Shown in pieces: positions 1-64,000 of a stretch of 64,000 nucleotides of DNA. Source of the stretch: a bacterium (GTDB lineage: Bacteria; Bacteroidota; Ignavibacteria; Kapaibacteriales; UBA2268); NCBI GenBank assembly GCA_024711295.1, contig JANJTB010000005.1:1-64000 (forward strand), read 5' to 3'. The translations under genes were made by a program, and so were the position numbers. Each line of letters opens with the position of its first letter. Positions within the stretch are counted from its first letter, which is position 1. The notes beneath the pieces were generated by a model that was not told the origin of the DNA, made no database searches, and was given only the letters and a program-made list of their open reading frames with translations.

Positions 1-2
1 AT

Positions 3-137
3 TTAGTAGTTGTTTTGATAACATTATCTAAAGACATTTGGATAATTGGTTATTTTAATCTCTACATTATCGAACTAAAAAAAGAAAATGAAGAGATAAA
101 GAAATTAGTTAAATCAAATAAAAGAGGTATAAAATGA
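3..137 (+). CDS. 3' end of an unidentified small membrane/coiled-coil protein (partial)
   Basis: An open frame enters from the left edge and ends at a TGA that overlaps the ATG of the next gene (ATGA). The visible 44 residues hold a hydrophobic stretch (LVVVLITLSKDIWIIGYFNLYII) and then a Lys/Glu-rich helix (ELKKENEEIKKLVKSNK), as in a short membrane-anchored coiled coil. The start lies outside the window and I do not recognise a family. The last 44 bases of its helical part recur almost unchanged at 2698-2741, upstream of another lipoprotein, which supports this frame being real coding sequence. Function unknown. Confidence 0.5.
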   Translation, partial: LVVVLITLSKDIWIIGYFNLYIIELKKENEEIKKLVKSNKRGIK

Positions 138-652
138 AAAAGTTAATAATTCTTGTATTTGCATCAATATTTACGATGTTTACTTCTTGTAAGCAAGAGC
201 AACCGACACAGTTATCTCCTAACTACGATAAACATAATATTCAAAACGATACAAACTGGGTAGAGGTAACGGATACAATGTCAATAGATATTAAATGTTT
301 AAACGGTGATTTAATTTCTCATTTAAAGTCATTTGTTATTCGTGACAGCATTGAGTATACTGATCTGGATACTTTAAGATGGAATTACTTTGAATGCATT
401 GATTATGAATTACCAACTATTGATTTCACTCAATATACTTTATTGGGTTTGAATACTAGAACCGGACCTGTATTAATTGAAAGAAGTGTTTTTAAAAATG
501 ATTCGAAAAAAAAATATCTTTATTTGATAAAATTAAAAATTACAAATTTGGATGAAATTCTAATTCATAACAGTAACTTCCTACTTATTCCAAAAATTCC
601 AGATAATTTTACAATTAATATGGATACATTAATTAGCTATGATTTTAAATAG
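134..652 (+). CDS. Predicted lipoprotein, unknown function
   Basis: A 172-residue protein with a lipoprotein signal peptide: KK, a hydrophobic core, then the lipobox FTSC with Cys19 as the predicted acylation site. The mature part is polar and rich in Asp, Asn and Thr, with no motif I recognise. The start is supported by AAAGAGG about 6 bases upstream and by the ATGA overlap with the preceding frame. It is probably anchored in the inner or outer membrane facing the periplasm. It resembles the lipoproteins at 2762 and 3881 in architecture only. It lies in an accessory segment with several broken genes. Confidence 0.6.
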   Translation: MKKLIILVFASIFTMFTSCKQEQPTQLSPNYDKHNIQNDTNWVEVTDTMSIDIKCLNGDLISHLKSFVIRDSIEYTDLDTLRWNYFECIDYELPTIDFTQYTLLGLNTRTGPVLIERSVFKNDSKKKYLYLIKLKITNLDEILIHNSNFLLIPKIPDNFTINMDTLISYDFK

Positions 653-671
653 ATAAAAGGGAGTAATTTTA

Positions 672-2651
672 ATGTTAAAAAAAATATGTATTTGCCTCTT
701 TTTTCAAATATTATCAATATTTGCAATTAATGCACAGATTCAAAACAAACAAATTAAACCGGTTAGTTTTAGTTATTATTCAGACATAAATCCTCTAAAA
801 AAATGATAGTTATATCAAGGAGATTATATTTCCTAAGTTGAACAGGGATTCTTTAATCAAACTTGATGATTCTGTTTATGATGATAATCTAAATACCCCA
901 TTCAGATTTGGATTTCCGTTAGATTCAGAGATAAATCTAGATAATTCTGGATTATGGGATACTTTGGACAATGGTGACAGATTGTGGAGATTAAAAATAA
1001 TATGCGAAGATGCAGTATCAATAAATCTGATTTATAATCATTTTTATTTGCCTGAGCAATCTTATTTTTTTATAATAATTCAACAAAGAAATATATACTG
1101 GGTGCTTTTACAAAACAGAATAATAAATTGCATAATAAATTTTCAACAGATTTAATTCCTGGTGAAATTTGTTACCTTGAATATTATGAGCCTAAAAATG
1201 AAAAAGGTAAAGGTATTATTGAAATCTCAAAAGTCATTTATGGATATATAGATATTTTGAATTACCAAGAAACAGAAATCCTTAAAAAAAGTATGAATGA
1301 AGAAATACTACTTTCAGGTTCTTGCAATAGAAATGTTAATTGTCCAGAAGGAGATGAATTTTGCCGAGAAAAATATTCTGTATCTAGAATTATTGTTGGA
1401 GGTCACTTATGTACCGGTTCTTTAATAAATAATGTTCGACAAGATTATACGCCATATTATTTGACCGCTAATCATTGCTTAGTAGGAGATACTGATGTTT
1501 GGCTGTTTCAATTTGGTTATATGTATGAATCCTGTAATGGGGGCTGGCCTTTGCCAACATATAGCTATTCAGGTGCAGACATTCGAGCTAATTGGGCAAA
1601 TAGTGATTTTGCTTTATTAGAGTTACAGGAACAGCCGCAATCAGGAGAAAATAATTTTCCTGATGTTTTTTTAAATGGGTGGGATAGAACCGAAAATATA
1701 CCAGATAACTTAATTGCGTTGCATCATCCTAATGGTGACTATATGAAAATTAACACCGATGATGATGATTTGACAATATGGTCAAATCATTGGCTTGTTA
1801 GAAATTGGAATACTGGTACTACCGAGCCAGGTTCCTCCGGTTCCTCCTTATATAATCAAGATCAAAGAGTAATTGGACAACTTCATGGTCAGTTACCATT
1901 AAATATTGACCCATTTCATGAACCATGTGATCCTGAAAAGGAATCAATTTATGGTATGATTTCACGATCTTGGCTTGGTGGTGGCACTAGCGCAACAAGT
2001 CTTAGCCCTTGGCTTGACCCTGATAATACAGGTGTTGAGACTCTTGATGGTATCAAAATGCCATTATTGAAATATGGATGGATTATAACTAATGGTCAAT
2101 CATTTCAAAGAAATGCATATTCTCAAATGAGAATTGGTAGTTCTAATATATCACAATTTACAGTGCAAAATGGTGGTAATTTGACATTAAAAGCGGGCAA
2201 AGAAATTGTTATTCGTCCTTGTACCGCTATTTTGTCCGGTTCTGTTTTCCGTGCACATATAGAAGAATTAGATTGTAGTGAATTGGTTATGTTAAGTGAT
2301 AAGGAAAGCGATTATGACGCAAGTATTTGCAGTTCTCAAAATCCTCCTATGGCTAAACAAGTAAGCAACACAAAATATAACTTTTATTCTCAAACTAATA
2401 TCAAAATACAACCAAACCCATTCTCCGAAGATACACGTATTTCTATTTCATTGAGTAATTCTGATATTATCACACTAACCATTTACGATATTTTGGGTAA
2501 TCAGATTGCAACACTTGCAGATGGTGAATCGCTATCAGCAGGAAATCACAATTTCTCATTTTCAGGGCAGAATATTAACTCAGGTGTATATTATGTCGTG
2601 ATGTCATCCTCTACCGAGCGTATCAGTCGCCCACTTATGTTGATTAAATAA
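672..2651 (+). pseudogene. Trypsin-like serine protease with T9SS sorting domain, split by two frameshifts
   Basis: Three consecutive frames make up one exported protease. A signal peptide with its start at 672 (MLKKICICLFFQILSIFAINAQ) runs into TGA after an A7 run (797-803). One base fewer there continues as PLKNDSYIKEIIFPKLNRDS and joins the 838 frame. That frame is lost at a T7 run (1065-1071), where one extra T gives YNNSTKKYILGAF and joins the long frame ending at 2651. In the last 507 residues the chymotrypsin-fold triad is visible: His in LTANHC (about 116), Asp in NSDFALLEL (about 160), Ser in PGSSGSS (about 237), with paired cysteines nearby. The C-terminal ~80 residues (QPNPFSEDTRISISL ... 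GVYYVVM) are a T9SS sorting domain. Both breaks are single-base changes in homopolymers, so this is either a recent pseudogene or an assembly error. The 838 and 1128 frames begin only with TTG and have no ribosome site. Confidence 0.75.
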
Positions 2652-2662
2652 CCAAACTCATC

Positions 2663-2692
2663 CCCCCTCGCAACTTTTCGGCTGTGAGGGGG
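2663..2692 (+). terminator. Hairpin after the broken protease
   Basis: CCCCCTCGCA (2663-2672) pairs with TGTGAGGGGG (2683-2692), with one G:U pair and a 10-base loop. It follows the stop at 2651 by 11 bases. No T tract follows, so it may be an RNA-stabilising hairpin or a weak terminator. Confidence 0.5.
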
Positions 2693-2697
2693 TGTGA

Positions 2698-2757
2698 ATC
2701 GAACTAAAAAAAGAAAATGAAGAAATTAAGAAATTAGTTAATAATAAAAAGGAGTAA
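2698..2757 (+). pseudogene. Duplicated gene-end remnant (coiled-coil tail)
   Basis: Bases 2698-2741 match 69-112 at 42 of 44 positions. In frame they encode IELKKENEEIKKLV, then NNKKE and a TAA, the same peptide as the tail of the partial gene at the left edge. No start codon or membrane segment precedes it; the sequence before it is the terminator hairpin. It therefore looks like a leftover 3' end carried along when the lipoprotein region was duplicated or recombined. The remnant also supplies the AAAGGAG ribosome-binding site for the lipoprotein at 2762. Confidence 0.6.
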
Positions 2758-2761
2758 TGGT

Positions 2762-3427
2762 ATGAAAAAAGTAGTTTTATTTTTGTTAGTATCTATACTG
2801 ATGTTAATGATTTCGTGTAATAAAAGTACGCAACATTCTGATGGACCCTATGAAGGTGAAAATATGTACTACGGAAGTATAAATTTTACATTTCCAGATA
2901 GTGTCGGTTATAATGATACGTTTTCAATTATTACAACTGTTCCTAACCAAACATACAGAATGAAAGGACATATTTCATTATATGTTTCGGGTATGAAAGA
3001 TTCGGTAATTGTTTTGTTATCACCCTCAGCAGTTAAAGGGAAAAATTCTTATGACACAAGCGATATGAAAGATTCATATTCAAGAATTAATGTAGAATTC
3101 TATCCAAACCAAGGTTTCTCTCAAGAATGGAAATTTGTTTTAGATTCAACTTTGGTATTCAATATGCAACGAAATGAAGCAATTCAGTTTTATGCATTTC
3201 TTAAAATTGATTCGATTTATCTTGATATGGATTCATTATTTTTCCCAGATACTATAGCTGATGACTTAATACCAGTAGCTGTTCCAGAAAAAAAGTGGTA
3301 CGATTCTGATTTTTCACACTTTAGCTCAGAACAGGCTCAAAATGACAACAGAATACTATTAAGATACTTTAATAGACAAAATTGGGAATCATCATTATTT
3401 AGGTATATTTACTATAAAAATCAGTAG
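2762..3427 (+). CDS. Predicted lipoprotein, unknown function
   Basis: 221 residues with a lipoprotein signal peptide and lipobox MISC (Cys19). The mature region is beta-strand-like with many Asp/Ser/Tyr residues; no catalytic motif is visible and I do not recognise the family. AAAGGAG lies about 8 bases before the ATG. It is followed after 7 bases by another exported protein gene, so the two are probably co-transcribed. The upstream region is a copy of the sequence upstream of the lipoprotein at 134, which suggests that the two loci share ancestry or were joined by recombination, although the mature proteins do not look alike. Confidence 0.6.
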   Translation: MKKVVLFLLVSILMLMISCNKSTQHSDGPYEGENMYYGSINFTFPDSVGYNDTFSIITTVPNQTYRMKGHISLYVSGMKDSVIVLLSPSAVKGKNSYDTSDMKDSYSRINVEFYPNQGFSQEWKFVLDSTLVFNMQRNEAIQFYAFLKIDSIYLDMDSLFFPDTIADDLIPVAVPEKKWYDSDFSHFSSEQAQNDNRILLRYFNRQNWESSLFRYIYYKNQ

Positions 3428-3434
3428 GAGAGTT

Positions 3435-3879
3435 ATGAGGAAAATTTATAGTATGCTTGTGATTATATTTTTTGGAGTTCTTATATTTCAAGAATTACAT
3501 GCTAGTGAAATTAAAGTGAAGTCATTTGATATAGAGAAATACGAAATTGTTAAGTTTTCTAATCAAATAATTCTAAAATTGTCTATAGTTCCTAGAATTG
3601 ATGGAAATTTTAAATACTTTATTCATGCACCAAAGGAAATGGAAATTGAGACAAGACGATATAAAGATACATCAAAAAAAGTAATTAAAGAGAGCAAGAT
3701 TGAAAAAGAATGGTTGTTAAAAATACCACGGCATTAAAATTGTAAAAGGTTATGGAATTATTGTACAAGGTATTTTTTTGAGAGGTTATGTAGGATTATA
3801 TGATTTGGAAGTTGTAATTAGGGGTCAAAGAGTAAAAAGTAAAGATAAATTAGGTATTATATTTGATGTAAGGATTTGA
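3435..3879 (+). pseudogene. Small exported protein, frameshifted
   Basis: The first 100 residues have a signal peptide (MRKIYSMLVIIFFGVLIFQELHAS) and then a Lys/Glu-rich beta-like region, ending at TAA 3735. Losing one A in the A5 run at 3719-3723 lets translation continue in the next frame as LLKYHGIKIVKGYGIIVQG and on to TGA at 3877-3879, one base before the ATG of the next gene. The restored protein is about 147 residues. No family recognised. The continuation is stop-free and ends exactly at the next gene, which argues that the break is a real indel or a base-calling error. Confidence 0.55.
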
Positions 3880-3880
3880 T

Positions 3881-4348
3881 ATGAAAAAGAAAAATGTAAT
3901 TCTCAGTTTAACTCTGTTCAGTTTAATATTTTTTCAGAGTTGCGACAATACTGTAAAATTGCCAGTCGGAGATCCTATCTTCGATATGACATTTTTATAT
4001 CCAAATCCGTTAAGTACTAATGATACTTTAACGATAGGAATTGATTGGAATTATTATGACATAAAATATTCTGTATTAGATGATTTTATAGTTATTATTG
4101 AACAAACTACTAAAAGGGATACATTAATTATTTTAGGTTTGTATGATAAAAACAAGCATGACAATTCCGGCAAAATGGGAATATTTAATTCTGAAGACGA
4201 GAAAATTCAAACAATTATGTTTGAATCAAAAATAACTCTTCAGTGTATAATTGATAGCAATCAAACTGGAAACTGGGTTGTAAGCGTTGTAAATAACAAT
4301 TTAACAACAAAAAGTAATTTAAAATTACACATTTACAAAAGGAACTAA
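3881..4348 (+). CDS. Predicted lipoprotein, unknown function
   Basis: 155 residues. The signal peptide MKKKNVILSLTLFSLIFF is followed by the lipobox FQSC (Cys21). The mature part contains hydrophobic strands alternating with Asp/Lys-rich turns, consistent with a small beta-sandwich, but without a recognisable motif. It starts one base after the restored reading frame of the preceding gene, suggesting translational coupling. Likely periplasmic and membrane-anchored. Confidence 0.55.
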   Translation: MKKKNVILSLTLFSLIFFQSCDNTVKLPVGDPIFDMTFLYPNPLSTNDTLTIGIDWNYYDIKYSVLDDFIVIIEQTTKRDTLIILGLYDKNKHDNSGKMGIFNSEDEKIQTIMFESKITLQCIIDSNQTGNWVVSVVNNNLTTKSNLKLHIYKRN

Positions 4349-4351
4349 AAT

Positions 4352-4466
4352 ATGAGAAAATATTATTTATCAATTCTATTATTTATTTGACTCATATTCT
4401 CAATCGGAAAGCTGTATTAATGAGGATGTTGTTCAACCATGCTGTAATAGCGATGTTTCTATTTGA
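4352..4466 (+). pseudogene. Remnant of a small exported protein, frameshifted
   Basis: An ATG three bases after the preceding stop encodes MRKYYLSILLFI, a truncated signal peptide that meets TGA. In the next frame, translation would continue as DSYSQSESCINEDVVQPCC and stop at 4464-4466; the start of this (YSQSESC) looks like a signal-cleavage site and mature N-terminus. The hydrophobic core is shorter than normal, so an indel in the T-rich stretch near 4380-4390 is likely. The remnant is about 37 codons, Cys-rich and of unknown function. Confidence 0.4.
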
Positions 4467-4553
4467 TAAGTATCTATTGGATCTCTACGAAACTAAAAAT
4501 ATATATAAGTTCTTTTCGTTTTAAATAACATTACTAATTATTTTGAATATTAA

Positions 4554-5034
<481 letters not shown>

Positions 5035-5115
5035 GAATAATCTTAATTTTTTTGAATAAAAGAGCTGAAATTCAATTTGGATTAAAATCTTGTAACATTA
5101 TAAGATAATATAAAA

Positions 5116-5148
5116 ACCGCCCTTACAGATTAATTCAGTAAGGGCGGT
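5116..5148 (-). terminator. Terminator of fusA (possibly bidirectional)
   Basis: A perfect 11-bp stem, ACCGCCCTTAC (5116-5126) and GTAAGGGCGGT (5138-5148), with an 11-base loop. On the minus strand it is followed by a T run (the A run at 5112-5116 on the plus strand), the form expected for the fusA transcript ending at 5173. Confidence 0.85.
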
Positions 5149-5172
5149 CTAATTATAATTTCCTTCTAAATA

Positions 5173-7257
5173 CTACTTGCCTTGTCTTTCGTTGTATTCT
5201 TTGATAATATCTTCCTGTACAGATTTCGGTACTTGAGAATATCTCAAAAATTCCATTGTGAACTCGCCTTTGCCCTGAGTAGATGAGCGTAGATCAGATG
5301 AATAACCGAACATTTCCTTTAACGGAACTTCTGCTTCAACAACCACGTAAGTAGCATCAACACTTGTGTTGACGATGATACCGCGTCGCTGGTTAATCTG
5401 TCCGATGATAACGCCCTGGAACTCTTCAGGTGCTGAGACTTCAAGTTTCATAAATGGTTCAAGTATAACCACTCCTGCTTTTGAAAGAGATTCTCTGATA
5501 GCTTGTCTTGCCGCAAGTTTGAATGCCATTTCTGAGGAGTCCACAGTATGATACGCGCCGTCGCTTAGTGTAACTTTTGCATTTACGATAGGTTGATTAA
5601 TGAGGAAACCTTCCTGTAATTGCTCATTAAAACCTTTATCGCAAGCAGGGATGTATTCTTTAGGAATCGCACCGCCAACAATACTGTTTACAAACTGATA
5701 ATGGTCAGGACTATCCAAAGCTAATGGCTCGATAGCGCCGGCAACACGACCAAACTGACCGGAACCACCGGTTTGTTTTTTATGTGTGTAATCGTAAGTT
5801 GTAGCTTTAGTGAGTGCTTCACGATAAGCAACTTTTGGCTTACCTACAACTACTTCGCAATTGTATTCACGCTTAATTCTTTCGATATAAATTTCGAGGT
5901 GAAGCTCGCCCATACCTTTGATAATAGTTTCGCCACTATCTTCATCACGATATACTTTGAATGTTGGGTCTTCTTTTTGGAATCTGTTCATTGCCTTGGA
6001 GAAGTTTACCTGTCCGGCTTTCTCTTTAGGAGCAACAGCTAACTCAATAACAGGATTAGGGATAAACATAGATGTCATTGTGTAGTTTACTGATCCGTCA
6101 GTGAATGTATCACCCGAGGCACAGTCCACACCAAACATAGCAAAAATTTCACCGCATGATACTTCGTCAATTTCGTGCATTTCACTTGCATGCATACGCA
6201 CAAGACGTGGAATTTTCATTTTTTTGCCATTCGCAGAGTTGATAATTGTATCACCTTTCTTCATCGAACCCTGATACAATCTCATATATGTCAACTGACC
6301 GTATCTGCCGTCCTCGAGTTTGAAAGCAAGTGCAACAGCAGGTTTAGTCGGGTCTGATAACAATTCAACTTTTTCTTCATTATTATCTCTGTCGAGAGCA
6401 TTATTATGTACTTCCTGAGGCGCTGGCAGAAATGAAATTACTGCATCCAAAAGAGTCTGGATCCCTTTGTTCATTTTAGCTGTACCAACCAACACAGGTG
6501 TAATATGAAGAGCAATGGTTTGTTTACGGATTGAGTTTTTCAGTTCATCAACCGAAATAGCTTCATCTCCGAGGAATTTTTCTGCAATACTATCATCATG
6601 GTCACTCAGACCTTCAATCATCTCTTGGCGACGTCTTTGAGCTTCGGCAACAAGGTGTTCGGGTATAGCAGTACGTACAACTTCTTCGCCATTTGCACCT
6701 TTGTAATAGATTGCTTCCATTGTAATCAGATCAACAACACCTTCGAACCTGTCTTCGATGCCAATAGGCATAGTAAGAAGTACAGTTTTGTGGTGAAGTT
6801 TTTCCTGTAACTGGTCAATTACGCGGTCGGGGTTAGCTCCTGAGCGGTCAACTTTGTTGATAAAAGCAATTCTTGGTACATTATAACGGCGCATCTGGCG
6901 GTCAACAGTAATAGACTGAGACTGTACACCGGCTACACCGCACAATACCATTACAGCACCATCGAGTACTCTCAGAGCGCGCTCAACCTCAACTGTGAAG
7001 TCAATGTGGCCTGGAGTATCAATAAGGTTAATGTTGTAGCCGTCCCACTCACAGAATGTGGCAGCAGATTGTATTGTGATACCTTTTTCTCTTTCGAGAT
7101 CCATTGAGTCCATCGTAGGACCTGCACCGGTCTTGCTTCTTACCTCGGTGATTTGGTGAATTTTACCTGTGTAAAATAAAATTCTTTCGCTAAGAGTGGT
7201 CTTGCCGGAGTCAATATGAGCGGCAATACCTATGTTTCTTATTTTTGAAATGTCCAT
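5173..7257 (-). CDS. fusA: Elongation factor G, mitochondrial/spd-like subtype
   Basis: Ribosomal translocase GTPase. The start is [15 protein letters not shown] (ATG at 7257), giving 694 residues, the usual EF-G length; a longer in-frame start adds 16 residues without homology. G1 is AHIDSGKTT, the switch region is [20 protein letters not shown]3 is DTPGH and G4 is NKVD. Domains II-V follow, with [23 protein letters not shown] and a C-terminus [21 protein letters not shown]. The replacements GHIDAGK to AHIDSGK, and DSM-LER...IQSAAT in place of the common DWMEQE...ITSAAT, match the mitochondrial GFM1 and spd-type EF-G1 as I remember them, rather than classical EF-G. It stands alone, not in a str operon with rpsL, rpsG and tuf. 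It is transcribed divergently from gmk. Confidence 0.97.
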
Positions 7258-7494
7258 TATATAACCAATAGTAAAATTAATTTTTTGCAGAATATAGAAT
7301 AGCAAAAATATGCAAAAAAAATTTAATGGAAAAATATTTTGTGTTAATATGTGAAGAATTTTTTATAAATTTGTTAGTTTCATTAAAATGAAATACGAAT
7401 TTTGTTTTGATTTTTGCACAATATATAATAAATTCAATAATTTCGTAAGGTTTTTGTCCTATTCCTAATTTGTAAATCAAAAATTCATAAAAAA
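7258..7494. promoter_or_regulatory. Divergent intergenic region between fusA and gmk
   Basis: 237 very AT-rich bases separate the starts of fusA (-) and gmk (+), so both promoters should lie here. I could not pick out a convincing -7/-33 pair. No hairpin or upstream reading frame stands out. Confidence 0.4.
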
Positions 7495-8064
7495 ATGAAC
7501 AAGAAACATTTACTTGTATTATCAGCACCCAGTGGTGGCGGCAAATCAACAATCGCAAAGAAGTTACTGAGCGAATTTTCGAACTTGAAATTATCTGTAT
7601 CTGCAACTACACGTGCAATGCGCCCCGGCGAAGAAAATGGTGTGCAATATTATTTTATGACTAAAGAAGAATTCAAGCTTGGTATTCAAAATCACGATTT
7701 TGTTGAATATGAAGAAATATTTGACAATTTTTATGGTACCCCTAAGAGAGAAATTGAAGAGTCGGTTAAAACCGGAAAGTGCATTTTGTTTGATATTGAT
7801 GTAAAAGGTGCTATGAGCATCAAACGTGCTTTCCCTGATGATTCTTTGCTGATTTTTATTACTCCTCCTGACTTGCAAACCTTGGAAAGCAGATTGAGAA
7901 ATCGCATGACCGAAAGCGAAGAGCAGATAAAAACAAGACTAAACAGAGCAGCTATGGAAATGTCGGAAATGGATAAATTTGACAAAATTGTAGTAAATGA
8001 TATACTTGAAGAGGCAATTTCGGAAGCAATGGAAATTGTCAGAACAAATTTAGCAGTTGAGTAG
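7495..8064 (+). CDS. gmk: Guanylate kinase
   Basis: Converts GMP and ATP to GDP and ADP in nucleotide metabolism. 189 residues, within the usual 180-210. The P-loop APSGGGKST is at 11-19, and the GMP-binding segment follows (SATTRAMRPGEENGVQYYFM, about 35-54, with the FVEYEEIFDNFYGTP stretch). The strand FDIDVKGAMSIK and the lid R-x-R region (LESRLRNRMTE) are present. The ATG has no strong ribosome site. It is followed after 5 bases by the menaquinone methyltransferase gene, so the two probably form an operon. Confidence 0.97.
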   Translation: MNKKHLLVLSAPSGGGKSTIAKKLLSEFSNLKLSVSATTRAMRPGEENGVQYYFMTKEEFKLGIQNHDFVEYEEIFDNFYGTPKREIEESVKTGKCILFDIDVKGAMSIKRAFPDDSLLIFITPPDLQTLESRLRNRMTESEEQIKTRLNRAAMEMSEMDKFDKIVVNDILEEAISEAMEIVRTNLAVE

Positions 8065-8069
8065 CAACT

Positions 8070-8759
8070 ATGAGCGAAAAAGTACAGCGAATGTTCTCTG
8101 ATATTTCAGGTGATTACGACCTACTTAATGATTTACTCTCGTTCGGAAGGCACCGTTTATGGAAAAAGAGATTTGTTTCTAAAATTCCAATGAATGATGG
8201 TGGAAGACATTTAGATGTTGCAACAGGCACAGGAGATATTGCTAGGGAGGTTGTCAGGCAGTCAGACGGGAAGGTTAGGGTTGTTGGTGTGGACTTCTCC
8301 GAAAGTATGATTATCAAAGCTAAATACTGCAAGGATTGTGATTGGACTAACCTTGAATTTCAGGTTGGAGATGCTACAGATTTAATTTTTGATTCAGAGT
8401 ATTTTGATTCTGTCAGTATATCTTTTGGTATCAGAAATATTCCAGGGTTGGTGAATGCTATTAATGAGATGTCGCGTGTACTAAAGCCGGGAGGTATTCT
8501 GGCAATAATGGAATTTGGTACACCGGATGCTCCATTTAGATGGTTTTATAACTTTTATTCAAAAACTTTTATGCCTTTTGTCGGCAAAATTATAAGTGGG
8601 CATAGCGATGCTTACACCTATCTTCCGGAGACAATCAAAGTCTTTCCTTATGGTGCTAACTTCAAAAGAATACTACTGGATACTGGAAACTTCACAGACG
8701 TAAGATATGAAAAAATGGAGCTTGGTACGGTATATGCCTATTACTGTGTAAAAAAATAA
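8070..8759 (+). CDS. menG: Demethylmenaquinone methyltransferase
   Basis: SAM-dependent C-methyltransferase for the last step of menaquinone synthesis (UbiE/MenG family). 229 residues. The family N-terminus MFSDISGDYDLLNDLLSFGRHRLWKK is clear, followed by SAM motif I LDVATGTGDIA (about 49-59), VGVDFSESM, and motif FDSVSISFGIRNIPG. The C-terminal signature IISGHSDAYTYLPETIKVFP is also present. In an FCB organism a menaquinone role is more likely than ubiquinone. It shares a transcription unit with gmk. The family is also called ubiE/menH. Confidence 0.95.
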   Translation: MSEKVQRMFSDISGDYDLLNDLLSFGRHRLWKKRFVSKIPMNDGGRHLDVATGTGDIAREVVRQSDGKVRVVGVDFSESMIIKAKYCKDCDWTNLEFQVGDATDLIFDSEYFDSVSISFGIRNIPGLVNAINEMSRVLKPGGILAIMEFGTPDAPFRWFYNFYSKTFMPFVGKIISGHSDAYTYLPETIKVFPYGANFKRILLDTGNFTDVRYEKMELGTVYAYYCVKK

Positions 8760-8800
8760 TTTCTGTTTGCAACGTGTATATTTTTTTTGTTAATCGTATT

Positions 8801-9313
8801 ATGAGGTACAAAGTGAAAAGATTCATAGTTTTAATTTCGGTTTTGATTTTTTCTTTTATAGAATTATCAGCCCAGGGACCAAAAGGGAAGGATTTTGGAT
8901 TTGGAATAATATTGGGCGATCCAACAGGTTTATCGGGTAAGTATTGGCTCAGTAGGGAAAACGCAATCCCATTTAGTGTGGGTAACTCGTATTTTGGTGC
9001 TTTAAGAATTACGGGAGATTATATTTGGCATTTTAATTCCTTTAATTCCAAATATGTAACACTTTATGCAGGACCAGGCGCTGTGATAGGTATTGGTGAA
9101 AGTGGTGGTTGGATTTACAAAAAGAAGGGAGATTACTATTGGGTTCGAAAAGATGATGAAATTGGATTTGGGGCCAGAGGTATATTCGGAATCAATATAA
9201 TTCCCAAAAATTCACCACTCGAAATTTTTGCTGAAATTGGTCTTATGGTTGGCGTAGTGCCTGCTTTTGGATCGAATGTCGAAGGGGCTATCGGATTTAG
9301 ATTTTATCCATAA
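8801..9313 (+). CDS. Small outer-membrane beta-barrel-like protein
   Basis: 170 residues from ATG 8801; an upstream ATG at 8774 would put MYIFFVNRI before the signal peptide. The signal peptide FIVLISVLIFSFIELSAQ is cleaved near Gln. The mature part is Gly/aromatic-rich with alternating strands (FGFGIILGDPTGLSGKYW, YVTLYAGPGAVIGIG, IFAEIGLMVGVVPAFG) and ends in Phe-Tyr-Pro, as in small 8-stranded outer-membrane barrels. The opening GDPTGLSGKYWL recurs in many hypothetical envelope proteins. No enzymatic motif. It lies 41 bases downstream of the methyltransferase. Confidence 0.7.
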   Translation: MRYKVKRFIVLISVLIFSFIELSAQGPKGKDFGFGIILGDPTGLSGKYWLSRENAIPFSVGNSYFGALRITGDYIWHFNSFNSKYVTLYAGPGAVIGIGESGGWIYKKKGDYYWVRKDDEIGFGARGIFGINIIPKNSPLEIFAEIGLMVGVVPAFGSNVEGAIGFRFYP

Positions 9314-9401
9314 GATTTTTTCTTAGAATATTTATAGAATTTATTCGTAAACACAATTTAATTTAAATTAGATTATTTTAGACTATTTAGTGGAGTTAAT
9401 C

Positions 9402-9926
9402 ATGCAAAGAGTTATTAAATATACATTTCTTTTGGTTGTGTCAGTAATTATTGCTTCCTGTTCCGATACAGGAAATAATGTAACTGCAGAAAAAATGACC
9501 ATCCAACAGCTCGCTGTTACACCTGGTTATACTTGGTTTAATTTTGAGTTCAATCAATATACCCCAGACTCCTTTGCAATAACAGAAATAAAGAAAGAGT
9601 ATAATGCTGATGCACATAGTTTTGTGATTTTTGCAAAACCTTCATGTTCTTGTCCCGGAAAGCACAAACAAACTCCCGAGTTTGTCAAAACTTTAGATTT
9701 ATCGCAAATTCCTATGGATAAATGCCAGATTTATTCAATGGCATCAGTCAGCAATAATCATCCATTCAAGGGAGCTATCGAAATTAAGGAACTTCCTACA
9801 ATCGTGGTTCTCAAAAATGGTGTTCCTGTATTTTCTGTGACTGACACACTAAATAGTCTGAATGATAACAATCCAAATAATCCTATGACAATCGAGCAAA
9901 CCCTGATAATGGGTTTGATGAAATAA
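9402..9926 (+). CDS. Thioredoxin-like lipoprotein
   Basis: 174 residues from ATG 9402 (GTGGAG lies upstream; the GTG at 9390 is part of this site). Lipoprotein signal with lipobox IASC (Cys20). The domain has HSFVIFAKPSCSCPGKHKQTPEF, where a CSCPGKH motif takes the place of a thioredoxin CxxC, and a conserved cis-Pro loop ELPTIVVLKNGVPVF. Spacing fits a thioredoxin fold, so a redox or copper-handling role in the periplasm is possible, but the Cys pattern (C-x-C) is not the standard active site. Followed after 11 bases by the EVE gene. Confidence 0.7.
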   Translation: MQRVIKYTFLLVVSVIIASCSDTGNNVTAEKMTIQQLAVTPGYTWFNFEFNQYTPDSFAITEIKKEYNADAHSFVIFAKPSCSCPGKHKQTPEFVKTLDLSQIPMDKCQIYSMASVSNNHPFKGAIEIKELPTIVVLKNGVPVFSVTDTLNSLNDNNPNNPMTIEQTLIMGLMK

Positions 9927-9937
9927 CCGGAGGTAAT

Positions 9938-10342
9938 TTGGCTTATTGGCTGGTGAAAACAGATCCCGATTCTTATTCATGGGATAATTTAGTTAAAGAT
10001 AAAAAAGTAGTGTGGGATGGTGTTCGTAATTATCAAGCACGTAACAACCTGATGAAGATGCTCATTGGTGATGAAGTGCTTGTTTATGAGAGTCAATCAC
10101 CTAAAATTGTTACTGGCATTACAACAGTAACCAAAGAGTATTTTCCTGATCCTACAACTGAAGATAATGCTTGGGTTGCTGTTGAACTTAAATTCAAGAA
10201 ATCTTTCAAAAAGCATGTTTCACTCGAAGATATTAAATCACTGCCCGAGCTTGGAAACATTGCCCTGATACGCCAAAGTAGATTGTCAGTTATGCCGCTT
10301 ACTGCTGATGAATTTGAAATAATTTGCAGTATGGGCAAGTAG
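9938..10342 (+). CDS. EVE domain protein
   Basis: 134 residues, the usual length of a stand-alone EVE domain (PUA-like fold; the human relative THYN1 binds modified DNA bases). It begins AYWLVKTDPDSYSWDNL with VVWDGVRNYQARNNLMKM, the diagnostic opening, then GDEVLVYES and the C-terminal SLPELGNIALIRQSRLSVMPL. The start must be TTG at 9938, because AYWLVKTDP is the conserved N-terminus; GGAGG lies 7 bases before it. Its role here is unknown; EVE proteins often accompany DNA modification or RNA processing. Its stop overlaps the next gene region closely, so the genes may be co-transcribed. Confidence 0.93.
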   Translation: MAYWLVKTDPDSYSWDNLVKDKKVVWDGVRNYQARNNLMKMLIGDEVLVYESQSPKIVTGITTVTKEYFPDPTTEDNAWVAVELKFKKSFKKHVSLEDIKSLPELGNIALIRQSRLSVMPLTADEFEIICSMGK

Positions 10343-10344
10343 TA

Positions 10345-12306
10345 ATGTACAAAAATCCGCTTTGGACACCTGATGATAATTATGTTCATAATTCAAATAT
10401 GGACAAGTTTCGATTGCATGTAAATGAAAAATACAAGCAAAACTTAAATAATTATCATGATTTATATCAATGGTCTATTGATTATCCTGCAAATTTCTGG
10501 CAAACCTTGTGGGAATATTTTGATGTTATTTATTCAAAGAAATTTAGCAATGTACTAAGTACTAAAGACACAAGTAAATCTTATGATGATATTACTAATT
10601 ACAAGTGGTTCGAAGGTGCTAAACTGAATTTTGCAGAGAATTTACTAAGGTTTGATGATGACGAAATCGCAATAATTTATACTTCCGAAAACTCACCAAC
10701 AATCAGAATTACATACAGTGAACTTAATGAAAAGGTTGCAAAATTTGCCAGAGGCCTTAAAGATGCCGGAGTAAGTGTAGGAGATAGAGTTGCAGGATTT
10801 GTGACCAACAGACCCGAAGCTGTAATTGCTATGCTTGCAACTGTTTCAATTGGTGCAATTTGGACATCAACGTCACCTGACTTTGGAGTTCAAGGGGTAT
10901 TAGATCGCTTCTCACAGGTCAAACCAAAGATTTTATTGGCTGTAGATGGCTATAGATATAGTGGAAAGATTTTTGATTCATTAAAAATAGTAGAACAAAT
11001 TTCTTCCAACATTCCTTCTATTGAAAAAATTATTGTTGTGAATCAAATTGGTATGGAATTACCACATTATGATAAATATATCTCATACGATTTGTTTATT
11101 GATAATAACGAGAATATACTGAAATTTGAACAATTAGATTTTGACCATCCGGTTTATATCATGTATTCATCAGGGACAACAGGTGTTCCGAAATGTATAG
11201 TTCACGGTGCAGGGGGCACTTTGCTTCAGCATTTAAAAGAGCTTGTACTTCATACGAACCTAACCGATGCTGATACAATATGTTATTTTACTACTTGTGG
11301 CTGGATGATGTGGAATTGGCTTGTTTCATCATTGGCAACAGGTGCTACAGTACTTTTATTTGATGGAAGTCCCGCTTACCCAGATATAGAAATCTTGTGG
11401 AAGACCATACAGGATGAGAAAATCAGTATATTTGGCACAAGCCCAAAATATTTGAGTTCGGTCGAGAAAGCCGGCTTTGTACCAAAAGAAAAATATAATC
11501 TTGAATCATTGAAGGTTGTTCTTTCGACAGGCTCACCACTTAGCTCTGAGAATTTTGAATGGGTTTATAGGAATATTAAAAGTGATATTCAGTTATCATC
11601 AATATCGGGTGGCACTGATATTATCTCCTGCTTTATGTTAGGAAATCCCACTTTGCCTGTATTTAGCGAAGAAATTCAATGCAGAGGTTTGGGTATGAAA
11701 GTACTTGCTTTTGATGATGATGCAAACTCAGTCATCAATGAAAAAGGTGAGCTGGTATGTACTCTACCTTTTCCATCAATGCCGGTATATTTTTGGGATG
11801 ATGAAGATGGCAGTAAATATCATGATGCATATTTTGATCATTACCCCGGTATATGGAGGCATGGTGATTTTATTAAAATCACCGAAAATGGCGGAATTAT
11901 TGTATATGGCAGAAGTGATGCCACATTAAATCCGGGTGGAGTAAGGATTGGTACATCAGAGCTATACAGAGTTGTTGAGTCTATAGATGAAATTAATGAC
12001 TCACTTGTAATAGGTTACCCCAAAAATAATGATGTAGATGTAGTCCTTTTTGTTGTGACAAAAACTGATGTAGTTTTCAGCAGTGAATTAGTTGACAAAA
12101 TTAAATCTACAATCAAATCATCTCTGACACCAAGGCATATACCGTCACAAATATTCAATATTAGCGAAGTTCCACATACTCTTAACGGCAAAAAGGTAGA
12201 ACTCGCTGTTCTTAAAACTCTTCTAGGAGAAGAGGTGAAAAACAAAGCATCGCTGGCAAATCCTCATTCTCTTGATCAGTTTGTGAATTTGAGAGAAAAA
12301 CTCTAA
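10345..12306 (+). CDS. Acetoacetyl-CoA synthetase
   Basis: Activates acetoacetate to acetoacetyl-CoA with ATP (AMP-forming acyl-CoA synthetase superfamily), feeding ketone bodies into lipid or central metabolism. 653 residues, typical for AacS. N-terminal LWTPDDNYVHNSNM... matches the family cap; the P-loop-like motif YSSGTTGVPK is at about 272, followed by FTTCGWMMWNW. The ATP-binding HGDF is at about 505, with YGRSDATLNPGGVRIGTSELY. The acylation-state lysine lies in TLNGKKVELAV near 613. The start is ATG 10345, two bases after the preceding stop; an upstream in-frame TTG is not supported. High confidence for the family; acetoacetate specificity is inferred from overall similarity. Confidence 0.93.
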   Translation: MYKNPLWTPDDNYVHNSNMDKFRLHVNEKYKQNLNNYHDLYQWSIDYPANFWQTLWEYFDVIYSKKFSNVLSTKDTSKSYDDITNYKWFEGAKLNFAENLLRFDDDEIAIIYTSENSPTIRITYSELNEKVAKFARGLKDAGVSVGDRVAGFVTNRPEAVIAMLATVSIGAIWTSTSPDFGVQGVLDRFSQVKPKILLAVDGYRYSGKIFDSLKIVEQISSNIPSIEKIIVVNQIGMELPHYDKYISYDLFIDNNENILKFEQLDFDHPVYIMYSSGTTGVPKCIVHGAGGTLLQHLKELVLHTNLTDADTICYFTTCGWMMWNWLVSSLATGATVLLFDGSPAYPDIEILWKTIQDEKISIFGTSPKYLSSVEKAGFVPKEKYNLESLKVVLSTGSPLSSENFEWVYRNIKSDIQLSSISGGTDIISCFMLGNPTLPVFSEEIQCRGLGMKVLAFDDDANSVINEKGELVCTLPFPSMPVYFWDDEDGSKYHDAYFDHYPGIWRHGDFIKITENGGIIVYGRSDATLNPGGVRIGTSELYRVVESIDEINDSLVIGYPKNNDVDVVLFVVTKTDVVFSSELVDKIKSTIKSSLTPRHIPSQIFNISEVPHTLNGKKVELAVLKTLLGEEVKNKASLANPHSLDQFVNLREKL

Positions 12307-12376
12307 TTTTGTAAAATATTAATTCGGTTTTCTGTTGCATTACATTCAAAATCAAAATATACTTATTAATTCCGAA

Positions 12377-13180
12377 ATGAAAATTGATGTTGACTCAAGT
12401 TCACATTCATTAGTCTTTCGTAGAAAATATAAAATTTCTGACCCTAAATTCAGCATAATAGTACCTGTTTATCAGGAAGAAAAAATTATTGAATCTCATC
12501 TAAAGCTATTTAGCGAAGATTTGAAAGAAAAGTATAATTTCGAACTAATAGTCAGTGATGGTGGCAGCACTGATAACACTGTAAGTATAGCACAGCATTA
12601 TGCTGATATTGTTGTCATACATAACAATTCTTCGAGGCAAACAATATCTCAAGGGCGCAACAGAGGAGCAGATTATGCTTCGGGGGAGGTTCTATGTTTT
12701 TTGAATGTTGATTCATTCCCTGCAGATTTAATTGATTTTTTAAATATTTTAAAGGATTTTACATATCAAAATGGTGTGTACAACTCCATTGGTGCTTTGG
12801 CAAGTTACGTTAGCGGTTTCCCCGAAGAAGTAATTTTGAAGGATAAAATATTCTATACAATACACAACAATTACGTGCATTTGCTGAATATCATCGGACT
12901 TGGAATGGGTAGGGGTGAGTGTCAGATAGTCAGGAAAGAGATTTTTAATAGAGTAAACGGATACAATGACAATATTGCAGCAGGCGAGGACTTTGATTTA
13001 TTCAGAAGAATATCAAAAATTGCAAAGATAAAATTTGACAGGAATTTGCATGTATATGAGTCACCGCGTAGATTCAGAAAGTATGGTTATATCAAAACGA
13101 TTTTCTTTTGGCTTATGAACTCCCTAACAGTATGGTGGTTTGGCAAATCCGTTTCTAAGGAGTGGGAAGCTGTTAGGTGA
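12377..13180 (+). CDS. Family 2 glycosyltransferase
   Basis: 267 residues from ATG 12377; the frame is open from TTG 12335, with no ribosome site for either. GT-A fold features: FSIIVPVYQEEKIIESHL, LIVSDGGSTDNTVSIAQHY (DGGS nucleotide-binding), RNRGADYASGEVLCFLNVDSFP (DXS-type metal site), and NGYNDNIAAGEDFDLFRRI (the catalytic ED region). A hydrophobic C-terminal segment (IKTIFFWLMNSLTVWWFGKSVS) may anchor it to the inner membrane. Acceptor unknown; envelope polysaccharide or glycolipid synthesis is likely. It lies 70 bases after aacS, so it may be expressed separately. Confidence 0.9.
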   Translation: MKIDVDSSSHSLVFRRKYKISDPKFSIIVPVYQEEKIIESHLKLFSEDLKEKYNFELIVSDGGSTDNTVSIAQHYADIVVIHNNSSRQTISQGRNRGADYASGEVLCFLNVDSFPADLIDFLNILKDFTYQNGVYNSIGALASYVSGFPEEVILKDKIFYTIHNNYVHLLNIIGLGMGRGECQIVRKEIFNRVNGYNDNIAAGEDFDLFRRISKIAKIKFDRNLHVYESPRRFRKYGYIKTIFFWLMNSLTVWWFGKSVSKEWEAVR

Positions 13181-13193
13181 TAAATTAAAAAAA

Positions 13194-13222
13194 GGCGGGA
13201 AGTAAACCCGCCATTTTTTTTT
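13194..13222. terminator. Bidirectional terminator
   Basis: GGCGGG (13194-13199) pairs with CCCGCC (13207-13212), followed by T9 (13214-13222) and preceded by A7 (13187-13193). It can end the glycosyltransferase transcript on the plus strand and the CoA-transferase transcript on the minus strand. Confidence 0.9.
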
Positions 13223-13244
13223 ATAATGTTGAAAATTTACTAAT

Positions 13245-14438
13245 TTAGATAACTCCATCCATTTTCAGCTTTTCGATTTGCCCTGCATCATAACCCAATG
13301 ATTCTAAAATTTCATTAGTATGCTGTGATAATGTAGGTGGTGGTGTTTCGACCAATCCAGGAGTTTTGCTGAATTTTGCTGTTAAGTTAAACAGCTTAAC
13401 ATCTCCAACACCTTCTACATGTTTGGTGGTGAATGTTTTTCTATGCTCAATTTGATCTTGAGTAAGAGCTTCGTCAAGTTTCAGTATCGCACCCGAGGGG
13501 ATACCTGCGTTGTTTAGGGCTTCAACCCAATACTCTGTGGAACGAAGTTTTAGCTTTTCATTAATGTATGGAGTTAGAGCAAACCTGTTTCGCTTTCTAT
13601 CATCTCTAATTTTAAAACGAGCATCCTCTTTTAAATCGCTGAGTCCTAAAATATCAGCTAAATCTTCCCATTGCTCCTGTTTATTTGCGGCAATATTTAT
13701 GTAGCCGTCAGAGGTTTCAAATGTTCCTGAAGGTGCCGAACTGAAATTGTCATTGCCAAGCAACTCAGGATGCTGATTTCCAATCATTAGATTAGCTGCT
13801 ACCCAGCCCATAGTAGGCATTATTGAGTCGAGCAGTGCAATATCAACAGATTGACCTTCGCCGTGTCTCTCCCTGTAGAATAAAGCCGCCATAATAGCAA
13901 ATGCAGCATTGAGGCCGCCTACGGTATCGCAAACAGGGAATCCTGCTCTCAAGGGATTGAGAGTTTTATCGCCATTAACAGCCATTACACCGCTAAGCCC
14001 TTGAATAATTTGGTCGTAAGCAGGCTTGTATGCATCAGGACCGGTTTGACCAAAGCCGGATATTGCAACGAATATTATTCTTGGATTGATTGTTTTAAGA
14101 TTATCATATCCCAAGCCTAATCTATCCATCACACCGGGCCTAAAATTCTCGACTACAACATCTGCTGATTTTACTAATTCTTTGAAAATCTCTTTTGCTT
14201 TGTCAAGTTTTAGGTTCAATGTGAGTGACTTCTTATTTGCATTCTGAGCAATAAAGCTTGTACCCATAAGTTTCTTGTTGTATTCTGTTACACATCCGAG
14301 ATTGCGTGCCAAATCGCCTCCAACAGGGTTTTCGATTTTGATAACATCAGCCCCCAACAAGGACAAATGAAGTGTGGCAAATGGACCGGATAATACATTA
14401 GTAAGATCTAATACTTTTATTCCCTCAAGTAATTTCAT
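13245..14438 (-). CDS. CaiB/BaiF class III CoA-transferase
   Basis: Transfers CoA between carboxylic acids through an enzyme-bound anhydride. 397 residues, normal length. The N-terminal MKLLEGIKVLDLTNVLSGPFATLHLSLLGADVIKIE and VVENFRPGVMDRLGLGYDNL are diagnostic. The predicted catalytic Asp is D171 in FPVCDTVGGLNAAF, aligned with the Asp of formyl-CoA transferase. The C-terminal small domain carries PSGAILKLDEAL and the tail LGYDAGQIEKLK. The substrate cannot be read from the sequence. It is a single gene between divergent and convergent neighbours. Confidence 0.93.
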   Translation of the reverse strand: MKLLEGIKVLDLTNVLSGPFATLHLSLLGADVIKIENPVGGDLARNLGCVTEYNKKLMGTSFIAQNANKKSLTLNLKLDKAKEIFKELVKSADVVVENFRPGVMDRLGLGYDNLKTINPRIIFVAISGFGQTGPDAYKPAYDQIIQGLSGVMAVNGDKTLNPLRAGFPVCDTVGGLNAAFAIMAALFYRERHGEGQSVDIALLDSIMPTMGWVAANLMIGNQHPELLGNDNFSSAPSGTFETSDGYINIAANKQEQWEDLADILGLSDLKEDARFKIRDDRKRNRFALTPYINEKLKLRSTEYWVEALNNAGIPSGAILKLDEALTQDQIEHRKTFTTKHVEGVGDVKLFNLTAKFSKTPGLVETPPPTLSQHTNEILESLGYDAGQIEKLKMDGVI

Positions 14439-14663
14439 ATATTGTTTACCTTTTAAGTATAATACATATTTTTCAAAAAATTGTCTGAATCTGTTTACAA
14501 AAATAACTGTATTTTTTTCAAATTTATGTAATAAAGTTAAATTTTTGAGAGTAATTTTTGATGGCTATTGATATGAATGAACTTTATAATTCAAACAATT
14601 ATACGAGTAAATTATCGTTTCTATCTGTTTATAAAATATCAATATGATTATAAAGGGAATAAA

Positions 14664-16064
14664 ATGGCTAATCATCAATGTGATTTAGTAGTTATAGGTT
14701 CCGGACCCGGTGGATATGTAGCTGCAATCAGAGCATCTCAGTTAGGTCTGAAAACAATTTGTGTCGAAAGTGGTGATATTGGTGGTGTATGTCTTAATAT
14801 TGGATGTATTCCAACAAAAGCACTTCTCAAAAGTGCTGAGTATGCTCACTTTATGGGGCATGCAGACGAATTCGGTTTTAATTTTGAAAATTTAAAAGTA
14901 AATTACCCACAGGTAATAGACCGCTCGAGAAAAGTAGCCGGTCAGATGTCGAAAGGTGTAACCTCTTTATTCAAGAAATACAAAGTTGAGCATGTCACAG
15001 GTTGGGGCAAGCTTACAAAGTCGAAGACAGTTGAAGTATCCGATAAATCTGGTAAGGTAACTGATATAATAACAGCAAAGAATATTATAATTGCAACCGG
15101 TGCACGTCCAAGGTTATTCCCAGGGATTGAAGTTGACCACAAAAATATCATTACAAGTACAGATGCTCTATTAGGCAAGCATTTACCAAAATCAATAATT
15201 GTGATGGGTGCCGGTGCTATTGGTGTTGAGTTTGCGTACTTCTTCAATGCATTTGGAGCTGATGTTACAATCGTTGAATATATGGATAGAATTTTACCTG
15301 TTGAGGATGTAGAAGTTTCTAAAGAATTAGAAAGACACTTCCGCAAATCAAAAATAGATATTAAAACAAAATCAATGGTTAAGTCTGCTAAGAGTGTTAA
15401 AGGTGGAGTTGAGGTAACTATTGAATCAAATGGTAAGACAGAAGTTTTAAAAGCCGAGATGGCTCTCAATGCTATTGGTATTCAAGCAAATATCGAGAAT
15501 ATTGGTCTCGAAGATTTAGGTATAAATTTAGAGAAGGGCTTTATTAAAATTGATGATTATTGCAGAACAAATGTAGAAAATATTTATGCAATAGGTGATG
15601 TTGCAGGGGCTCCTTGGCTTGCTCACAAAGCATCTGCCGAAGCTGTTACATGTGCAGAATTCATTGCGGGGCACCATCCAAAACCTGTTAATTACAACAA
15701 TATTCCAGGCTGTACTTATTGCAATCCTCAAGTTGCAAGCGTTGGCTTGACTGAAGAGAAGGCAAAGGCTGCGGGCCATGAAGTAAAAATTGGTAAGTTC
15801 CCGTTCTTGGCAAGCGGAAAAGCTCATGGTATCGGTGAAGCAAAAGGATTTGTAAAGTTAGTTTTTGACGCCAAATACGGAGAGTTGCTCGGTGCTCACA
15901 TGATTGGTCCTGATGTTACCGAAATGATTGCTGAACTTGGATTAGCAAGACAGCTTGAAGCTACTGCCGAAACAATATTCAAAACTATTCATGCTCACCC
16001 AACCTTGAGTGAAGCTGTTATGGAAGCTGCTGCTCAAGCTTACGGCGAAGCAGTAAATATCTGA
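14664..16064 (+). CDS. lpdA: Dihydrolipoyl dehydrogenase (E3)
   Basis: FAD flavoprotein that reoxidises lipoamide of 2-oxoacid dehydrogenase or glycine-cleavage complexes with NAD. 466 residues from ATG 14664, with AAAGGGA about 8 bases upstream; 29 more in-frame codons lack homology. FAD site IGSGPGGYVAAIRA (11-24), redox pair C43/C48 in GGVCLNIGCIPTK, NAD site GAGAIGVEF near 181, second FAD motif YAIGDVAGAPWLAHKA, and the catalytic His/Glu in HAHPTLSEAV near 443-450. No E1/E2 genes lie beside it, so it is probably shared by several complexes. It ends before a strong terminator. Confidence 0.97.
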   Translation: MANHQCDLVVIGSGPGGYVAAIRASQLGLKTICVESGDIGGVCLNIGCIPTKALLKSAEYAHFMGHADEFGFNFENLKVNYPQVIDRSRKVAGQMSKGVTSLFKKYKVEHVTGWGKLTKSKTVEVSDKSGKVTDIITAKNIIIATGARPRLFPGIEVDHKNIITSTDALLGKHLPKSIIVMGAGAIGVEFAYFFNAFGADVTIVEYMDRILPVEDVEVSKELERHFRKSKIDIKTKSMVKSAKSVKGGVEVTIESNGKTEVLKAEMALNAIGIQANIENIGLEDLGINLEKGFIKIDDYCRTNVENIYAIGDVAGAPWLAHKASAEAVTCAEFIAGHHPKPVNYNNIPGCTYCNPQVASVGLTEEKAKAAGHEVKIGKFPFLASGKAHGIGEAKGFVKLVFDAKYGELLGAHMIGPDVTEMIAELGLARQLEATAETIFKTIHAHPTLSEAVMEAAAQAYGEAVNI

Positions 16065-16089
16065 TACAACTAATAAACTATATCAGAAT

Positions 16090-16120
16090 GCCCGATACTA
16101 TTCAGTATCGGGCTTTTTTT
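16090..16120 (+). terminator. Terminator of lpdA
   Basis: A perfect 10-bp stem GCCCGATACT (16090-16099) / AGTATCGGGC (16104-16113) with a 4-base loop and seven T (16114-16120), 25 bases after the lpdA stop. Confidence 0.95.
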
Positions 16121-16323
16121 CTTTCACTAATGTTGTGCAACTAATCTATGGCTAGTGTGTATTTGTGTTAAGAATAAATTAATTTTATTATCTGATTTGT
16201 GCGAAAATTTGTATATTTGAAATTCGGGTAAAGTTGATTTATTAAGATGTGTGATTATCAATCAGATAAAAGGAATGTTATGATTTTTTTCTCCAATTTG
16301 TGCACTTATTAAGAAATACATTA

Positions 16324-17106
16324 ATGATAATGCTTCAAACCTTAAATTTGATTGAAAAGCTACTCGAAAATTCAGAAGTTGCCTCTTTAACTGAGCTCGA
16401 AAACATGGAATTAATGAGCCGCTATGATACTAAATATATAATTAGTGTCAATCAGTTGGATTCTATTCTAGAAAAATTATTGGTAAAATACAAAGTATTG
16501 GAAATAAATAATCAAAAGCTATTTACTTATAATAACCATTATTTCGACACCGACGATAATTTATTCTACACTCAACATCACAATGGTAAAGCAAGCCGCT
16601 ACAAAATACGTTTCCGAAAATACCTTGATTCCGATTTATGCTTTTTCGAAATAAAACATAAATCAAATAATCTATTGACCAGCAAACGTAGACTTAAAGT
16701 AGAGAGTTCCACCGACAATATTTTTGGTGAAGCAGGCAATTTACTTACTAAAACTCTTGGATTGCATCCTGAAGATTTGAGTGGGAAATTAGATGTTGAA
16801 TATAATAGAATTACACTGTTAAATACAGGAATTTCCGAGAAAATTACTATTGATTTAAATATTAGATTCACTAGTAATTTAAATGAAGCCAGTCTGGGAG
16901 ATATTGTTCTGATAGAGGTAAAGCAAAAGCAACCTGATAACAAATCTTACTCGAAAGAAATTTTAAAAAGTATGAATATACATCCAATTTCCGGATTTAG
17001 TAAATACTGTATGGGTATGGTATATACCGAAAGTGTAATTAAATATAACAAATTCAAAAGAAAGCTGCTTTTAATTAATAAAATCAAAAAGGCGCAAGAT
17101 GGATAA
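16324..17106 (+). CDS. VTC domain (polyphosphate polymerase-like) protein
   Basis: 260 residues from ATG 16324 (ATG 16330 is also possible; TTG 16300 is unlikely). Triphosphate-tunnel-metalloenzyme fold of the VTC type, as in the yeast vacuolar transporter chaperone. Seen in order: MELMSRYDTKYII (Arg33, Lys37), YNNHYFDTDDNLFY, KASRYKIRFRKY (Arg96, Arg98), CFFEIKHKS (Glu109, Lys111), TSKRRLK, LDVEYNRITL, ITIDLNIRF, IVLIEVKQ (Glu/Lys) and SGFSKYCMGM. These basic and acidic residues line the tunnel in known family members. Cytosolic, with no signal peptide. In Vtc4 the domain makes polyphosphate from ATP; here the polymer or acceptor is not known. It overlaps the DUF4956 gene by 8 bases, so the two are translationally coupled, and it heads the surface cluster running to 23927. 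Confidence 0.88.
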   Translation: MIMLQTLNLIEKLLENSEVASLTELENMELMSRYDTKYIISVNQLDSILEKLLVKYKVLEINNQKLFTYNNHYFDTDDNLFYTQHHNGKASRYKIRFRKYLDSDLCFFEIKHKSNNLLTSKRRLKVESSTDNIFGEAGNLLTKTLGLHPEDLSGKLDVEYNRITLLNTGISEKITIDLNIRFTSNLNEASLGDIVLIEVKQKQPDNKSYSKEILKSMNIHPISGFSKYCMGMVYTESVIKYNKFKRKLLLINKIKKAQDG

Positions 17107-17755
17107 CGCACAGTTTTTCGGATTTAACCTAATCAACTACGATAACTTCATTAATCTTTTCTTCAAACTTATAGTAAATTTTATCTTTACTTTTGCATTA
17201 ACCTATGGGGTTTATTTTCGAGTCAGACAAAACAGATCTTACCTATTTACTCTGTTTATATCAAATTTTATAGTATTTTTTGTCTGTGTTCTTCTTGTTG
17301 ATTTATCTCTTAGTCTTGGATTTGCTTTTGGAATTTTTGCAATATTTTCAATTCTAAGATTTAGGACAACTACAGTACCTATCAAGGAAATGACCTACCT
17401 TTTTATATCGCTTTCACTTGCAATAATTAATTCTTTGTATAATTCACAAATCGGTATCATAGAATTAATTTTTGCGAATATGGTCATTGTTGCAACGGCT
17501 TATACATTGGAAAAAGCTTGGGTAAAGAATGAAAATGTCAAATATTTGATTTACGAAAAAATTGAAATGGTAAAGCCAGATAATCACCACTATTTATTAG
17601 AAGATTTGAAGAAAAGAACGGGACTGAATATTCACAGATTTGAAATTGGAAAGATTGATTTTTTGAAAGATACTGCAGAGCTGAGGATTTATTATTATTC
17701 TGATGATAACAAGCATTTTGTGAGAGAGGCCTCAAATGGTGATGATGATGATTAA
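17099..17755 (+). CDS. DUF4956 membrane protein
   Basis: 218 residues with about four membrane helices: roughly 20-42 (LFFKLIVNFIFTFALTYGVYF), 48-68 (LFTLFISNFIVFFVCVLLVDL), 70-86 (LGFAFGIFAIFSILRF) and 98-135. A cytosolic C-terminal domain follows (residues 140-218). The core GIFAIFSILRFRTTTVPIKEMTYLF is the characteristic DUF4956 segment. DUF4956 genes commonly sit beside VTC-domain genes, so a membrane partner, export channel or anchor for the VTC product is a reasonable inference; no activity is proven. It starts inside the end of the VTC gene, and its Asp-rich C-terminus is encoded by the GAT repeats that also supply the start of the next gene. Confidence 0.85.
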   Translation: MDNAQFFGFNLINYDNFINLFFKLIVNFIFTFALTYGVYFRVRQNRSYLFTLFISNFIVFFVCVLLVDLSLSLGFAFGIFAIFSILRFRTTTVPIKEMTYLFISLSLAIINSLYNSQIGIIELIFANMVIVATAYTLEKAWVKNENVKYLIYEKIEMVKPDNHHYLLEDLKKRTGLNIHRFEIGKIDFLKDTAELRIYYYSDDNKHFVREASNGDDDD

Positions 17756-18431
17756 CTCATCAAAATATATGATAAATTTTCTTGTACTTTGCTTTTTGCT
17801 TGCCACTTTATTTTTGTCTTCAATTGAATCATTAGCTAAACCTACTTATCCCATCGAAGATGGGCAGGATTGGGGAAGTATGCAGTTCAAAATCAGATTA
17901 ATTGATGACCTTGATCTTGAATTAGGGCAGGAGTTAAGGTATAACCAATATGGATCAAACTTTAATCAGTCAATATCAGAATTAGGATTAGCTTATAAGT
18001 ATCAAAAATTAAAATTCTCAATTTTTTATAGGTATAGATATAATTCAGATGAACAAGATGAGCAGGATGAACTTAATTTTTCAGTAAATTACAAGCCATT
18101 TTCAAAAAAAATTATACTTGCTTACAGGAGTAGATTTCAGTTCAGATTTAGAGACAATGAAGAAAATATCAATAACTTTCGGAATAAGCTGACTTTAGGT
18201 TACAAAATATCGGACTATCTGCAGCCATACTTAGCATCAGAATTGTATTACAGGTTTATGTCAGAAGATGGTGACAGAATCTCACAGGCAAGATTCGAGG
18301 TTGGGAATAATTTTGAACTAACCAGAAATATTGATTTGGAGTTATATTTTATGAGAGAGCAGGAATATAATCGGAATAAGCCAATACATTCCAATATATT
18401 AGGTTTTAATTTATCAATTAGATTGTTATAA
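17736..18431 (+). CDS. DUF2490 family outer-membrane beta-barrel protein
   Basis: 231 residues from ATG 17736, chosen because GAGAGG ends 6 bases upstream; ATGs at 17745, 17748 and 17769 are alternatives. The signal peptide ends near SLAKP. The mature protein opens with DGQDWGSMQFKIRLIDDLDLELGQELRY, then alternating strands with Arg/Tyr-rich repeats (IFYRYRYNSDEQ, AYRSRFQFRFRDN) and ends in a Leu-Ser-Ile-Arg-Leu-Leu strand. This is the DUF2490 pattern of porin-like barrels. It overlaps DUF4956 by 20 bases, which links it to the VTC-DUF4956 unit; I infer that it gives that system an outer-membrane component. Function not established. Confidence 0.8.
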   Translation: MVMMMINSSKYMINFLVLCFLLATLFLSSIESLAKPTYPIEDGQDWGSMQFKIRLIDDLDLELGQELRYNQYGSNFNQSISELGLAYKYQKLKFSIFYRYRYNSDEQDEQDELNFSVNYKPFSKKIILAYRSRFQFRFRDNEENINNFRNKLTLGYKISDYLQPYLASELYYRFMSEDGDRISQARFEVGNNFELTRNIDLELYFMREQEYNRNKPIHSNILGFNLSIRLL

Positions 18432-18461
18432 ATTTTTCAATTATTTTCTTAGGTACCAATT

Positions 18462-20162
18462 ATGCAAGGACGTTTATTTCTTACTATAATATCTGCATGG
18501 TTGATTATAGTTAATTTCAGTATAGCCCAGCAGTGGGATGGTTACTTTTTTTATAGTCAGAAAGGTTCTTCAACTGCTTATTTGTTAGACACAAATGGTA
18601 ATGTCTTTCATCAATGGAATTTGAGTAATGCACCAAGAACAACATATTCTGCCTACTTATTGGAAGGTGGATCAATAATCAGAGCTTGTACCAATCAGGG
18701 AAATATCCTGAAAGGCGGTGGAATGACAGGTCGTATCCACAAGGCTGACTGGAATGGAAATACAATTTGGGATTATGTTTATTCATCAACTACATATTGC
18801 TTACATCATGATATTTGCCCATTACCTAACGGAAATGTATTAATGATATCTTATGATGTGAAAAGCCCCACAGATGCCACAGCAGCAGGTTGCTCTAAGA
18901 ATATTGAAATATGGTCTGAGAAGATAATTGAAGTTAAACCTACAGGTCTTAATTCCGGTGAAATTATTTGGGAGTGGAAGGTTTGGGACCACCTATGTCA
19001 GAATGTTGACCCATCAAAATCAAATTATGTTTCATCTGTTTCAGACCATCCTGAGTTAATCAATATTAATTACAAAGCAAATAAAGACTGGTTACACATG
19101 AATGGTCTGGATTACAACGAAGAACTCGACCAAATTGCATTTAGTTCGCATAATTTTAATGAGATATATGTGATTGACCATAGCACTACTATTGAGGAAG
19201 CTGCCGGACACAGTGGTGGAAAATCAGGTAAAGGAGGAGATATTCTCTATCGTTGGGGCAATCCTGGTGCATACGGACAGTCGGGTAATGCAGTTTTTAA
19301 AGTTGTTCATGATGCGCACTGGGTTCCCAATGGTTCACCAAAAGCCGGTTATTTAGTTGCTTTTAATAATAATGGTGTATCATCATCCAAATCATCAGTG
19401 GATATGATTTATCCACCCTATGATGGATTTAAATACAAAAAAATATCCGGTTCACAATTTGAACCTCTTACCTATGAATATCGGCACCCATGCAACGGTC
19501 ACTCAAGTAATGAGAGTAATTCTGTACAGTTACCAAATGGGAATATGGTTGTAAATATCTCTTTGGCAGGATTTATTTATGAGGTTGACTCCAAAGGGGC
19601 GATGATATGGTCGAGGCAATTAAAGTCAGGTGGTCCTGGGCAATCAGCTTCAACAAGCCATATCTATAAACATTCAAAATGCTACGTACAGGGTACCATT
19701 GCTCCCAAACCAAGCATATCCCTAATGGGTGATGAACTGCAATCATCATACGGCATCAAATACCAATGGTTCCTAAATGGTGAGCCCATAAATGGAGCGA
19801 CATCTGAAAATTATAAACCAACAAGAAATGGCAGATATTATGTACAGATTCATAATGAAATGGGTTGCGAATCATATTTATCTGACTATTATTTAATAAG
19901 TCATCTAACAAGCAGTGTTTTAGAAAATAGTGATGAATTATTTGTAGTTACACAGATAACTGATGGTACTTACGAAATATCATCATCGTGGCAGGATTTT
20001 CAAAATTTCAAGTATCAGGTAACTGATATTATCGGAAATGCCTTGCTTTTTGGTTCTAATGATAAGATAATCAATCTGTCAAATTATGCCACCGGAATTT
20101 ATCTTTTGTCAATAATAACTAATAATAGTATTTACACAAAAAAACTGATTGTCAATAAATAG
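18462..20162 (+). CDS. Arylsulfotransferase-like protein with T9SS sorting domain
   Basis: 566 residues. A signal peptide (ending near FSIAQQ) is followed by a beta-propeller of the ASST family (about 25-415). Typical motifs: GNVFHQWNLS, HHDICPLPNGNVLMISYD, WLHMNGLDYNEELDQIAFSS, DILYRWGNPGAYG, HDAHWVPNGSP and HPCNGHSSNESNSVQLPNGN. PAPS-independent ASSTs move sulfate from a phenolic sulfate to another phenol through a catalytic His; the conserved His residues are visible, but which is catalytic I cannot prove. An Ig/PKD-like segment follows (YQWFLNGEPINGATSENY, about 425-480), then a T9SS sorting domain (SNYATGIYLLSIITNN...KKLIVNK). The protein is therefore surface-exposed or secreted, 30 bases after DUF2490. 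Substrate unknown. Confidence 0.85.
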   Translation: MQGRLFLTIISAWLIIVNFSIAQQWDGYFFYSQKGSSTAYLLDTNGNVFHQWNLSNAPRTTYSAYLLEGGSIIRACTNQGNILKGGGMTGRIHKADWNGNTIWDYVYSSTTYCLHHDICPLPNGNVLMISYDVKSPTDATAAGCSKNIEIWSEKIIEVKPTGLNSGEIIWEWKVWDHLCQNVDPSKSNYVSSVSDHPELININYKANKDWLHMNGLDYNEELDQIAFSSHNFNEIYVIDHSTTIEEAAGHSGGKSGKGGDILYRWGNPGAYGQSGNAVFKVVHDAHWVPNGSPKAGYLVAFNNNGVSSSKSSVDMIYPPYDGFKYKKISGSQFEPLTYEYRHPCNGHSSNESNSVQLPNGNMVVNISLAGFIYEVDSKGAMIWSRQLKSGGPGQSASTSHIYKHSKCYVQGTIAPKPSISLMGDELQSSYGIKYQWFLNGEPINGATSENYKPTRNGRYYVQIHNEMGCESYLSDYYLISHLTSSVLENSDELFVVTQITDGTYEISSSWQDFQNFKYQVTDIIGNALLFGSNDKIINLSNYATGIYLLSIITNNSIYTKKLIVNK

Positions 20163-20174
20163 GTGTTGAGTAAA

Positions 20175-21170
20175 ATGAAAAATATTGTCTTGATAATTCT
20201 GGGATTATTTCTTTGTAGTGAAATAATCGAGGCAAAAAAAGTAAAATTTTCTGTAGACATGACTGGGATAGAAATCAGTCCCAATGGAGTTCATATAACT
20301 GGTGATTTTCAACTTTTGGCAGGTTATGAAGATGATTGGCTTTCTGATGCGACAAAGATGGAAAAGGAAGCTGGAAGTGATGTATATTCAGTAATAGTTG
20401 ATATTCCTGCATTTAGGAAGTATGAGTTCAAGTTTGTAAACGGTGACCAATTTTACGAAGTAGAATTTGTGCCTGTAGAATCACGGGTAGGATATGACTT
20501 CATTGACAACCGCTGGCTATATCTGGACTCACTTGATAATTCAGTATATGAACACCCACGGATTATTTTTTCGTCTAATGCCCCCGCCGGTAAGTATTTA
20601 TTAAGATTTAGTCTTGATTTCATAGATGCTTCGGAAATTAGCGAGAATGGGGTTCATTTGCTCTCTGAGTTTAATAATTATAGCATTTTGAATCAAAGAT
20701 TATTTAGTTTTGATGGGCAAATTTACGAGATTATATCTTATGTAGGCACCGGAACCTACAAGTACAAATTTATGAATGGGAAAACAAGTGAAACTGAAGA
20801 ATCTCTACCATCGGAGTGTGCTGTTGACGGTTACAGAACAGTTGAAGTAGCTGACGACCTTGTGCTGGATGCTGTATGTTTTGGCGAGTGCTATGATTGC
20901 TTTACTTCATCAGTAATTGATCATAATGTTAAATTATACGATTGTTTCCCTAATCCTGCTTTGAATATGATAAACATTGAGTTACCGTACATCTCAAATT
21001 ATCAAATTTATATTACTGATTTAACCGGTACTTTGATAAGCGAAAGGGAAATTATTAATAGTGACATTATCACCGAAAGTGTTGGTAGTCTGTTGTCCGG
21101 TTATTACTTAATAAAAATATTCAATAAAATTACCCGGCAAGTTTATACTTCTAAATTTACTAAGTTATAA
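20175..21170 (+). CDS. Secreted protein with two E-set/CBM-like domains and T9SS tail
   Basis: 331 residues from ATG 20175 (a GTG at 20163 directly follows the previous stop). Signal peptide ending near IIEAKK. Two similar Ig-like modules follow: residues 22-125 (VKFSVDMTGIEISPNGVHIT ... YEFKFVNGDQFYEVEFVP) and about 138-232 (LLRFSLDFIDASEISENGVH ... YKYKFMNGKTSETEESLP). This is the pattern of starch-binding or AMPK-like E-set domains (N-G-V-H and Y-K-F-K-F-N-G). The second copy has lost aromatic residues. The C-terminal 70 residues (YDCFPNPALNMINIELP ... LLSGYYLIKIF) are a T9SS sorting domain. It may bind a surface glycan. It sits between the sulfotransferase and CotH genes. Confidence 0.75.
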   Translation: MKNIVLIILGLFLCSEIIEAKKVKFSVDMTGIEISPNGVHITGDFQLLAGYEDDWLSDATKMEKEAGSDVYSVIVDIPAFRKYEFKFVNGDQFYEVEFVPVESRVGYDFIDNRWLYLDSLDNSVYEHPRIIFSSNAPAGKYLLRFSLDFIDASEISENGVHLLSEFNNYSILNQRLFSFDGQIYEIISYVGTGTYKYKFMNGKTSETEESLPSECAVDGYRTVEVADDLVLDAVCFGECYDCFTSSVIDHNVKLYDCFPNPALNMINIELPYISNYQIYITDLTGTLISEREIINSDIITESVGSLLSGYYLIKIFNKITRQVYTSKFTKL

Positions 21171-21186
21171 AATTATACTTTAAAAA

Positions 21187-23493
21187 ATGAGAATAGCATT
21201 CATCATATTGGCATTAATAATTCTAATGACTGTTTCATCGGCATCAGATAGCTTTTTTGATGATGGTAAGGTGCAGAAAATTGAACTGTTTTTCTCATTT
21301 GAAAATTGGGATTATCGCTTGGATACTGCAAAACTCGGGTATGAAACATATATTCCTGCTGATAGCATAATTATAAATGGATATTTGCTTGATAGTGTAG
21401 GTGTTCGCTACAAAGGAAATAGCTCTTATGACTCTACATTCAGAAAAAATCCATTCAACATTTCACTCGATGAATATAAAAACCATATTTATCAAGGTAT
21501 AAAAACTATAAAATTAGCTAATTTTTATCAAGACCCGGCAATGATTCGTGAAATTCTGGCTTACAGGATAGCAGCAGACTATATGGATTGCCCAAGAGCA
21601 AACTTTGTAGAGCTTTATATCAATGGTACTTACCATGGTCTTTACGCAAATACCGAAACAATCAACAATTCATTTTGTGCAGATAGGTTTGCTTCTTCAT
21701 CAAATACTTTTATCAGCTGTTCCCCTGTTAATAAGCCAACACCGATCAACAAAAGTAGCCTTAGATATTTAGCCGAAAAAGACTCAACTGCCTATTACAA
21801 TGCTTATGAGTTAAAGTCAGACTTCGGATGGAATGACTTAATGAACTTATGTGACACAATCAGCAATCATAAGAGCTTTGCTCAAAGTATAATAGATATG
21901 GATAGAATTATCTGGATGCTGGCTTTTAATAATGCAATAGTAAATTTAGACAGTTATTCGGGTGTTTTTGCTCAAAATTATTATTTGTATAAAGATGCAA
22001 CAGGTCGGTATAATCCTATTATCTGGGATATGAATATGTCTTTCGGTGGTTTCCCTTTTTTGGGCAGTGGGAATTCGAGTATGAGTTCATTATCTGTTGC
22101 TGAAATGAAAAACATGCCATTATTTCTTCATCCAAGTGATAATAACTGGCCCCTACACAAAATTATAACCGAAGACAGTTCTCTGAGGAAGATTTATTTA
22201 TCACATTTAAGATGTATTGTAAATGATTGGTTTTACGAAGGTAAGATCATTAATAAAGCAATGCAATACAGGGATTTAATCAAAGACTATGTTCTAATTG
22301 ATGAGAATAAATTTTTCTCAAATGATGATTTTACTAATTCTCTCTCAGAAGATATTTCAGTAGGAGCATATAATGTTCCGGGAATTCAGAATTTGATTAA
22401 AGGCAGATTAGACTTTTTTAATTCGACACCTGAATTCAAATATAACCCACCCATAATTTCGGATGTTTATGTAAGCAATAATAATCCTGAAATTGGCTCA
22501 AAATTGAATGTGCAAGCTCGTGTTGAAAATGTTGATCCCGACCGAGTTCATTTTAAATATAGAAAGAGCAAAATAGGGAATTTTGAGCCATTACAAATGA
22601 ATGATGCAGGACTTTCAGGTGATGAAGTTGCAAATGATGGTATTTATGGTTTGCAAATAACCATTGATTCTGATGAACTTCATTATTACATCTTTGCAGA
22701 AAATAATTTGGCAGTTACGTTTATGCCTCAACAGGCTGAATTCAGCTATTTCACTATAAGATCCGATAATAATACTATAAACTTGGACGATATTGTGATA
22801 AATGAATTTATGGCTAAGAATAAAAGTGGTATGGTAAATGAATATGGCAAGTATGAGGATTGGATTGAGTTGCATAATACTTCTACGAAAGATCTAAATT
22901 TGTCAGGTTCTTACTTAACTGATGATGAAACTAAACTTAGTAAATATAAATTTCCTGATGGAACAGTAATCAGATCTGGTGAATATTTAGTCTTGTGGGC
23001 TGATGAATCAGAAAGCACTGATAAATTTTTACATGCTAACTTCAAGCTTTCTGCATCTGGTGAATATATTATTCTGAGTAATTCAAATGGATTGATTATT
23101 GATAGTATTAAGTATCCTGAGCAGTATGATAATAAATCTATGGGAAGATGCAGTGATTTTACAAAGGAACTGTATTATTTTGAAAAACCAACATTTGCTT
23201 ACGAAAATTCTTGTAATTCGATAATTTTGAATAGTTATGAAATGTCAATATATCCGAATCCGACAGACGATTTATTGTTAATCCATTTCAAACCTTCAAC
23301 CGGTAGAGATAACCCGATAGTTATTACGAAAGAAGATGTTATCATTTATGATTTATTGGGTATGCAAATAGGGAATTTTACTTTTAATTTTCACAAAGAT
23401 GATAGAAAAGTAGAAATTGGAATTTCGAATTTAGCTATTGGGGTATATTTTGTAAAAATAGGCAATCATATTATGAAGTTTATAAAAACTTGA
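21187..23493 (+). CDS. CotH kinase family protein with lamin-tail and T9SS domains
   Basis: 768 residues, four parts. Signal peptide (cut near SSAS). CotH domain, about 25-420: VGVRYKGNSSYDSTFRKNPF (family GNS motif), IKLANFYQDPAMIREILAY, FVELYINGTYHGLYANTETI and NPIIWDMNMSFGG, the metal-binding Asp-x-Asn region of the kinase fold. E-set domain, about 425-520 (PPIISDVYVSNNNPEIGSKL). Lamin tail domain, about 533-660 (INEFMAKNKSG, YEDWIELHNTS, LSGSYLTDDET). T9SS sorting domain, about 690-768 (YPNPTDDLLLIHF ... IGVYFVKI). Bacterial CotH is an atypical protein kinase of the spore coat, so surface phosphorylation is plausible. Substrate unknown. 16 bases after the previous gene. Confidence 0.9.
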   Translation: MRIAFIILALIILMTVSSASDSFFDDGKVQKIELFFSFENWDYRLDTAKLGYETYIPADSIIINGYLLDSVGVRYKGNSSYDSTFRKNPFNISLDEYKNHIYQGIKTIKLANFYQDPAMIREILAYRIAADYMDCPRANFVELYINGTYHGLYANTETINNSFCADRFASSSNTFISCSPVNKPTPINKSSLRYLAEKDSTAYYNAYELKSDFGWNDLMNLCDTISNHKSFAQSIIDMDRIIWMLAFNNAIVNLDSYSGVFAQNYYLYKDATGRYNPIIWDMNMSFGGFPFLGSGNSSMSSLSVAEMKNMPLFLHPSDNNWPLHKIITEDSSLRKIYLSHLRCIVNDWFYEGKIINKAMQYRDLIKDYVLIDENKFFSNDDFTNSLSEDISVGAYNVPGIQNLIKGRLDFFNSTPEFKYNPPIISDVYVSNNNPEIGSKLNVQARVENVDPDRVHFKYRKSKIGNFEPLQMNDAGLSGDEVANDGIYGLQITIDSDELHYYIFAENNLAVTFMPQQAEFSYFTIRSDNNTINLDDIVINEFMAKNKSGMVNEYGKYEDWIELHNTSTKDLNLSGSYLTDDETKLSKYKFPDGTVIRSGEYLVLWADESESTDKFLHANFKLSASGEYIILSNSNGLIIDSIKYPEQYDNKSMGRCSDFTKELYYFEKPTFAYENSCNSIILNSYEMSIYPNPTDDLLLIHFKPSTGRDNPIVITKEDVIIYDLLGMQIGNFTFNFHKDDRKVEIGISNLAIGVYFVKIGNHIMKFIKT

Positions 23494-23504
23494 TTTAATC
23501 AAAA

Positions 23505-23927
23505 ATGTGTAAAATAAAACTATACCTAGACGTTGATGGAGTAATTCTTACCAAGAGAAATACGCGTGCTGCAGATAATTTATATGATTTCTTAAGTTTC
23601 ATTGTTGGCAACTTCGATTGTTATTGGCTGACAACTCACTGTAAAGGTGATAATAGAGGGTTACTAAATTATATATCAAAATTTGTTGATTCTGATGTTT
23701 TAGACCTTCTATCAAAAGTTAAGGTCACAGATTGGATGACTCTCAAGACTGAGGCGATTGACTGCAATAGTAGTTTTTTGTGGTTGGATGATGCACCATT
23801 ACTTCATGAAATTGAATATTTGAAAAGAAAATCTCTATTAGAGAGATTATATATAGTTAATCTCAATAGAAATAATGAGCTACTGAATATAATTAATTTA
23901 CTAAAGACTGAATTAACAATTCTGTGA
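23505..23927 (+). CDS. Small HAD-like protein
   Basis: 140 residues. LYLDVDGVILTK (6-17) is HAD motif I with the nucleophile Asp, CYWLTTHCKGD gives a motif II Thr, the Lys may be in TLKTEAI, and SFLWLDDAP supplies the motif IV Asp pair. There is no cap domain, and the motifs resemble small HAD phosphatases/nucleotidases. It begins 11 bases after the CotH gene and is cytosolic, so it may belong to the surface cluster as a late gene. Substrate unknown. Confidence 0.65.
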   Translation: MCKIKLYLDVDGVILTKRNTRAADNLYDFLSFIVGNFDCYWLTTHCKGDNRGLLNYISKFVDSDVLDLLSKVKVTDWMTLKTEAIDCNSSFLWLDDAPLLHEIEYLKRKSLLERLYIVNLNRNNELLNIINLLKTELTIL

Positions 23928-23943
23928 TTGAATTTACAAAAAA

Positions 23944-23973
23944 TGGGCAGAAACCTTTGTCAGTAACTGCCCA
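23944..23973 (-). terminator. Terminator of icd
   Basis: TGGGCAG (23944-23950) pairs with CTGCCCA (23967-23973). On the minus strand the hairpin is followed by a T run (A6 upstream on the plus strand), fitting the end of the isocitrate dehydrogenase transcript. Confidence 0.75.
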
Positions 23974-24003
23974 AAAAATTATTAATCAGAGATTGATTAT
24001 CTG

Positions 24004-26232
24004 CTACATTTCGTCAATAATTTGGTTATAAGTAGCAGATGGTCTCATAATAGAAGTTGTTTTAGCTAAGTCCGGCATATAATACCCACCCAAATCAACT
24101 GTAACACCCTGAACGCTTACTAAATCTGCAACTATCTTTTCTTCATTTTCAGAAAGTGCTTTAGCAATTTTAGTAAATCTGTCTTTTAATTCCATGTCTG
24201 AGTTTTGATCTGCCAATGCCTGTGCCCAATACAATGAAAGATAAAATGAGCTGCCACGGTTATCAATTTCTTTGACCTTTCTTGATGGAAGTTTGCCGTT
24301 TTCCAGATAAACGCCTATAGCAAAATCAAGTGTTTCGGCCAGAATCTTCACCTTAGGATTTCCTGTCTTTTCGTAAGCAAGCTCTAATGATGGCACCAAA
24401 GCGCAATACTCACCTAAAGAATCCCATCTTAAATGGTTTTCTTTTACCAATTGCTGAACATGCTTAGGCGCAGATCCTCCGGCACCTGTTTCGAATAATC
24501 CACCGCCATTAAGTAACGGAACAATTGATAACATTCTTGCACTTGTACCAAGTTCGAGAATAGGGAACAAATCTGTAAGATAATCTCTTAACACGTTCCC
24601 GGTTACGGATATAGTATCTAATCCTTTGCGCGTTCTTTCGAGAGTAAATTTCATTGCTTCATCAGGTTTCATAATTCTGATGTCAAGACCGTTGGTATCA
24701 TAAAGTGGAAGGTAAGAATTTACTTTCTTTATTAACTCTCTGTCGTGAGCTCTTTCCTCATTCAACCAGAAGATAGCAGGGGTGTTGGTCGCCCTTGCTC
24801 TTCTTACTGCAAGTCCAACCCAATCCTTTATTGGTAAGTCTTTAGTTTGGCACATTCTGAAGATATCACCTTTTTCTACTTTTTGCTCTAGTAGCACGTT
24901 GCCTTCTGTATCTATGACTTTGATATATCCATTATCAGCTGCTTCGAATGTTTTATCATGCGAGCCGTATTCTTCAGCTTTTTGAGCCATTAATCCTACG
25001 TTGGATACTGCTCCCATTGTCGAAGGGTCAAATTGACCATTTGTTTTGGCATCTTCCAAAATAGCAGCATACATTGTTGCATAGCTTCTATCAGGTATCA
25101 TAGCTATACAATCCTGTAATTCATCGCTATTGTTCCACATTTTTCCGCCATCTCTTATCACATTCGGCATAGAAGCGTCAACAATAATATTATTAGGTAC
25201 ATGAAGATTGGTGATGCCATATCTTGAGTCAACCATAGCTAATGGTGGTTGAATTGAATAAGTATTATTTATATCATTTTCAATTTCTTTACGCTTTTCC
25301 TCAGGCAATCTGCTTAACTTTTCGATTACATCTGTGAGTCCATTATTAACATTCGCTCCAATTTCCTTTAATGTATCTGAATGTTTATCTAGCGCTTCTT
25401 TGTAGTAAACACTGACGGCGTGCCCAAACATAATCGGGTCGGAGATCTTCATCATTGTAGCTTTGAGATGCAATGAAAGTAGTACATTATCTTTGCGAGC
25501 TTCTTCAATCTGTTCTGCGTAAAATTCCCTTAGGGCTTTTACATTCATGACTGATGAGTCAATAACTTCGCCTGGAATCAAGGATAATTTTGGCTTCAGT
25601 ACTTTAGTCTCACCATTATCATTGGTAAACTCTATTCTAACTTCTGCTGATTTTTCGAGAGTAGTTGACTTTTCTGTACTAAAAAAGTCCTTATCCTTCA
25701 TAAATGAGACCCTTGCTTTTGAGCCTGAAGTAGGCCATGGCTTCATCATTCTGTGCGGAAATTTTTGTGCGAATCTCTTAACAGATACTGCTGCTCTTCT
25801 ATCAGAGTTGCCCTCTCTCAACACCGGATTGACAGCAGAGCCAAGGCATTTGCCAAATCTATCCTGCAGAGCTTTCTCTTCGTCATTTTGAGGTTCTTCG
25901 GGATAATCAGGGATGTCATAGCCCTTTTCCTGAAGCTCTTTGATTGTTGCTTGTAACTGTGGAATTGAAGCGCTGATATTTGGCAGTTTGATTATATTAG
26001 CTTCTGGCTTTTTAACCAAATCACCAAGCTCTGACAAGTAGTCAGATATAACCTGCCCGGGCTTTAATCTTTCCGGAAATGTTGCGATTACCCTTCCTGC
26101 AAGAGATATATCACGTGTTTCGATGTTTACGCCTGTTCCTTTTGTATAGCTTTGCACAACAGGCAATAAACAATATGAAGCAAGCTCCGGAGCCTCGTCA
26201 ATTTTGGTCCAGATAATTTTGTAGTCTGACAT
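24004..26232 (-). CDS. icd: Monomeric NADP-dependent isocitrate dehydrogenase
   Basis: Converts isocitrate and NADP to 2-oxoglutarate, CO2 and NADPH in the TCA cycle. This is the large monomeric type (about 740 residues), unrelated in length to the ~420-residue dimeric enzyme. 742 residues from ATG 26232 (start [15 protein letters not shown]); the frame is open 20 codons further upstream without homology. Diagnostic stretches: [77 protein letters not shown] and [16 protein letters not shown]. The gene stands alone, with a terminator downstream. Confidence 0.97.
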
Positions 26233-26378
26233 AAAGTACCTAAATTTATTAGATTTAAAAAAATGATAATTAATAAATTCAATCTTAAGCAATTACAAAC
26301 TTAAGAATCTTTTTTGTTAAAAACAAAGTCAATCAGAAAAAAATATAATCGAATATATAATCTTCTGAAATATTTTAA

Positions 26379-27143
26379 TCATAGAATTTTAAAATATTTT
26401 TTAATTGAATTTTGCTTCGAAGATACCAGCATTATGATTGCTTCACCAATTACTGCCCTTTGGGGAATCAACCCATAATGGCGTGAATCAAAGCTAACTT
26501 CGAAATTATCGCCCTGCACAAAATAATAATCATTTTGAGATACTAATTTGATGTTTTCGTTTTTGCTGATTCTACTTCTAAAATCAGTTATGTCTTTAAC
26601 TTCATTTAGTATAATTGTTTCGTAATATTTATAATTATCTGAATTGATTATGATTGTATCGCCTTTGGCGGGTATTTGATACACATATTCAGCCGGTTTA
26701 ACGGTACTGTTGCTCAGATTATAGTTCAAGCCATATAGTGTTGTAATTGCAGATATTCTATCCTTTGGAATTCCGGTAATTCTTTTAATTACAAATCGGT
26801 TGTCATATATATTTGATGCATCTTGTGCATCAATTACAACGACATCACCTCTTTTTGGATTTTTATAATATAATCGTATATCCGTTGGAAAGTCAAACCC
26901 TAAAAGTGGAAATCTGGAGGGTAGGCCCAAAAAATATGAAAGACGACTTACAACAACTATATCATTTTTGAAAAGCTCAGGTTCCATAGAGCCGGACTCA
27001 ACTTTGTAAAACTCTACAACAAAAGACTTCAGAAATAATACAACTAATATCGTAAATAAAAAAACTTCGACAATTGCTCTGTAACTTATAGTTTCGGATA
27101 GAGCAGTTGCCGAAGAATCTTTTTCTTTATTTTTGAAGAACAT
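26379..27143 (-). CDS. lepB: Signal peptidase I (second paralogue)
   Basis: 254 residues. One N-terminal membrane helix (about 24-45), then the Ser/Lys dyad: Ser52 in VESGSMEPEL and Lys120 in NRFVIKRITGIP, with the box E segment VQGDNFEVSFDSRHYGLIP. The enzyme removes signal peptides on the outer face of the inner membrane. Its ATG overlaps the stop of the upstream lepB by one base (TAATG), so the paralogues are translationally coupled. It is shorter and more divergent than its neighbour; an alternative substrate range is possible. Confidence 0.92.
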   Translation of the reverse strand: MFFKNKEKDSSATALSETISYRAIVEVFLFTILVVLFLKSFVVEFYKVESGSMEPELFKNDIVVVSRLSYFLGLPSRFPLLGFDFPTDIRLYYKNPKRGDVVVIDAQDASNIYDNRFVIKRITGIPKDRISAITTLYGLNYNLSNSTVKPAEYVYQIPAKGDTIIINSDNYKYYETIILNEVKDITDFRSRISKNENIKLVSQNDYYFVQGDNFEVSFDSRHYGLIPQRAVIGEAIIMLVSSKQNSIKKYFKIL

Positions 27144-28069
27144 TATTTGATTAGTGTACCGATTCTTGATAACCTTACAGAGCTGAACTTATCTAAAAGA
27201 CTACTCAATGGAATATTTGTATCCCATGACCAATATACCACAATTGGAGTTCCAACAACATTTGAATAAGGCACAAAACCCCAGTATCTGCTATCGAGAC
27301 TATTGTCACGATTATCACCAAGAGCAAAGCAGTAATCCTGCTTAACTGTGTAGTGTGTAACCGGTTTGCCGTCTATATAAACATTGGTGGAAGTAGAAGT
27401 GACTTCATGTCCTTCACGTGTAATGAATACATCCCATTTTCTGATATTCTCGGGTGTTATTTCAACTTTGTCACCACGCTTTGGAATTCTGATAGGTCCG
27501 TAATTATCTCTGTCAAAATTTTCACCCGGTGGAAAAGTTCTCTGTCTATCGCCGGGATAAATGGGTATTGAGCGGTCAAATCTGCCATGTTCGGGTAAAT
27601 CATAGGTTTTGCCGTTAACAACAAGATTTTTATTTATGATTTGTAAAGTATCACCTGCCGTAGCAACACATCTTTTAAGATAATAAACAAACTCTCTGGG
27701 CTCAACTTCGTCTCTGTCGCCTGGATAAATGAAAACAATTACGTCATTTTTCTCCGGTTCTTTGATGCCGGGGAATTTGTAGAAAGGCAGAGGTATGTTC
27801 AGAAATGGTATAAGCTGAGGTGTTGTAGGTCCATAAAGGAATTTATTCACGAATAAAAAATCACCCGTCATTACTGTATTTTCCATTGAGCCGGTAGGTA
27901 CAACAAACGAAGCAATAGCAGCTCCGTTAATAAACATTACAACTACAATTGCTCCTAAAATTGTTTTTACCCAGGAAATCAATTGCTCTTTAGGTGTTTC
28001 CGGTTTCTTTTCGTTTTTCTTTCTATTTTTTAGATATTCCCCTATTGAGAATGATGATTTATCGTTCAT
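27143..28069 (-). CDS. lepB: Signal peptidase I
   Basis: 308 residues from ATG 28069; a TTG at 28096 would add nine residues and overlap lepA. A membrane helix spans about 36-56, with Ser61 in VVPTGSMENTVMTGDFLFVNKF and Lys132 in FVYYLKRCVATAGD. Box D/E is FALGDNRDNSLDSRYWGFVPYSNVVG, with full conservation. The insert between boxes C and D is long, as in many FCB signal peptidases. With so many exported proteins in this genome, processing capacity fits. It is followed directly by a second lepB and preceded by lepA, the classical lepA-lepB order. Confidence 0.95.
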   Translation of the reverse strand: MNDKSSFSIGEYLKNRKKNEKKPETPKEQLISWVKTILGAIVVVMFINGAAIASFVVPTGSMENTVMTGDFLFVNKFLYGPTTPQLIPFLNIPLPFYKFPGIKEPEKNDVIVFIYPGDRDEVEPREFVYYLKRCVATAGDTLQIINKNLVVNGKTYDLPEHGRFDRSIPIYPGDRQRTFPPGENFDRDNYGPIRIPKRGDKVEITPENIRKWDVFITREGHEVTSTSTNVYIDGKPVTHYTVKQDYCFALGDNRDNSLDSRYWGFVPYSNVVGTPIVVYWSWDTNIPLSSLLDKFSSVRLSRIGTLIK

Positions 28070-28088
28070 TTGAATTCCTAATGTTACA

Positions 28089-29903
28089 TTAATCAATACT
28101 TAGAACTGCAAGAAATGCCTCTTGCGGAATTTCAATACTGCCTACTTGTTTCATACGTTTCTTACCCTCTTTTTGTTTCTCTAATAATTTTCTTTTTCGG
28201 GTAATATCTCCACCATAACATTTGGCGGTTACATTTTTCCTTAATGCTTTTACTGTTGACCTTGCAATTACTTTAGCGCCAATAGATGCCTGAATGATAA
28301 CTTCGAACATTTGTCTTGGGATTAGGTCTTTTAGCTTATCACAAAGTTTTTTGCCCCACTCGTAAGATTTACTTCTATGAACAATTGAAGACAAAGCATC
28401 AACAGGGTCGCCATTAAGCAAGATATCAAGCTTTACAAGGTCGCCTTTGCGAAATTCTAAAAATTCATAATCTAATGAGGCATAACCTCTTGATGTGGAT
28501 TTTAATTTGTCGTAAAAGTCAAAAACAACCTCTGCAAGAGGTAATTCCCAATGTAGGTCAACTCTTGTTTGAGATAAATATGTTTGATTAACGAGTACTC
28601 CTCTTCTGTCCATACACAATTTCATTATGTTACCGACAAATTCATGCGGGGTTAGAGTCTGAGCTTTTATAAACGGTTCCTGTATCTCTTCAATTTCTTG
28701 CAATTTTGGTAATTCAGCAGGATTATCAACATATAGTATTTCGCCATTAGTTTTAATAACCTTATACCTAACGTTAGGTACAGTGTTTACTATTGTTTGA
28801 TTAAACTCTCGCTCCAATCTCTCCTGTACGATTTCCATGTGTAATAAACCAAGGAAGCCACACCTGAATCCAAAGCCCAAAGCTGTGGATGATTCGGGCT
28901 CGAATGTGATAGCCGAGTCGTTAAGAACCAACTTTGATAATGATTCTCTTAAGTCTTCGAAATCATCGGCATCTGCAGGGTAAATACCCGAAAATACCAT
29001 TGGCTTAACAACCTGAAACCCTTCTATTGCTTTTTCACAACGATTTTTGTCGTATGTTACAGTATCACCTACTTTTGTGTCGTGAAGGTCTCTTATGCTT
29101 GCTGTAAAATATCCAACGTTGCCTGCCTGAAGCTGCTTGGTTCTTTGTCTCGTCATATACAAAATGCCAACTTCTTCAGTTTCATAGACTTTTCCGGTCA
29201 TCATAAAAAGTACTTTTTCATTTTCTCTTAGTGTACCTTCGAAAACTCGGATATTTACTATTACACCTCGGTATGAGTCGTAAATTGAATCATAGATCAG
29301 AGCTTTAAGTGGGGCATTGGGGTCACCTTTCGGAGCAGGAATTCTTTTTACGATAGCTTCAAGTATTTCATGAATTCCAAGTCCTTGTTTTGCAGAGGCA
29401 GGAATAATCTCTTCATCTTTCGAACCTATCAAATCCATTATTTGATGCTTCACTTCATCCATTGTAGTTTGAGCCGATGGTAAGTCAATTTTGTTCATAA
29501 CCGGAATTATCTCGAGATCGTTTCCAATTGCTAAATACAAGTTGCTTATAGTTTGAGCTTCTATACCCTGAGTAGCATCAACTACCAGTAAAGCACCTTC
29601 GCAAGCTGCAAGTGAGCGGGATACTTCGTAAGTGAAATCCACATGCCCGGGAGTATCAATCAGGTTAAGGATATATTCATGACCATCATCAGCTTTATAA
29701 TTCATCTGAATAGCATGAAGTTTGATGGTAATTCCGCGTTCCTGCTCAAGCGGGTTATCGTCAAGAATTTGGTTTGTGACCATTTCACGAGCACTTACCC
29801 TGCCTGTATATTCAAGCAATCTATCTGCAAGTGTAGACTTGCCATGGTCAATATGAGCTATGATGCAGAAATTTCTAAATCTTTCTAAAGGTACAATATC
29901 CAT
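28089..29903 (-). CDS. lepA: Elongation factor 4 (LepA)
   Basis: Ribosomal GTPase that acts on stalled or mispaired ribosomes. 604 residues, typical. G1 AHIDHGKST, switch [17 protein letters not shown]3 [12 protein letters not shown]4 NKIDLP. The LepA-specific C-terminus is present ([19 protein letters not shown] preceded by [12 protein letters not shown]). ATG at 29903; its end lies near the lepB start. The order lepA-lepB-lepB suggests one transcript. Confidence 0.98.
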
Positions 29904-30019
29904 TATGTCCTGATTTTGTATGTTTGATTTTATATAATATTTAATAGACGAAACGGATTAAATTTGATTAGATATAATTTATCAAAATATTACAAAATGT
30001 TAAAAATCATAACACTTAA

Positions 30020-30268
30020 TTAATCAGACAGTTTGTCTCCTGCCAATATCTTAATAACAAAAACAGAGCGATGTTTCTCAAATATTGGCTTTACTTCATC
30101 TCTGATAATATCCATAATCAAATTATATTCACCGGAAATCTGGGTGCTTATATTATTTTTTCGTATTGTGATATTCTGGTAGCCTTCCAATTTATGTATA
30201 AAACTCTTAATAATTGGAATAAATTCTTCATTCAGTGGATACAAACTAATATCAACAGTTAATTTCAT
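30020..30268 (-). CDS. YkoF-like thiamine-binding-family protein
   Basis: 82 residues with the pattern VDISLYPLNEEFIPIIKSFIHKLEGYQNITIRKNNISTQISGEYNLI and a C-terminal VKPIFEKHRSVFVIKIL. This strand-helix-strand order is that of the Ykof/MTH1187 (UPF0045) ferredoxin-like family, whose Bacillus member binds thiamine or hydroxymethylpyrimidine. Ligand unproven here; no thiamine genes are near. The gene stands alone between lepA and a lipoprotein gene. Confidence 0.65.
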   Translation of the reverse strand: MKLTVDISLYPLNEEFIPIIKSFIHKLEGYQNITIRKNNISTQISGEYNLIMDIIRDEVKPIFEKHRSVFVIKILAGDKLSD

Positions 30269-30301
30269 ATTTTCAATTGCCTTATAATTTTAAAAAAAAT
30301 A

Positions 30302-30322
30302 GCCGGTAGCAGTGCAACCGGC
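30302..30322 (-). terminator. Terminator of the lipoprotein gene
   Basis: GCCGGT (30302-30307) pairs with ACCGGC (30317-30322). On the minus strand it is followed by a run of T (A8 at 30292-30299 on the plus strand), fitting the end of the gene at 30347-30985. Confidence 0.8.
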
Positions 30323-30346
30323 ATGAAATAGTAAAATACTATAATT

Positions 30347-30985
30347 TTATAATGCTGATAATTTTTTGATATCAATAAGTTTTGCAACTTGTTTTACGAA
30401 ATCCCCACTCGATGCATTGCTTTCTTCTATTGTGAGAATAAATCTTTCTCCAATAGCATAACTCAATTTTGCATTTTTACCGCTTTTTGAATATTCTTCG
30501 AATCCCGCAACAAATTCATTGTCTTGCTTGATTGTACGCTGGTAGCCGTCACTGTTTTCGGTTGATAGTCCTAATGATGCCCAGTAAGCAACACCGGCAA
30601 ACATTGCATAAGCTTCGTTGTAATCAATTAAAGCTACTTTAATATTTCTTCCTGATCCATCCTCAGCAGTGAAATTTCTTTCAGCAGTAGTCATCGAAAA
30701 TCCGGTAACATTTGTTGTCTGGCCTTCAGGTTCTTCAGCTTTAAATCCTGAAATGGAGTTTGGCAGAAATTTTTGCAATTCAGTAAAATGCATAGCTAAT
30801 GTGTCACCTTTAGCGCGTCGTTCGGCAACTCGCTTTTCTGCCTTTTCCATAGACTTCGAGATATTTTCTGCTGCTTCAGGTGCATTCTTCACTGCTTGGG
30901 CTACATTTTTGATCTCTTCGAATTTTTCTCCGCAAGAAATTGTTAATACTGCTAATAGAATTAGTATTGAATAAAACCTTTTCAT
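30347..30985 (-). CDS. Predicted lipoprotein with helical N-terminal region
   Basis: 212 residues from ATG 30985, chosen because GAGGGC lies about 8 bases upstream; another ATG is 6 bases earlier. Lipobox TISC (Cys18). Residues 20-60 form a charged helix (EEIKNVAQAVKNAPEAAENISKSMEKAEKRVAERRAKG), then a compact alpha/beta region with Phe-Thr-Glu and Gly-rich loops (NITGFSMTTAERNF, VALIDYNEAYAMFAGVAYWASLG). The family is common in FCB genomes but has no assigned function that I recall. Its end is marked by a strong terminator. Confidence 0.7.
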   Translation of the reverse strand: MKRFYSILILLAVLTISCGEKFEEIKNVAQAVKNAPEAAENISKSMEKAEKRVAERRAKGDTLAMHFTELQKFLPNSISGFKAEEPEGQTTNVTGFSMTTAERNFTAEDGSGRNIKVALIDYNEAYAMFAGVAYWASLGLSTENSDGYQRTIKQDNEFVAGFEEYSKSGKNAKLSYAIGERFILTIEESNASSGDFVKQVAKLIDIKKLSAL

Positions 30986-31020
30986 AAACATGCCCTCAAA
31001 ATTATTAAACAAATTAAAAA

Positions 31021-31995
31021 TTAATAAATATCTTTAATTAAGTTTACAAATATACTCTTTGTTTTGTTATATTGTTCTTCGTTTATCAATTTTGAAGAAA
31101 ATAAATTTTCAATTGCAGCCAAACTGTTTAGTAAATATACTTTGTATTCAGTATCATGATTCTTCAAACTTAGTAAATGGCTCTCTATGGCTTTTATATC
31201 AGCTCTGGCTATCGGACCTGTAATAGGGAATGGGATTTTTAAGCTATCGTTTTCCATAAATTCTATAAAATTTTCTACTGTGTTTGATAAAATTTTTGGA
31301 ATAAAATCATTTGGAGATATGCCTGATTTAAGTGCAAGCTCATAAGCTGACTTTAATGATGCTAAAGTGTAATTTGATGAGAATACGGCTGATAAATGAT
31401 ATAGGCCTCTGTCAAAATTATCAATTTCATCAACAAACTTTATTTTACCATCAATCCCGATAACTAATTTTGATAAATCATCTTTTATGGAAGCACTACA
31501 CTCACACATCCAGGCAACACCATCGAAAATTTCAATAATCCGTTGAAAATCCAATTCTTCTTTTGAGAAATCTACTTTTTTATCAGAGTTTCGAAATGTT
31601 TGGTAGGGGTGTAAAGATGCTGTACCATTGGAATAAGGTAAAATCTTACCTAAGGTGTTATTTCCCAATACTCCTGAGCAGTGTATCACAGTAGTTTGGT
31701 TCAACCTGTCAGAATGGCTGAGTAAAGATTCTATTACAGAATCGAAATTATTCTCCTGCACTGTGATAAACAAATATGATGGAAAAACATCAATTTCGTT
31801 TACACTATGAACAAAGTTAACTTTATAATTCAATCTGTTTTGGAGCTGATTTGCCTGCTCTAAGTTTTTTACTACAGCAATACCATTCAGACCTTTTGCA
31901 ATCAGGCGCAGCATTAATGCTTTGCCTAGATTACCTAATCCGATTATACCGAAGAATGGTCTTATATCATTCTTTGGTGAAGATTTCGTATCCAT
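31021..31995 (-). CDS. Rossmann-like / DUF2520 protein
   Basis: 324 residues from ATG 31995 (ATG 32004 also possible). FFGIIGLGNLGKALMLRLIAKG is an NAD(P)-binding Rossmann motif. CSGVLGNNTLGKI, GTASLHPYQTF and YHLSAVFSSNYTLASL belong to the DUF2520 dehydrogenase-like family (relatives of 6-phosphogluconate and ketopantoate reductases). Substrate unknown. The start lies within the end of cysS (overlap about 29 bases), suggesting coupled translation. Confidence 0.85.
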   Translation of the reverse strand: MDTKSSPKNDIRPFFGIIGLGNLGKALMLRLIAKGLNGIAVVKNLEQANQLQNRLNYKVNFVHSVNEIDVFPSYLFITVQENNFDSVIESLLSHSDRLNQTTVIHCSGVLGNNTLGKILPYSNGTASLHPYQTFRNSDKKVDFSKEELDFQRIIEIFDGVAWMCECSASIKDDLSKLVIGIDGKIKFVDEIDNFDRGLYHLSAVFSSNYTLASLKSAYELALKSGISPNDFIPKILSNTVENFIEFMENDSLKIPFPITGPIARADIKAIESHLLSLKNHDTEYKVYLLNSLAAIENLFSSKLINEEQYNKTKSIFVNLIKDIY

Positions 31996-33427
31996 CTCGT
32001 GCATCTTTGATGATCCATCCTTCGGATTCTAATTTTTTTCTTATTTCGTCTGCCTTAGCAAAGTCTTTTGATCTTTTTGCATCCCATCTTTCCTGAGCAA
32101 GATTAACTATAGAGTCAGGAATTTGACTGGTTGCATCGGGCTTTGGTTCAAATGAAAATGCCTCGAAAATACTATTTAACTGTTCGAAGAAACTCAGTAG
32201 TTCAGACTTAGATTGCAGGTTGAGTTTTTCAGCATCATTGTTATTAATAAATGAGAAAATATGTGCTAAAGCTTTTGGAGTGTGCAAATCATTTGCAAGC
32301 TCATTAAATGTATCTTCACGTAATTTTTCTGCATTGGCGGTCAGTTCGCCAAATTTGTTATTATCGGCTAATTGCCATATATATTCTTGAATTCTGCGGC
32401 GTGCTTTTTTCTGGGCATCTACGCCTGCGAATGTAAAATTGAGCTTTGTACGATAATGAGCAGAAAGCATAGCAAATCTGATATCTATGGGGTCAATACC
32501 TTTATCGAGAAGGTCTCTGACGGTAAAGAAATTGCCTGCTGATTTTGACATTTTCTCTCCTTCAACCTCAAGAAAATCGTTGTGTAACCAGTAATTTGTA
32601 GGTTCGCACCCATAGCCTGCTTTGCTCTGGGCTATTTCGTCCTCATGATGAGGAAACTTTAGATCAACCCCGCCGGTATGAATGTCGAATGGAAGCCCGA
32701 GTAACTCATATTCCATTGCTGAGCATTCTATGTGCCATCCTGGCCTGCCGGGTAAATTTAATCCATTAATTTCAAAATCCCAAAATGGTTCATTTTCTTT
32801 CTTCTCTTTCCATAATACGAAATCACTTACATTTTCTCTTTCATATTCATCTGCATCAATTCGCACACCTGACTTAAAATTATCGAAATCAATTTTGAAC
32901 AACTTGCCGTAAGTATCAGCAGTACGCCATTTTGAAACATCAAAATATACTGAGCCACCGGAAATATACGCAAAGCCATTATCAATAATTTTTCTTATCA
33001 AATCCTGCATCTCTTCAATAAAATCTGTGGCAGCAGGCAATGCAAAGAAATGTTCGAGGTTAATTCCCAATTTAGATATGTCATCCAAAAACGCATCTTG
33101 ATAAAATTCAGTAAGTACTTTCAGATTATCCAGCTCTGATTCTGTTTGACTTCCCATTTCACTTAACCATGCATCTGAGCCAATTCTGCTGTCCCGAATT
33201 GTTTTATCGTCAATGTCAGTAATATTCATTACCCATTTTACTTCGTATTTGCCAACAGTTCGTAAAACTCTCTGAAGTAAATCAGCAAATAAGAATGCAC
33301 GCATATTTCCAATATGAGCATAATTATAAACTGTTGGACCGCAAGAATACATCTTAACTTCATCGGTAAGCACCGGTGAAAATTTTTCAACTTTTTTTGA
33401 AAGTGAATTGTAAAATGAAATTTCCAT
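31967..33427 (-). CDS. cysS: Cysteinyl-tRNA synthetase
   Basis: Charges tRNA-Cys. 486 residues, normal. Class I signatures: HIGN at 38-41 with the zinc-ligand Cys29 (YSCGPTVYNYAHIGN), HIECSAMEYELLG, FPHHEDEIAQSKA and KMSKS at 292-296 with GNFFTVRDLLDKG. The C-terminal DALR and tail domains are present (RKKLESEGWIIKDARDG). The ATG at 33427 directly begins the family N-terminus. Downstream it overlaps the DUF2520 gene; upstream it is separated from ccmB by about 20 bases. Confidence 0.98.
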   Translation of the reverse strand: MEISFYNSLSKKVEKFSPVLTDEVKMYSCGPTVYNYAHIGNMRAFLFADLLQRVLRTVGKYEVKWVMNITDIDDKTIRDSRIGSDAWLSEMGSQTESELDNLKVLTEFYQDAFLDDISKLGINLEHFFALPAATDFIEEMQDLIRKIIDNGFAYISGGSVYFDVSKWRTADTYGKLFKIDFDNFKSGVRIDADEYERENVSDFVLWKEKKENEPFWDFEINGLNLPGRPGWHIECSAMEYELLGLPFDIHTGGVDLKFPHHEDEIAQSKAGYGCEPTNYWLHNDFLEVEGEKMSKSAGNFFTVRDLLDKGIDPIDIRFAMLSAHYRTKLNFTFAGVDAQKKARRRIQEYIWQLADNNKFGELTANAEKLREDTFNELANDLHTPKALAHIFSFINNNDAEKLNLQSKSELLSFFEQLNSIFEAFSFEPKPDATSQIPDSIVNLAQERWDAKRSKDFAKADEIRKKLESEGWIIKDARDGYEIFTKE

Positions 33428-33446
33428 TTATCTAAAACCTTTTAAA

Positions 33447-34118
33447 TTATTCTTTCCATACAAAATCAAACAGGAAATAAGAGGCAACTGTCATTAAACC
33501 GGAATATGCAAAAAGCATTTGAAAATCATTCCTGACGGATTCAAAGTCCGTTCCTTCGAATGACATTACAGTAGTTTGTATGCCTAAGATTATTACCGGT
33601 AGCAAAATTGGAAATGACAGTACCGGAAAAAGTGCATTCTTGGAGTTCGCTTTTGCTATTAAAGCTGAAATTATTGTTGTCGAGCTTGCTATTGCCAAAC
33701 TTCCAAGCCCAATAGAAAGACCAAATATTAAGAGTGATTTAACCTCAATATTTCCGATAAAAATAAAAAATAATAAAACAGCAATAATATTTAATGACAA
33801 TGCCAACAAAATATTAAAAATTAGCTTTCCGAAAAATATCGCTGATGAGCCGGCAACCATTTTTAAATACAATGATGTTCCACGCTCTTCTTCACTGACA
33901 AATATTTTTGATAGTCCAGTCATAGCCGCAAAAAACATAACAATCCAAAGAATGCCACCAGCTACTGTAGGAGTAAGCAAATCTCCTGCTGTAGCAAATA
34001 CAACCATTGTAATTGTTGTAAGAACAAAAAGCATTACTGCTGATATTGCATAACGTGTCCTAAACTCACTAAGCAATTCTTTATTCAATACAGCTACTGA
34101 CTTTCTAAAAGCAGACAT
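33447..34118 (-). CDS. ccmB: Heme exporter protein B (CcmB)
   Basis: 223 residues with six predicted membrane helices. The N-terminus LNKELLSEFRTRYAISAVMLFVLTTITMVVFA, the stretch VSEEERGTSLYLKMVAGSSAIFFGKLIFN and LLPVIILGIQ are diagnostic for CcmB. It is the permease of the CcmABC cytochrome c maturation system that exports or handles heme. No ccmA or ccmC lies beside it in this window, so its partners must be elsewhere; this lone setting is seen in other FCB genomes. It lies between the envelope gene at 34139 and cysS. Confidence 0.92.
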   Translation of the reverse strand: MSAFRKSVAVLNKELLSEFRTRYAISAVMLFVLTTITMVVFATAGDLLTPTVAGGILWIVMFFAAMTGLSKIFVSEEERGTSLYLKMVAGSSAIFFGKLIFNILLALSLNIIAVLLFFIFIGNIEVKSLLIFGLSIGLGSLAIASSTTIISALIAKANSKNALFPVLSFPILLPVIILGIQTTVMSFEGTDFESVRNDFQMLFAYSGLMTVASYFLFDFVWKE

Positions 34119-34138
34119 GGTTGTTTAATCCTAATATG

Positions 34139-36541
34139 TTAGAGCTGATACTTGATACCAATCAAGAAATTAATATTGTTCACAGTCCACGATGCATCAT
34201 TAATTATATCGAATGGATACAAATTATAACTTGCTTCGGTAAACGCTGAAATTTTATTGAAAACCGGTACTGATGCACCTAATCCACCAAATCCGCCAAA
34301 CCTGAGACTGTTAAGAGAGTTCAAAGAATTTGCTGATGAAACAACTTGTTCTTTATCACCGTTGGAATAAACAAAATTATCAGGAATTGTAATTCTTCTT
34401 CTCAATTCAATATCATTGCTTGCTAGTATGGAAACATTTATTCCTGCTGTAATATACAGAAATCCATTCAGATAATACTCTCCTGCAAACGACAAAGTGA
34501 TATATTTGCTATTAAGTTCAAGATAATGAGTCTCCTGAAATGGTAACAATTGACCTGTTTGGGGGTCGCGTCTATTTGATATTATGCTGTCAGGGGCAGC
34601 TAGTTCACCACCATAGTTATCAAGGGATAATCTGGCAGATAAATAGAGATTATACAAAAATCTTCTTCCAATATACAAGCCGCCAATACCTCCAGTTCCT
34701 GATGCTGTAGTAAATTTACCTGGTACAGATAAATTACCTGAAGATGAAAAGTCAGCACTATGCGAAACTACAGAATATTTTCCGAAAGCACCTACTATGA
34801 ATCCCGGGTCAGGTATACAACTTTTGTTATGACCATGCGAAATAATAAATTCAAACTTGCCTGTATTTTGATTAATAGTATAGCACAAGGTGTACTCAGC
34901 CTGATTATTTGCAACGTCGGATACAAAAAAGTGGATCTGACCGGGTTGGTCTTTAGTTATTGGTGTTATGTCAACCGACAATTGCAAAGTTCCTTCTGTA
35001 AGAGAGGGATGATTAATTTTTATACCCATGCTGTCAGCAATTGAGAATCTTGATAAACCGGTATCATCTGCTCTGTCATCTCTGAGTATTAACACCTGCT
35101 TCTGGTCAATATTTCTTATCTCAGCAGTTGGTGGAGTGTTGTCAATAACAGGTACATATTCAAGAAAAGATTGCCCGCCCATATTGCCGTATGCATCATA
35201 AGCATCAACATCGCCAAAGCCAAACCCGTAAGAGTACATTCCAAACGGTTCTCTTGCTTTTATAAAGTGGGTGCCGAAAGGAACCTGTATAAATCCTATG
35301 GAGTATCTGCTTATTCCTAGTGGTGAAAATTGTTTAGGGTCAATTTTCTTACCATTTAGTTCTATAGTATTAATTGCCCTGGTAGGCACTACTACGTTTA
35401 CAAAGTGATTCCAACTTCCGTTCACCGGTGTAGCAAATCTGTATTGTGTAAGAAATTGCTGTGTAGGGCTAATCAATAACATCATCGGGTCGCCGATAGC
35501 ATCACCATTTTCGTAACCTTGTGAATATTGTGATACAAGCACGGGCTTATCAGCAGTGATTTGCAAATCCTCTTTGGAATTTCTTTCAAGAAAATTTCCT
35601 GCATTTAAAGTAAGTAAATATTTAGTATTTTCAAATATTTTGGTTCCGTCCTGATGTGCAAGAACTCTGTATGTATAGCTTGAACGGCCCTTTAGGCGAC
35701 CTACGTAAAAATGCTTGCCCCACGAAGGAATTGGAGGTAATTGCTCAACTATATGATTACAAGCTTTAATTCTTGGTGGGCCTACAGGTACATAAGTACA
35801 TTCATGACCGCTGAATACCGCTATTTTCTTATTAGATTTAATGTGAGTACCGGTTTGATCTATCTCTCTTTCATTTATTCTGAGCTCACGCAAATGCATT
35901 CTATTAGTTTCTGATCTTACCTGATAAACATCACCTTGGTTAAGCGTCACAACAAACGGTTCACCTCTCTTCTTGCCATTTTGTGTTAGAGAACTTGGGG
36001 TAATGGTTACCATAGTATTGTCTTCTGTAGCTACTATGGCATAAAGTGGAGATAAATCTTCGGCAACATGATATGTCATTACTCTGTATTCGTCACCGAG
36101 AACATTTACAGGCAAACCTAAATATGTATCTGTAGTTTGATAACGTCTGTTTAGGCCATAAACTGATATAGGGAAGTCGGATGTAACTTTTACAGCTAAC
36201 CCACGTTCAATAACCTCAAAGCTTCGCACCATAACTTTATCAGTTAAGACTAAACTCCGAACTGTACCTCCGGGAACGAACAGTTTTTCTTTGTATCCAA
36301 TAGCAGCACATTCAATTTCTACGTTTGCATCTTTATCGCCTGTTATGAAAAGTTCAAGAATCAGAGCATTCTTTGGGCTAGCGGTATCATCTCTGAAATT
36401 CATCATAAAGCAAAGCCAAAACTCATTGCCAACCGGTTGCTTTATGAGAAGTTCCATCTTGTCATCAAGCTTGTCCTGAGCAAATGAAACGGATAAACTC
36501 AGAAGAAATATTATTATTATGGAAATTTTTGAAATTTTCAT
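34139..36541 (-). CDS. IgGFc-binding-like domain plus outer-membrane beta-barrel
   Basis: 800 residues. Signal peptide ends at SVSFAQ. Residues about 30-420 are an IgGFc_binding-like domain (FWLCFMMNF, TYLGLPVNVLGDEYRVMTYH, IKSNKKIAVFSGHECTYVP, VEQLPPIPSWGKHFYV, YRVLAHQDGTKIF), the module known from the human Fc-gamma-binding protein and many FCB surface proteins. An Ig-like part follows. The C-terminal ~230 residues form a Gly/aromatic-rich barrel (FGKYSVVSHSADFSS ... IKYQL). The barrel fused to the adhesive domain suggests an outer-membrane-anchored adhesin. It ends with the Phe-Leu-Ile-Gly-Ile-Lys-Tyr-Gln-Leu strand typical of barrels. No T9SS tail. Confidence 0.8.
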   Translation of the reverse strand: MKISKISIIIIFLLSLSVSFAQDKLDDKMELLIKQPVGNEFWLCFMMNFRDDTASPKNALILELFITGDKDANVEIECAAIGYKEKLFVPGGTVRSLVLTDKVMVRSFEVIERGLAVKVTSDFPISVYGLNRRYQTTDTYLGLPVNVLGDEYRVMTYHVAEDLSPLYAIVATEDNTMVTITPSSLTQNGKKRGEPFVVTLNQGDVYQVRSETNRMHLRELRINEREIDQTGTHIKSNKKIAVFSGHECTYVPVGPPRIKACNHIVEQLPPIPSWGKHFYVGRLKGRSSYTYRVLAHQDGTKIFENTKYLLTLNAGNFLERNSKEDLQITADKPVLVSQYSQGYENGDAIGDPMMLLISPTQQFLTQYRFATPVNGSWNHFVNVVVPTRAINTIELNGKKIDPKQFSPLGISRYSIGFIQVPFGTHFIKAREPFGMYSYGFGFGDVDAYDAYGNMGGQSFLEYVPVIDNTPPTAEIRNIDQKQVLILRDDRADDTGLSRFSIADSMGIKINHPSLTEGTLQLSVDITPITKDQPGQIHFFVSDVANNQAEYTLCYTINQNTGKFEFIISHGHNKSCIPDPGFIVGAFGKYSVVSHSADFSSSGNLSVPGKFTTASGTGGIGGLYIGRRFLYNLYLSARLSLDNYGGELAAPDSIISNRRDPQTGQLLPFQETHYLELNSKYITLSFAGEYYLNGFLYITAGINVSILASNDIELRRRITIPDNFVYSNGDKEQVVSSANSLNSLNSLRFGGFGGLGASVPVFNKISAFTEASYNLYPFDIINDASWTVNNINFLIGIKYQL

Positions 36542-36546
36542 TTTAT

Positions 36547-37371
36547 TTACTTAGAATACATAAAATTTTGTTTATAAACGCCGGAAACAGTCTTTAACAC
36601 AATAAAATAGCTGCCTGAAGAAAGTTTCCAAGAATCAGGTTGGAGTGATAATCTATAATTACCCCTTGGTAGTTTTTTACTTTTGTAGTTTTCTATTTCA
36701 GTTCCATTATCATCTAAAAGAGTAACTTTGAAAATTTCTTGTATATTATCATCAGAATATACTCTTCTACCGTCAATTCGGTATATAGTAAAACTGATTT
36801 CAGATTCCTTATTCAGACCGATAGTAAAGGTAGTCCAGTCATTAAAGGGGTTAGGACGATTTAATCCTAATCCTTCGTTGATACCGGGTACTACAGAGGG
36901 ACTGTTCACAATGATTACACCACCCGTAAGGCCGGCATTGGTGATTATCTGAGAATTATATTTAACATCAAGCGGAACAAAATTTGTAAGAGTATCAGCA
37001 CCTGCAAGGCCCTCAAATTCTACTTCATATACAATTTTTGCTTGGTTCTCAGACTTAACCTCATTTGTAAAACTCATAATTGAATTTTTTAAATTTGAGA
37101 TATTATTAATAAAATTGGAAATGGTGTTTGTGTTTGAGTAAGGAGCTTGGATTCTGATATCTTTAACGTCAATTACATTTGCATCATAAGAAAAAGTGAA
37201 ATCTAAATTTCCAGGATTAATCGCTGTCAAATCACATTCTATAATCAGTTTGCTCTTGATGCCACGCTCTACCGTGATGTCATTTACCTTTACGTTGATG
37301 CTTTGCGAGATTGCGCTTGTTGTTATGATTAAAAATAACAGTATCCTGACTATTTGTTCTTTTATTTTCAT
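36547..37371 (-). CDS. Cohesin-like secreted protein with T9SS-like C-terminus
   Basis: 274 residues. Signal peptide cut near SAISQ. Residues 23-155 resemble a cohesin/Ig-like jelly roll (VNDITVERGIKSKLIIECDL, GNLDFTFSYDANVIDVKDI, ENQAKIVYEVEFEGL). The C-terminus (GLNRPNPFNDWTTFTIGL ... RGNYRLSL ... SSGSYFIVLKTVSGVYKQNFMYSK) has the NPF and G-S-Y-F-I-V-L strands of T9SS sorting domains, with a short insertion. Five bases before the IgGFc-like gene, so probably co-transcribed and possibly its secreted partner. Confidence 0.7.
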   Translation of the reverse strand: MKIKEQIVRILLFLIITTSAISQSINVKVNDITVERGIKSKLIIECDLTAINPGNLDFTFSYDANVIDVKDIRIQAPYSNTNTISNFINNISNLKNSIMSFTNEVKSENQAKIVYEVEFEGLAGADTLTNFVPLDVKYNSQIITNAGLTGGVIIVNSPSVVPGINEGLGLNRPNPFNDWTTFTIGLNKESEISFTIYRIDGRRVYSDDNIQEIFKVTLLDDNGTEIENYKSKKLPRGNYRLSLQPDSWKLSSGSYFIVLKTVSGVYKQNFMYSK

Positions 37372-37618
37372 TCTCTTATTTTAATTTTTTATAATTCACA
37401 AAAATAAACATATTGTTATTAAACTGAATCATTTATTATAAATAAATATATTCGTTTAATGACAAACAAATTGAATTAATTAGATTTTATTCAAAATGTA
37501 ATAACGTTTTAAAGGTGAATTTAAGATATTAATTGTGTGCGGACAATTAAAAAGGTAGCTGTATAAATTGTCAGACTTAGATACATGAAATTAATGAAGT
37601 AACTGCTAAATAAACTAC

Positions 37619-38290
37619 TTAGAATTTAACCCCAATTTGAACATTCATCAAACTTTTGCTCTCTTCTCCTGAGTTGGCACCTATGTAATTAATCTGGTTA
37701 TATGTGCCTTCGATTAACAATGAAACGTTTCTGAGCGGATACTCAAATCCTGCACCTAGCCCGTACCCCAACCTGTTATCAGATGAATTGACAGGTATGC
37801 CAAGACTTATCTTGGAATGATCAGTATTGAATGCTCTGTTGATAAAATTATATGACAAGTTTCCAATACCATAAAGTGAAAAACTGCCGTCATAAAGATA
37901 ATAATTTATTCCTGCGTTAAGTGGATAAATTGTAGTGATAGACTCAATAAATCCTTTATCAGAATTATCAGAAGGTTTGTTGAGGCGGTTTTCTTGTTTG
38001 GCGAATCGTATTAACGAAAATCCACCCCAAAAGACAGCATTTTCGGATAAATTTAAAGATAGTTTTGCAGATATTGAATATCCAGTGCCAATATCGGGGT
38101 AGTTTATGTTTAGGATCGTTGTTACAGTGTCTTGAGTAGGGATTTGATTACTGTCGAAAATGTTTTTTAAACTATTTGACGGCAATGTAATTCCACCAAG
38201 TACCGAGAAGTTTGTTTTTGAAGACAAACCCGATACAGATAGCAGAAAAACAGTAAATAATATAAATAATAAATGCTTAGTGCGTTGCAT
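37619..38290 (-). CDS. Outer-membrane beta-barrel protein
   Basis: 223 residues. Signal peptide (cut near LSSKT), then amphipathic strands (FSVLGGITLPSN, FWGGFSLIRF, GINYYLYDGSFSLYGIGNLSYNF, GYGLGAGFEYPL, MNVQIGVKF) ending in Phe. No other motif. The pattern is that of porin-like or opacity-type barrels (OMP_b-brl). It is transcribed divergently from the OmpA-like gene at 38402. Function unknown. Confidence 0.75.
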   Translation of the reverse strand: MQRTKHLLFILFTVFLLSVSGLSSKTNFSVLGGITLPSNSLKNIFDSNQIPTQDTVTTILNINYPDIGTGYSISAKLSLNLSENAVFWGGFSLIRFAKQENRLNKPSDNSDKGFIESITTIYPLNAGINYYLYDGSFSLYGIGNLSYNFINRAFNTDHSKISLGIPVNSSDNRLGYGLGAGFEYPLRNVSLLIEGTYNQINYIGANSGEESKSLMNVQIGVKF

Positions 38291-38401
38291 AGATTGAACT
38301 GATTACAATATAAACAAATTCTGACAAATTGTTATAACCTTTTAACGTCAATATCGTCTAAATGTTTCACATGAGTTTTTTAAATAATTCGGAGATAATT
38401 A

Positions 38402-40312
38402 ATGAAAAAAATAATTTCAATAACATTTCTTTTGGTATTCTTACTCACAGCAGCCCATTCACAGGAGAAGAAAATACCTACAAACCTGGGTATTTACGGA
38501 GGTTTGAATTTGAATATGCATAACCCCGACTTTACTTACAATTTTATTACTGATGGCGGCGGTAATATAATAAACAGAATTTTTCAAAAGAGCCAAACTG
38601 CTGTTGGAGGTAACTTTGGTGCGATATTTAATCTTCCAATAGACAATACATTTGTATTCACCGGTAGATTAGGGCTTAATACTCTTGGGGCAGACCTCGA
38701 GGATAATCTGTCACCTGTAAACACTCTTGCAGCAACCCTCAATATGCTCGAAATAACTCCAGGTATGCAATTTCACAACCTTATCACAGGTACAGATCTG
38801 TATTTCTTGGCTGGTTTGGAGTTCGGGATTCCTATTACAAAAGAATACACTTATCCATTGCAAGATCCTACAATTGAATTTAATGCAGTGCCGAGATTTG
38901 GTCTAGCTCTCGGTGCGGGTTGGATGTTTGAGATTAGCGACAAAATTTATCTGACACCTGAAGTATCATACAGAATACCTTTCACCAAAGTATCGGATTC
39001 CAAATCATTTGATTCTTGGGATGTCCCTCAGCTTAGACTTGGATTGAATCTTACTTTTGGTATAGGTGGTGATGATCATACAGATGTAATTACTGCAAAA
39101 CCTGTTGCAGGCATTGATGTAGGGTTCAAAGAAGTCAGAGCTTATGATAAAAATGGCAATGTTAAGCCGGCAACCAGAATTTCTGTTGAAGAAGTTCAGT
39201 ATGCTGAACTATTTCCACTTTTGCCCTATGTATTCTTTGAAGAGAAGTCTGATGCTCCAAGCTCAAAAACCACAAGAATGGCTTCAGCCGGAAATGAAGC
39301 AGGTGCATTTACAATTGAAGCTTTAGAGCCTGATGCTGAAAAAATTAATTCAAGCACCCTTGACATCGTTGGTCAGAGAATGCAAAAAGACAAAAGCATT
39401 ACAATCAGAATTGTAGGTACACTCGATGGAAGAGGTGAATCAAATAACAAGGAACTTGCTCTTAAGCGCGCTGAATTTGCAAAAAATTATTTAATAAAAA
39501 ATTATAGTATTGATGCAGACAGAATAACTGCAGAAGCAGGGAACCTGCCTTCTAAGCCATCATCTTTGAGAGACCCTATGGGTGTTGAAGAAAATCGTAG
39601 AATTGAAATTTATGCCAATAACCCTAACAGTACTTTGTTCGAACCAATTTATATTCAGAGTGAAAGACAAAGATTAGCAAGCCCCGATGTAATAGAATTT
39701 GTTCCTTTTGCTGACACCCAGGATTCTATCGCCGGTTGGGAATTGGAAATTATGCAGGCAGGAAAATTAATTAAAAAGTATGCCGGTACCGGCACTCCTG
39801 ACCCAACCCAGTGGTCAATTATGCCTAATGACCTTGCTGCAAGCGAAATTCCTGTAGATTATACCTTCAAAGCATGGACTGTAAACGACCAAAGTTCTTC
39901 AGTAAATGGTACTTTGCCTGTTGAATATTTTTCAATTACACGTAAGAAAACCGAAGAAAGGTCAGACAAAACAATATCAAAATATAGTCTGATGCTTTTT
40001 GACTTTAATAGTCCCGAAATATCAGAATTAGACAAGACTATACTTGTAAACAGTGTTGTTCCCGCAATCAAGTTCAACTCAACAATTCAGATATATGGCT
40101 ACACTGATGTAATCGGTGATGCTGATTATAATAAAAAACTCGCTCTTCAGAGAGCTAATAACGTTATGGAGTTTTTGAAATCTAAAGTAAAAGATGCAAA
40201 ATACGAGTCTTTTGGTATTGGAGAAAGCGTTCAGATTTTTGATAACAAAACAGCTACCGGCAGACAGCTTTCCCGTACTGTACAAGTTTATGTAATCACA
40301 CCCAAAAATTAA
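38402..40312 (+). CDS. OmpA-family protein with two OmpA-like domains
   Basis: 636 residues. Signal peptide (cut at AAHSQ), N-terminal barrel of about 200 residues (GIYGGLNLNMHNPDFTYNF ... LRLGLNLTFGIG), a linker with Ig-like parts, then two OmpA_C-like domains: about 333-402 (ITIRIVGTLDGRGESNNKEL, KRAEFAKNYL, ENRRIEIYA) and about 555-636 (IQIYGYTDVIGDADYNKKL, ALQRANNVMEFL, GRQLSRTVQVYVI). The Asp and Arg that bind peptidoglycan are kept in the second (TD, R) but partly altered in the first (TLDGRG, RR). The double domain suggests anchoring to the cell wall at two points. The ATG is preceded by GGAG about 8 bases upstream. Confidence 0.85.
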   Translation: MKKIISITFLLVFLLTAAHSQEKKIPTNLGIYGGLNLNMHNPDFTYNFITDGGGNIINRIFQKSQTAVGGNFGAIFNLPIDNTFVFTGRLGLNTLGADLEDNLSPVNTLAATLNMLEITPGMQFHNLITGTDLYFLAGLEFGIPITKEYTYPLQDPTIEFNAVPRFGLALGAGWMFEISDKIYLTPEVSYRIPFTKVSDSKSFDSWDVPQLRLGLNLTFGIGGDDHTDVITAKPVAGIDVGFKEVRAYDKNGNVKPATRISVEEVQYAELFPLLPYVFFEEKSDAPSSKTTRMASAGNEAGAFTIEALEPDAEKINSSTLDIVGQRMQKDKSITIRIVGTLDGRGESNNKELALKRAEFAKNYLIKNYSIDADRITAEAGNLPSKPSSLRDPMGVEENRRIEIYANNPNSTLFEPIYIQSERQRLASPDVIEFVPFADTQDSIAGWELEIMQAGKLIKKYAGTGTPDPTQWSIMPNDLAASEIPVDYTFKAWTVNDQSSSVNGTLPVEYFSITRKKTEERSDKTISKYSLMLFDFNSPEISELDKTILVNSVVPAIKFNSTIQIYGYTDVIGDADYNKKLALQRANNVMEFLKSKVKDAKYESFGIGESVQIFDNKTATGRQLSRTVQVYVITPKN

Positions 40313-40343
40313 TTGCCGGGTGTCAAACTTAATATTGAGAAAT

Positions 40344-40373
40344 GCCGGCTTGATCTATTGAGCCGGCTTTTTT
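40344..40373 (+). terminator. Terminator of the OmpA-like gene
   Basis: A perfect 7-bp stem GCCGGCT (40344-40350) / AGCCGGC (40361-40367) with a 10-base loop, followed by T6 (40368-40373). Confidence 0.9.
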
Positions 40374-40598
40374 ATTAAGATATAATTTGCTTATAATCAA
40401 TCAGAAATTGTTTTGATATATTGTAGGATGACATTTGGAAAAAATTAAAAAGGTTCATCGAAAATGTTAATTTCTCATGATTTTAGTTTTTAGAATTATT
40501 CAGATTATCTGTTAGATCCTATGTATTAGAGTAATTTTTTTTAAAATTTGTTCATATTGAGTTAGTCATTAATAAAATGTTTAAGGAATTAAATAATT

Positions 40599-41453
40599 AT
40601 GTTGGAAACAAGGCGTAACATACTTAAAATATTGGGCTTATCATTGATTTTACCTTTTAATTACAATGCTATTGCTCAAGTAGGCGGAAATTCCGGGTAC
40701 TTAAAATTAGTAAACAAGGCCAGGCAAAGTGGATGGCTAGGTTTACCATTTCCTGAGTTGATGAAAAAAATTGCACTCGAATTTCTGGATGTACCCTATG
40801 TTGGTGGAACACTCGATAAAAGTGAGCAAGAGTCTTGTACTGTGCTTCTGGATCAACTGGATTGTGTTACTTATTTCGAGACAGTGTTAGCTATTTCCAA
40901 GTGTTTGAGTATGAATAAATATGATTTCGAAGATGTATTTGCATTTGTTCAGAAAACCAGATATAGAGGCGGAATTATAACAGATTATACAAGCCGACTT
41001 CATTATACTGCAGACTGGATATACGAAAATGTTAAAAATAAGATAGTCAAAGACATAACAAAAGATCTTGGTGGGGAAAAAATCAATTTTAATGTTGGAT
41101 TTATGAGTACAAATCCCGAAAAATACAAACAATTAAATGCCAACCCAGACTATATACCAGTGATTAACTTGCAAGAAAAGGAAATCAATAAAAGGGATTA
41201 CTTTTACATTCCCAAAGATAAGCTTGGCACTAAGATAAAGGGCATTCGTACCTGTGATATAATTGCAATTACCACATCAATAAATGGATTGGATTATTCT
41301 CATACAGGATTCGCTTATGTCGAAGAAAATGGTGACACAAGATTTTTGCATGCTTCTTCAGCAAAGAAAAAAGTTGTACTTGATACTTACCTTAGTGATT
41401 ATCTTAATGGCAAGAAAAAGGATACTGGAATTACTGTTCTTAGACCCCTTTAA
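40599..41453 (+). CDS. DUF1460 (N-acetylmuramoyl-L-alanine amidase-like) exported protein
   Basis: 284 residues. N-terminus METRRNILKIL followed by a hydrophobic core and NAIAQ: a signal peptide with a twin-arginine-like RRNILK. The DUF1460 family has an NlpC/P60-like fold; seen here are LDVPYVGGTLD, DQLDCVTYFETVLAI (predicted nucleophile Cys), YRGGIITDYTSRLHYTADWIY, and SHTGFAYVEENG with FLHASSAKKK (predicted catalytic His residues). It probably cleaves peptidoglycan or a related amide in the periplasm; substrate unproven. The 286 bases before it hold a terminator and otherwise no visible gene. Confidence 0.88.
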   Translation: MLETRRNILKILGLSLILPFNYNAIAQVGGNSGYLKLVNKARQSGWLGLPFPELMKKIALEFLDVPYVGGTLDKSEQESCTVLLDQLDCVTYFETVLAISKCLSMNKYDFEDVFAFVQKTRYRGGIITDYTSRLHYTADWIYENVKNKIVKDITKDLGGEKINFNVGFMSTNPEKYKQLNANPDYIPVINLQEKEINKRDYFYIPKDKLGTKIKGIRTCDIIAITTSINGLDYSHTGFAYVEENGDTRFLHASSAKKKVVLDTYLSDYLNGKKKDTGITVLRPL

Positions 41454-41641
41454 AGAAAGTTACCCAATTATATTTTATTTATGGCAATTAATAATACTTC
41501 ATTGATGTTAATGTATTTCTAGATTTGTTCACATTCAAGTTAATTGATGCAACCGAAATAAATAGTTGATAATTGATTGAGTTATTCCTGGAATTATGTA
41601 TTTTTGAATGAAATTCAAAATACTAATAATTGAATAATGTT

Positions 41642-42295
41642 ATGAAAAGTTTTATTTGTTTGCTCTTTATTGTGATAATAGCCCTCTTTGATAATACAAA
41701 TGCTCAGAATAATTATAAGCCGTTAAATGTAGGTATAATAATCTACGATGATGTATATTTTTTAGATTTTGTAGGACCTCAGGAAGTTTTTTTTGACACT
41801 TTTCTTGATAATGAGAAAAAAGGGTTCAATGTTTTTTTATTAGCACCGGAATTGAAGCCAATCAGAGCACATACGGGCACCATAATTACTCCTGATTATT
41901 CAATTTTGGACTGTCCAGATATAGACATTCTGGTTGTACCAGGCGGTAATCTCAGCTTATCAAAGCAGCATCCTGATTTAGGGGAATTTATATTAAAAAC
42001 TGAAAAGAAATGTAAAATACTAATGTCTGTATGCACTGGTGCTTTTATTCTGGCTGACTTAGGGTTGCTTGATGATAAAAATGCGACAACCTGGTATGGA
42101 GCAAAAAGCAATCTCAAAAAAAGATATCCAAAAATCATCTTGTCTGATGAGCGTTTCACGGATAATGGCAAAATAATAACGACTGCCGGTATTTCAGCCG
42201 GAATTGATGGGAGCTTGCATACAATTAAAAAAGTTTATGGCGAAGAAATAATGAAGAAAACAGCCAAGTATCTTGAGTGGAATTTTGAGAAATAG
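41642..42295 (+). CDS. Exported DJ-1/PfpI-family protein
   Basis: 217 residues from ATG 41642 (an in-frame TTG lies at 41630). A signal peptide MKSFICLLFIVIIALFDNTNAQ is followed by VGIIIYDDVYFLDFVGPQEVF. The family nucleophile is Cys131 in LMSVCTGAFILADLGLL, and the conserved Glu48 is in GPQEVF. AHTGTIITPDYSI and VVPGG complete the glutamine amidotransferase-like fold, close to isonitrile-hydratase/transcription-regulator members. Most relatives are cytosolic, so the signal peptide is unusual. The substrate is not known. Preceded by a 176-base gap without clear features. Confidence 0.85.
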   Translation: MKSFICLLFIVIIALFDNTNAQNNYKPLNVGIIIYDDVYFLDFVGPQEVFFDTFLDNEKKGFNVFLLAPELKPIRAHTGTIITPDYSILDCPDIDILVVPGGNLSLSKQHPDLGEFILKTEKKCKILMSVCTGAFILADLGLLDDKNATTWYGAKSNLKKRYPKIILSDERFTDNGKIITTAGISAGIDGSLHTIKKVYGEEIMKKTAKYLEWNFEK

Positions 42296-42444
42296 TTTTA
42301 TATTATCTAGTTCATTGGTAATTGTCTTTTTATTCTAATGCTAGTGTAATAAAAAATTATTTCAATAATCAATTTTGCTGATTGAAAGAATTTTGTTTAA
42401 TTTTGTTTATATAATAATTGTTTAATTAATAATTTGGGTTAATT

Positions 42445-43431
42445 ATGCAAAGCAGAAGAAAGTTTATTAAGACAGCAGCAATAAGCTCGGTAGCTTTGAG
42501 TTTAGAGTCATTTATTGGTGAACCTGCAAAATCTTATGCTAAATCAATACCTAACAAGCCACTGGTAATTTCAACCTGGAAAAATGGAATTGCCGCAAAT
42601 GATGCTGCATGGAAAATTTTGTCATCCGGTGGCAGGGCTTTGGATGCAGTAGAATCCGGTGTAAGAATTAATGAAGCAAATCCTGAAGACCAGAGCGTTG
42701 GCTATGGTGGAAGGCCTGATAGAGATGGAGTTGTCACACTTGATGCCTGCATAATGGATGAAAACTCAAATATTGGTGCTGTTGCTTTTCTCGAAAATAT
42801 CAAACACCCAATCTCGGTGGCAAGAGCCGTAATGGAAAAGACTCCGCATGTGATTCTTGTTGGCAAAGGAGCATTTGATTTTGCTATTGAAAATGGATTT
42901 GAATACCAAAACTTGTTAACTGAAAAATCAAAGGAGCAGTGGTATGAGTGGCTCAAAAAAAGTGATTACAAACCAAAAGCAAACATTGAAAATCATGATA
43001 CAATAGGTATGTTGGCACTTGATTCTTCTGGTAACTTATCAGGTGCATGCACAACAAGTGGATTAGCTTACAAAATGCATGGCAGAGTTGGAGACTCACC
43101 AATTATCGGCGCAGGATTATTTGTTGATAATGAAATTGGTGCTGCATCTGCAACAGGACATGGCGAAGAAGTGATTAGAATTGCCGGAAGTCATACCGTG
43201 GTTGAGCTAATGAGGCAAGGCCGTTCGCCACTTGAATCATGCGAAGAAGCCGTGAAAAGAATAGTTAAATCATTAAATAAACGGGGCAAAAATATTGCTG
43301 ATTATCAGGTAGCTTTTATTGCTGTCAATAAAAACGGAGAGTATGGAGCTTTTGCAATTCAAAAAGGTTTTAATTACGCAATTTATAGTAATCATGGAAA
43401 TAATCTGTCTGATTCCAAATACTTGATTTAA
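42445..43431 (+). CDS. N4-(beta-N-acetylglucosaminyl)-L-asparaginase (Ntn hydrolase)
   Basis: 328 residues. A clear Tat signal, SRRKFIKTAAISSVALSL, implies export in a folded state. The Ntn-hydrolase core begins VISTWKNGIAANDAAWKILSSGG; the precursor is cleaved before Thr186 in IENHDTIGMLALD, which becomes the nucleophile. The beta chain holds GACTTSGLAYKMHGRVGDSPIIG (substrate-binding Arg/Asp) and ATGHGEEVIRI. It hydrolyses the Asn-GlcNAc bond of N-glycoprotein fragments or beta-aspartyl links. An ordinary isoaspartyl/asparaginase role cannot be excluded. It may help use host or environmental glycoproteins. Confidence 0.93.
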   Translation: MQSRRKFIKTAAISSVALSLESFIGEPAKSYAKSIPNKPLVISTWKNGIAANDAAWKILSSGGRALDAVESGVRINEANPEDQSVGYGGRPDRDGVVTLDACIMDENSNIGAVAFLENIKHPISVARAVMEKTPHVILVGKGAFDFAIENGFEYQNLLTEKSKEQWYEWLKKSDYKPKANIENHDTIGMLALDSSGNLSGACTTSGLAYKMHGRVGDSPIIGAGLFVDNEIGAASATGHGEEVIRIAGSHTVVELMRQGRSPLESCEEAVKRIVKSLNKRGKNIADYQVAFIAVNKNGEYGAFAIQKGFNYAIYSNHGNNLSDSKYLI

Positions 43432-43435
43432 ATAA

Positions 43436-43825
43436 CTAATTTCCCTTTTTCTTTTCTTTTTTGGAATATTTTCTGTCATTTTCCTCAACTCTGAAGAGAA
43501 CGATCATTTTGATTAGTTCATACGGGATCACATCATTTATTGGGAATTGCACAAAGCCTTTACCTTGCTTGTATTTGGATAATAATGACTTAAACTCTTC
43601 GTGTCCTGAAGGTGTAGCATAAAAACCGATATGGTTTTTGAATCCTGCGAAATAAACCAAAGGCTTACCGTATGTTTTGTAGGAAGGCATGCCATAAGCA
43701 ATCGACTCTTCCGATTCAGGAGCTATATCTTTGATGATATTTCTAATTTTGATAAGTATTTCTTGGGTTTTTAAATCAAAATCTGAAATATATTTATCTA
43801 CTTCGATCATATAGGTGTAATACAT
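43436..43825 (-). CDS. DUF1801 (YdhG/YjbR-like) protein
   Basis: 129 residues. Pattern: VDKYISDFDLKTQEILIKIRNIIKDIAPESEESIAYGMPSYK, then LVYFAGFKNHIGFYATPSG and KGFVQFPINDVIPYELIKMIV, the DUF1801 family. Small alpha/beta proteins of this type have no firm function. The ATG used is 43825; an internal one at 43810 is equally possible. The Lys-rich C-terminus (SKKEKKKGN) is unusual and may bind nucleic acid. It lies four bases from the convergent asparaginase stop. Confidence 0.85.
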   Translation of the reverse strand: MYYTYMIEVDKYISDFDLKTQEILIKIRNIIKDIAPESEESIAYGMPSYKTYGKPLVYFAGFKNHIGFYATPSGHEEFKSLLSKYKQGKGFVQFPINDVIPYELIKMIVLFRVEENDRKYSKKEKKKGN

Positions 43826-43832
43826 AAAATAT

Positions 43833-44432
43833 TTAAAATTTAATGCAAAGATTTAATCCCATCTTGCTGTAATCAAAAGCGATCTGAATTTTATCGGAAA
43901 AATCTGACCTCAAATCATTTAAAATGCCATATAGTGCTAAATCAAAAATTAGCAAGAATGAACCCTGAAGAATTATTGAATTACCGTATCCCTTTAGTAA
44001 ATCAGCTCTATCAGGATATTTGTCCGATAAATATTTCAAAAGAAATCCTGAACCAATATATGCTACATCCAGAACTGAATTTATCAATAATAAATTCTCA
44101 GTATCAACATGATTATTTAAAATAACTGAATCACTCAAACTAGTGCAATCAATATAAGAATTACTGTATAGAGCATATCCGGATATAGCTAAATTGACAG
44201 TATTCCAAAAGAAATTCATTTGATTAAAATACTTGTTTTCGCCTTTATTGTTTGCCCAACCATAAGCACCTGTTGACATATTTGCCAAAGCCCATGAACC
44301 TAAAACCAACATTCCTGATGAAGTGACAGTGTTGCTTTGTTTACAAAAATCTGTATAAATCTCATTTGAAAATATTACTTGAGATGATAGAATAATCAAA
44401 AAATATATCAGGAAAGGCTTAAATATGTTCAT
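43833..44432 (-). CDS. Predicted membrane protein, unknown
   Basis: 199 residues. An N-terminal signal-like segment (FLIYFLIILSSQVIFSN) is followed by three or four hydrophobic stretches (TSSGMLVLGSWALANMS, FFWNTVNLAISGYALYS, LLLINSVLDVAYIGSGFLLKYL, GNSIILQGSFLLIFDLALYGIL). No catalytic motif; the family is found in FCB genomes but I cannot name a function. Eight bases after the adenosyltransferase stop, so likely in one transcript with it. Confidence 0.65.
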   Translation of the reverse strand: MNIFKPFLIYFLIILSSQVIFSNEIYTDFCKQSNTVTSSGMLVLGSWALANMSTGAYGWANNKGENKYFNQMNFFWNTVNLAISGYALYSNSYIDCTSLSDSVILNNHVDTENLLLINSVLDVAYIGSGFLLKYLSDKYPDRADLLKGYGNSIILQGSFLLIFDLALYGILNDLRSDFSDKIQIAFDYSKMGLNLCIKF

Positions 44433-44439
44433 GATTTAA

Positions 44440-44985
44440 CTATTTTGCCCATTCGATATCACTTACAGAAGACCGGTGATTGGCATATCTAGCAGCTGTA
44501 AACAGATAGTCTGATAATCTGTTGATATAAACGATTATGTTAGAGCCAATTATATCTTCACGGGATAAGCGAACTATTAATCTTTCAGCTCTCCTGCATA
44601 CTGTTCTTGCTTGATGTAAAAATGCAGCACACATTGTACCACCTGGTAAGATGAAGTTGCGCAGGGGTGGTAATTGCTCAGTATAATCGTCAATCAGTTT
44701 TTCGAGGAACGTAATGTTTTCGTCTTTAAGCCTTATTACCTCAAATTTAGGGGGTGGATTTAGCGGTGTTGCCAAATCACTGCCAACATTAAACAAAGTG
44801 TTGGAAATGATTTTGAGTGAGTTTGCCAAATCAGGATGTTCGCAAGATGAATATGCCAACCCAATTATTGAGTTTAATTCGTCAATAGTACCGTAACTCT
44901 CTACTCTGAGAGCGAATTTATCAACACGTTGCCCATTGAATAAACCCGTTGTTCCATCATCGCCGGTTTTAGTATAGATTTTCAT
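44440..44985 (-). CDS. Cob(I)yrinic acid a,c-diamide adenosyltransferase, PduO type
   Basis: Makes adenosylcobalamin from cob(I)alamin and ATP. 181 residues, typical. The ATP-binding N-terminus MKIYTKTGDDGTTGLFNGQRV is followed by VESYGTIDELNSIIGLA, then FILPGGTMCAAFLHQARTVCRRAERLIV and INRLSDYLFTAARYA, all strongly conserved. Cytosolic trimer in known members. No cobalamin synthesis genes are nearby, so it probably serves salvage for B12-dependent enzymes such as methylmalonyl-CoA mutase. Confidence 0.97.
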   Translation of the reverse strand: MKIYTKTGDDGTTGLFNGQRVDKFALRVESYGTIDELNSIIGLAYSSCEHPDLANSLKIISNTLFNVGSDLATPLNPPPKFEVIRLKDENITFLEKLIDDYTEQLPPLRNFILPGGTMCAAFLHQARTVCRRAERLIVRLSREDIIGSNIIVYINRLSDYLFTAARYANHRSSVSDIEWAK

Positions 44986-45084
44986 TTATTTATAAGTATT
45001 TATTGAAATTTAGTTATTTTTGCAGTTCGTGTTTTTGCAAAGACTATTTATTTGATTAATTATTAATTTTAACGGAATTTCGTT

Positions 45085-45900
45085 TTGGCTGAAAAACTAA
45101 AAGTATTGTTTATAGGTGATATAGTAGGTAAAGAAAGTTTAAGATTTCTTATTGAGAAAATTGGAATTATTAAAGCTCAGTATCAACCTGACATAATTGT
45201 TGCTAATGGAGAGAATGTAGATGACGGTAAGGGTATAAACGAAGAGCAGGCAAATGAACTTTTCTCTGTTGGAGTTAATGTTATCACAACGGGAAATCAT
45301 ATTTGGGATAATTGGAAGTCAAGACCATTATTAGCTAAAAACGACTTTGTTTTGAGGCCTTTGAATTATCCACCCGGCAATGCAGGCAAAGGGTTTAAGA
45401 TTTTTTCTATTAAAGGAAAGGAAGTGGCTGTACTTCAGCTACAGGGTCGTACTTATATGCAAAGTATTGACTGTCCGTTCAGGTCTGCTGACAATGCTCT
45501 CAAAATGATATCCGAAAGAACAAATTTAATTATTGTTGACTTCCATGCTGATGCTACAGCAGAGAAAATCGCTATGGGTTGGCACCTTGATGGTAGGGTT
45601 TCTGCGGTGTTGGGGACTCACACGCACATTCAAACTGCTGATGCATGCTTGTTGGAACGTGGGTCTGCGTTTATCTCTGATGTAGGGATGACCGGTCCTT
45701 ACAACTCTGTTCTTGGTATGCGCAAGGATATAGCATTAAAAAGGTTTGTATTGCAAACTGCACACAAGTATGAAATGGCTCAGGAGGATTTCAAAATATC
45801 AGGCGCCATAGTCGAAATTGACTTTGAAACAGGTCAAGCATTGTCAATAGACTCATTTACTTATCCAAAATTTATCAAAAGTGTTTATGAGCAAATTTAA
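45085..45900 (+). CDS. YmdB-family metallophosphoesterase
   Basis: 271 residues. KVLFIGDIVGKESLRFL (metal ligand Asp), IVANGENVDDGKGINEEQA, ITTGNHIWDN (Asn-His), IIVDFHADATAEKIAMGWHLDG and VLGTHTHIQTAD give the complete dinuclear metal site of the YmdB/DR1281 family. The Bacillus member is a cyclic-nucleotide phosphodiesterase that controls biofilm/motility. The start is TTG 45085, because the conserved opening KVLFIGD leaves no room for an ATG; GGAA lies upstream. It overlaps asd by 14 bases, so both are probably one operon. Confidence 0.92.
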   Translation: MAEKLKVLFIGDIVGKESLRFLIEKIGIIKAQYQPDIIVANGENVDDGKGINEEQANELFSVGVNVITTGNHIWDNWKSRPLLAKNDFVLRPLNYPPGNAGKGFKIFSIKGKEVAVLQLQGRTYMQSIDCPFRSADNALKMISERTNLIIVDFHADATAEKIAMGWHLDGRVSAVLGTHTHIQTADACLLERGSAFISDVGMTGPYNSVLGMRKDIALKRFVLQTAHKYEMAQEDFKISGAIVEIDFETGQALSIDSFTYPKFIKSVYEQI

Positions 45901-46882
45901 ATCAGGTATCAATTTACCAAATATTGGAATAGTCGGCGCTACAGGTCTTGTAGGCAGAACTTTTTTGAAGGTAATAGAAGAACGTAGACTTCCTTTCAAC
46001 GAAATTTCATTTTATGCATCGGCTAAGTCTGCTGGAACAAAAATCAATTTTCTTAATAAAGATTATATTGTCAAAGAGGCAACACCCGCAATCTTTGATA
46101 ATCTTGATATTGCGCTATTTTCGGCGGGTGGTAGTACATCTCTCAAACTTGCTCCATTTGCTCAGAAGAAGAAATGTATTGTCATTGATAACTCAAGTGC
46201 ATGGCGTATGCACCATGATGTGCCTTTGGTTGTGCCCGAGGTTAATTCTGATGAATTGATGAATCATGATTATATTATTGCAAATCCAAATTGCTCAACT
46301 ATTCAACTTGTTGCAGCACTCAAGCCATTAGCAGATAAATATGGTATTAAGCGTGTTGTTTGCTCAACTTACCAATCTATAAGCGGGGCAGGTCAAAAAG
46401 GTATTGACAAGCTAATGAATGAAATTCAGGGAAACTCTCTAGACGAAAAGCCAATAGCATTCAGTACTTTGTTTCACTCTTTTGATGATGGTGAAGTATT
46501 CACTAACGAAGAAATCAAAATGATTAATGAAACCCGTAAAATTTTGAATCTACCTGATTTGAAAATTGCTGTAACATGCGTAAGAGTTCCAACTTTGGGT
46601 GGACATTGCGAATCTGTAAATATCGAACTTCAAAATGAATTCGAAATTTTTGATGTACGACGTTTATTTGCCAATACACCCGGAATTGTATTGATGGATT
46701 CACCAGATAAAGAAATTTATCCTACACCTTCAATTACCAACAACACCGACCCTGTATATGTGGGTAGAATCAGAAGGGATGCCACAGTAAATAATGGTTT
46801 GTATTTGTGGGTGGTTGCCGACAATGTTCGTAAAGGTGCAGCGACCAATGCTGTTCAGATTGCCGAAAAACTAATAGGGTAA
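45887..46882 (+). CDS. asd: Aspartate-semialdehyde dehydrogenase
   Basis: Reduces aspartyl phosphate to aspartate semialdehyde with NADPH, on the way to lysine, threonine, methionine and diaminopimelate. 331 residues from ATG 45887 (GTG at 45881 also in frame). NADP site IVGATGLVGRTFL (16-28), nucleophile Cys136 in ANPNCSTIQLV, STYQSISGAGQKGIDKL, and VRVPTLGGHCESVNIEL with the catalytic His. Starts within the end of the ymdB-like gene. Confidence 0.96.
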   Translation: MSKFKSGINLPNIGIVGATGLVGRTFLKVIEERRLPFNEISFYASAKSAGTKINFLNKDYIVKEATPAIFDNLDIALFSAGGSTSLKLAPFAQKKKCIVIDNSSAWRMHHDVPLVVPEVNSDELMNHDYIIANPNCSTIQLVAALKPLADKYGIKRVVCSTYQSISGAGQKGIDKLMNEIQGNSLDEKPIAFSTLFHSFDDGEVFTNEEIKMINETRKILNLPDLKIAVTCVRVPTLGGHCESVNIELQNEFEIFDVRRLFANTPGIVLMDSPDKEIYPTPSITNNTDPVYVGRIRRDATVNNGLYLWVVADNVRKGAATNAVQIAEKLIG

Positions 46883-46886
46883 TTTT

Positions 46887-47696
46887 ATGGCAAATTTAGG
46901 CGCCTATTCTGACAAAATTCTTGATAAGTTGATTTCAGGTTTTCAAGAGCAAATTATCAGAATCCGAAATATTGAAAAACATTCCAAAATTGCAGTATTT
47001 GATATGGACGGTACTCTGCTTGATGGTGATCTCGAAGAAGCTGTTTACTGTTTTTTAATTGCCAATAATTATCCGGTTAAGTTGAAGTGGAGTAATTATC
47101 TTGAAATGCTCGATAGAGAAGATTATCAAAATGCCTATATTGCTCTTAAAAAAGGACTTGATGGCATCAAAGCGGATGCTATAATGAATTTTGCCGAGAA
47201 GTTACTCAGCTCAAAGCATTCAACGATATTTTTTCGTGAGGGTAACATTGAATACCAATACCCAATTCCAAAAATCAATCATGAATTATACAAACTTTTG
47301 ATTTATCTTAAAATTAATGAATGGAAGATAGCTGTTATTTCTGCCTCAACACAGGTTCTTGTTCGTACCTTAGCTGAGAAATTTTTAAACCTGAGCACCA
47401 ATTACATCCGTGGTACAAGAAGTGAATTTTTTGTAACTGAAGACTGTGAAGATATTTTTACAGACAGAATTACCGGTATCATTACTTATGGACAAGGTAA
47501 AATAGATTCATTTAAAGAAATGTTTTTTGATGAAAAACCTATGATTTCAGCCGGTGATTCTGAAGGGGATATAGAGTTGTTGAACTATACACACAAGGAT
47601 GGATTTGTAATCACTTGCGGTAAATCACAGGGTAATATACAAAAATTAAGAAACCAACTTGATGCTGATTTGCATAAAGTTGATTTCATGTATTAA
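46887..47696 (+). CDS. HAD-IB family phosphatase
   Basis: 269 residues. HAD motif I KIAVFDMDGTLLDGD (about 34-48), motif II IAVISASTQVLVRTL, motif III Lys in YGQGKIDSFKEMF, motif IV ISAGDSEGDIELL. This matches the SerB-like HAD-IB group. The long N-terminal helix (about 1-33) and the cap of about 90 residues fit. Phosphoserine is a possible substrate because the gene follows asd within 4 bases, but this is not shown by the sequence. It ends 10 bases before the convergent propeller gene. Confidence 0.85.
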   Translation: MANLGAYSDKILDKLISGFQEQIIRIRNIEKHSKIAVFDMDGTLLDGDLEEAVYCFLIANNYPVKLKWSNYLEMLDREDYQNAYIALKKGLDGIKADAIMNFAEKLLSSKHSTIFFREGNIEYQYPIPKINHELYKLLIYLKINEWKIAVISASTQVLVRTLAEKFLNLSTNYIRGTRSEFFVTEDCEDIFTDRITGIITYGQGKIDSFKEMFFDEKPMISAGDSEGDIELLNYTHKDGFVITCGKSQGNIQKLRNQLDADLHKVDFMY

Positions 47697-47706
47697 TTAT
47701 CCAAGC

Positions 47707-50700
47707 TTAATCATTCGCAGGGTAAGTCAGTGTAGCTGAGCTGTTTAGATAAATTTGATATCCCTGTCCCGGAACCAAATTCCCGATATTGTTTATATTA
47801 TATTGTGGAATATATGTTTTACCATCTGCATTTTTGACTAAAACTACTTTATTTTGTGACACTAAAGGTGCCAATGCTGTTACAATGCTCATTGGAGTTT
47901 TTCTTAAATAAGAAATGATGTTCCAACCTGAGTTTAGGTTCATGCTTGTAATTTCGGGTGTAACAAAATCTCCTTCTATAATTAACTCAGAAGCAGTATT
48001 GCAATACACCTGATAACCTTGCTTTATGTTCCAATCACCTATGTTATTGATATTATACTGAGGAATATAAGTTTTACCATCTCCTGCCTTTGCGATTATA
48101 ATTTGATTTTTGATATTTTGAAAAACTGAATCCATTCTCGGAAATACTGGAAGATTATATGAAGAAATGATATTCCAACCTTGTTTAAGGTTTATTCTTA
48201 GAGAATCATAAATTATCGGTATTTGAGAAATGATCGAAAAAGCTTCATTACTAAATTTATCAGGTCCTTGCTGATATCTTACTTTTGTAATCACTTCTTC
48301 AGCTTTTAATGCATCCCAAACAATAATATTATATTTTTCATTATCACTAAATCCATCTTTAATTGGGGTATTCGTGTCATCACCCCAAACTGTAATTTGT
48401 GTATCACTACCATTCCAATAAGTCATGCCCGCGCAATAGTAATTGGAATTTCTAAGGTAGAAAATTCCTATTGCATCACCATTAATGAGATTTCTCCCGT
48501 TTACTTTTGGATTAATGGCTTTTGCTATGCTTATGAGAGAACTTTTTCCGGTGCTGTCTCGGAATGTCCATGTTGGTTTTTCGAGTGCAAATCCTGCAAT
48601 ACCAGAGAAAGCATTTAAATCAACAATACTTGATTCAAGAATGGATTTATTTCCGGATATAAATTTGCTGGTAAATCTTCCGGTAATCAGTGTGTTGTTG
48701 TCCAAATCAGGAGAAATTGATTTAATTTCGCTAATTCCATCGCTTGATTCACTTAAAACCCAATCTATAGAGCCATTTTTTTGCATTTGCAAAAGATAGG
48801 CATTTCTATTGCTACTACCGGCATTTATTAAATTATTGCCTATTGAGAACTGTGATGCTGCAGCCCCTGAAAACTTTAGAAAATCATTTTTATAAAATAA
48901 ATCATAAGCGTAATCATTTGCTGTACTGCCGAATGACTGTGCCCATAAAACATTTCCTAATGTATCGTGCTTCGAAACAAAAATGTCAGTATTGCCATTG
49001 CTAAGTAAGTATTGACTTCCCATTTGCATAAGGCCTCTGAAAGTACCTGACAAATAGATATTTCTATCCTCGTCAGCAGTTACTCCATAGCCGGCCTCCA
49101 AAATATTAGTAGTGCCGAATTTTTTCGCCCATAACCACGAACCTTGTGATGATGTTTTCGCCAGAAATATATCATCATTACCGTTGGTCGAAAATCCTAT
49201 CGAGCCGAATAAAACACTTCCTTCAAAACTTCCAGTAACTAAAACATCACCATTGTTGTCAACATAAATTGAATTTGAACTTTCAAACTGATTACTACCG
49301 GCAGAAAGTGCCCAAATGAAATTGCCATCAAGGTCGAGCTTAGAAACAAAAATATCTTCAAATCCACGTGAATTAAGTTTTGTAGAACCAAAAAACGGAC
49401 CTTTGCTGAAATTTCCTGTTACAAATATATTGTCAGATTTGAAGAAAATCTTTTTTCCCTCATCTGACTCTGTATCTCCAATTCTTCTAGCCCATTGCAG
49501 GTTGAGACCGGAATCAAACTTACTTATGAAAATATCGTTAAAACCGGCTGATGTATCCTTTTTGTTGCCAAATTGTACAATATCTTCAAAATAGCCTGTA
49601 ACATAAATGTTTCCGTTTGTATCAATAGTTAAAGAATTAGCAGCATCATTGCCAATGCCACCCAGACTGATTGCAGATATCCAGGAACCTGCTTTACTGG
49701 ATTTGGCGATAAATATATCGTTTAATCCGACACTTTTCAAAGTATCGTTTCCGAATTTAACTGTTCCATTAAAATATCCGCATACAAAAACATCAGTGTT
49801 TTTATCCTGAATAATTCCGTTGCTTACAACAATATTTGTTACTCCGGCATTACCCTGTATCCAATCCCAACCACCTGATGAACTGATTTTTGCTAAAAGT
49901 AAATCAGATTCTCCTTTGGTTTTTATTGTATCGGTGTTAATGTACGCTTTATCGTAAAAAGTACCCGATATATATGAATATCCACTGGTAGATGTCCAAA
50001 TTCCCAAACCGTCAACCGATGAATTACCTTTAATACTCCTGACCCAGCTCCAGCTTCCTGAGCTTGTAAGTCTTGCAACGAATGAATTTCTTTCGTTGTC
50101 AGAAATAACTTCATTGCTGCCAAACTTGATATTGGAATAATAAAATCCGGTAATATATGCATTCCCTGAGTTATCCATGCTCAATGCAAATGGTTCATCA
50201 TCGCCTGTGCCTGTAGCATTGCGTCCCCAAATCCAATTTCCGTTTCTGTCAATTCTTGCTGCAAAAACATCTCTGTCGGCAGATGTTGGTAGCGTATTTG
50301 ATGCAAAAGTAATGGAATTGGAATAAAAGCCTGAAATAATGGAATTACCACTACCATCAATTGAGATTGCACGTGATTCTTCAGATGCGCTAGAACCAAC
50401 AGATACTGACCATTGCCAGTTAGCATTTGTATCGAGTCTGGCAACAAAAATATCTCTTCCGCCTGCTGAGATTAGAGTATTAGAGCCAAAAGTGGCACTT
50501 GTTGAGAAAAACCCAGTAATTCCAAGAAATGAATAATTAGAATTAAACTTTATCCCATAAGAATCATCAGTACTGTTGCCACCTGCTTTTATGGTCCACC
50601 GCCAATTACCATTTGGATTTAAAGATGTTACAAATACGTCCCTTAAACCATTTGAAGAAAGATTAGTATTCCCGAATGCACAGTTTCCTTCGAAGCTGCC

Positions 50701-51240
50701 TGTGACATAGACATTCCCGTTGTTGTCGCAAATTATTCCATTTCCCCTGTTGAATCCATTTCCACCACTTGTTCTAGCCCATAGCCAATTACCTGTGTTG
50801 CTGAGTTTTGCAATGAAAACTTCGGAATTAGCACTTGCATTGACAGATAAATTACCGAAATAACATGTTGAATAATAATAACCGGTAACAAAGATATTAC
50901 CTGCATTATCACAGGCAATATCTTTTCCGAAATCGGTTGAAACACCACCGGCAGATACTGCCCAATACCAGCCGCCATCTTTATTTATTTTTGCAACAAA
51001 AATATCTCTTCCGCCACGCGAAACAAGTTTACTGTTTCCAAAAGTAATTTCTCCTTCAAAATAACCGGTGTGATACAAATTACCCTGGGAATCTTCGAAT
51101 ATACCGTATGATTGGTCATAATTGGAAAAACCATTTCCGTCTTTTATTATTTCGGGTTTATATAATTCAATAATTTTCTGAGAATACGCTGAATCCAATG
51201 CTGAAAGAAGCAAAAAAAGAAGTATTATATATTTGTACAT
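47707..51240 (-). CDS. SBBP-repeat beta-propeller secreted protein
   Basis: 1177 residues. Signal peptide (cut near DSAYSQ). About fourteen repeats of 50-57 residues (positions about 30-800) with the consensus D-x-x-G-N-x-Y-V-T-G-x-F-x-G-x-x-x-F-G, then DIF-V-A-K-x-x-x-x-G-x-W-x-W-A. This is the SBBP (beta-propeller) type; fourteen could form two seven-bladed or one large propeller. The C-terminal ~260 residues hold two copies of a domain with GWNIIS and GDGKTYIPQYNINNIG (about 1010-1085 and 1095-1165), ending in YPAND. There is no canonical T9SS tail; it may be cell-associated or use another signal. Proteins of this type occur as adhesins or enzymes. The DNA repeats are diverged, which keeps the frame stable. 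Confidence 0.85.
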   Translation of the reverse strand: MYKYIILLFLLLSALDSAYSQKIIELYKPEIIKDGNGFSNYDQSYGIFEDSQGNLYHTGYFEGEITFGNSKLVSRGGRDIFVAKINKDGGWYWAVSAGGVSTDFGKDIACDNAGNIFVTGYYYSTCYFGNLSVNASANSEVFIAKLSNTGNWLWARTSGGNGFNRGNGIICDNNGNVYVTGSFEGNCAFGNTNLSSNGLRDVFVTSLNPNGNWRWTIKAGGNSTDDSYGIKFNSNYSFLGITGFFSTSATFGSNTLISAGGRDIFVARLDTNANWQWSVSVGSSASEESRAISIDGSGNSIISGFYSNSITFASNTLPTSADRDVFAARIDRNGNWIWGRNATGTGDDEPFALSMDNSGNAYITGFYYSNIKFGSNEVISDNERNSFVARLTSSGSWSWVRSIKGNSSVDGLGIWTSTSGYSYISGTFYDKAYINTDTIKTKGESDLLLAKISSSGGWDWIQGNAGVTNIVVSNGIIQDKNTDVFVCGYFNGTVKFGNDTLKSVGLNDIFIAKSSKAGSWISAISLGGIGNDAANSLTIDTNGNIYVTGYFEDIVQFGNKKDTSAGFNDIFISKFDSGLNLQWARRIGDTESDEGKKIFFKSDNIFVTGNFSKGPFFGSTKLNSRGFEDIFVSKLDLDGNFIWALSAGSNQFESSNSIYVDNNGDVLVTGSFEGSVLFGSIGFSTNGNDDIFLAKTSSQGSWLWAKKFGTTNILEAGYGVTADEDRNIYLSGTFRGLMQMGSQYLLSNGNTDIFVSKHDTLGNVLWAQSFGSTANDYAYDLFYKNDFLKFSGAAASQFSIGNNLINAGSSNRNAYLLQMQKNGSIDWVLSESSDGISEIKSISPDLDNNTLITGRFTSKFISGNKSILESSIVDLNAFSGIAGFALEKPTWTFRDSTGKSSLISIAKAINPKVNGRNLINGDAIGIFYLRNSNYYCAGMTYWNGSDTQITVWGDDTNTPIKDGFSDNEKYNIIVWDALKAEEVITKVRYQQGPDKFSNEAFSIISQIPIIYDSLRINLKQGWNIISSYNLPVFPRMDSVFQNIKNQIIIAKAGDGKTYIPQYNINNIGDWNIKQGYQVYCNTASELIIEGDFVTPEITSMNLNSGWNIISYLRKTPMSIVTALAPLVSQNKVVLVKNADGKTYIPQYNINNIGNLVPGQGYQIYLNSSATLTYPAND

Positions 51241-51423
51241 TTATTCAACCTGTTGCAAATAAATTAAGATTAATGTGAACTATCAAAAGTAAGAAAAAAA
51301 ATACTTATAATATAAATTCTGATTGAATTTTTAAATATATTATGATTAAATCATAAGATTAAATATAATAGTTTGTAAAAAATATACGTCTCTAATAAAT
51401 TTACTAAATGTTGAGAGTTATTA

Positions 51424-52641
51424 ATGTTCCCAAGTCTTAATGAGCAAATGGATGTAATAAAGCAAGGAGTAGTGGATTTACTTCCTGAGAGTGAATTAGC
51501 AGAAAAAATAGAAAAATCCATAAAATCAGGCTTACCGCTTAATATTAAGCTCGGTGCCGATCCAAGCCGACCTGATTTGCATATCGGTCATGCAGTTGTA
51601 TTACACAAAATGCGTCAATTTCAAGACCTTGGGCACAGAGCAACGTTGATTATAGGCGATTTTACTGCTATGATTGGTGATCCTACAGGGAAAAGCAAAA
51701 CAAGACCCCAGCTTACTCTTGAAGATACAAAAATCAATGGGCAGTCTTATTTGGAGCAAGCAACGATAATTCTTTTGAAAGAGCGACTACAGGTATTATA
51801 TAATTCAGAATGGTTGAATGCTATGAATTTTGTAGATGTAGTAAAATTAGCCTCAAACTATACAGTTGCTCAGATGTTGGAGCGTGATGACTTCAGCAAC
51901 AGGTATAAAACCGGGGTCCCGATTAGTATTCATGAATTTCTTTACCCTTTGGCTCAAGGAATGGACTCTGTCGTTATCAAATCAGATGTCGAACTCGGTG
52001 GTACTGACCAGAAGTTTAATTTGCTTGTAGGTAGGGAGCTTCAAAAACAATATGGGATAGATGCACAGTGCATACTAACGATGCCAATACTCGAGGGTAC
52101 TGATGGAGTTCAGAAAATGTCAAAATCGCTAGATAATTATATCGCCTTGACAGATTCACCAAAGGAAATGTTTGGTAAAACCATGTCAATACCTGACAAT
52201 TTAATTTCAAGATATATGAGATATGCAGGATTTTTCGATGAATCCTATATCGCAAAAATTGATGAAGGGCTAAAAGACGGAACAGTTCATCCAAGGAATG
52301 CAAAAGTTGAAACTGCTATGAAAATTGTTGAGATTTACCATAGCAAAGTTATGGCTCAATCTGCTTTTGATGAATTTGAGAGAATATTTGTTAACAAGGA
52401 TATCCCTGATATTATTGATGAATTAGAGCTTGATCTCAGCGAACCGTCAATTCAACTTTCCGATTTATTAGTCTCAGCTGAACTAGCATCATCAAAAAAA
52501 GAATCCAGAAGGTTAATCGAACAGGGTGGAGTAATGATAGCAGGAGAGAAAATTACCGACCCATTTGCAAAAATAGACATTAGCGAGAAAAAGTTGCTAA
52601 AAGTAGGTAAGAGAAAATTCGTTTACGTAAAAGCAAAATAG
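51424..52641 (+). CDS. tyrS: Tyrosyl-tRNA synthetase
   Basis: Charges tRNA-Tyr. 405 residues. Class I signatures HIGH at 53-56 and KMSKS at 231-235. The opening KLGADPSRPDLHIGHAVVLH and GDPTGKSKTR mark the TyrZ-like subgroup. A C-terminal S4 RNA-binding domain (LVSAELASSKKESRRLIEQGGVMI) is present. ATG at 51424; no strong ribosome site. Its stop abuts the convergent exonuclease gene without spacing. Confidence 0.97.
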   Translation: MFPSLNEQMDVIKQGVVDLLPESELAEKIEKSIKSGLPLNIKLGADPSRPDLHIGHAVVLHKMRQFQDLGHRATLIIGDFTAMIGDPTGKSKTRPQLTLEDTKINGQSYLEQATIILLKERLQVLYNSEWLNAMNFVDVVKLASNYTVAQMLERDDFSNRYKTGVPISIHEFLYPLAQGMDSVVIKSDVELGGTDQKFNLLVGRELQKQYGIDAQCILTMPILEGTDGVQKMSKSLDNYIALTDSPKEMFGKTMSIPDNLISRYMRYAGFFDESYIAKIDEGLKDGTVHPRNAKVETAMKIVEIYHSKVMAQSAFDEFERIFVNKDIPDIIDELELDLSEPSIQLSDLLVSAELASSKKESRRLIEQGGVMIAGEKITDPFAKIDISEKKLLKVGKRKFVYVKAK

Positions 52642-53907
52642 TTAATAGTATTCATACTCATCATCAAACCTTTTTGTCATTTCGTAGGCTTTGAGAATGT
52701 TAGTTCTCAAAGCTTTCGAAATGTACTCTAAATCGTAGCTTTCTGGTTTAATGATAATGCCGAAGTCATTTTGCATATCTATCCAACGCCTAATCACTTT
52801 TAATTCGTTGTTATAAATTTGATTATCATTTTTTTGAGAATAAATATCAGATATTCTTTTAGAAATTGCCTCTAAATTCTGCTTAAGACCTACGGATTGC
52901 TGCAAAAGAAGCTTACCGGCTTTGATTACATAAACGTCAACTGCTTTGGTATTATGGTCCACTGCCTGAAAATACAAAAAGTCATAATCAGACTCTGTTA
53001 TATCATTACCATTGTATGGCTCGAACAAGCTTAAATTACTCTTACTTTCCTCAATTAACTGCTGTCTGAGTATCATAGCCGACAATTCAGAATCAGTTGT
53101 TTGAAAATCAACTTTATTTATTTTGGAACTAAGCTCAAAAATAAATTTTGATGATATATGATGTGAATTAAAGAATGACTTGATTTTTGTATTCAAATTG
53201 AATGAAAAATCCCAATATATCATTTTACCATCATCATCAAAGCACTTAAATACACCAGGTTGGTATGGTACTTCATCAAAGTTTAAATTGATTCTCTTAG
53301 TTACTTCATTGGGCACTTTATAATTCATAACAGGTTTATTCTGAAATGCTAGTATTTCGGATAAGGTCTGTACCTTGTGCTCTGTCTCGGCCAAATGAAG
53401 CATTTCGATAAAAGAGATAGCTGTGGCTTTTGCATCAATCAAAGCTCTGTGACGATTACGAAGGTGAATCCCAAAATACTCACTCATATCACCGACGTTC
53501 TTTTTTACATCCCTTGGAAGCAACTTTCTCGCAAGCTTAAGTGAGCATAATTGCGGCAGCTCCAGTTTTTTGGTGTTTCTTCTGAACAAATTGCTTACAA
53601 ACCCGAAATCGAAGGATACGTTATGCGCCACAAATACTGCATTATCCTGCTTGAATATCTTAACCAGTATATCAATAACCTGAAATTCTTCAGGGGCAGA
53701 AGAAACCATCTGCTGAGTAATACCTGTCATCTTAGCTATATAAGATGGTATCTCCTTGTGAGGATTAACTAAAGTTGAGTATTGAGAAATCATTTCTCCA
53801 TTTCGCACAGTCACGCAGGCAATTTCAGTTATCCTGTCTTTGCTTGGGTTAGAGCCCGTTGTTTCGACGTCTGTTACTATATATGTAGTATTGTCTGAGG
53901 TCAACAT
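52642..53907 (-). CDS. DnaQ-like exonuclease fused to a degenerate GIY-YIG/UvrC-like domain
   Basis: 421 residues. Residues 1-175 are a DEDDh 3'-5' exonuclease: DVETTGSNPSKD (motif I), HNVSFDFGFVSNLF (II) and HRALIDAKATAISF (III, HxAxxD). From about 215: PGVFKCFDDDGKMIYWDFSFNLNTKIKSFFNSH, aligning with GVYLF...VLYVGKA-LR-RV-SYF of UvrC-type GIY-YIG domains, then VDFQTTDSELSAMILRQQLIEE. The catalytic Tyr-x-Gly-Lys region is replaced by YWDF and the Arg is missing, so this half probably binds rather than cuts. DnaQ-GIY-YIG fusions (Cho-like) occur in FCB and other bacteria for DNA repair. It is convergent with tyrS, and its start is only 3 bases after the next minus gene. Confidence 0.88.
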   Translation of the reverse strand: MLTSDNTTYIVTDVETTGSNPSKDRITEIACVTVRNGEMISQYSTLVNPHKEIPSYIAKMTGITQQMVSSAPEEFQVIDILVKIFKQDNAVFVAHNVSFDFGFVSNLFRRNTKKLELPQLCSLKLARKLLPRDVKKNVGDMSEYFGIHLRNRHRALIDAKATAISFIEMLHLAETEHKVQTLSEILAFQNKPVMNYKVPNEVTKRINLNFDEVPYQPGVFKCFDDDGKMIYWDFSFNLNTKIKSFFNSHHISSKFIFELSSKINKVDFQTTDSELSAMILRQQLIEESKSNLSLFEPYNGNDITESDYDFLYFQAVDHNTKAVDVYVIKAGKLLLQQSVGLKQNLEAISKRISDIYSQKNDNQIYNNELKVIRRWIDMQNDFGIIIKPESYDLEYISKALRTNILKAYEMTKRFDDEYEYY

Positions 53908-53909
53908 AA

Positions 53910-54536
53910 TTAAGACTTGTGTGTAAATGATTCAATAGTGTGTAATAAACTTGACAGTTTTGTGGTGGAATCGAAGTGATAAACATTCAAACCGGCAGAT
54001 TTTGCACCATCAATATTAATTAAAGAATCGTCAATAAATAAGCATTTATTTGGGTTTATGTCCAAATCTCTGCATACAAAATCGTAAATTTCAATGTCCG
54101 GTTTTCGCATTCGCATCTCGAAAGAGAAATATACCTTGTAAAATTCGCTGAATAACTCGCTTACATGGGGTTTAAAACATCGGTAATGAATTGAATTGGT
54201 ATTGCTAAGTAATACTAATTTATATATTTTACGTAAATTCTTTACAGTTTGTATTGCATCAGGCTTAAGCTTAATAATCATGGCATTCCATGCATCGTCA
54301 ATTTCATCGTCAGAAGCATTTAATTGGAAATTATCCCGAAGAAACTCACGAAAATCATTTTCTGACATCAAGCCCTTCTCAAACAAGTCAGGTAAGCTTA
54401 ACACCTGATTTAACTGCAAGTTCAAAAGCTTGGCAGGCATTTTTGAAAATTTTGCAAGTGCTTGTGTTGTATTGAAATAATCAATATCGTATAAGACACC
54501 ACCAAAATCGAATATTATAGCTTCAATCATTTGCAT
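53910..54536 (-). CDS. HAD-IA family hydrolase
   Basis: 208 residues. MIEAIIFDFGGVLYDID (motif I with Phe-Asp-Phe-Gly-Gly-Val), YKLVLLSNTNSIH (motif II), MRKPDIEIYDFV (motif III Lys) and CLFIDDSLINIDGAKSAGL (motif IV). A small helical cap lies in between. This is the haloacid-dehalogenase-like phosphatase group; substrate unknown. Start ATG 54536 or 54530. It follows the rsmB-like gene with a 35-base gap and precedes the exonuclease by 2, suggesting one operon. Confidence 0.88.
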   Translation of the reverse strand: MQMIEAIIFDFGGVLYDIDYFNTTQALAKFSKMPAKLLNLQLNQVLSLPDLFEKGLMSENDFREFLRDNFQLNASDDEIDDAWNAMIIKLKPDAIQTVKNLRKIYKLVLLSNTNSIHYRCFKPHVSELFSEFYKVYFSFEMRMRKPDIEIYDFVCRDLDINPNKCLFIDDSLINIDGAKSAGLNVYHFDSTTKLSSLLHTIESFTHKS

Positions 54537-54571
54537 TTAACTTTTTATTGAATACCCCTAAAATTAGACGA

Positions 54572-55984
54572 TTACTTTATCCTTTTAATACGTGCCATAA
54601 AGAAACCATCAGTTCCATGAACATTTGGATATAAGTTCAGGCAAAAATCACCGTCTTTCAGTCCGTCAACCTTAATATTATGTAAATCAAGCACATCCGA
54701 TATGGAATCAGGAGCATAATCGGGATTATTCTTTAAAAAAGAATTAATAGTATTCTGATTTTCGGTTGAATGAACAGAACAAGTGGCATATACCAAAACA
54801 CCATTCAACTTAAGGTATTTTGCATAATGCTCAATAATTTCCAGTTGCTTTTGGTGCATTTTGTCAACTTGCTTCACGTTAATTCTGAATTTTTTCAAAG
54901 GATCTCTTCTGATAGTACCCAAGCCTGTGCAAGGTGCATCAATCAACATAAAGTCGAACCTAGAATTAGCAAAATTCTTTTCTAAACTTTTGTGATCCAT
55001 AGATTTAATGTGCATGACAGTAATGTTATCTTTGTGATATTTATATAGTCTTTTACGGAATTCATTAATTCTGGGGTAATCAATGTCAGCGGCTACTAAA
55101 TCGCAATTGTCATCACACAAGTCTGAGATATGCAAAGACTTACCACCTGCTCCGGCACATGCATCAAGTACATCAGAGTTCTTTGATGCATTTAAAACAT
55201 AAGCAATTAGCTGGCTTCCCTCGTCCTGCACTTCAAACATTCCCTGACGATATTCATCACTATCATCTATCTTTGCACGTTTTTCTAAAATGATGCAATT
55301 TGGAACCAATTTAGAAAAATGAAATGGTATATCTTTGCTATTTAAAAGCTTTACAATTGACTCGGTATAAGAGTTGTCTGTTATTCTGATACAAGGATTT
55401 GCTGGCTTATTAACTGAACATGCAAAATCAACAGGTGATATGCCCTGTGTTACTAAATCATCTGTAATCCATTCAGGTATTGAATATAAAGTGTTAAAAC
55501 TTGGGCTTGTACTCTGTTTTTCACTATACATCTTTCTGATATTACTTATCACGCTTTGTGACTTGCCAATCCATTCTGTAATTGAGTCATCATTAATAAG
55601 CCGGTTGGCAATAATATAAGGTAGAATTAATTGATCTAAAATTGACTCCTTATTAGGATAAATCTTTGATAATAGATGAGATGAACAATAGTCAATGCCA
55701 AAATCACTTTCCAATGTGAGTAATAATAGTGCAATAATCTGCAAATGGTATTCATCTTCAAAAGATTGATCAATCTCACTGAAAATTTGAGTCTTAGACC
55801 ATTCGATCAATGATTGATTTCTGAAATAGGCAAATAAAGACTCAGAAATGAATTGGCGCTCTTTACTACCAATATACTTTCTTTGTCTCAATAATTGAGA
55901 TAAAATTAAATCTGTAGGCTGTGATGATTTAGCAGCTATTTTGATAATATCTGATAAGTTCTGGACTAATTTGTCGAATGTCAT
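54572..55984 (-). CDS. RsmB/NOP-type RNA (cytosine-C5) methyltransferase
   Basis: 470 residues. The N-terminal region (1-150) resembles NusB-like RsmB helical domains but is diverged. The MTase domain (about 230-470) has the motif FEVQDEGSQLIAYVLNASKN, SAM loop DACAGAGGKSLHI, MLIDAPCTGLGTIRRDP (catalytic Cys-containing PC motif) and VLVYATCSVHSTENQ (second Cys). It methylates cytosine in rRNA, probably 16S C967 by analogy with RsmB, but the exact site is not certain. Head of a three-gene minus-strand unit. Confidence 0.92.
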   Translation of the reverse strand: MTFDKLVQNLSDIIKIAAKSSQPTDLILSQLLRQRKYIGSKERQFISESLFAYFRNQSLIEWSKTQIFSEIDQSFEDEYHLQIIALLLLTLESDFGIDYCSSHLLSKIYPNKESILDQLILPYIIANRLINDDSITEWIGKSQSVISNIRKMYSEKQSTSPSFNTLYSIPEWITDDLVTQGISPVDFACSVNKPANPCIRITDNSYTESIVKLLNSKDIPFHFSKLVPNCIILEKRAKIDDSDEYRQGMFEVQDEGSQLIAYVLNASKNSDVLDACAGAGGKSLHISDLCDDNCDLVAADIDYPRINEFRKRLYKYHKDNITVMHIKSMDHKSLEKNFANSRFDFMLIDAPCTGLGTIRRDPLKKFRINVKQVDKMHQKQLEIIEHYAKYLKLNGVLVYATCSVHSTENQNTINSFLKNNPDYAPDSISDVLDLHNIKVDGLKDGDFCLNLYPNVHGTDGFFMARIKRIK

Positions 55985-56483
55985 AGTTGATAAATATTTT
56001 AAACTATAATATAAAATGTTACGATAATACTTTTAATAATTATAAAAATACAAAAATAAATTTGTTTATTATCAAAAAAGCAATTACTTTTATAATGCAG
56101 TAATAAAGAGAATTCTTGAATTATTTAATCGGAATGCACACAAAAATCAAATCAAAGCGAATACAATCAGCCCTAAAAGCCCGATTATCGGGAGGTTTGA
56201 GATTTTGTATATAGTGCAATTTTGATAGTTAATATATTCAATTAGCTACTTATTTTCATGTTTTTTGCCAAATTTTTGGCTTAAAAGTAATGAAAATAAA
56301 AACTAATTTGATTATTATTGATAAATGTTGTAATTTAGTTTGTTATATTATTGCAAAATCGAAAAAAGTAGATTTTAGATTCGGTGTGTCATATATTGGC
56401 ATATTTTTTGCATAGTAATTTTCGTTATAGTGTACTTTGAATAGAATATTAATGTATATATTTAGTTAATTTAGGAGTTTTGT
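55985..56483. other. Intergenic region without a gene
   Basis: About 500 very AT-rich bases upstream of the T9SS protein gene. I see no reading frame worth reporting. A short hairpin CCCGA-TTA-TCGGG lies at 56180-56192, without a T tract. The stretch likely contains the promoter(s) for 56484 and 57151, and the promoter of the minus-strand rsmB unit. Confidence 0.5.
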
Positions 56484-57086
56484 ATGAAGAAATCTTTAAC
56501 TTTGCTTGTGGTGTCGGTATTGATTACCGGGCTATTTGCAGTGAGTGCATCAGCACAGAACACCAAGCTTGTTAAATCAGTAATCGGTGCCGGTGGTACT
56601 GTAGCCGGAAAAACTGTCGGTTCGACATCTGATTACGAGCTTAACGGAGTTACCGGTCAGGCAGTCATTGAGACAAAAGCCGACCAAACCCCGGGTTCGG
56701 GCTCTTACAATTTACACCAAGGTTTTTGGACACCTGATGGTTCTGATATAACCAGTGTAGATGATGATGTAGTAGCATCTGGAAGAGCTATTTTTAATTA
56801 TCCAAACCCTGTCAGAAATAATACTACTATAGAGTATAATCTTGACAATTCTGCTTATGTTACGCTCCGTATCTATGATATGGTTGGTAACGAAATCAAA
56901 GTATTGCAAGATGGATTTCAGTCAGCAGGTGCTCAAAGAATTGAGTGGAACACCAAAAATGATTTCGGTGTTGAAGTAGGAGCCGGCTCTTACTTATATG
57001 AATTACAAGTTCGTTCAGCTGCTGTTGCCGGTAGTGGCTCGTTTGATACTTACAGCCTTCGTAATGTTATGGTTGTAGTAAGATAA
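56484..57086 (+). CDS. Small secreted protein with T9SS/FlgD-like C-terminal domain
   Basis: 200 residues. Signal peptide (ending VSASAQ), a Gly/Thr-rich N-terminal region (KSVIGAGGTVAGKTVGSTSDYELNGVTGQAV ... YNLHQGFWTP, about 25-87), then a T9SS/FlgD-like sorting domain (FNYPNPVRNNTTIEYNL ... YVTLRIYDMVGNEIKVL ... GSYLYELQV). The N-terminal motif TGQAVIET..GSYNLHQGFW is a known short module of surface proteins in this group. The start follows TAGGAG by 8 bases. 64 bases before the giant gene, so likely co-expressed and perhaps a partner on the surface. Confidence 0.8.
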   Translation: MKKSLTLLVVSVLITGLFAVSASAQNTKLVKSVIGAGGTVAGKTVGSTSDYELNGVTGQAVIETKADQTPGSGSYNLHQGFWTPDGSDITSVDDDVVASGRAIFNYPNPVRNNTTIEYNLDNSAYVTLRIYDMVGNEIKVLQDGFQSAGAQRIEWNTKNDFGVEVGAGSYLYELQVRSAAVAGSGSFDTYSLRNVMVVVR

Positions 57087-57150
57087 TATTAGAAAATTAG
57101 GTTTATTAATAAATGTATATTTTGTGTAACAACATCCAGGAGTTATTGTA

Positions 57151-60100
57151 ATGAAGAAATTGATTCTTCTCAGTATTGTCCTATTATCATTGTTGGTAGC
57201 TCCGCTTAGTGAAGTATTCTCACAAGCTAGGCTCATCAACTACCAAGGTAACATCCTTAACGATAAGGGTGCACCTTACGAAGGTCCGGTTCAGATAACT
57301 TTCGAGTTATATACTGCTGAATTCGGCGGCACACAAGTTTGGAGTGAAATCCAAAATGTAACATTGAATACTGGTTATTTCAATGTTTACTTGGGTTCAG
57401 TATCTCCTTTTGCATCTAACTTTAACTTTAACCGTGAATTATGGTTGCAAGTTACTGTAGGTAAAGGTGCTCCTTATCAAAGAACCAGATTATCAATGGT
57501 TCCTTACTCAGGTTATTCAGATAGATCTGCTGTTGCAGGTTTCGCTGAAGATATTCCGGACGGCTCTGTAACTTTAGCTAAATTAGCTGACGAAGTTAAG
57601 ACTGCCGGTGGTGACTTACAAGGATTTTATCCAAATCCTACTTTAAGACCAGGTGCTATTCTTGAAAATATTCCTGACGGTTCTATTACTCAAGAAAAAT
57701 TAAGCCCTAACGTAACTACAAGACCTAGCGGTCCTGCTAGCGGTGATTTGACTGGTTTCTATCCAGATCCGTTAATCGCTGCCGGTGCTGTTAAAACTGA
57801 CCGTCTTGCTGATGGTGCAGTTACTAACGTTAAAATTGCTGACTTTACTATTCAATACAACAAGCTTCAGAATGCTAACGGTCCTATCGGTACTATCCTT
57901 GGTTGGGATGGAACTAAATGGATTGAAACAAACGTTCCTGCTTGGGAAAAAGGTAGAATCAAAGCTATTGTTGCCGGTGACGGTGCTTATGTAACTAACG
58001 TTGCTGATGGCGAAAACTTCTTAACTACTACTGTTGGTATCGCTGACAATGGCGTTACTACTGCAAAAATTGCTAACGATGCAGTTACTTATGCTAAATT
58101 GCAAAATGCTGCTGGCGCTCCTGGTACAATTCTCGGATGGGATGGTACAAACTGGATTGAAACTACAGTTCCTGCATGGGAAGCTGATGCTGTTATCGGT
58201 AATGAAGTTCTTAATGCTACTCCTAATCGTGGTTTAGTAAGAGCTGGTGCCGGTACTGCTGCTAGCCCATACACTTTAGGTATTGCTGTTGATGGCGTAA
58301 TCACTGATATGATTGCTAACCAAGCTGTTACTTTAAACAAACTTGTTAATGGTGCACAACTTGGCCACATGATTTGGTGGGATGCTGTAACTAACGCTTG
58401 GAAATTAACAGGTGGCGCTGCTGCTGCTGATAACCAAGTTTTACGTTGGGTTGATAATGGTGTTACTCGTCAGCCAGTATGGTCAAACGACGATGCTATT
58501 ATTGGTAATGAAATCACTGACGTTGTTGCTGGTGGCGGTCTTCAAAGATTAGGTGCCGGTACAACTGCAAGTCCTTACACTGTTGGCGTTGCTCCTGCAG
58601 GTATTGTTACTTCAATGATTGCTGACGATGCAGTTACTTATGACAAATTACAAAATGCTGCCGGTCCAATCGGTACTATCTTAGGATGGAACGGTGGACA
58701 TTGGGTAGAAACAAATGTTGCTGCTTGGGAAAAAGGTAAAGTAATGGCTGTAACTGCTGGTGCAGGTACTACTGTTACAAATACTACTGATGCTGAAGGC
58801 TTTATTTCAGCTGAAGTTGGTATTGCTGATGGCGGCGTAACTAACACTATGTTAGCTGACGGTGCTGTTTCTTTAAGCAAATTAGCTCCAGGTACACAAA
58901 TCGGTCAGATTATGTGGTGGGATCAAGCTGCTAACCAATGGAGATTCTCTACTGGTGCTGCTCCTACTCAAGATCAGGTTATTAAATGGGTTGACGCTGG
59001 TGGTACTTTAACTCCACGTTGGGCTCCAGATGATATGACTATTCCTTTTGCTAAAACTATTACTGAAAATGCTCAAACTTTATTCTCATTAGAAAACAAT
59101 GGTAACAGCGATGTTATGAGCCTTACTACTACTGGTAAAGGCGACGGTCTTGTTATTACTGTTCCTGATGATTTAGTTGGTGGCGGTCATGCTCTACATG
59201 TTAATGGCGGTGGATTAAATCAACCTTCATTAGTTGTAAACAGAACTTCACAATATGGCTTACCTACTGGTGCTGCTACTATTAACGCTACTGTAAACAC
59301 TTTAGATGCTGAAACTACTGGTTTGTTAGTTAATACTCTTATCAATGATGATGGTAATAACAACTATGATGTAGATGGTATCCGTGGTAATGTTGTTGTT
59401 AACAATGGTGTTAACACTGCTTTATATACTGGTGTTTGGGGTGATGTAGAAGCTAACACAGGTACTGCAGTTGGTGTATGGGGCGATGCAGGTGGCGTTA
59501 GCACTGGTGCTAATGTTGGTGTACTCGCTGATGCTGAAAACGGTAACCAAAACATCGGTGTATTTGCCGGTGCAACTACTAATTCAGTTAACTATATTAA
59601 TGGTTTAGGCGCAAACTTCAGCGCTGGTGTTGTTGCTACTAATGGTAGTGCAACTGCTAATGATTATGGTGTATATTCAACAGTAAGCGGTAATGCTACT
59701 GGTTCATACTTCGAAGCTGGTGCTGGTTCATCAGTTGTTGGTATTAACGAAAGTGCAAACAATCCTTCAGTATGGGCATACAATACTTTAACTGGTCCAG
59801 CTTTATGGGCAATTGGTAACAATCCTGCAACTAACGGTTTTGCTGTTGGTAACTCAGTTGGTACTGTTTACAATACTGCTGGTGGTCGTGCTTTATATGT
59901 AGAAGGTGGATCTGCTAATGATGAAAATGGTGGTTTACCATTCTTATTAGATCCTGCTAACAATGATGATGCTGCTTTAATCGTAGCTAACCCTAACGCT
60001 GCTTCTATGGGCGGTGGTGCTGCATTTGCTACAGCTATCAAAACTTATGGTGATATTTGGGCTAACTCAACAATCGGTGCAAGCCAAATCGTTGGTTTAG

Positions 60101-63100
60101 ATAAAGTTATCGTTGGTAACTTCTTAATCCCAGGTATGTTTATCGAAATTCTTCCTCCAGCTGCTCCTGGTGCTCCATTAGTAATTGACGGCGACGTTGA
60201 TATTACTGGTAACTTAGAAGTAGAAGACATCATGGCTGATGATATCACTGCTGATGTAATCACTGCTAACACTTTAAACGCTGCTTTAGGTACTTTCGAT
60301 AACTTACAAGTTAACATTAATGCTAATGTTGATGGTCACACTACTTTAAATACTTTAGCTACTTCAGGTAATGCTACAGTTGGTGGTACATTCGGTGTAA
60401 CCGGTGCTACAACTTTAGGCAATACTTTAACAGTTGCCGGTGCAACTCAAGTTAACAATACTTTAGGTGTAACTGGTGCTACAACTTTAGGCAACACTTT
60501 AACAGTTGCTGGTGCATCAACTCTTAACGGTGCAACTCAAGTTAACAATACTTTAGGTGTAACTGGTGCTACAACTTTAGCTAACACTTTAGCAGTTGCC
60601 GGTGCAACTACTATGGGATCAACTTTAGATGTTGCAAATAATGTTGTATTAAACTCTGCTGCTGGTATGCAATCAACAACTGTTGACAATTTAATTGCTA
60701 ACGGTAATGCAACTATCGCAGGTACTTTAAACGCTGGTGCTACTACTTTAGCTAGCTTAGTTGTTACTGGTACTTCAAACTTACAAGGTGCTGCTACTTT
60801 AGGCAATACTTTGACAGTTGCTGGTGCTACTACATTAAACGGTGCTACTCAAATCAACAACACATTAGGTGTAACTGGTGCTACAACTTTAGGTAATAAC
60901 TTAACAGTTGCCGGTACTACTAACCTTAATGGTCCAACTAACGTTAATAACAATTTATTAGTAACTGGTACAGCTCAGGTTAACGGTGCTACAACTTTAG
61001 GTAACACTTTAACAGTTGCTGGCAACACTACTCTTAATGCAAACCTTGCTGTAGTTGGTAACTATACTTCAGCTGCAGGTAATATTACTTTAACTAACGG
61101 TACTATCAATGCTGAAAATGCTGATTTTGATAATACTTTAAATGTTGATGGTAATACTACTTTAGGTGGTACTTTAACAGTAACCGGTGCTACTACATTA
61201 AACAACACTCTTGCAGTTGCTGGTAATGCTAACTTCAACGGTGCTAGTGTAACTACAAGTGCTGCAACAGCATTGAATTTAGGTAATGAATTATTTACTA
61301 ACGGTTCAGCTGGTATTGCAAACAATGCAATGTTAGTTTCACGTGGTCCTGGTTTGTCACCTACTTGGACAAATGTTATTGACCAATTAACTGTAAATGG
61401 CTTACTTACTACTGAAGATTTATTAGTAAATGATGATGCTACTATCACTGGCGACTTAACAGTTAACGGCGATGATGTATTTATCAATGCTGACGTAACT
61501 ATGGTTGGTACTTTTGATTTAACTGGTTCTATGATTGCTGATGACTTGACTATACTTAACAGCTCATCACTTAACGGCACAACTGCTGTAAGTGGTACTT
61601 TCGGTGTAACTGGTCCTTCAACTTTCACTGGTACAGTTGGTATCACTGGTAATACTACAGTTACAGGTACAGTTGGTATCACTGGTAACACAACTGTTAC
61701 TGGAGCTACTCAATTGAACGGTACTTTAGGCGTAACTGGTAATACTACTTTAAATGCTAACTTACAGGTTGATGGTACTTCAGATTTACGTGGTACAATC
61801 TTTAATACTGAATTAGGTGGCGGTAATGAAATTAACATTATTGACAATACTAACATCACTGGCAACTTAACAGTAACTGGTGGTCCTGGTCAAGGTGTTA
61901 TTTCAGGTAAAGAATTGCAAATTGCACAAAATGCTACAATTCAACAAAACTTAACAGTTAACCAAAATGCTACAATTAACCAAAACTTTACAGTTGCTGG
62001 TCATACAAGCATCAATACATTAGACGTTGCAGGTAATATCATTAATCCAGTAATTGGTCAGCCAATTCAATTATTTGATGATGTTCAGGTAACAGGTAGC
62101 CTTAATGTAACAGGTAGCTTAGTTGTTTTAGGTGATATCACTGCTACTAACTTAAATGCTACTAACAACGTAAATGCAGGTAACGATGTAAATGCTATTA
62201 ATAATGTTAATGCCGGAAATAACTTAAACGTTGGCAACAACGCTAATGTTATTGGTAACTATAACTCATTAAATGGCAACATTACTTTGACTAACGGTAC
62301 TATTAATGCTGAAAATGCAACTATCGACAACAACTTAGCAGTAACTAACAATGCTACTGTTGGTGGTACTTTAGGCGTAACTGGTGCTACAACTTTAGGT
62401 AACACTTTAACAGTTGCCGGTGCAACTCAAGTTAACAACACATTAGGTGTAACTGGTGCAACTACATTAGGTAACACTTTAACAGTTGCCGGTGCTACTG
62501 TTGTTAACAATACTTTCAATGCTACTGGTAACACTACTTTAGGTGCAGACCTTGCAGTTGCAAACAATGCTACTGTTGGTGGTACTCTTGGTGTAACAGG
62601 TGCAATCACTGGTGCTTCATTGACTACAGTTGGTAATGTTACAGCTGGTGGCGATGTTGCTGGTGTTAATGGCGTATTCTCAGGTAACGTTTCAGGTGTT
62701 AACGGAACATTCAGTGGTGCAATCACTGGTGCTTCATTGACTACAACTGGTAACATCACTGCTGGTGGCGTTATCAACGGTCAATTAGTTAACAGCTTAA
62801 CTAACGGTGCTGGTATCGCTGCTTTCACTTACAACAACACTGCAGGTGCAACTGTTGCTATCGATAACAATGCTGTTACTTCAGCTATGATTGCTGATGG
62901 TACTATTATGGATGTAGATGTTAATGCAGCTGCAGCTATTGCCGGTACTAAAATCAATCCTAACTTTGGTGCACAAAACGTTGTTACAACAGGTTCAATT
63001 ACTGGTAATACTTTAGTTTCTACAACTTCTGTAACTGCTGGTACTACAGTAACTGCTACTGGTGATGTTACTTCAACTAACGGTAATGTTGTTGCTACTC

Positions 63101-63615
63101 TTGGTGACTTAAACGCTCCTGCTGGTGTTATTAACACTGGTAATGTTGGTGGCTCAAACATTTTAGCTGGTAACTTACAAGTTGGTGGTACTTCAACTTT
63201 CAACAATACAGTTACAATCTCTGGTGCTGCTTCTGACTTAGGTGTTGGTAGAGACCTTGGTGTTACTAGAGATATCGCTGCTGGTAGAGATTTATCAGTT
63301 GCAAGAAATGTAACAGTTGGAGAAGATCTTACTGTAGCTCAACAAACAACTTTACTTCCTTATACTCATGTAACAACTGCTAATCCAGAAGATTTAACAG
63401 CTGCTACTGTAGGTCAAGCATACTCATTCTTGATTTACCAAAGCGTTAATCCTATTGGTGCAGGTACTTACCCAAGTGGTACTGATGGAAGTATCTTGTA
63501 TGTTTACAACAATAGTGGTGCTGCTCTTACATTTGGTGTTCACGCTATACCTAATGGTCAAGTATGGAAATTTATCTATATTAGTGCTGCTGGTGGTTGG
63601 GTATTAGTTCAATAA
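57151..63615 (+). CDS. Giant hyper-repetitive surface protein
   Basis: 2154 residues, the longest gene here. Signal peptide (cut near EVFSQ), then a conserved N-terminal domain (LINYQGNILNDKGAPYEGPV ... YFNVYLGS, about 28-115). Repeats follow: about 130-650 several blocks with DGSVTLAKLADE, GDLQGFYPNPTL/GDLTGFYPDPL and GTILGWDGTKWIE; about 650-1000 Gly/Asn-rich beta repeats; about 1065-1850 dozens of 11-13-residue units TLTVAGATTLNG / GVTGATTLGN; then a Gly/Asn-rich region and a final domain ending AGGWVLVQ. Such solenoid repeats fit an adhesin or tail-fibre-like stalk. Codons are strikingly biased to GGT, GCT, ACT, AAC and TTA, unlike its neighbours, which suggests high expression or a different origin. 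AGGAG precedes the ATG. The absence of a clear T9SS tail leaves its export route open. Confidence 0.85.
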   Translation: MKKLILLSIVLLSLLVAPLSEVFSQARLINYQGNILNDKGAPYEGPVQITFELYTAEFGGTQVWSEIQNVTLNTGYFNVYLGSVSPFASNFNFNRELWLQVTVGKGAPYQRTRLSMVPYSGYSDRSAVAGFAEDIPDGSVTLAKLADEVKTAGGDLQGFYPNPTLRPGAILENIPDGSITQEKLSPNVTTRPSGPASGDLTGFYPDPLIAAGAVKTDRLADGAVTNVKIADFTIQYNKLQNANGPIGTILGWDGTKWIETNVPAWEKGRIKAIVAGDGAYVTNVADGENFLTTTVGIADNGVTTAKIANDAVTYAKLQNAAGAPGTILGWDGTNWIETTVPAWEADAVIGNEVLNATPNRGLVRAGAGTAASPYTLGIAVDGVITDMIANQAVTLNKLVNGAQLGHMIWWDAVTNAWKLTGGAAAADNQVLRWVDNGVTRQPVWSNDDAIIGNEITDVVAGGGLQRLGAGTTASPYTVGVAPAGIVTSMIADDAVTYDKLQNAAGPIGTILGWNGGHWVETNVAAWEKGKVMAVTAGAGTTVTNTTDAEGFISAEVGIADGGVTNTMLADGAVSLSKLAPGTQIGQIMWWDQAANQWRFSTGAAPTQDQVIKWVDAGGTLTPRWAPDDMTIPFAKTITENAQTLFSLENNGNSDVMSLTTTGKGDGLVITVPDDLVGGGHALHVNGGGLNQPSLVVNRTSQYGLPTGAATINATVNTLDAETTGLLVNTLINDDGNNNYDVDGIRGNVVVNNGVNTALYTGVWGDVEANTGTAVGVWGDAGGVSTGANVGVLADAENGNQNIGVFAGATTNSVNYINGLGANFSAGVVATNGSATANDYGVYSTVSGNATGSYFEAGAGSSVVGINESANNPSVWAYNTLTGPALWAIGNNPATNGFAVGNSVGTVYNTAGGRALYVEGGSANDENGGLPFLLDPANNDDAALIVANPNAASMGGGAAFATAIKTYGDIWANSTIGASQIVGLDKVIVGNFLIPGMFIEILPPAAPGAPLVIDGDVDITGNLEVEDIMADDITADVITANTLNAALGTFDNLQVNINANVDGHTTLNTLATSGNATVGGTFGVTGATTLGNTLTVAGATQVNNTLGVTGATTLGNTLTVAGASTLNGATQVNNTLGVTGATTLANTLAVAGATTMGSTLDVANNVVLNSAAGMQSTTVDNLIANGNATIAGTLNAGATTLASLVVTGTSNLQGAATLGNTLTVAGATTLNGATQINNTLGVTGATTLGNNLTVAGTTNLNGPTNVNNNLLVTGTAQVNGATTLGNTLTVAGNTTLNANLAVVGNYTSAAGNITLTNGTINAENADFDNTLNVDGNTTLGGTLTVTGATTLNNTLAVAGNANFNGASVTTSAATALNLGNELFTNGSAGIANNAMLVSRGPGLSPTWTNVIDQLTVNGLLTTEDLLVNDDATITGDLTVNGDDVFINADVTMVGTFDLTGSMIADDLTILNSSSLNGTTAVSGTFGVTGPSTFTGTVGITGNTTVTGTVGITGNTTVTGATQLNGTLGVTGNTTLNANLQVDGTSDLRGTIFNTELGGGNEINIIDNTNITGNLTVTGGPGQGVISGKELQIAQNATIQQNLTVNQNATINQNFTVAGHTSINTLDVAGNIINPVIGQPIQLFDDVQVTGSLNVTGSLVVLGDITATNLNATNNVNAGNDVNAINNVNAGNNLNVGNNANVIGNYNSLNGNITLTNGTINAENATIDNNLAVTNNATVGGTLGVTGATTLGNTLTVAGATQVNNTLGVTGATTLGNTLTVAGATVVNNTFNATGNTTLGADLAVANNATVGGTLGVTGAITGASLTTVGNVTAGGDVAGVNGVFSGNVSGVNGTFSGAITGASLTTTGNITAGGVINGQLVNSLTNGAGIAAFTYNNTAGATVAIDNNAVTSAMIADGTIMDVDVNAAAAIAGTKINPNFGAQNVVTTGSITGNTLVSTTSVTAGTTVTATGDVTSTNGNVVATLGDLNAPAGVINTGNVGGSNILAGNLQVGGTSTFNNTVTISGAASDLGVGRDLGVTRDIAAGRDLSVARNVTVGEDLTVAQQTTLLPYTHVTTANPEDLTAATVGQAYSFLIYQSVNPIGAGTYPSGTDGSILYVYNNSGAALTFGVHAIPNGQVWKFIYISAAGGWVLVQ
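60439..60580 (+). repeat. Exact 52-base tandem DNA repeat in the giant gene
   Basis: Bases 60439-60490 recur exactly at 60529-60580, 90 bases apart, inside the array of GVTGATTLGNTLTVAGA units. Similar copies lie near 60864-60900, 62376-62420 and 62440-62480. DNA identity this high within a protein repeat suggests recent duplication or gene conversion. Confidence 0.8.
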
Positions 63616-63642
63616 TTGAACTGAAATCCTCGTGATTTAAAA

Positions 63643-63677
63643 AGAGGTGCACAGAAATGTGCGCCTCTTTTTTTTTT
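63643..63677. terminator. Terminator of the giant gene
   Basis: AGAGGTGCAC (63643-63652) pairs with GTGCGCCTCT (63659-63668) with one G:U pair, followed by ten T (63668-63677). Confidence 0.92.
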
Positions 63678-63767
63678 GTAAAGCAAAAAAACACTATTGA
63701 TTAAAATAGTGCTTGTTTGAAAAATTTGAATACGAAAGACTTTTGAAAGAAGGTTTTTAATATTTTA

Positions 63768-64000
63768 TTAATTGTAATAATAACCCTTGAGCATACTCCA
63801 AGTATTTTTGATGGAGTCTCTAACGCTTATATTTACATCAATCCATCTGGAAATGTACCATAAACCATTTTCACGAAAAGTCATGTTGAATTGTAATCTA
63901 CCTGCGTAATAATCTGGAATACTAGGTTCTTTGTTAGGAACGGAAAGGATATAGTCTGAAATGTAAGTTGAAGAATCTGCAGTTTCTCTGAATGGTTGTC
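63768..64000 (-). CDS. C-terminal part of an unidentified protein (partial)
   Basis: An open frame on the minus strand enters from the right edge and ends at TAA (63768-63770). The visible 76 residues include SSTYISDYILSVPNKEPSIPDYYAGRL and FNMTFRENGLWYISRWIDV, then SIKNTWSMLKGYYYN. The NGLWYI-RW pattern resembles the strands of SnoaL/NTF2-like folds in hypothetical envelope proteins, but I cannot name the family. It is convergent with the giant gene. Confidence 0.6.
   Translation of the reverse strand, partial: QPFRETADSSTYISDYILSVPNKEPSIPDYYAGRLQFNMTFRENGLWYISRWIDVNISVRDSIKNTWSMLKGYYYN

Follow-up and report, generated by a model that had tools for sequence, protein, structure and literature searches.

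How does a bacterium with two membranes come to encode a cytosolic enzyme of the polyphosphate-polymerase type beside proteins tailed for secretion to the cell surface? The question is raised by a locus in a window of 64,000 nucleotides (the whole stretch analyzed, contig JANJTB010000005.1) from a UBA2268 member of the Bacteroidota. A sequence-only reading had described seven head-to-tail plus strand genes spanning every compartment, and ORF calling, together with Pfam matches at curated cut-offs, agrees with both the tight packing and the named families. The compartments hold up as well: a VTC enzyme predicted to be cytosolic, a DUF4956 protein of the inner membrane, a DUF2490 barrel of the outer membrane, and three surface proteins with T9SS tails, these last assigned by the NCBIfam cut-off.

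Our best reading, tentative and held at a little less than even confidence, is that polyphosphate synthesis is coupled to passage across both membranes and that enzymes on the surface act outside the cell. A conserved trans-envelope core and a lineage-specific surface module would thereby be joined in one cluster. The VTC enzyme would polymerize polyphosphate from ATP; DUF4956, in the position of the membrane helices of the yeast VTC complex, would carry the growing polyanion over the inner membrane; and the DUF2490 barrel, with its arginine-lined lumen, would be the route over the outer membrane. Where the polymer exits, the T9SS-secreted arylsulfotransferase-like (ASST), X25 and CotH proteins would bind, or transfer groups to, a surface macromolecule. 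Protein families, conserved residues, gene order and genome-level co-occurrence are observed; what is made, which way it travels and how the surface enzymes are functionally connected to it are inferred.

Layout and borders of the cluster

The seven genes comprise two modules: a core of VTC, DUF4956 and DUF2490, and a surface module of ASST, X25 and CotH. The remaining small ORF (23505..23927, plus strand) has a weak HAD-type Pfam match under the cut-off (E=0.08) and, used as a query against the ORFs of the loci fetched, matches only itself; it was rejected as a conserved part, and its membership of the system is doubtful. Upstream, the cluster is bordered by a terminator-like hairpin of ten pairs with a T run (16090..16113, plus strand), which separates it from an oxidoreductase gene, although the three such sites found in the region compare with 3.6 expected in shuffles. 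The nearest genes encode a CoA-transferase and a pyridine nucleotide-disulphide oxidoreductase on the upstream side, and isocitrate dehydrogenase and signal peptidase downstream. A scan of six flanking genes revealed no further sulfur gene, and the flanking genes scanned include no pel gene, so the contiguity that marks the Pel accessory operon is absent here. Elsewhere the host genome encodes SprA_N, a T9SS part (2.9e-41), as well as an ordinary PPK; because of the latter, VTC is not the genome's sole polyphosphate route.

The VTC, DUF4956 and DUF2490 proteins

The VTC-domain protein, of the triphosphate-tunnel, polyphosphate-polymerase type (16324..17106, plus strand; a GTG at 16300 may be an earlier start), scores 105.1 bits against a Pfam cut-off of 23 (5.6e-30), and no other domain, SPX included, passes its cut-off in the protein's 268 aa. 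As a single sequence it returned only chance matches in the PDB; an alignment profile was required, and this matches the yeast Vtc4 structure 3g3q (1.8e-12). There are 18 invariant columns in the 24-sequence alignment, and R96, R98 and E198, invariant in all 24 chosen sequences, align with Vtc4 R264, R266 and E426, whose triple replacement is reported to inactivate the yeast VTC complex (PMC9911596). By alignment, then, the window protein keeps counterparts of three Vtc4 residues essential for the polyphosphate polymerase. Two residues past E198, K200 is basic, like Vtc4 at that position. The available text of PMC4641920 gives Glu-171 in the hydrolase AtTTM3; in our own mapping by spacing, which places K200 alone of the four hydrolase-glutamate positions, this glutamate corresponds to K200, and its replacement by a basic residue would fit a polymerase. 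Asp35, which aligns with a Thr of Vtc4, may count against the polymerase assignment.

The DUF4956 ORF (17099..17755, plus strand) overlaps VTC by 8 bases and encodes a predicted membrane protein (7.6e-45), with five predicted helices followed by a C-terminal alpha/beta domain. It carries two arginines, R87 and R89, which are invariant in 44 sequences (chosen out of 53). The yeast VTC channel is reported to be lined by basic residues that translocation requires (PMC9911596), and by analogy we propose a translocator role for DUF4956. It has no convincing solved relative: Foldseek gave no match with E<0.001, and VIA rows were mostly restricted to residues 141-211. With both sets of rows weak, a likeness to MgtC/SapB, though considered, is not claimed. 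A search of viral contigs yielded 12 pattern-matching stretches, 0 of them encoding a relative.

Taken together, these two proteins resemble the yeast VTC complex (Vtc1/Vtc3/Vtc4), in which the polymerase is coupled to translocation, in that a profile identifies the VTC catalytic domain, R264/R266/E426 have counterparts, and the partner membrane protein has conserved arginine. They differ in that the catalytic part and the membrane part are encoded separately, no SPX was found and an outer-membrane barrel is added; nor is DUF4956 recognizably the same as the yeast membrane domain.

That barrel is DUF2490 (17736..18431, plus strand; 9.2e-16 in Pfam), whose ORF overlaps that of DUF4956 by 20 bases. 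A signal-peptide-like N-terminal helix precedes a modeled beta-barrel (pLDDT 92.9, eleven strand elements). Every Foldseek match with E<0.001 is a barrel; the porin NanC and an outer-membrane secretin for polysaccharide are among these, each with TM of about 0.5, while the best rows (VDAC) lie near 0.2; they support a barrel fold in the model, not any substrate. Arg68, 131, 149 and 186, each present in 37-40 of 41 sequences, lie on the modeled barrel's non-hydrophobic face, that is, on the lumen side. DUF2490 has been listed as a putative porin family whose function is not established (TCDB 1.B.81; PMC4827864).

Near DUF4956, DUF2490 occurs in 17/19 relatives' loci, 10/16 strong-subfamily loci and 74/80 named loci. 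In weak-subfamily loci an HlyD-like profile is found instead (14/18 of those fetched), a Porin_O_P match occurs in locus L060, and a Pseudoalteromonas locus has an annotated porin; an HlyD-like adaptor or a porin thus appears, from sequence matches, to stand in DUF2490's place in other loci. DUF2490 is one of several partners in the outer membrane or periplasm, which qualifies the earlier proposal of an FCB-specific version with an added DUF2490 barrel. Neither DUF2490 nor an adaptor or porin profile turned up near DUF4956 in 1/19 relatives, 6/16 strong, 3/18 weak and 6/80 named loci, some of these stretches being short. Only 5/11 scanned adaptor-type proteins pass the Pfam cut-off for an HlyD- or lipoyl-type family. 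The weak subfamily's neighbor of about 355 aa was considered as a porin and dropped, since profile kinship and some Pfam matches point to an HlyD-type adaptor.

It is at this point that an inward direction of transport has to be weighed. VTC-DUF4956 could be a store or signaling unit for phosphate or polyphosphate confined to the inner membrane, the barrel importing phosphate compounds and the surface enzymes serving nutrient capture, an alternative that we regard as possible though unlikely. Some loci outside the Bacteroidota do have phosphate-related neighbors (a phytase-like protein, an inorganic phosphate transporter, a Phn importer, an acid phosphatase), the first three of which favor our best reading too, Porin_O_P is by its Pfam name a phosphate-selective porin family, and the arginine-rich DUF2490 lumen is compatible with anion movement in either direction. 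HlyD-type adaptors, however, are in known cases part of export systems, and storage hardly accounts for a link with CotH, a protein that carries a T9SS tail in this cluster.

The surface proteins

Coupled synthesis and passage would deliver the polymer to ASST, X25 and CotH, whose T9SS tails all score above cut-off, that of ASST being the weakest (26.3 vs 23). The ASST-like protein (18462..20162, plus strand) matches PF05935 with 82.1 bits against a cut-off of 24.2 (5.1e-23). Its H116, H212, N214, R264 and H283 are invariant in 8/8 sequences; the comparison is with the His, Asn and Arg residues that act in catalysis in E. coli AssT. In the PDB it matches only the sulfotransferase 9kf6/9kf4, AssT itself being absent from the matches; the single sequence gave chance matches only. 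X25 (20163..21170, plus strand; 6.4e-07 in Pfam), a pullulanase-type carbohydrate-binding protein of the E-set kind, begins with GTG, a later in-frame ATG giving roughly the intergenic gap of the earlier description; it has zero matches in the PDB.

CotH (21187..23493, plus strand) combines a kinase-fold domain (148.4 bits vs a cut-off of 23.8; 4.5e-43) with a lamin tail (8.2e-20), and this tail and its T9SS tail predict that it is surface-bound. Its kinase-domain profile matches the solved CotH 5jd9 (3.6e-47). D255 and D281, the counterparts of D228/D251, presumably the catalytic Asp pair of B. subtilis CotH, are invariant in 16/16 chosen sequences; in both domain and aspartates the protein is like the spore coat kinase, from which it differs by its T9SS and lamin tails. 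A 341 aa gene in L057/L058 lost its own CotH label, which came from a loose profile: a later profile missed it and Pfam was blank for the L058 copy.

Such enzymes might instead build or modify a surface polysaccharide that bears phosphate, with VTC providing a phosphate polymer or some other reaction of triphosphates, CotH phosphorylating, ASST sulfating and X25 binding the glycan. X25 in the cluster, a Cthe_2159-type carbohydrate-binding profile in 36/80 named loci, the invariant His, Asn and Arg positions of ASST, and pel exopolysaccharide genes reported to adjoin Gram-positive relatives (PMC7112168) all favor this explanation, as does a family 2 glycosyltransferase gene three genes upstream (12335-13180). 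A gene on the opposite strand, the oxidoreductase gene and the hairpin lie between that gene and the cluster, however; Pfam finds zero glycosyltransferases within the seven genes, and neither Cthe_2159 nor ASST is a constant part, each varying with the lineage. We judge it unlikely, a shade more so than phosphate import. The sequence-only reading had foreseen a phosphate- or sulfate-bearing surface polymer; phosphate is backed by the VTC residues and the charge of the DUF2490 lumen, whereas none of the analyses shows a sulfate-bearing polymer, and any such polymer would have to be supposed.

A bolder form of the coupled synthesis and passage that we prefer would make the cluster a dedicated two-membrane polyphosphate secretion machine, whose product is an energy-rich donor for the surface CotH kinase, allowing ATP-free phosphorylation of proteins or glycans outside the cell, with the adjoining ASST as a second ATP-independent group transferase. 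Polyphosphate use by CotH would be a conjecture from gene company, and we give this form only a slim chance.

Gene association across genomes and known systems

Are core and surface proteins associated beyond this window? DUF4956 lies within 600 nt of VTC on the same strand at 50/54 VTC places, and 87/112 called pairs overlap or are at most 30 nt apart, with spacing computed from earliest starts, so that overlaps may be overstated; an apparent VTC-DUF4956 fusion in L085 was dropped because it spans a run of N. The VTC-DUF4956-DUF2490 module is widespread in Bacteroidota. DUF4956 also occurs without VTC (26/73 genomes). By counts that ignore shared ancestry, CotH is present in 46/47 VTC genomes vs 61/249 genomes without VTC, with a looser tie in the order of Bacteroides (40/51 vs 18/48, leaving 11/51 VTC genomes without CotH); the control Bacteroides ihuae has VTC and DUF4956 and lacks CotH. 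At least 16 of the 80 DUF4956 places have a CotH gene on the same strand no more than 4 kb away, compared with 0.31 expected. The gene association exceeds chance, and the shared pathway claimed earlier for VTC, DUF4956 and DUF2490, with its tie to CotH, gains support from these neighborhood and co-occurrence counts.

ASST-X25-CotH is a rarer surface unit than the core. Of the six order-level genomes whose ASST is closest, three have the unit beside VTC. In G043, G050 and G051 no VTC was seen in the sequence flanking the trio, and G051, one of the six, has no VTC match. Conserved co-occurrence of the seven families, as once anticipated, therefore stands for the core and its CotH tie and fails for the seven-gene unit, given the trio's placement and a last ORF with no relative in the fetched loci. 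Might the trio, then, be a separate unit downstream of the core by accident, the system being VTC-DUF4956-DUF2490 only? The stretches without VTC, and the finding of CotH nearby in only 3 of 19 relatives' loci, speak for this; the CotH excess over expectation argues against it, as does G210, from a different branch of the phylum, where ASST shares a gene run with CotH-VTC-DUF4956. We consider it improbable, more so than any other explanation weighed here.

The neighborhood of VTC, DUF4956-type and CotH genes has been in print since 2010, with its function undemonstrated in the available text of the two sources (PMC2879425, PMC7112168), and the Gram-positive parallel drawn in the sequence-only reading is found in both. 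C. perfringens NELoc-2 contains VTC and CotH genes (PMC2879425), and in the Gram-positive Pel accessory genes cotH-PPP-DUF4956-DUF4832 CotH adjoins a polyphosphate polymerase of VTC type and DUF4956, the authors suggesting that CotH phosphorylation may regulate Pel synthesis (PMC7112168). The terms "polyphosphate polymerase domain-containing" and "CotH kinase family" also occur together in PMC11677781. Unlike the two Gram-positive systems, the cluster belongs to a diderm and has DUF2490, ASST, X25 and T9SS tails; no description of the Bacteroidota system was found in the open-licence literature. By adding parts for envelope passage, the diderm version leads to one specific proposal, that polyphosphate from the cytosol exits along a route of its own and serves at the surface. 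Were this so, the association of VTC with CotH would be accounted for, bacteria would have an exporter for polyphosphate, and there would be a hint at how a secreted kinase could work in the absence of ATP. Polyphosphate outside a diderm cell, as proposed here, has a precedent in the gonococcal pseudo-capsule, although it is PPK-dependent there (PMC10237660); the words "export" and "exporter" are not found in the available text of that source. Finally, the same DUF4956-DUF2490 pair as in the window, B. thetaiotaomicron BT3498-BT3499, appears in an iron-response table (PMC10434189).

Cluster layout and the conserved core

The seven plus-strand ORFs of the cluster (16324-23927) have the strand and spacing described in the sequence-only reading, as the ORF listing of the window confirms. 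Pfam and NCBIfam bear out the families proposed there for the first six (VTC, DUF4956, DUF2490, an arylsulfotransferase-like ASST, X25/E-set and CotH), but assign none significantly to the seventh. The X25 ORF begins immediately past the ASST stop, provided that a GTG start is taken, and a hairpin precedes the cluster start. The flanking genes scanned encode an AMP-binding enzyme, a family 2 glycosyltransferase (12335-13180, three genes ahead of the cluster), a CoA-transferase and an oxidoreductase upstream, and isocitrate dehydrogenase and a signal peptidase downstream. The source genome also encodes SprA_N, a part of T9SS, and an ordinary polyphosphate kinase; it falls in Bacteroidota, sharing its phylum but not its class with Bacteroides ihuae. 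Elsewhere in the window, an ORF of 2154 aa with a signal-like start (57151-63615; nothing above cut-off in Pfam) adjoins a small ORF matched by a T9SS-tail profile made in this analysis.

VTC, DUF4956 and DUF2490 form a recurrent core. VTC was found in 21 of 60 searched genomes, the source genome included, and 20 VTC loci apart from the window's were fetched for neighbour counts, in which "near" meant the same strand and within 1.5 kb for VTC, 2.5 kb for DUF2490, adaptor or porin, and 6 kb for all others. DUF4956 occurs in 19 of the 20, adjoining VTC in every case, and DUF2490 is near in 17 of these 19; one locus, L032, has VTC without DUF4956. In locus L028, a gene for a T9SS-tailed Porphyromonas-type peptidyl-arginine deiminase (447-2735) lies immediately ahead of VTC. 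Across a phylum survey of 296 genomes (own included), DUF4956 is present in 73 and VTC in 47, all 47 of which also carry DUF4956; of the 54 VTC places, 50 have DUF4956 on their own strand no more than 600 nt away, and 53 have it within 5 kb. VTC is missing from 26 of the 73 DUF4956 genomes, so DUF4956 also exists apart from VTC. A scan of 528 named relatives, from which 80 loci were kept (nearly all Bacteroidales by title, one being B. ihuae again), placed VTC near in 76 and DUF2490 near in 74. Of the 14 named controls, three (B. ihuae, C. glutamicum and M. acetivorans) matched both VTC and DUF4956, and the others matched neither.

Core proteins and a putative polyanion route

Conserved residues point to a polymerase-like VTC protein. 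A profile built on 24 chosen sequences recovered yeast Vtc4, and VTC R96, R98 and E198 (numbered from the start at 16324) align with Vtc4 R264, R266 and E426 and are invariant in 24 of 24; replacing that triple inactivated the yeast VTC complex (PMC9911596). K200 is likewise invariant, with Lys at that position in Vtc4, and by spacing, in a mapping made here, would occupy the place of Glu-171 of AtTTM3, a hydrolase (PMC4641920). Asp35 aligns opposite a Thr of Vtc4, and the remaining hydrolase glutamates have no secure mapping.

The DUF4956 model (pLDDT 86.9) has five helices followed by a C-terminal alpha/beta domain. Residues R87 and R89 do not vary among the 44 aligned sequences, of 53 at hand, and the protein's best matches in the PDB are weak (E 0.38; Z 6.1 at rmsd 6.3). 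DUF2490 is modeled as a barrel (pLDDT 92.9), and its Foldseek rows with E<0.001 are barrels, including VDAC, Tom40, BAM/EspP, OmpF, PcoB and intimin; they also include, at TM ~0.5, the porin NanC and 4y25, an outer-membrane secretin for polysaccharide. Arginines R68, R131, R149 and R186, conserved in 40, 39, 40 and 37 of 41 sequences, probably lie on the non-hydrophobic strand face, that is, on the lumen side, judging from residue alternation rather than coordinates. From family, residues and gene order, we infer a possible polyanion path from cytosol to surface, in which a polymerase, an inner-membrane partner and a basic outer-membrane barrel or adaptor would act in succession.

CotH and the surface enzymes

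CotH, found in 107 of the 296 phylum genomes, is tied to the core. It occurs in 46 of 47 genomes with VTC versus 61 of 249 without (Fisher p ~7e-23), and in 66 of 73 with DUF4956 versus 41 of 223 without (p ~3e-29), both uncorrected for ancestry. A same-strand CotH lies within 4 kb of at least 16 of 80 DUF4956 places against 0.31 expected, a lower bound for which CotH rows were chosen by eye, two from another CotH search; it is near in 3 of the 19 relatives' loci against 0.12 expected. The tie between VTC and CotH is looser in the order of Bacteroides, where 99 genomes divide into 40 with both, 11 with VTC alone, 18 with CotH alone and 30 with neither (p 4e-5), and at least 10 of 55 VTC places, counted by eye, have a same-strand CotH within 4 kb. 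In the 80 named loci (L083-L162), CotH is near on the same strand in 2. A Cthe_2159-type profile, three members of which are named by Pfam, matches in 36, where this carbohydrate-binding protein stands one or two genes past DUF2490; in several, a short ORF matched by the T9SS-tail profile precedes it. Among the 14 controls, CotH is found in B. subtilis, C. glutamicum and M. acetivorans, which makes B. ihuae, with VTC and DUF4956 but no CotH match, an exception to the tie.

ASST and X25 recur with CotH. A search of 123 genomes from the order with the window's ASST gave matches at E 1e-30 or better in 37; the top seven rows, from six genomes (own included), score at least 344 bits, and the next row 321. 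CotH shares a gene run with ASST in all six top-scoring loci. Of 16 lower-scoring rows in genomes covered by the CotH search, none, judged by eye, shares a contig with CotH; nine of the 16 come from genomes without CotH. The core is also present in three of the six (the window, G012 and G046). X25 has a reading frame to itself in the window and in G012; G046, G043 and G051 carry it within the same polypeptide as ASST, and G050 has an FGE-sulfatase-type protein in its stead. Same-strand ASST-CotH pairs no more than 10 kb apart number six, the window's included, against 0.30 expected. In a tree of 26 CotH proteins, the window's groups with four others (support 99/99), and all five are ASST-partnered; since the ASST label takes three changes on this tree, the pairing was perhaps gained or lost more than once.

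Because of the CotH tie and the recurring ASST, X25 and CotH grouping, a joint function of core and surface enzymes is likely. Its boldest version, with polyphosphate as donor for CotH, strikes us as improbable; were it so, it would explain a surface kinase working without ATP. Parts of this arrangement have precedents in the literature: Gram-positive VTC-DUF4956-CotH genes are published as pel accessory genes, with a possible regulatory role of CotH in Pel synthesis suggested by the authors (PMC7112168); C. perfringens NELoc-2 contains VTC and CotH genes (PMC2879425), as well as genes annotated there as tubulin/FtsZ-like, which by place and size we take to be DUF4956; and a DUF4956-DUF2490 pair is listed for B. 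thetaiotaomicron (PMC10434189). An open-licence literature search found no description of the diderm core, the alternative partners or the ASST-X25-CotH unit.

Alternative partners of DUF4956

The 80 DUF4956 places of the phylum survey split by match E value into a strong group of 20 (below 1e-44) and a weak group of 60. Sixteen newly fetched strong loci contain VTC in 14, DUF2490 in 10, CotH in 4 and ASST in 1; of 18 fetched weak loci, 14 match an adaptor profile (seeded with the L075 protein), 11 contain VTC, 8 contain CotH and one has a Porin_O_P-type protein. Pfam gives 5 of 11 adaptor-profile members (L069, L071, L073, L075 and L076) an HlyD- or lipoyl-type match above cut-off and the other six none; L073 additionally encodes a protein whose OEP-like match stays under the cut-off (18.5 vs 22 bits). 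In weak loci L066 and L068-L079, a ~330-368 aa protein of a single profile family, HlyD-like in Pfam for some members, adjoins DUF4956 and often VTC too.

Outside the phylum, DUF4956 appears in 17 plasmid records, with the VTC profile near in 8 of 8 fetched. Deinococcus taeanensis has the order CotH-VTC-DUF4956, Pseudoalteromonas groups a lamin-tail protein, DUF4956 and a porin, and three Alphaproteobacteria have DUF4956-VTC with a phytase-like protein adjacent or one gene further.

In loci L057 and L058, where the VTC profile finds nothing near DUF4956, that gene is followed by one of 341 aa (no Pfam match for the L058 copy) and then a purple-acid-phosphatase-like gene (Pfam on L057). Finally, in three Paludibacteraceae loci a ~590-625 aa protein follows DUF2490, with DUF3413 and a sulfatase domain in L106 and the copies in L107 and L126 assigned by BLAST kinship.
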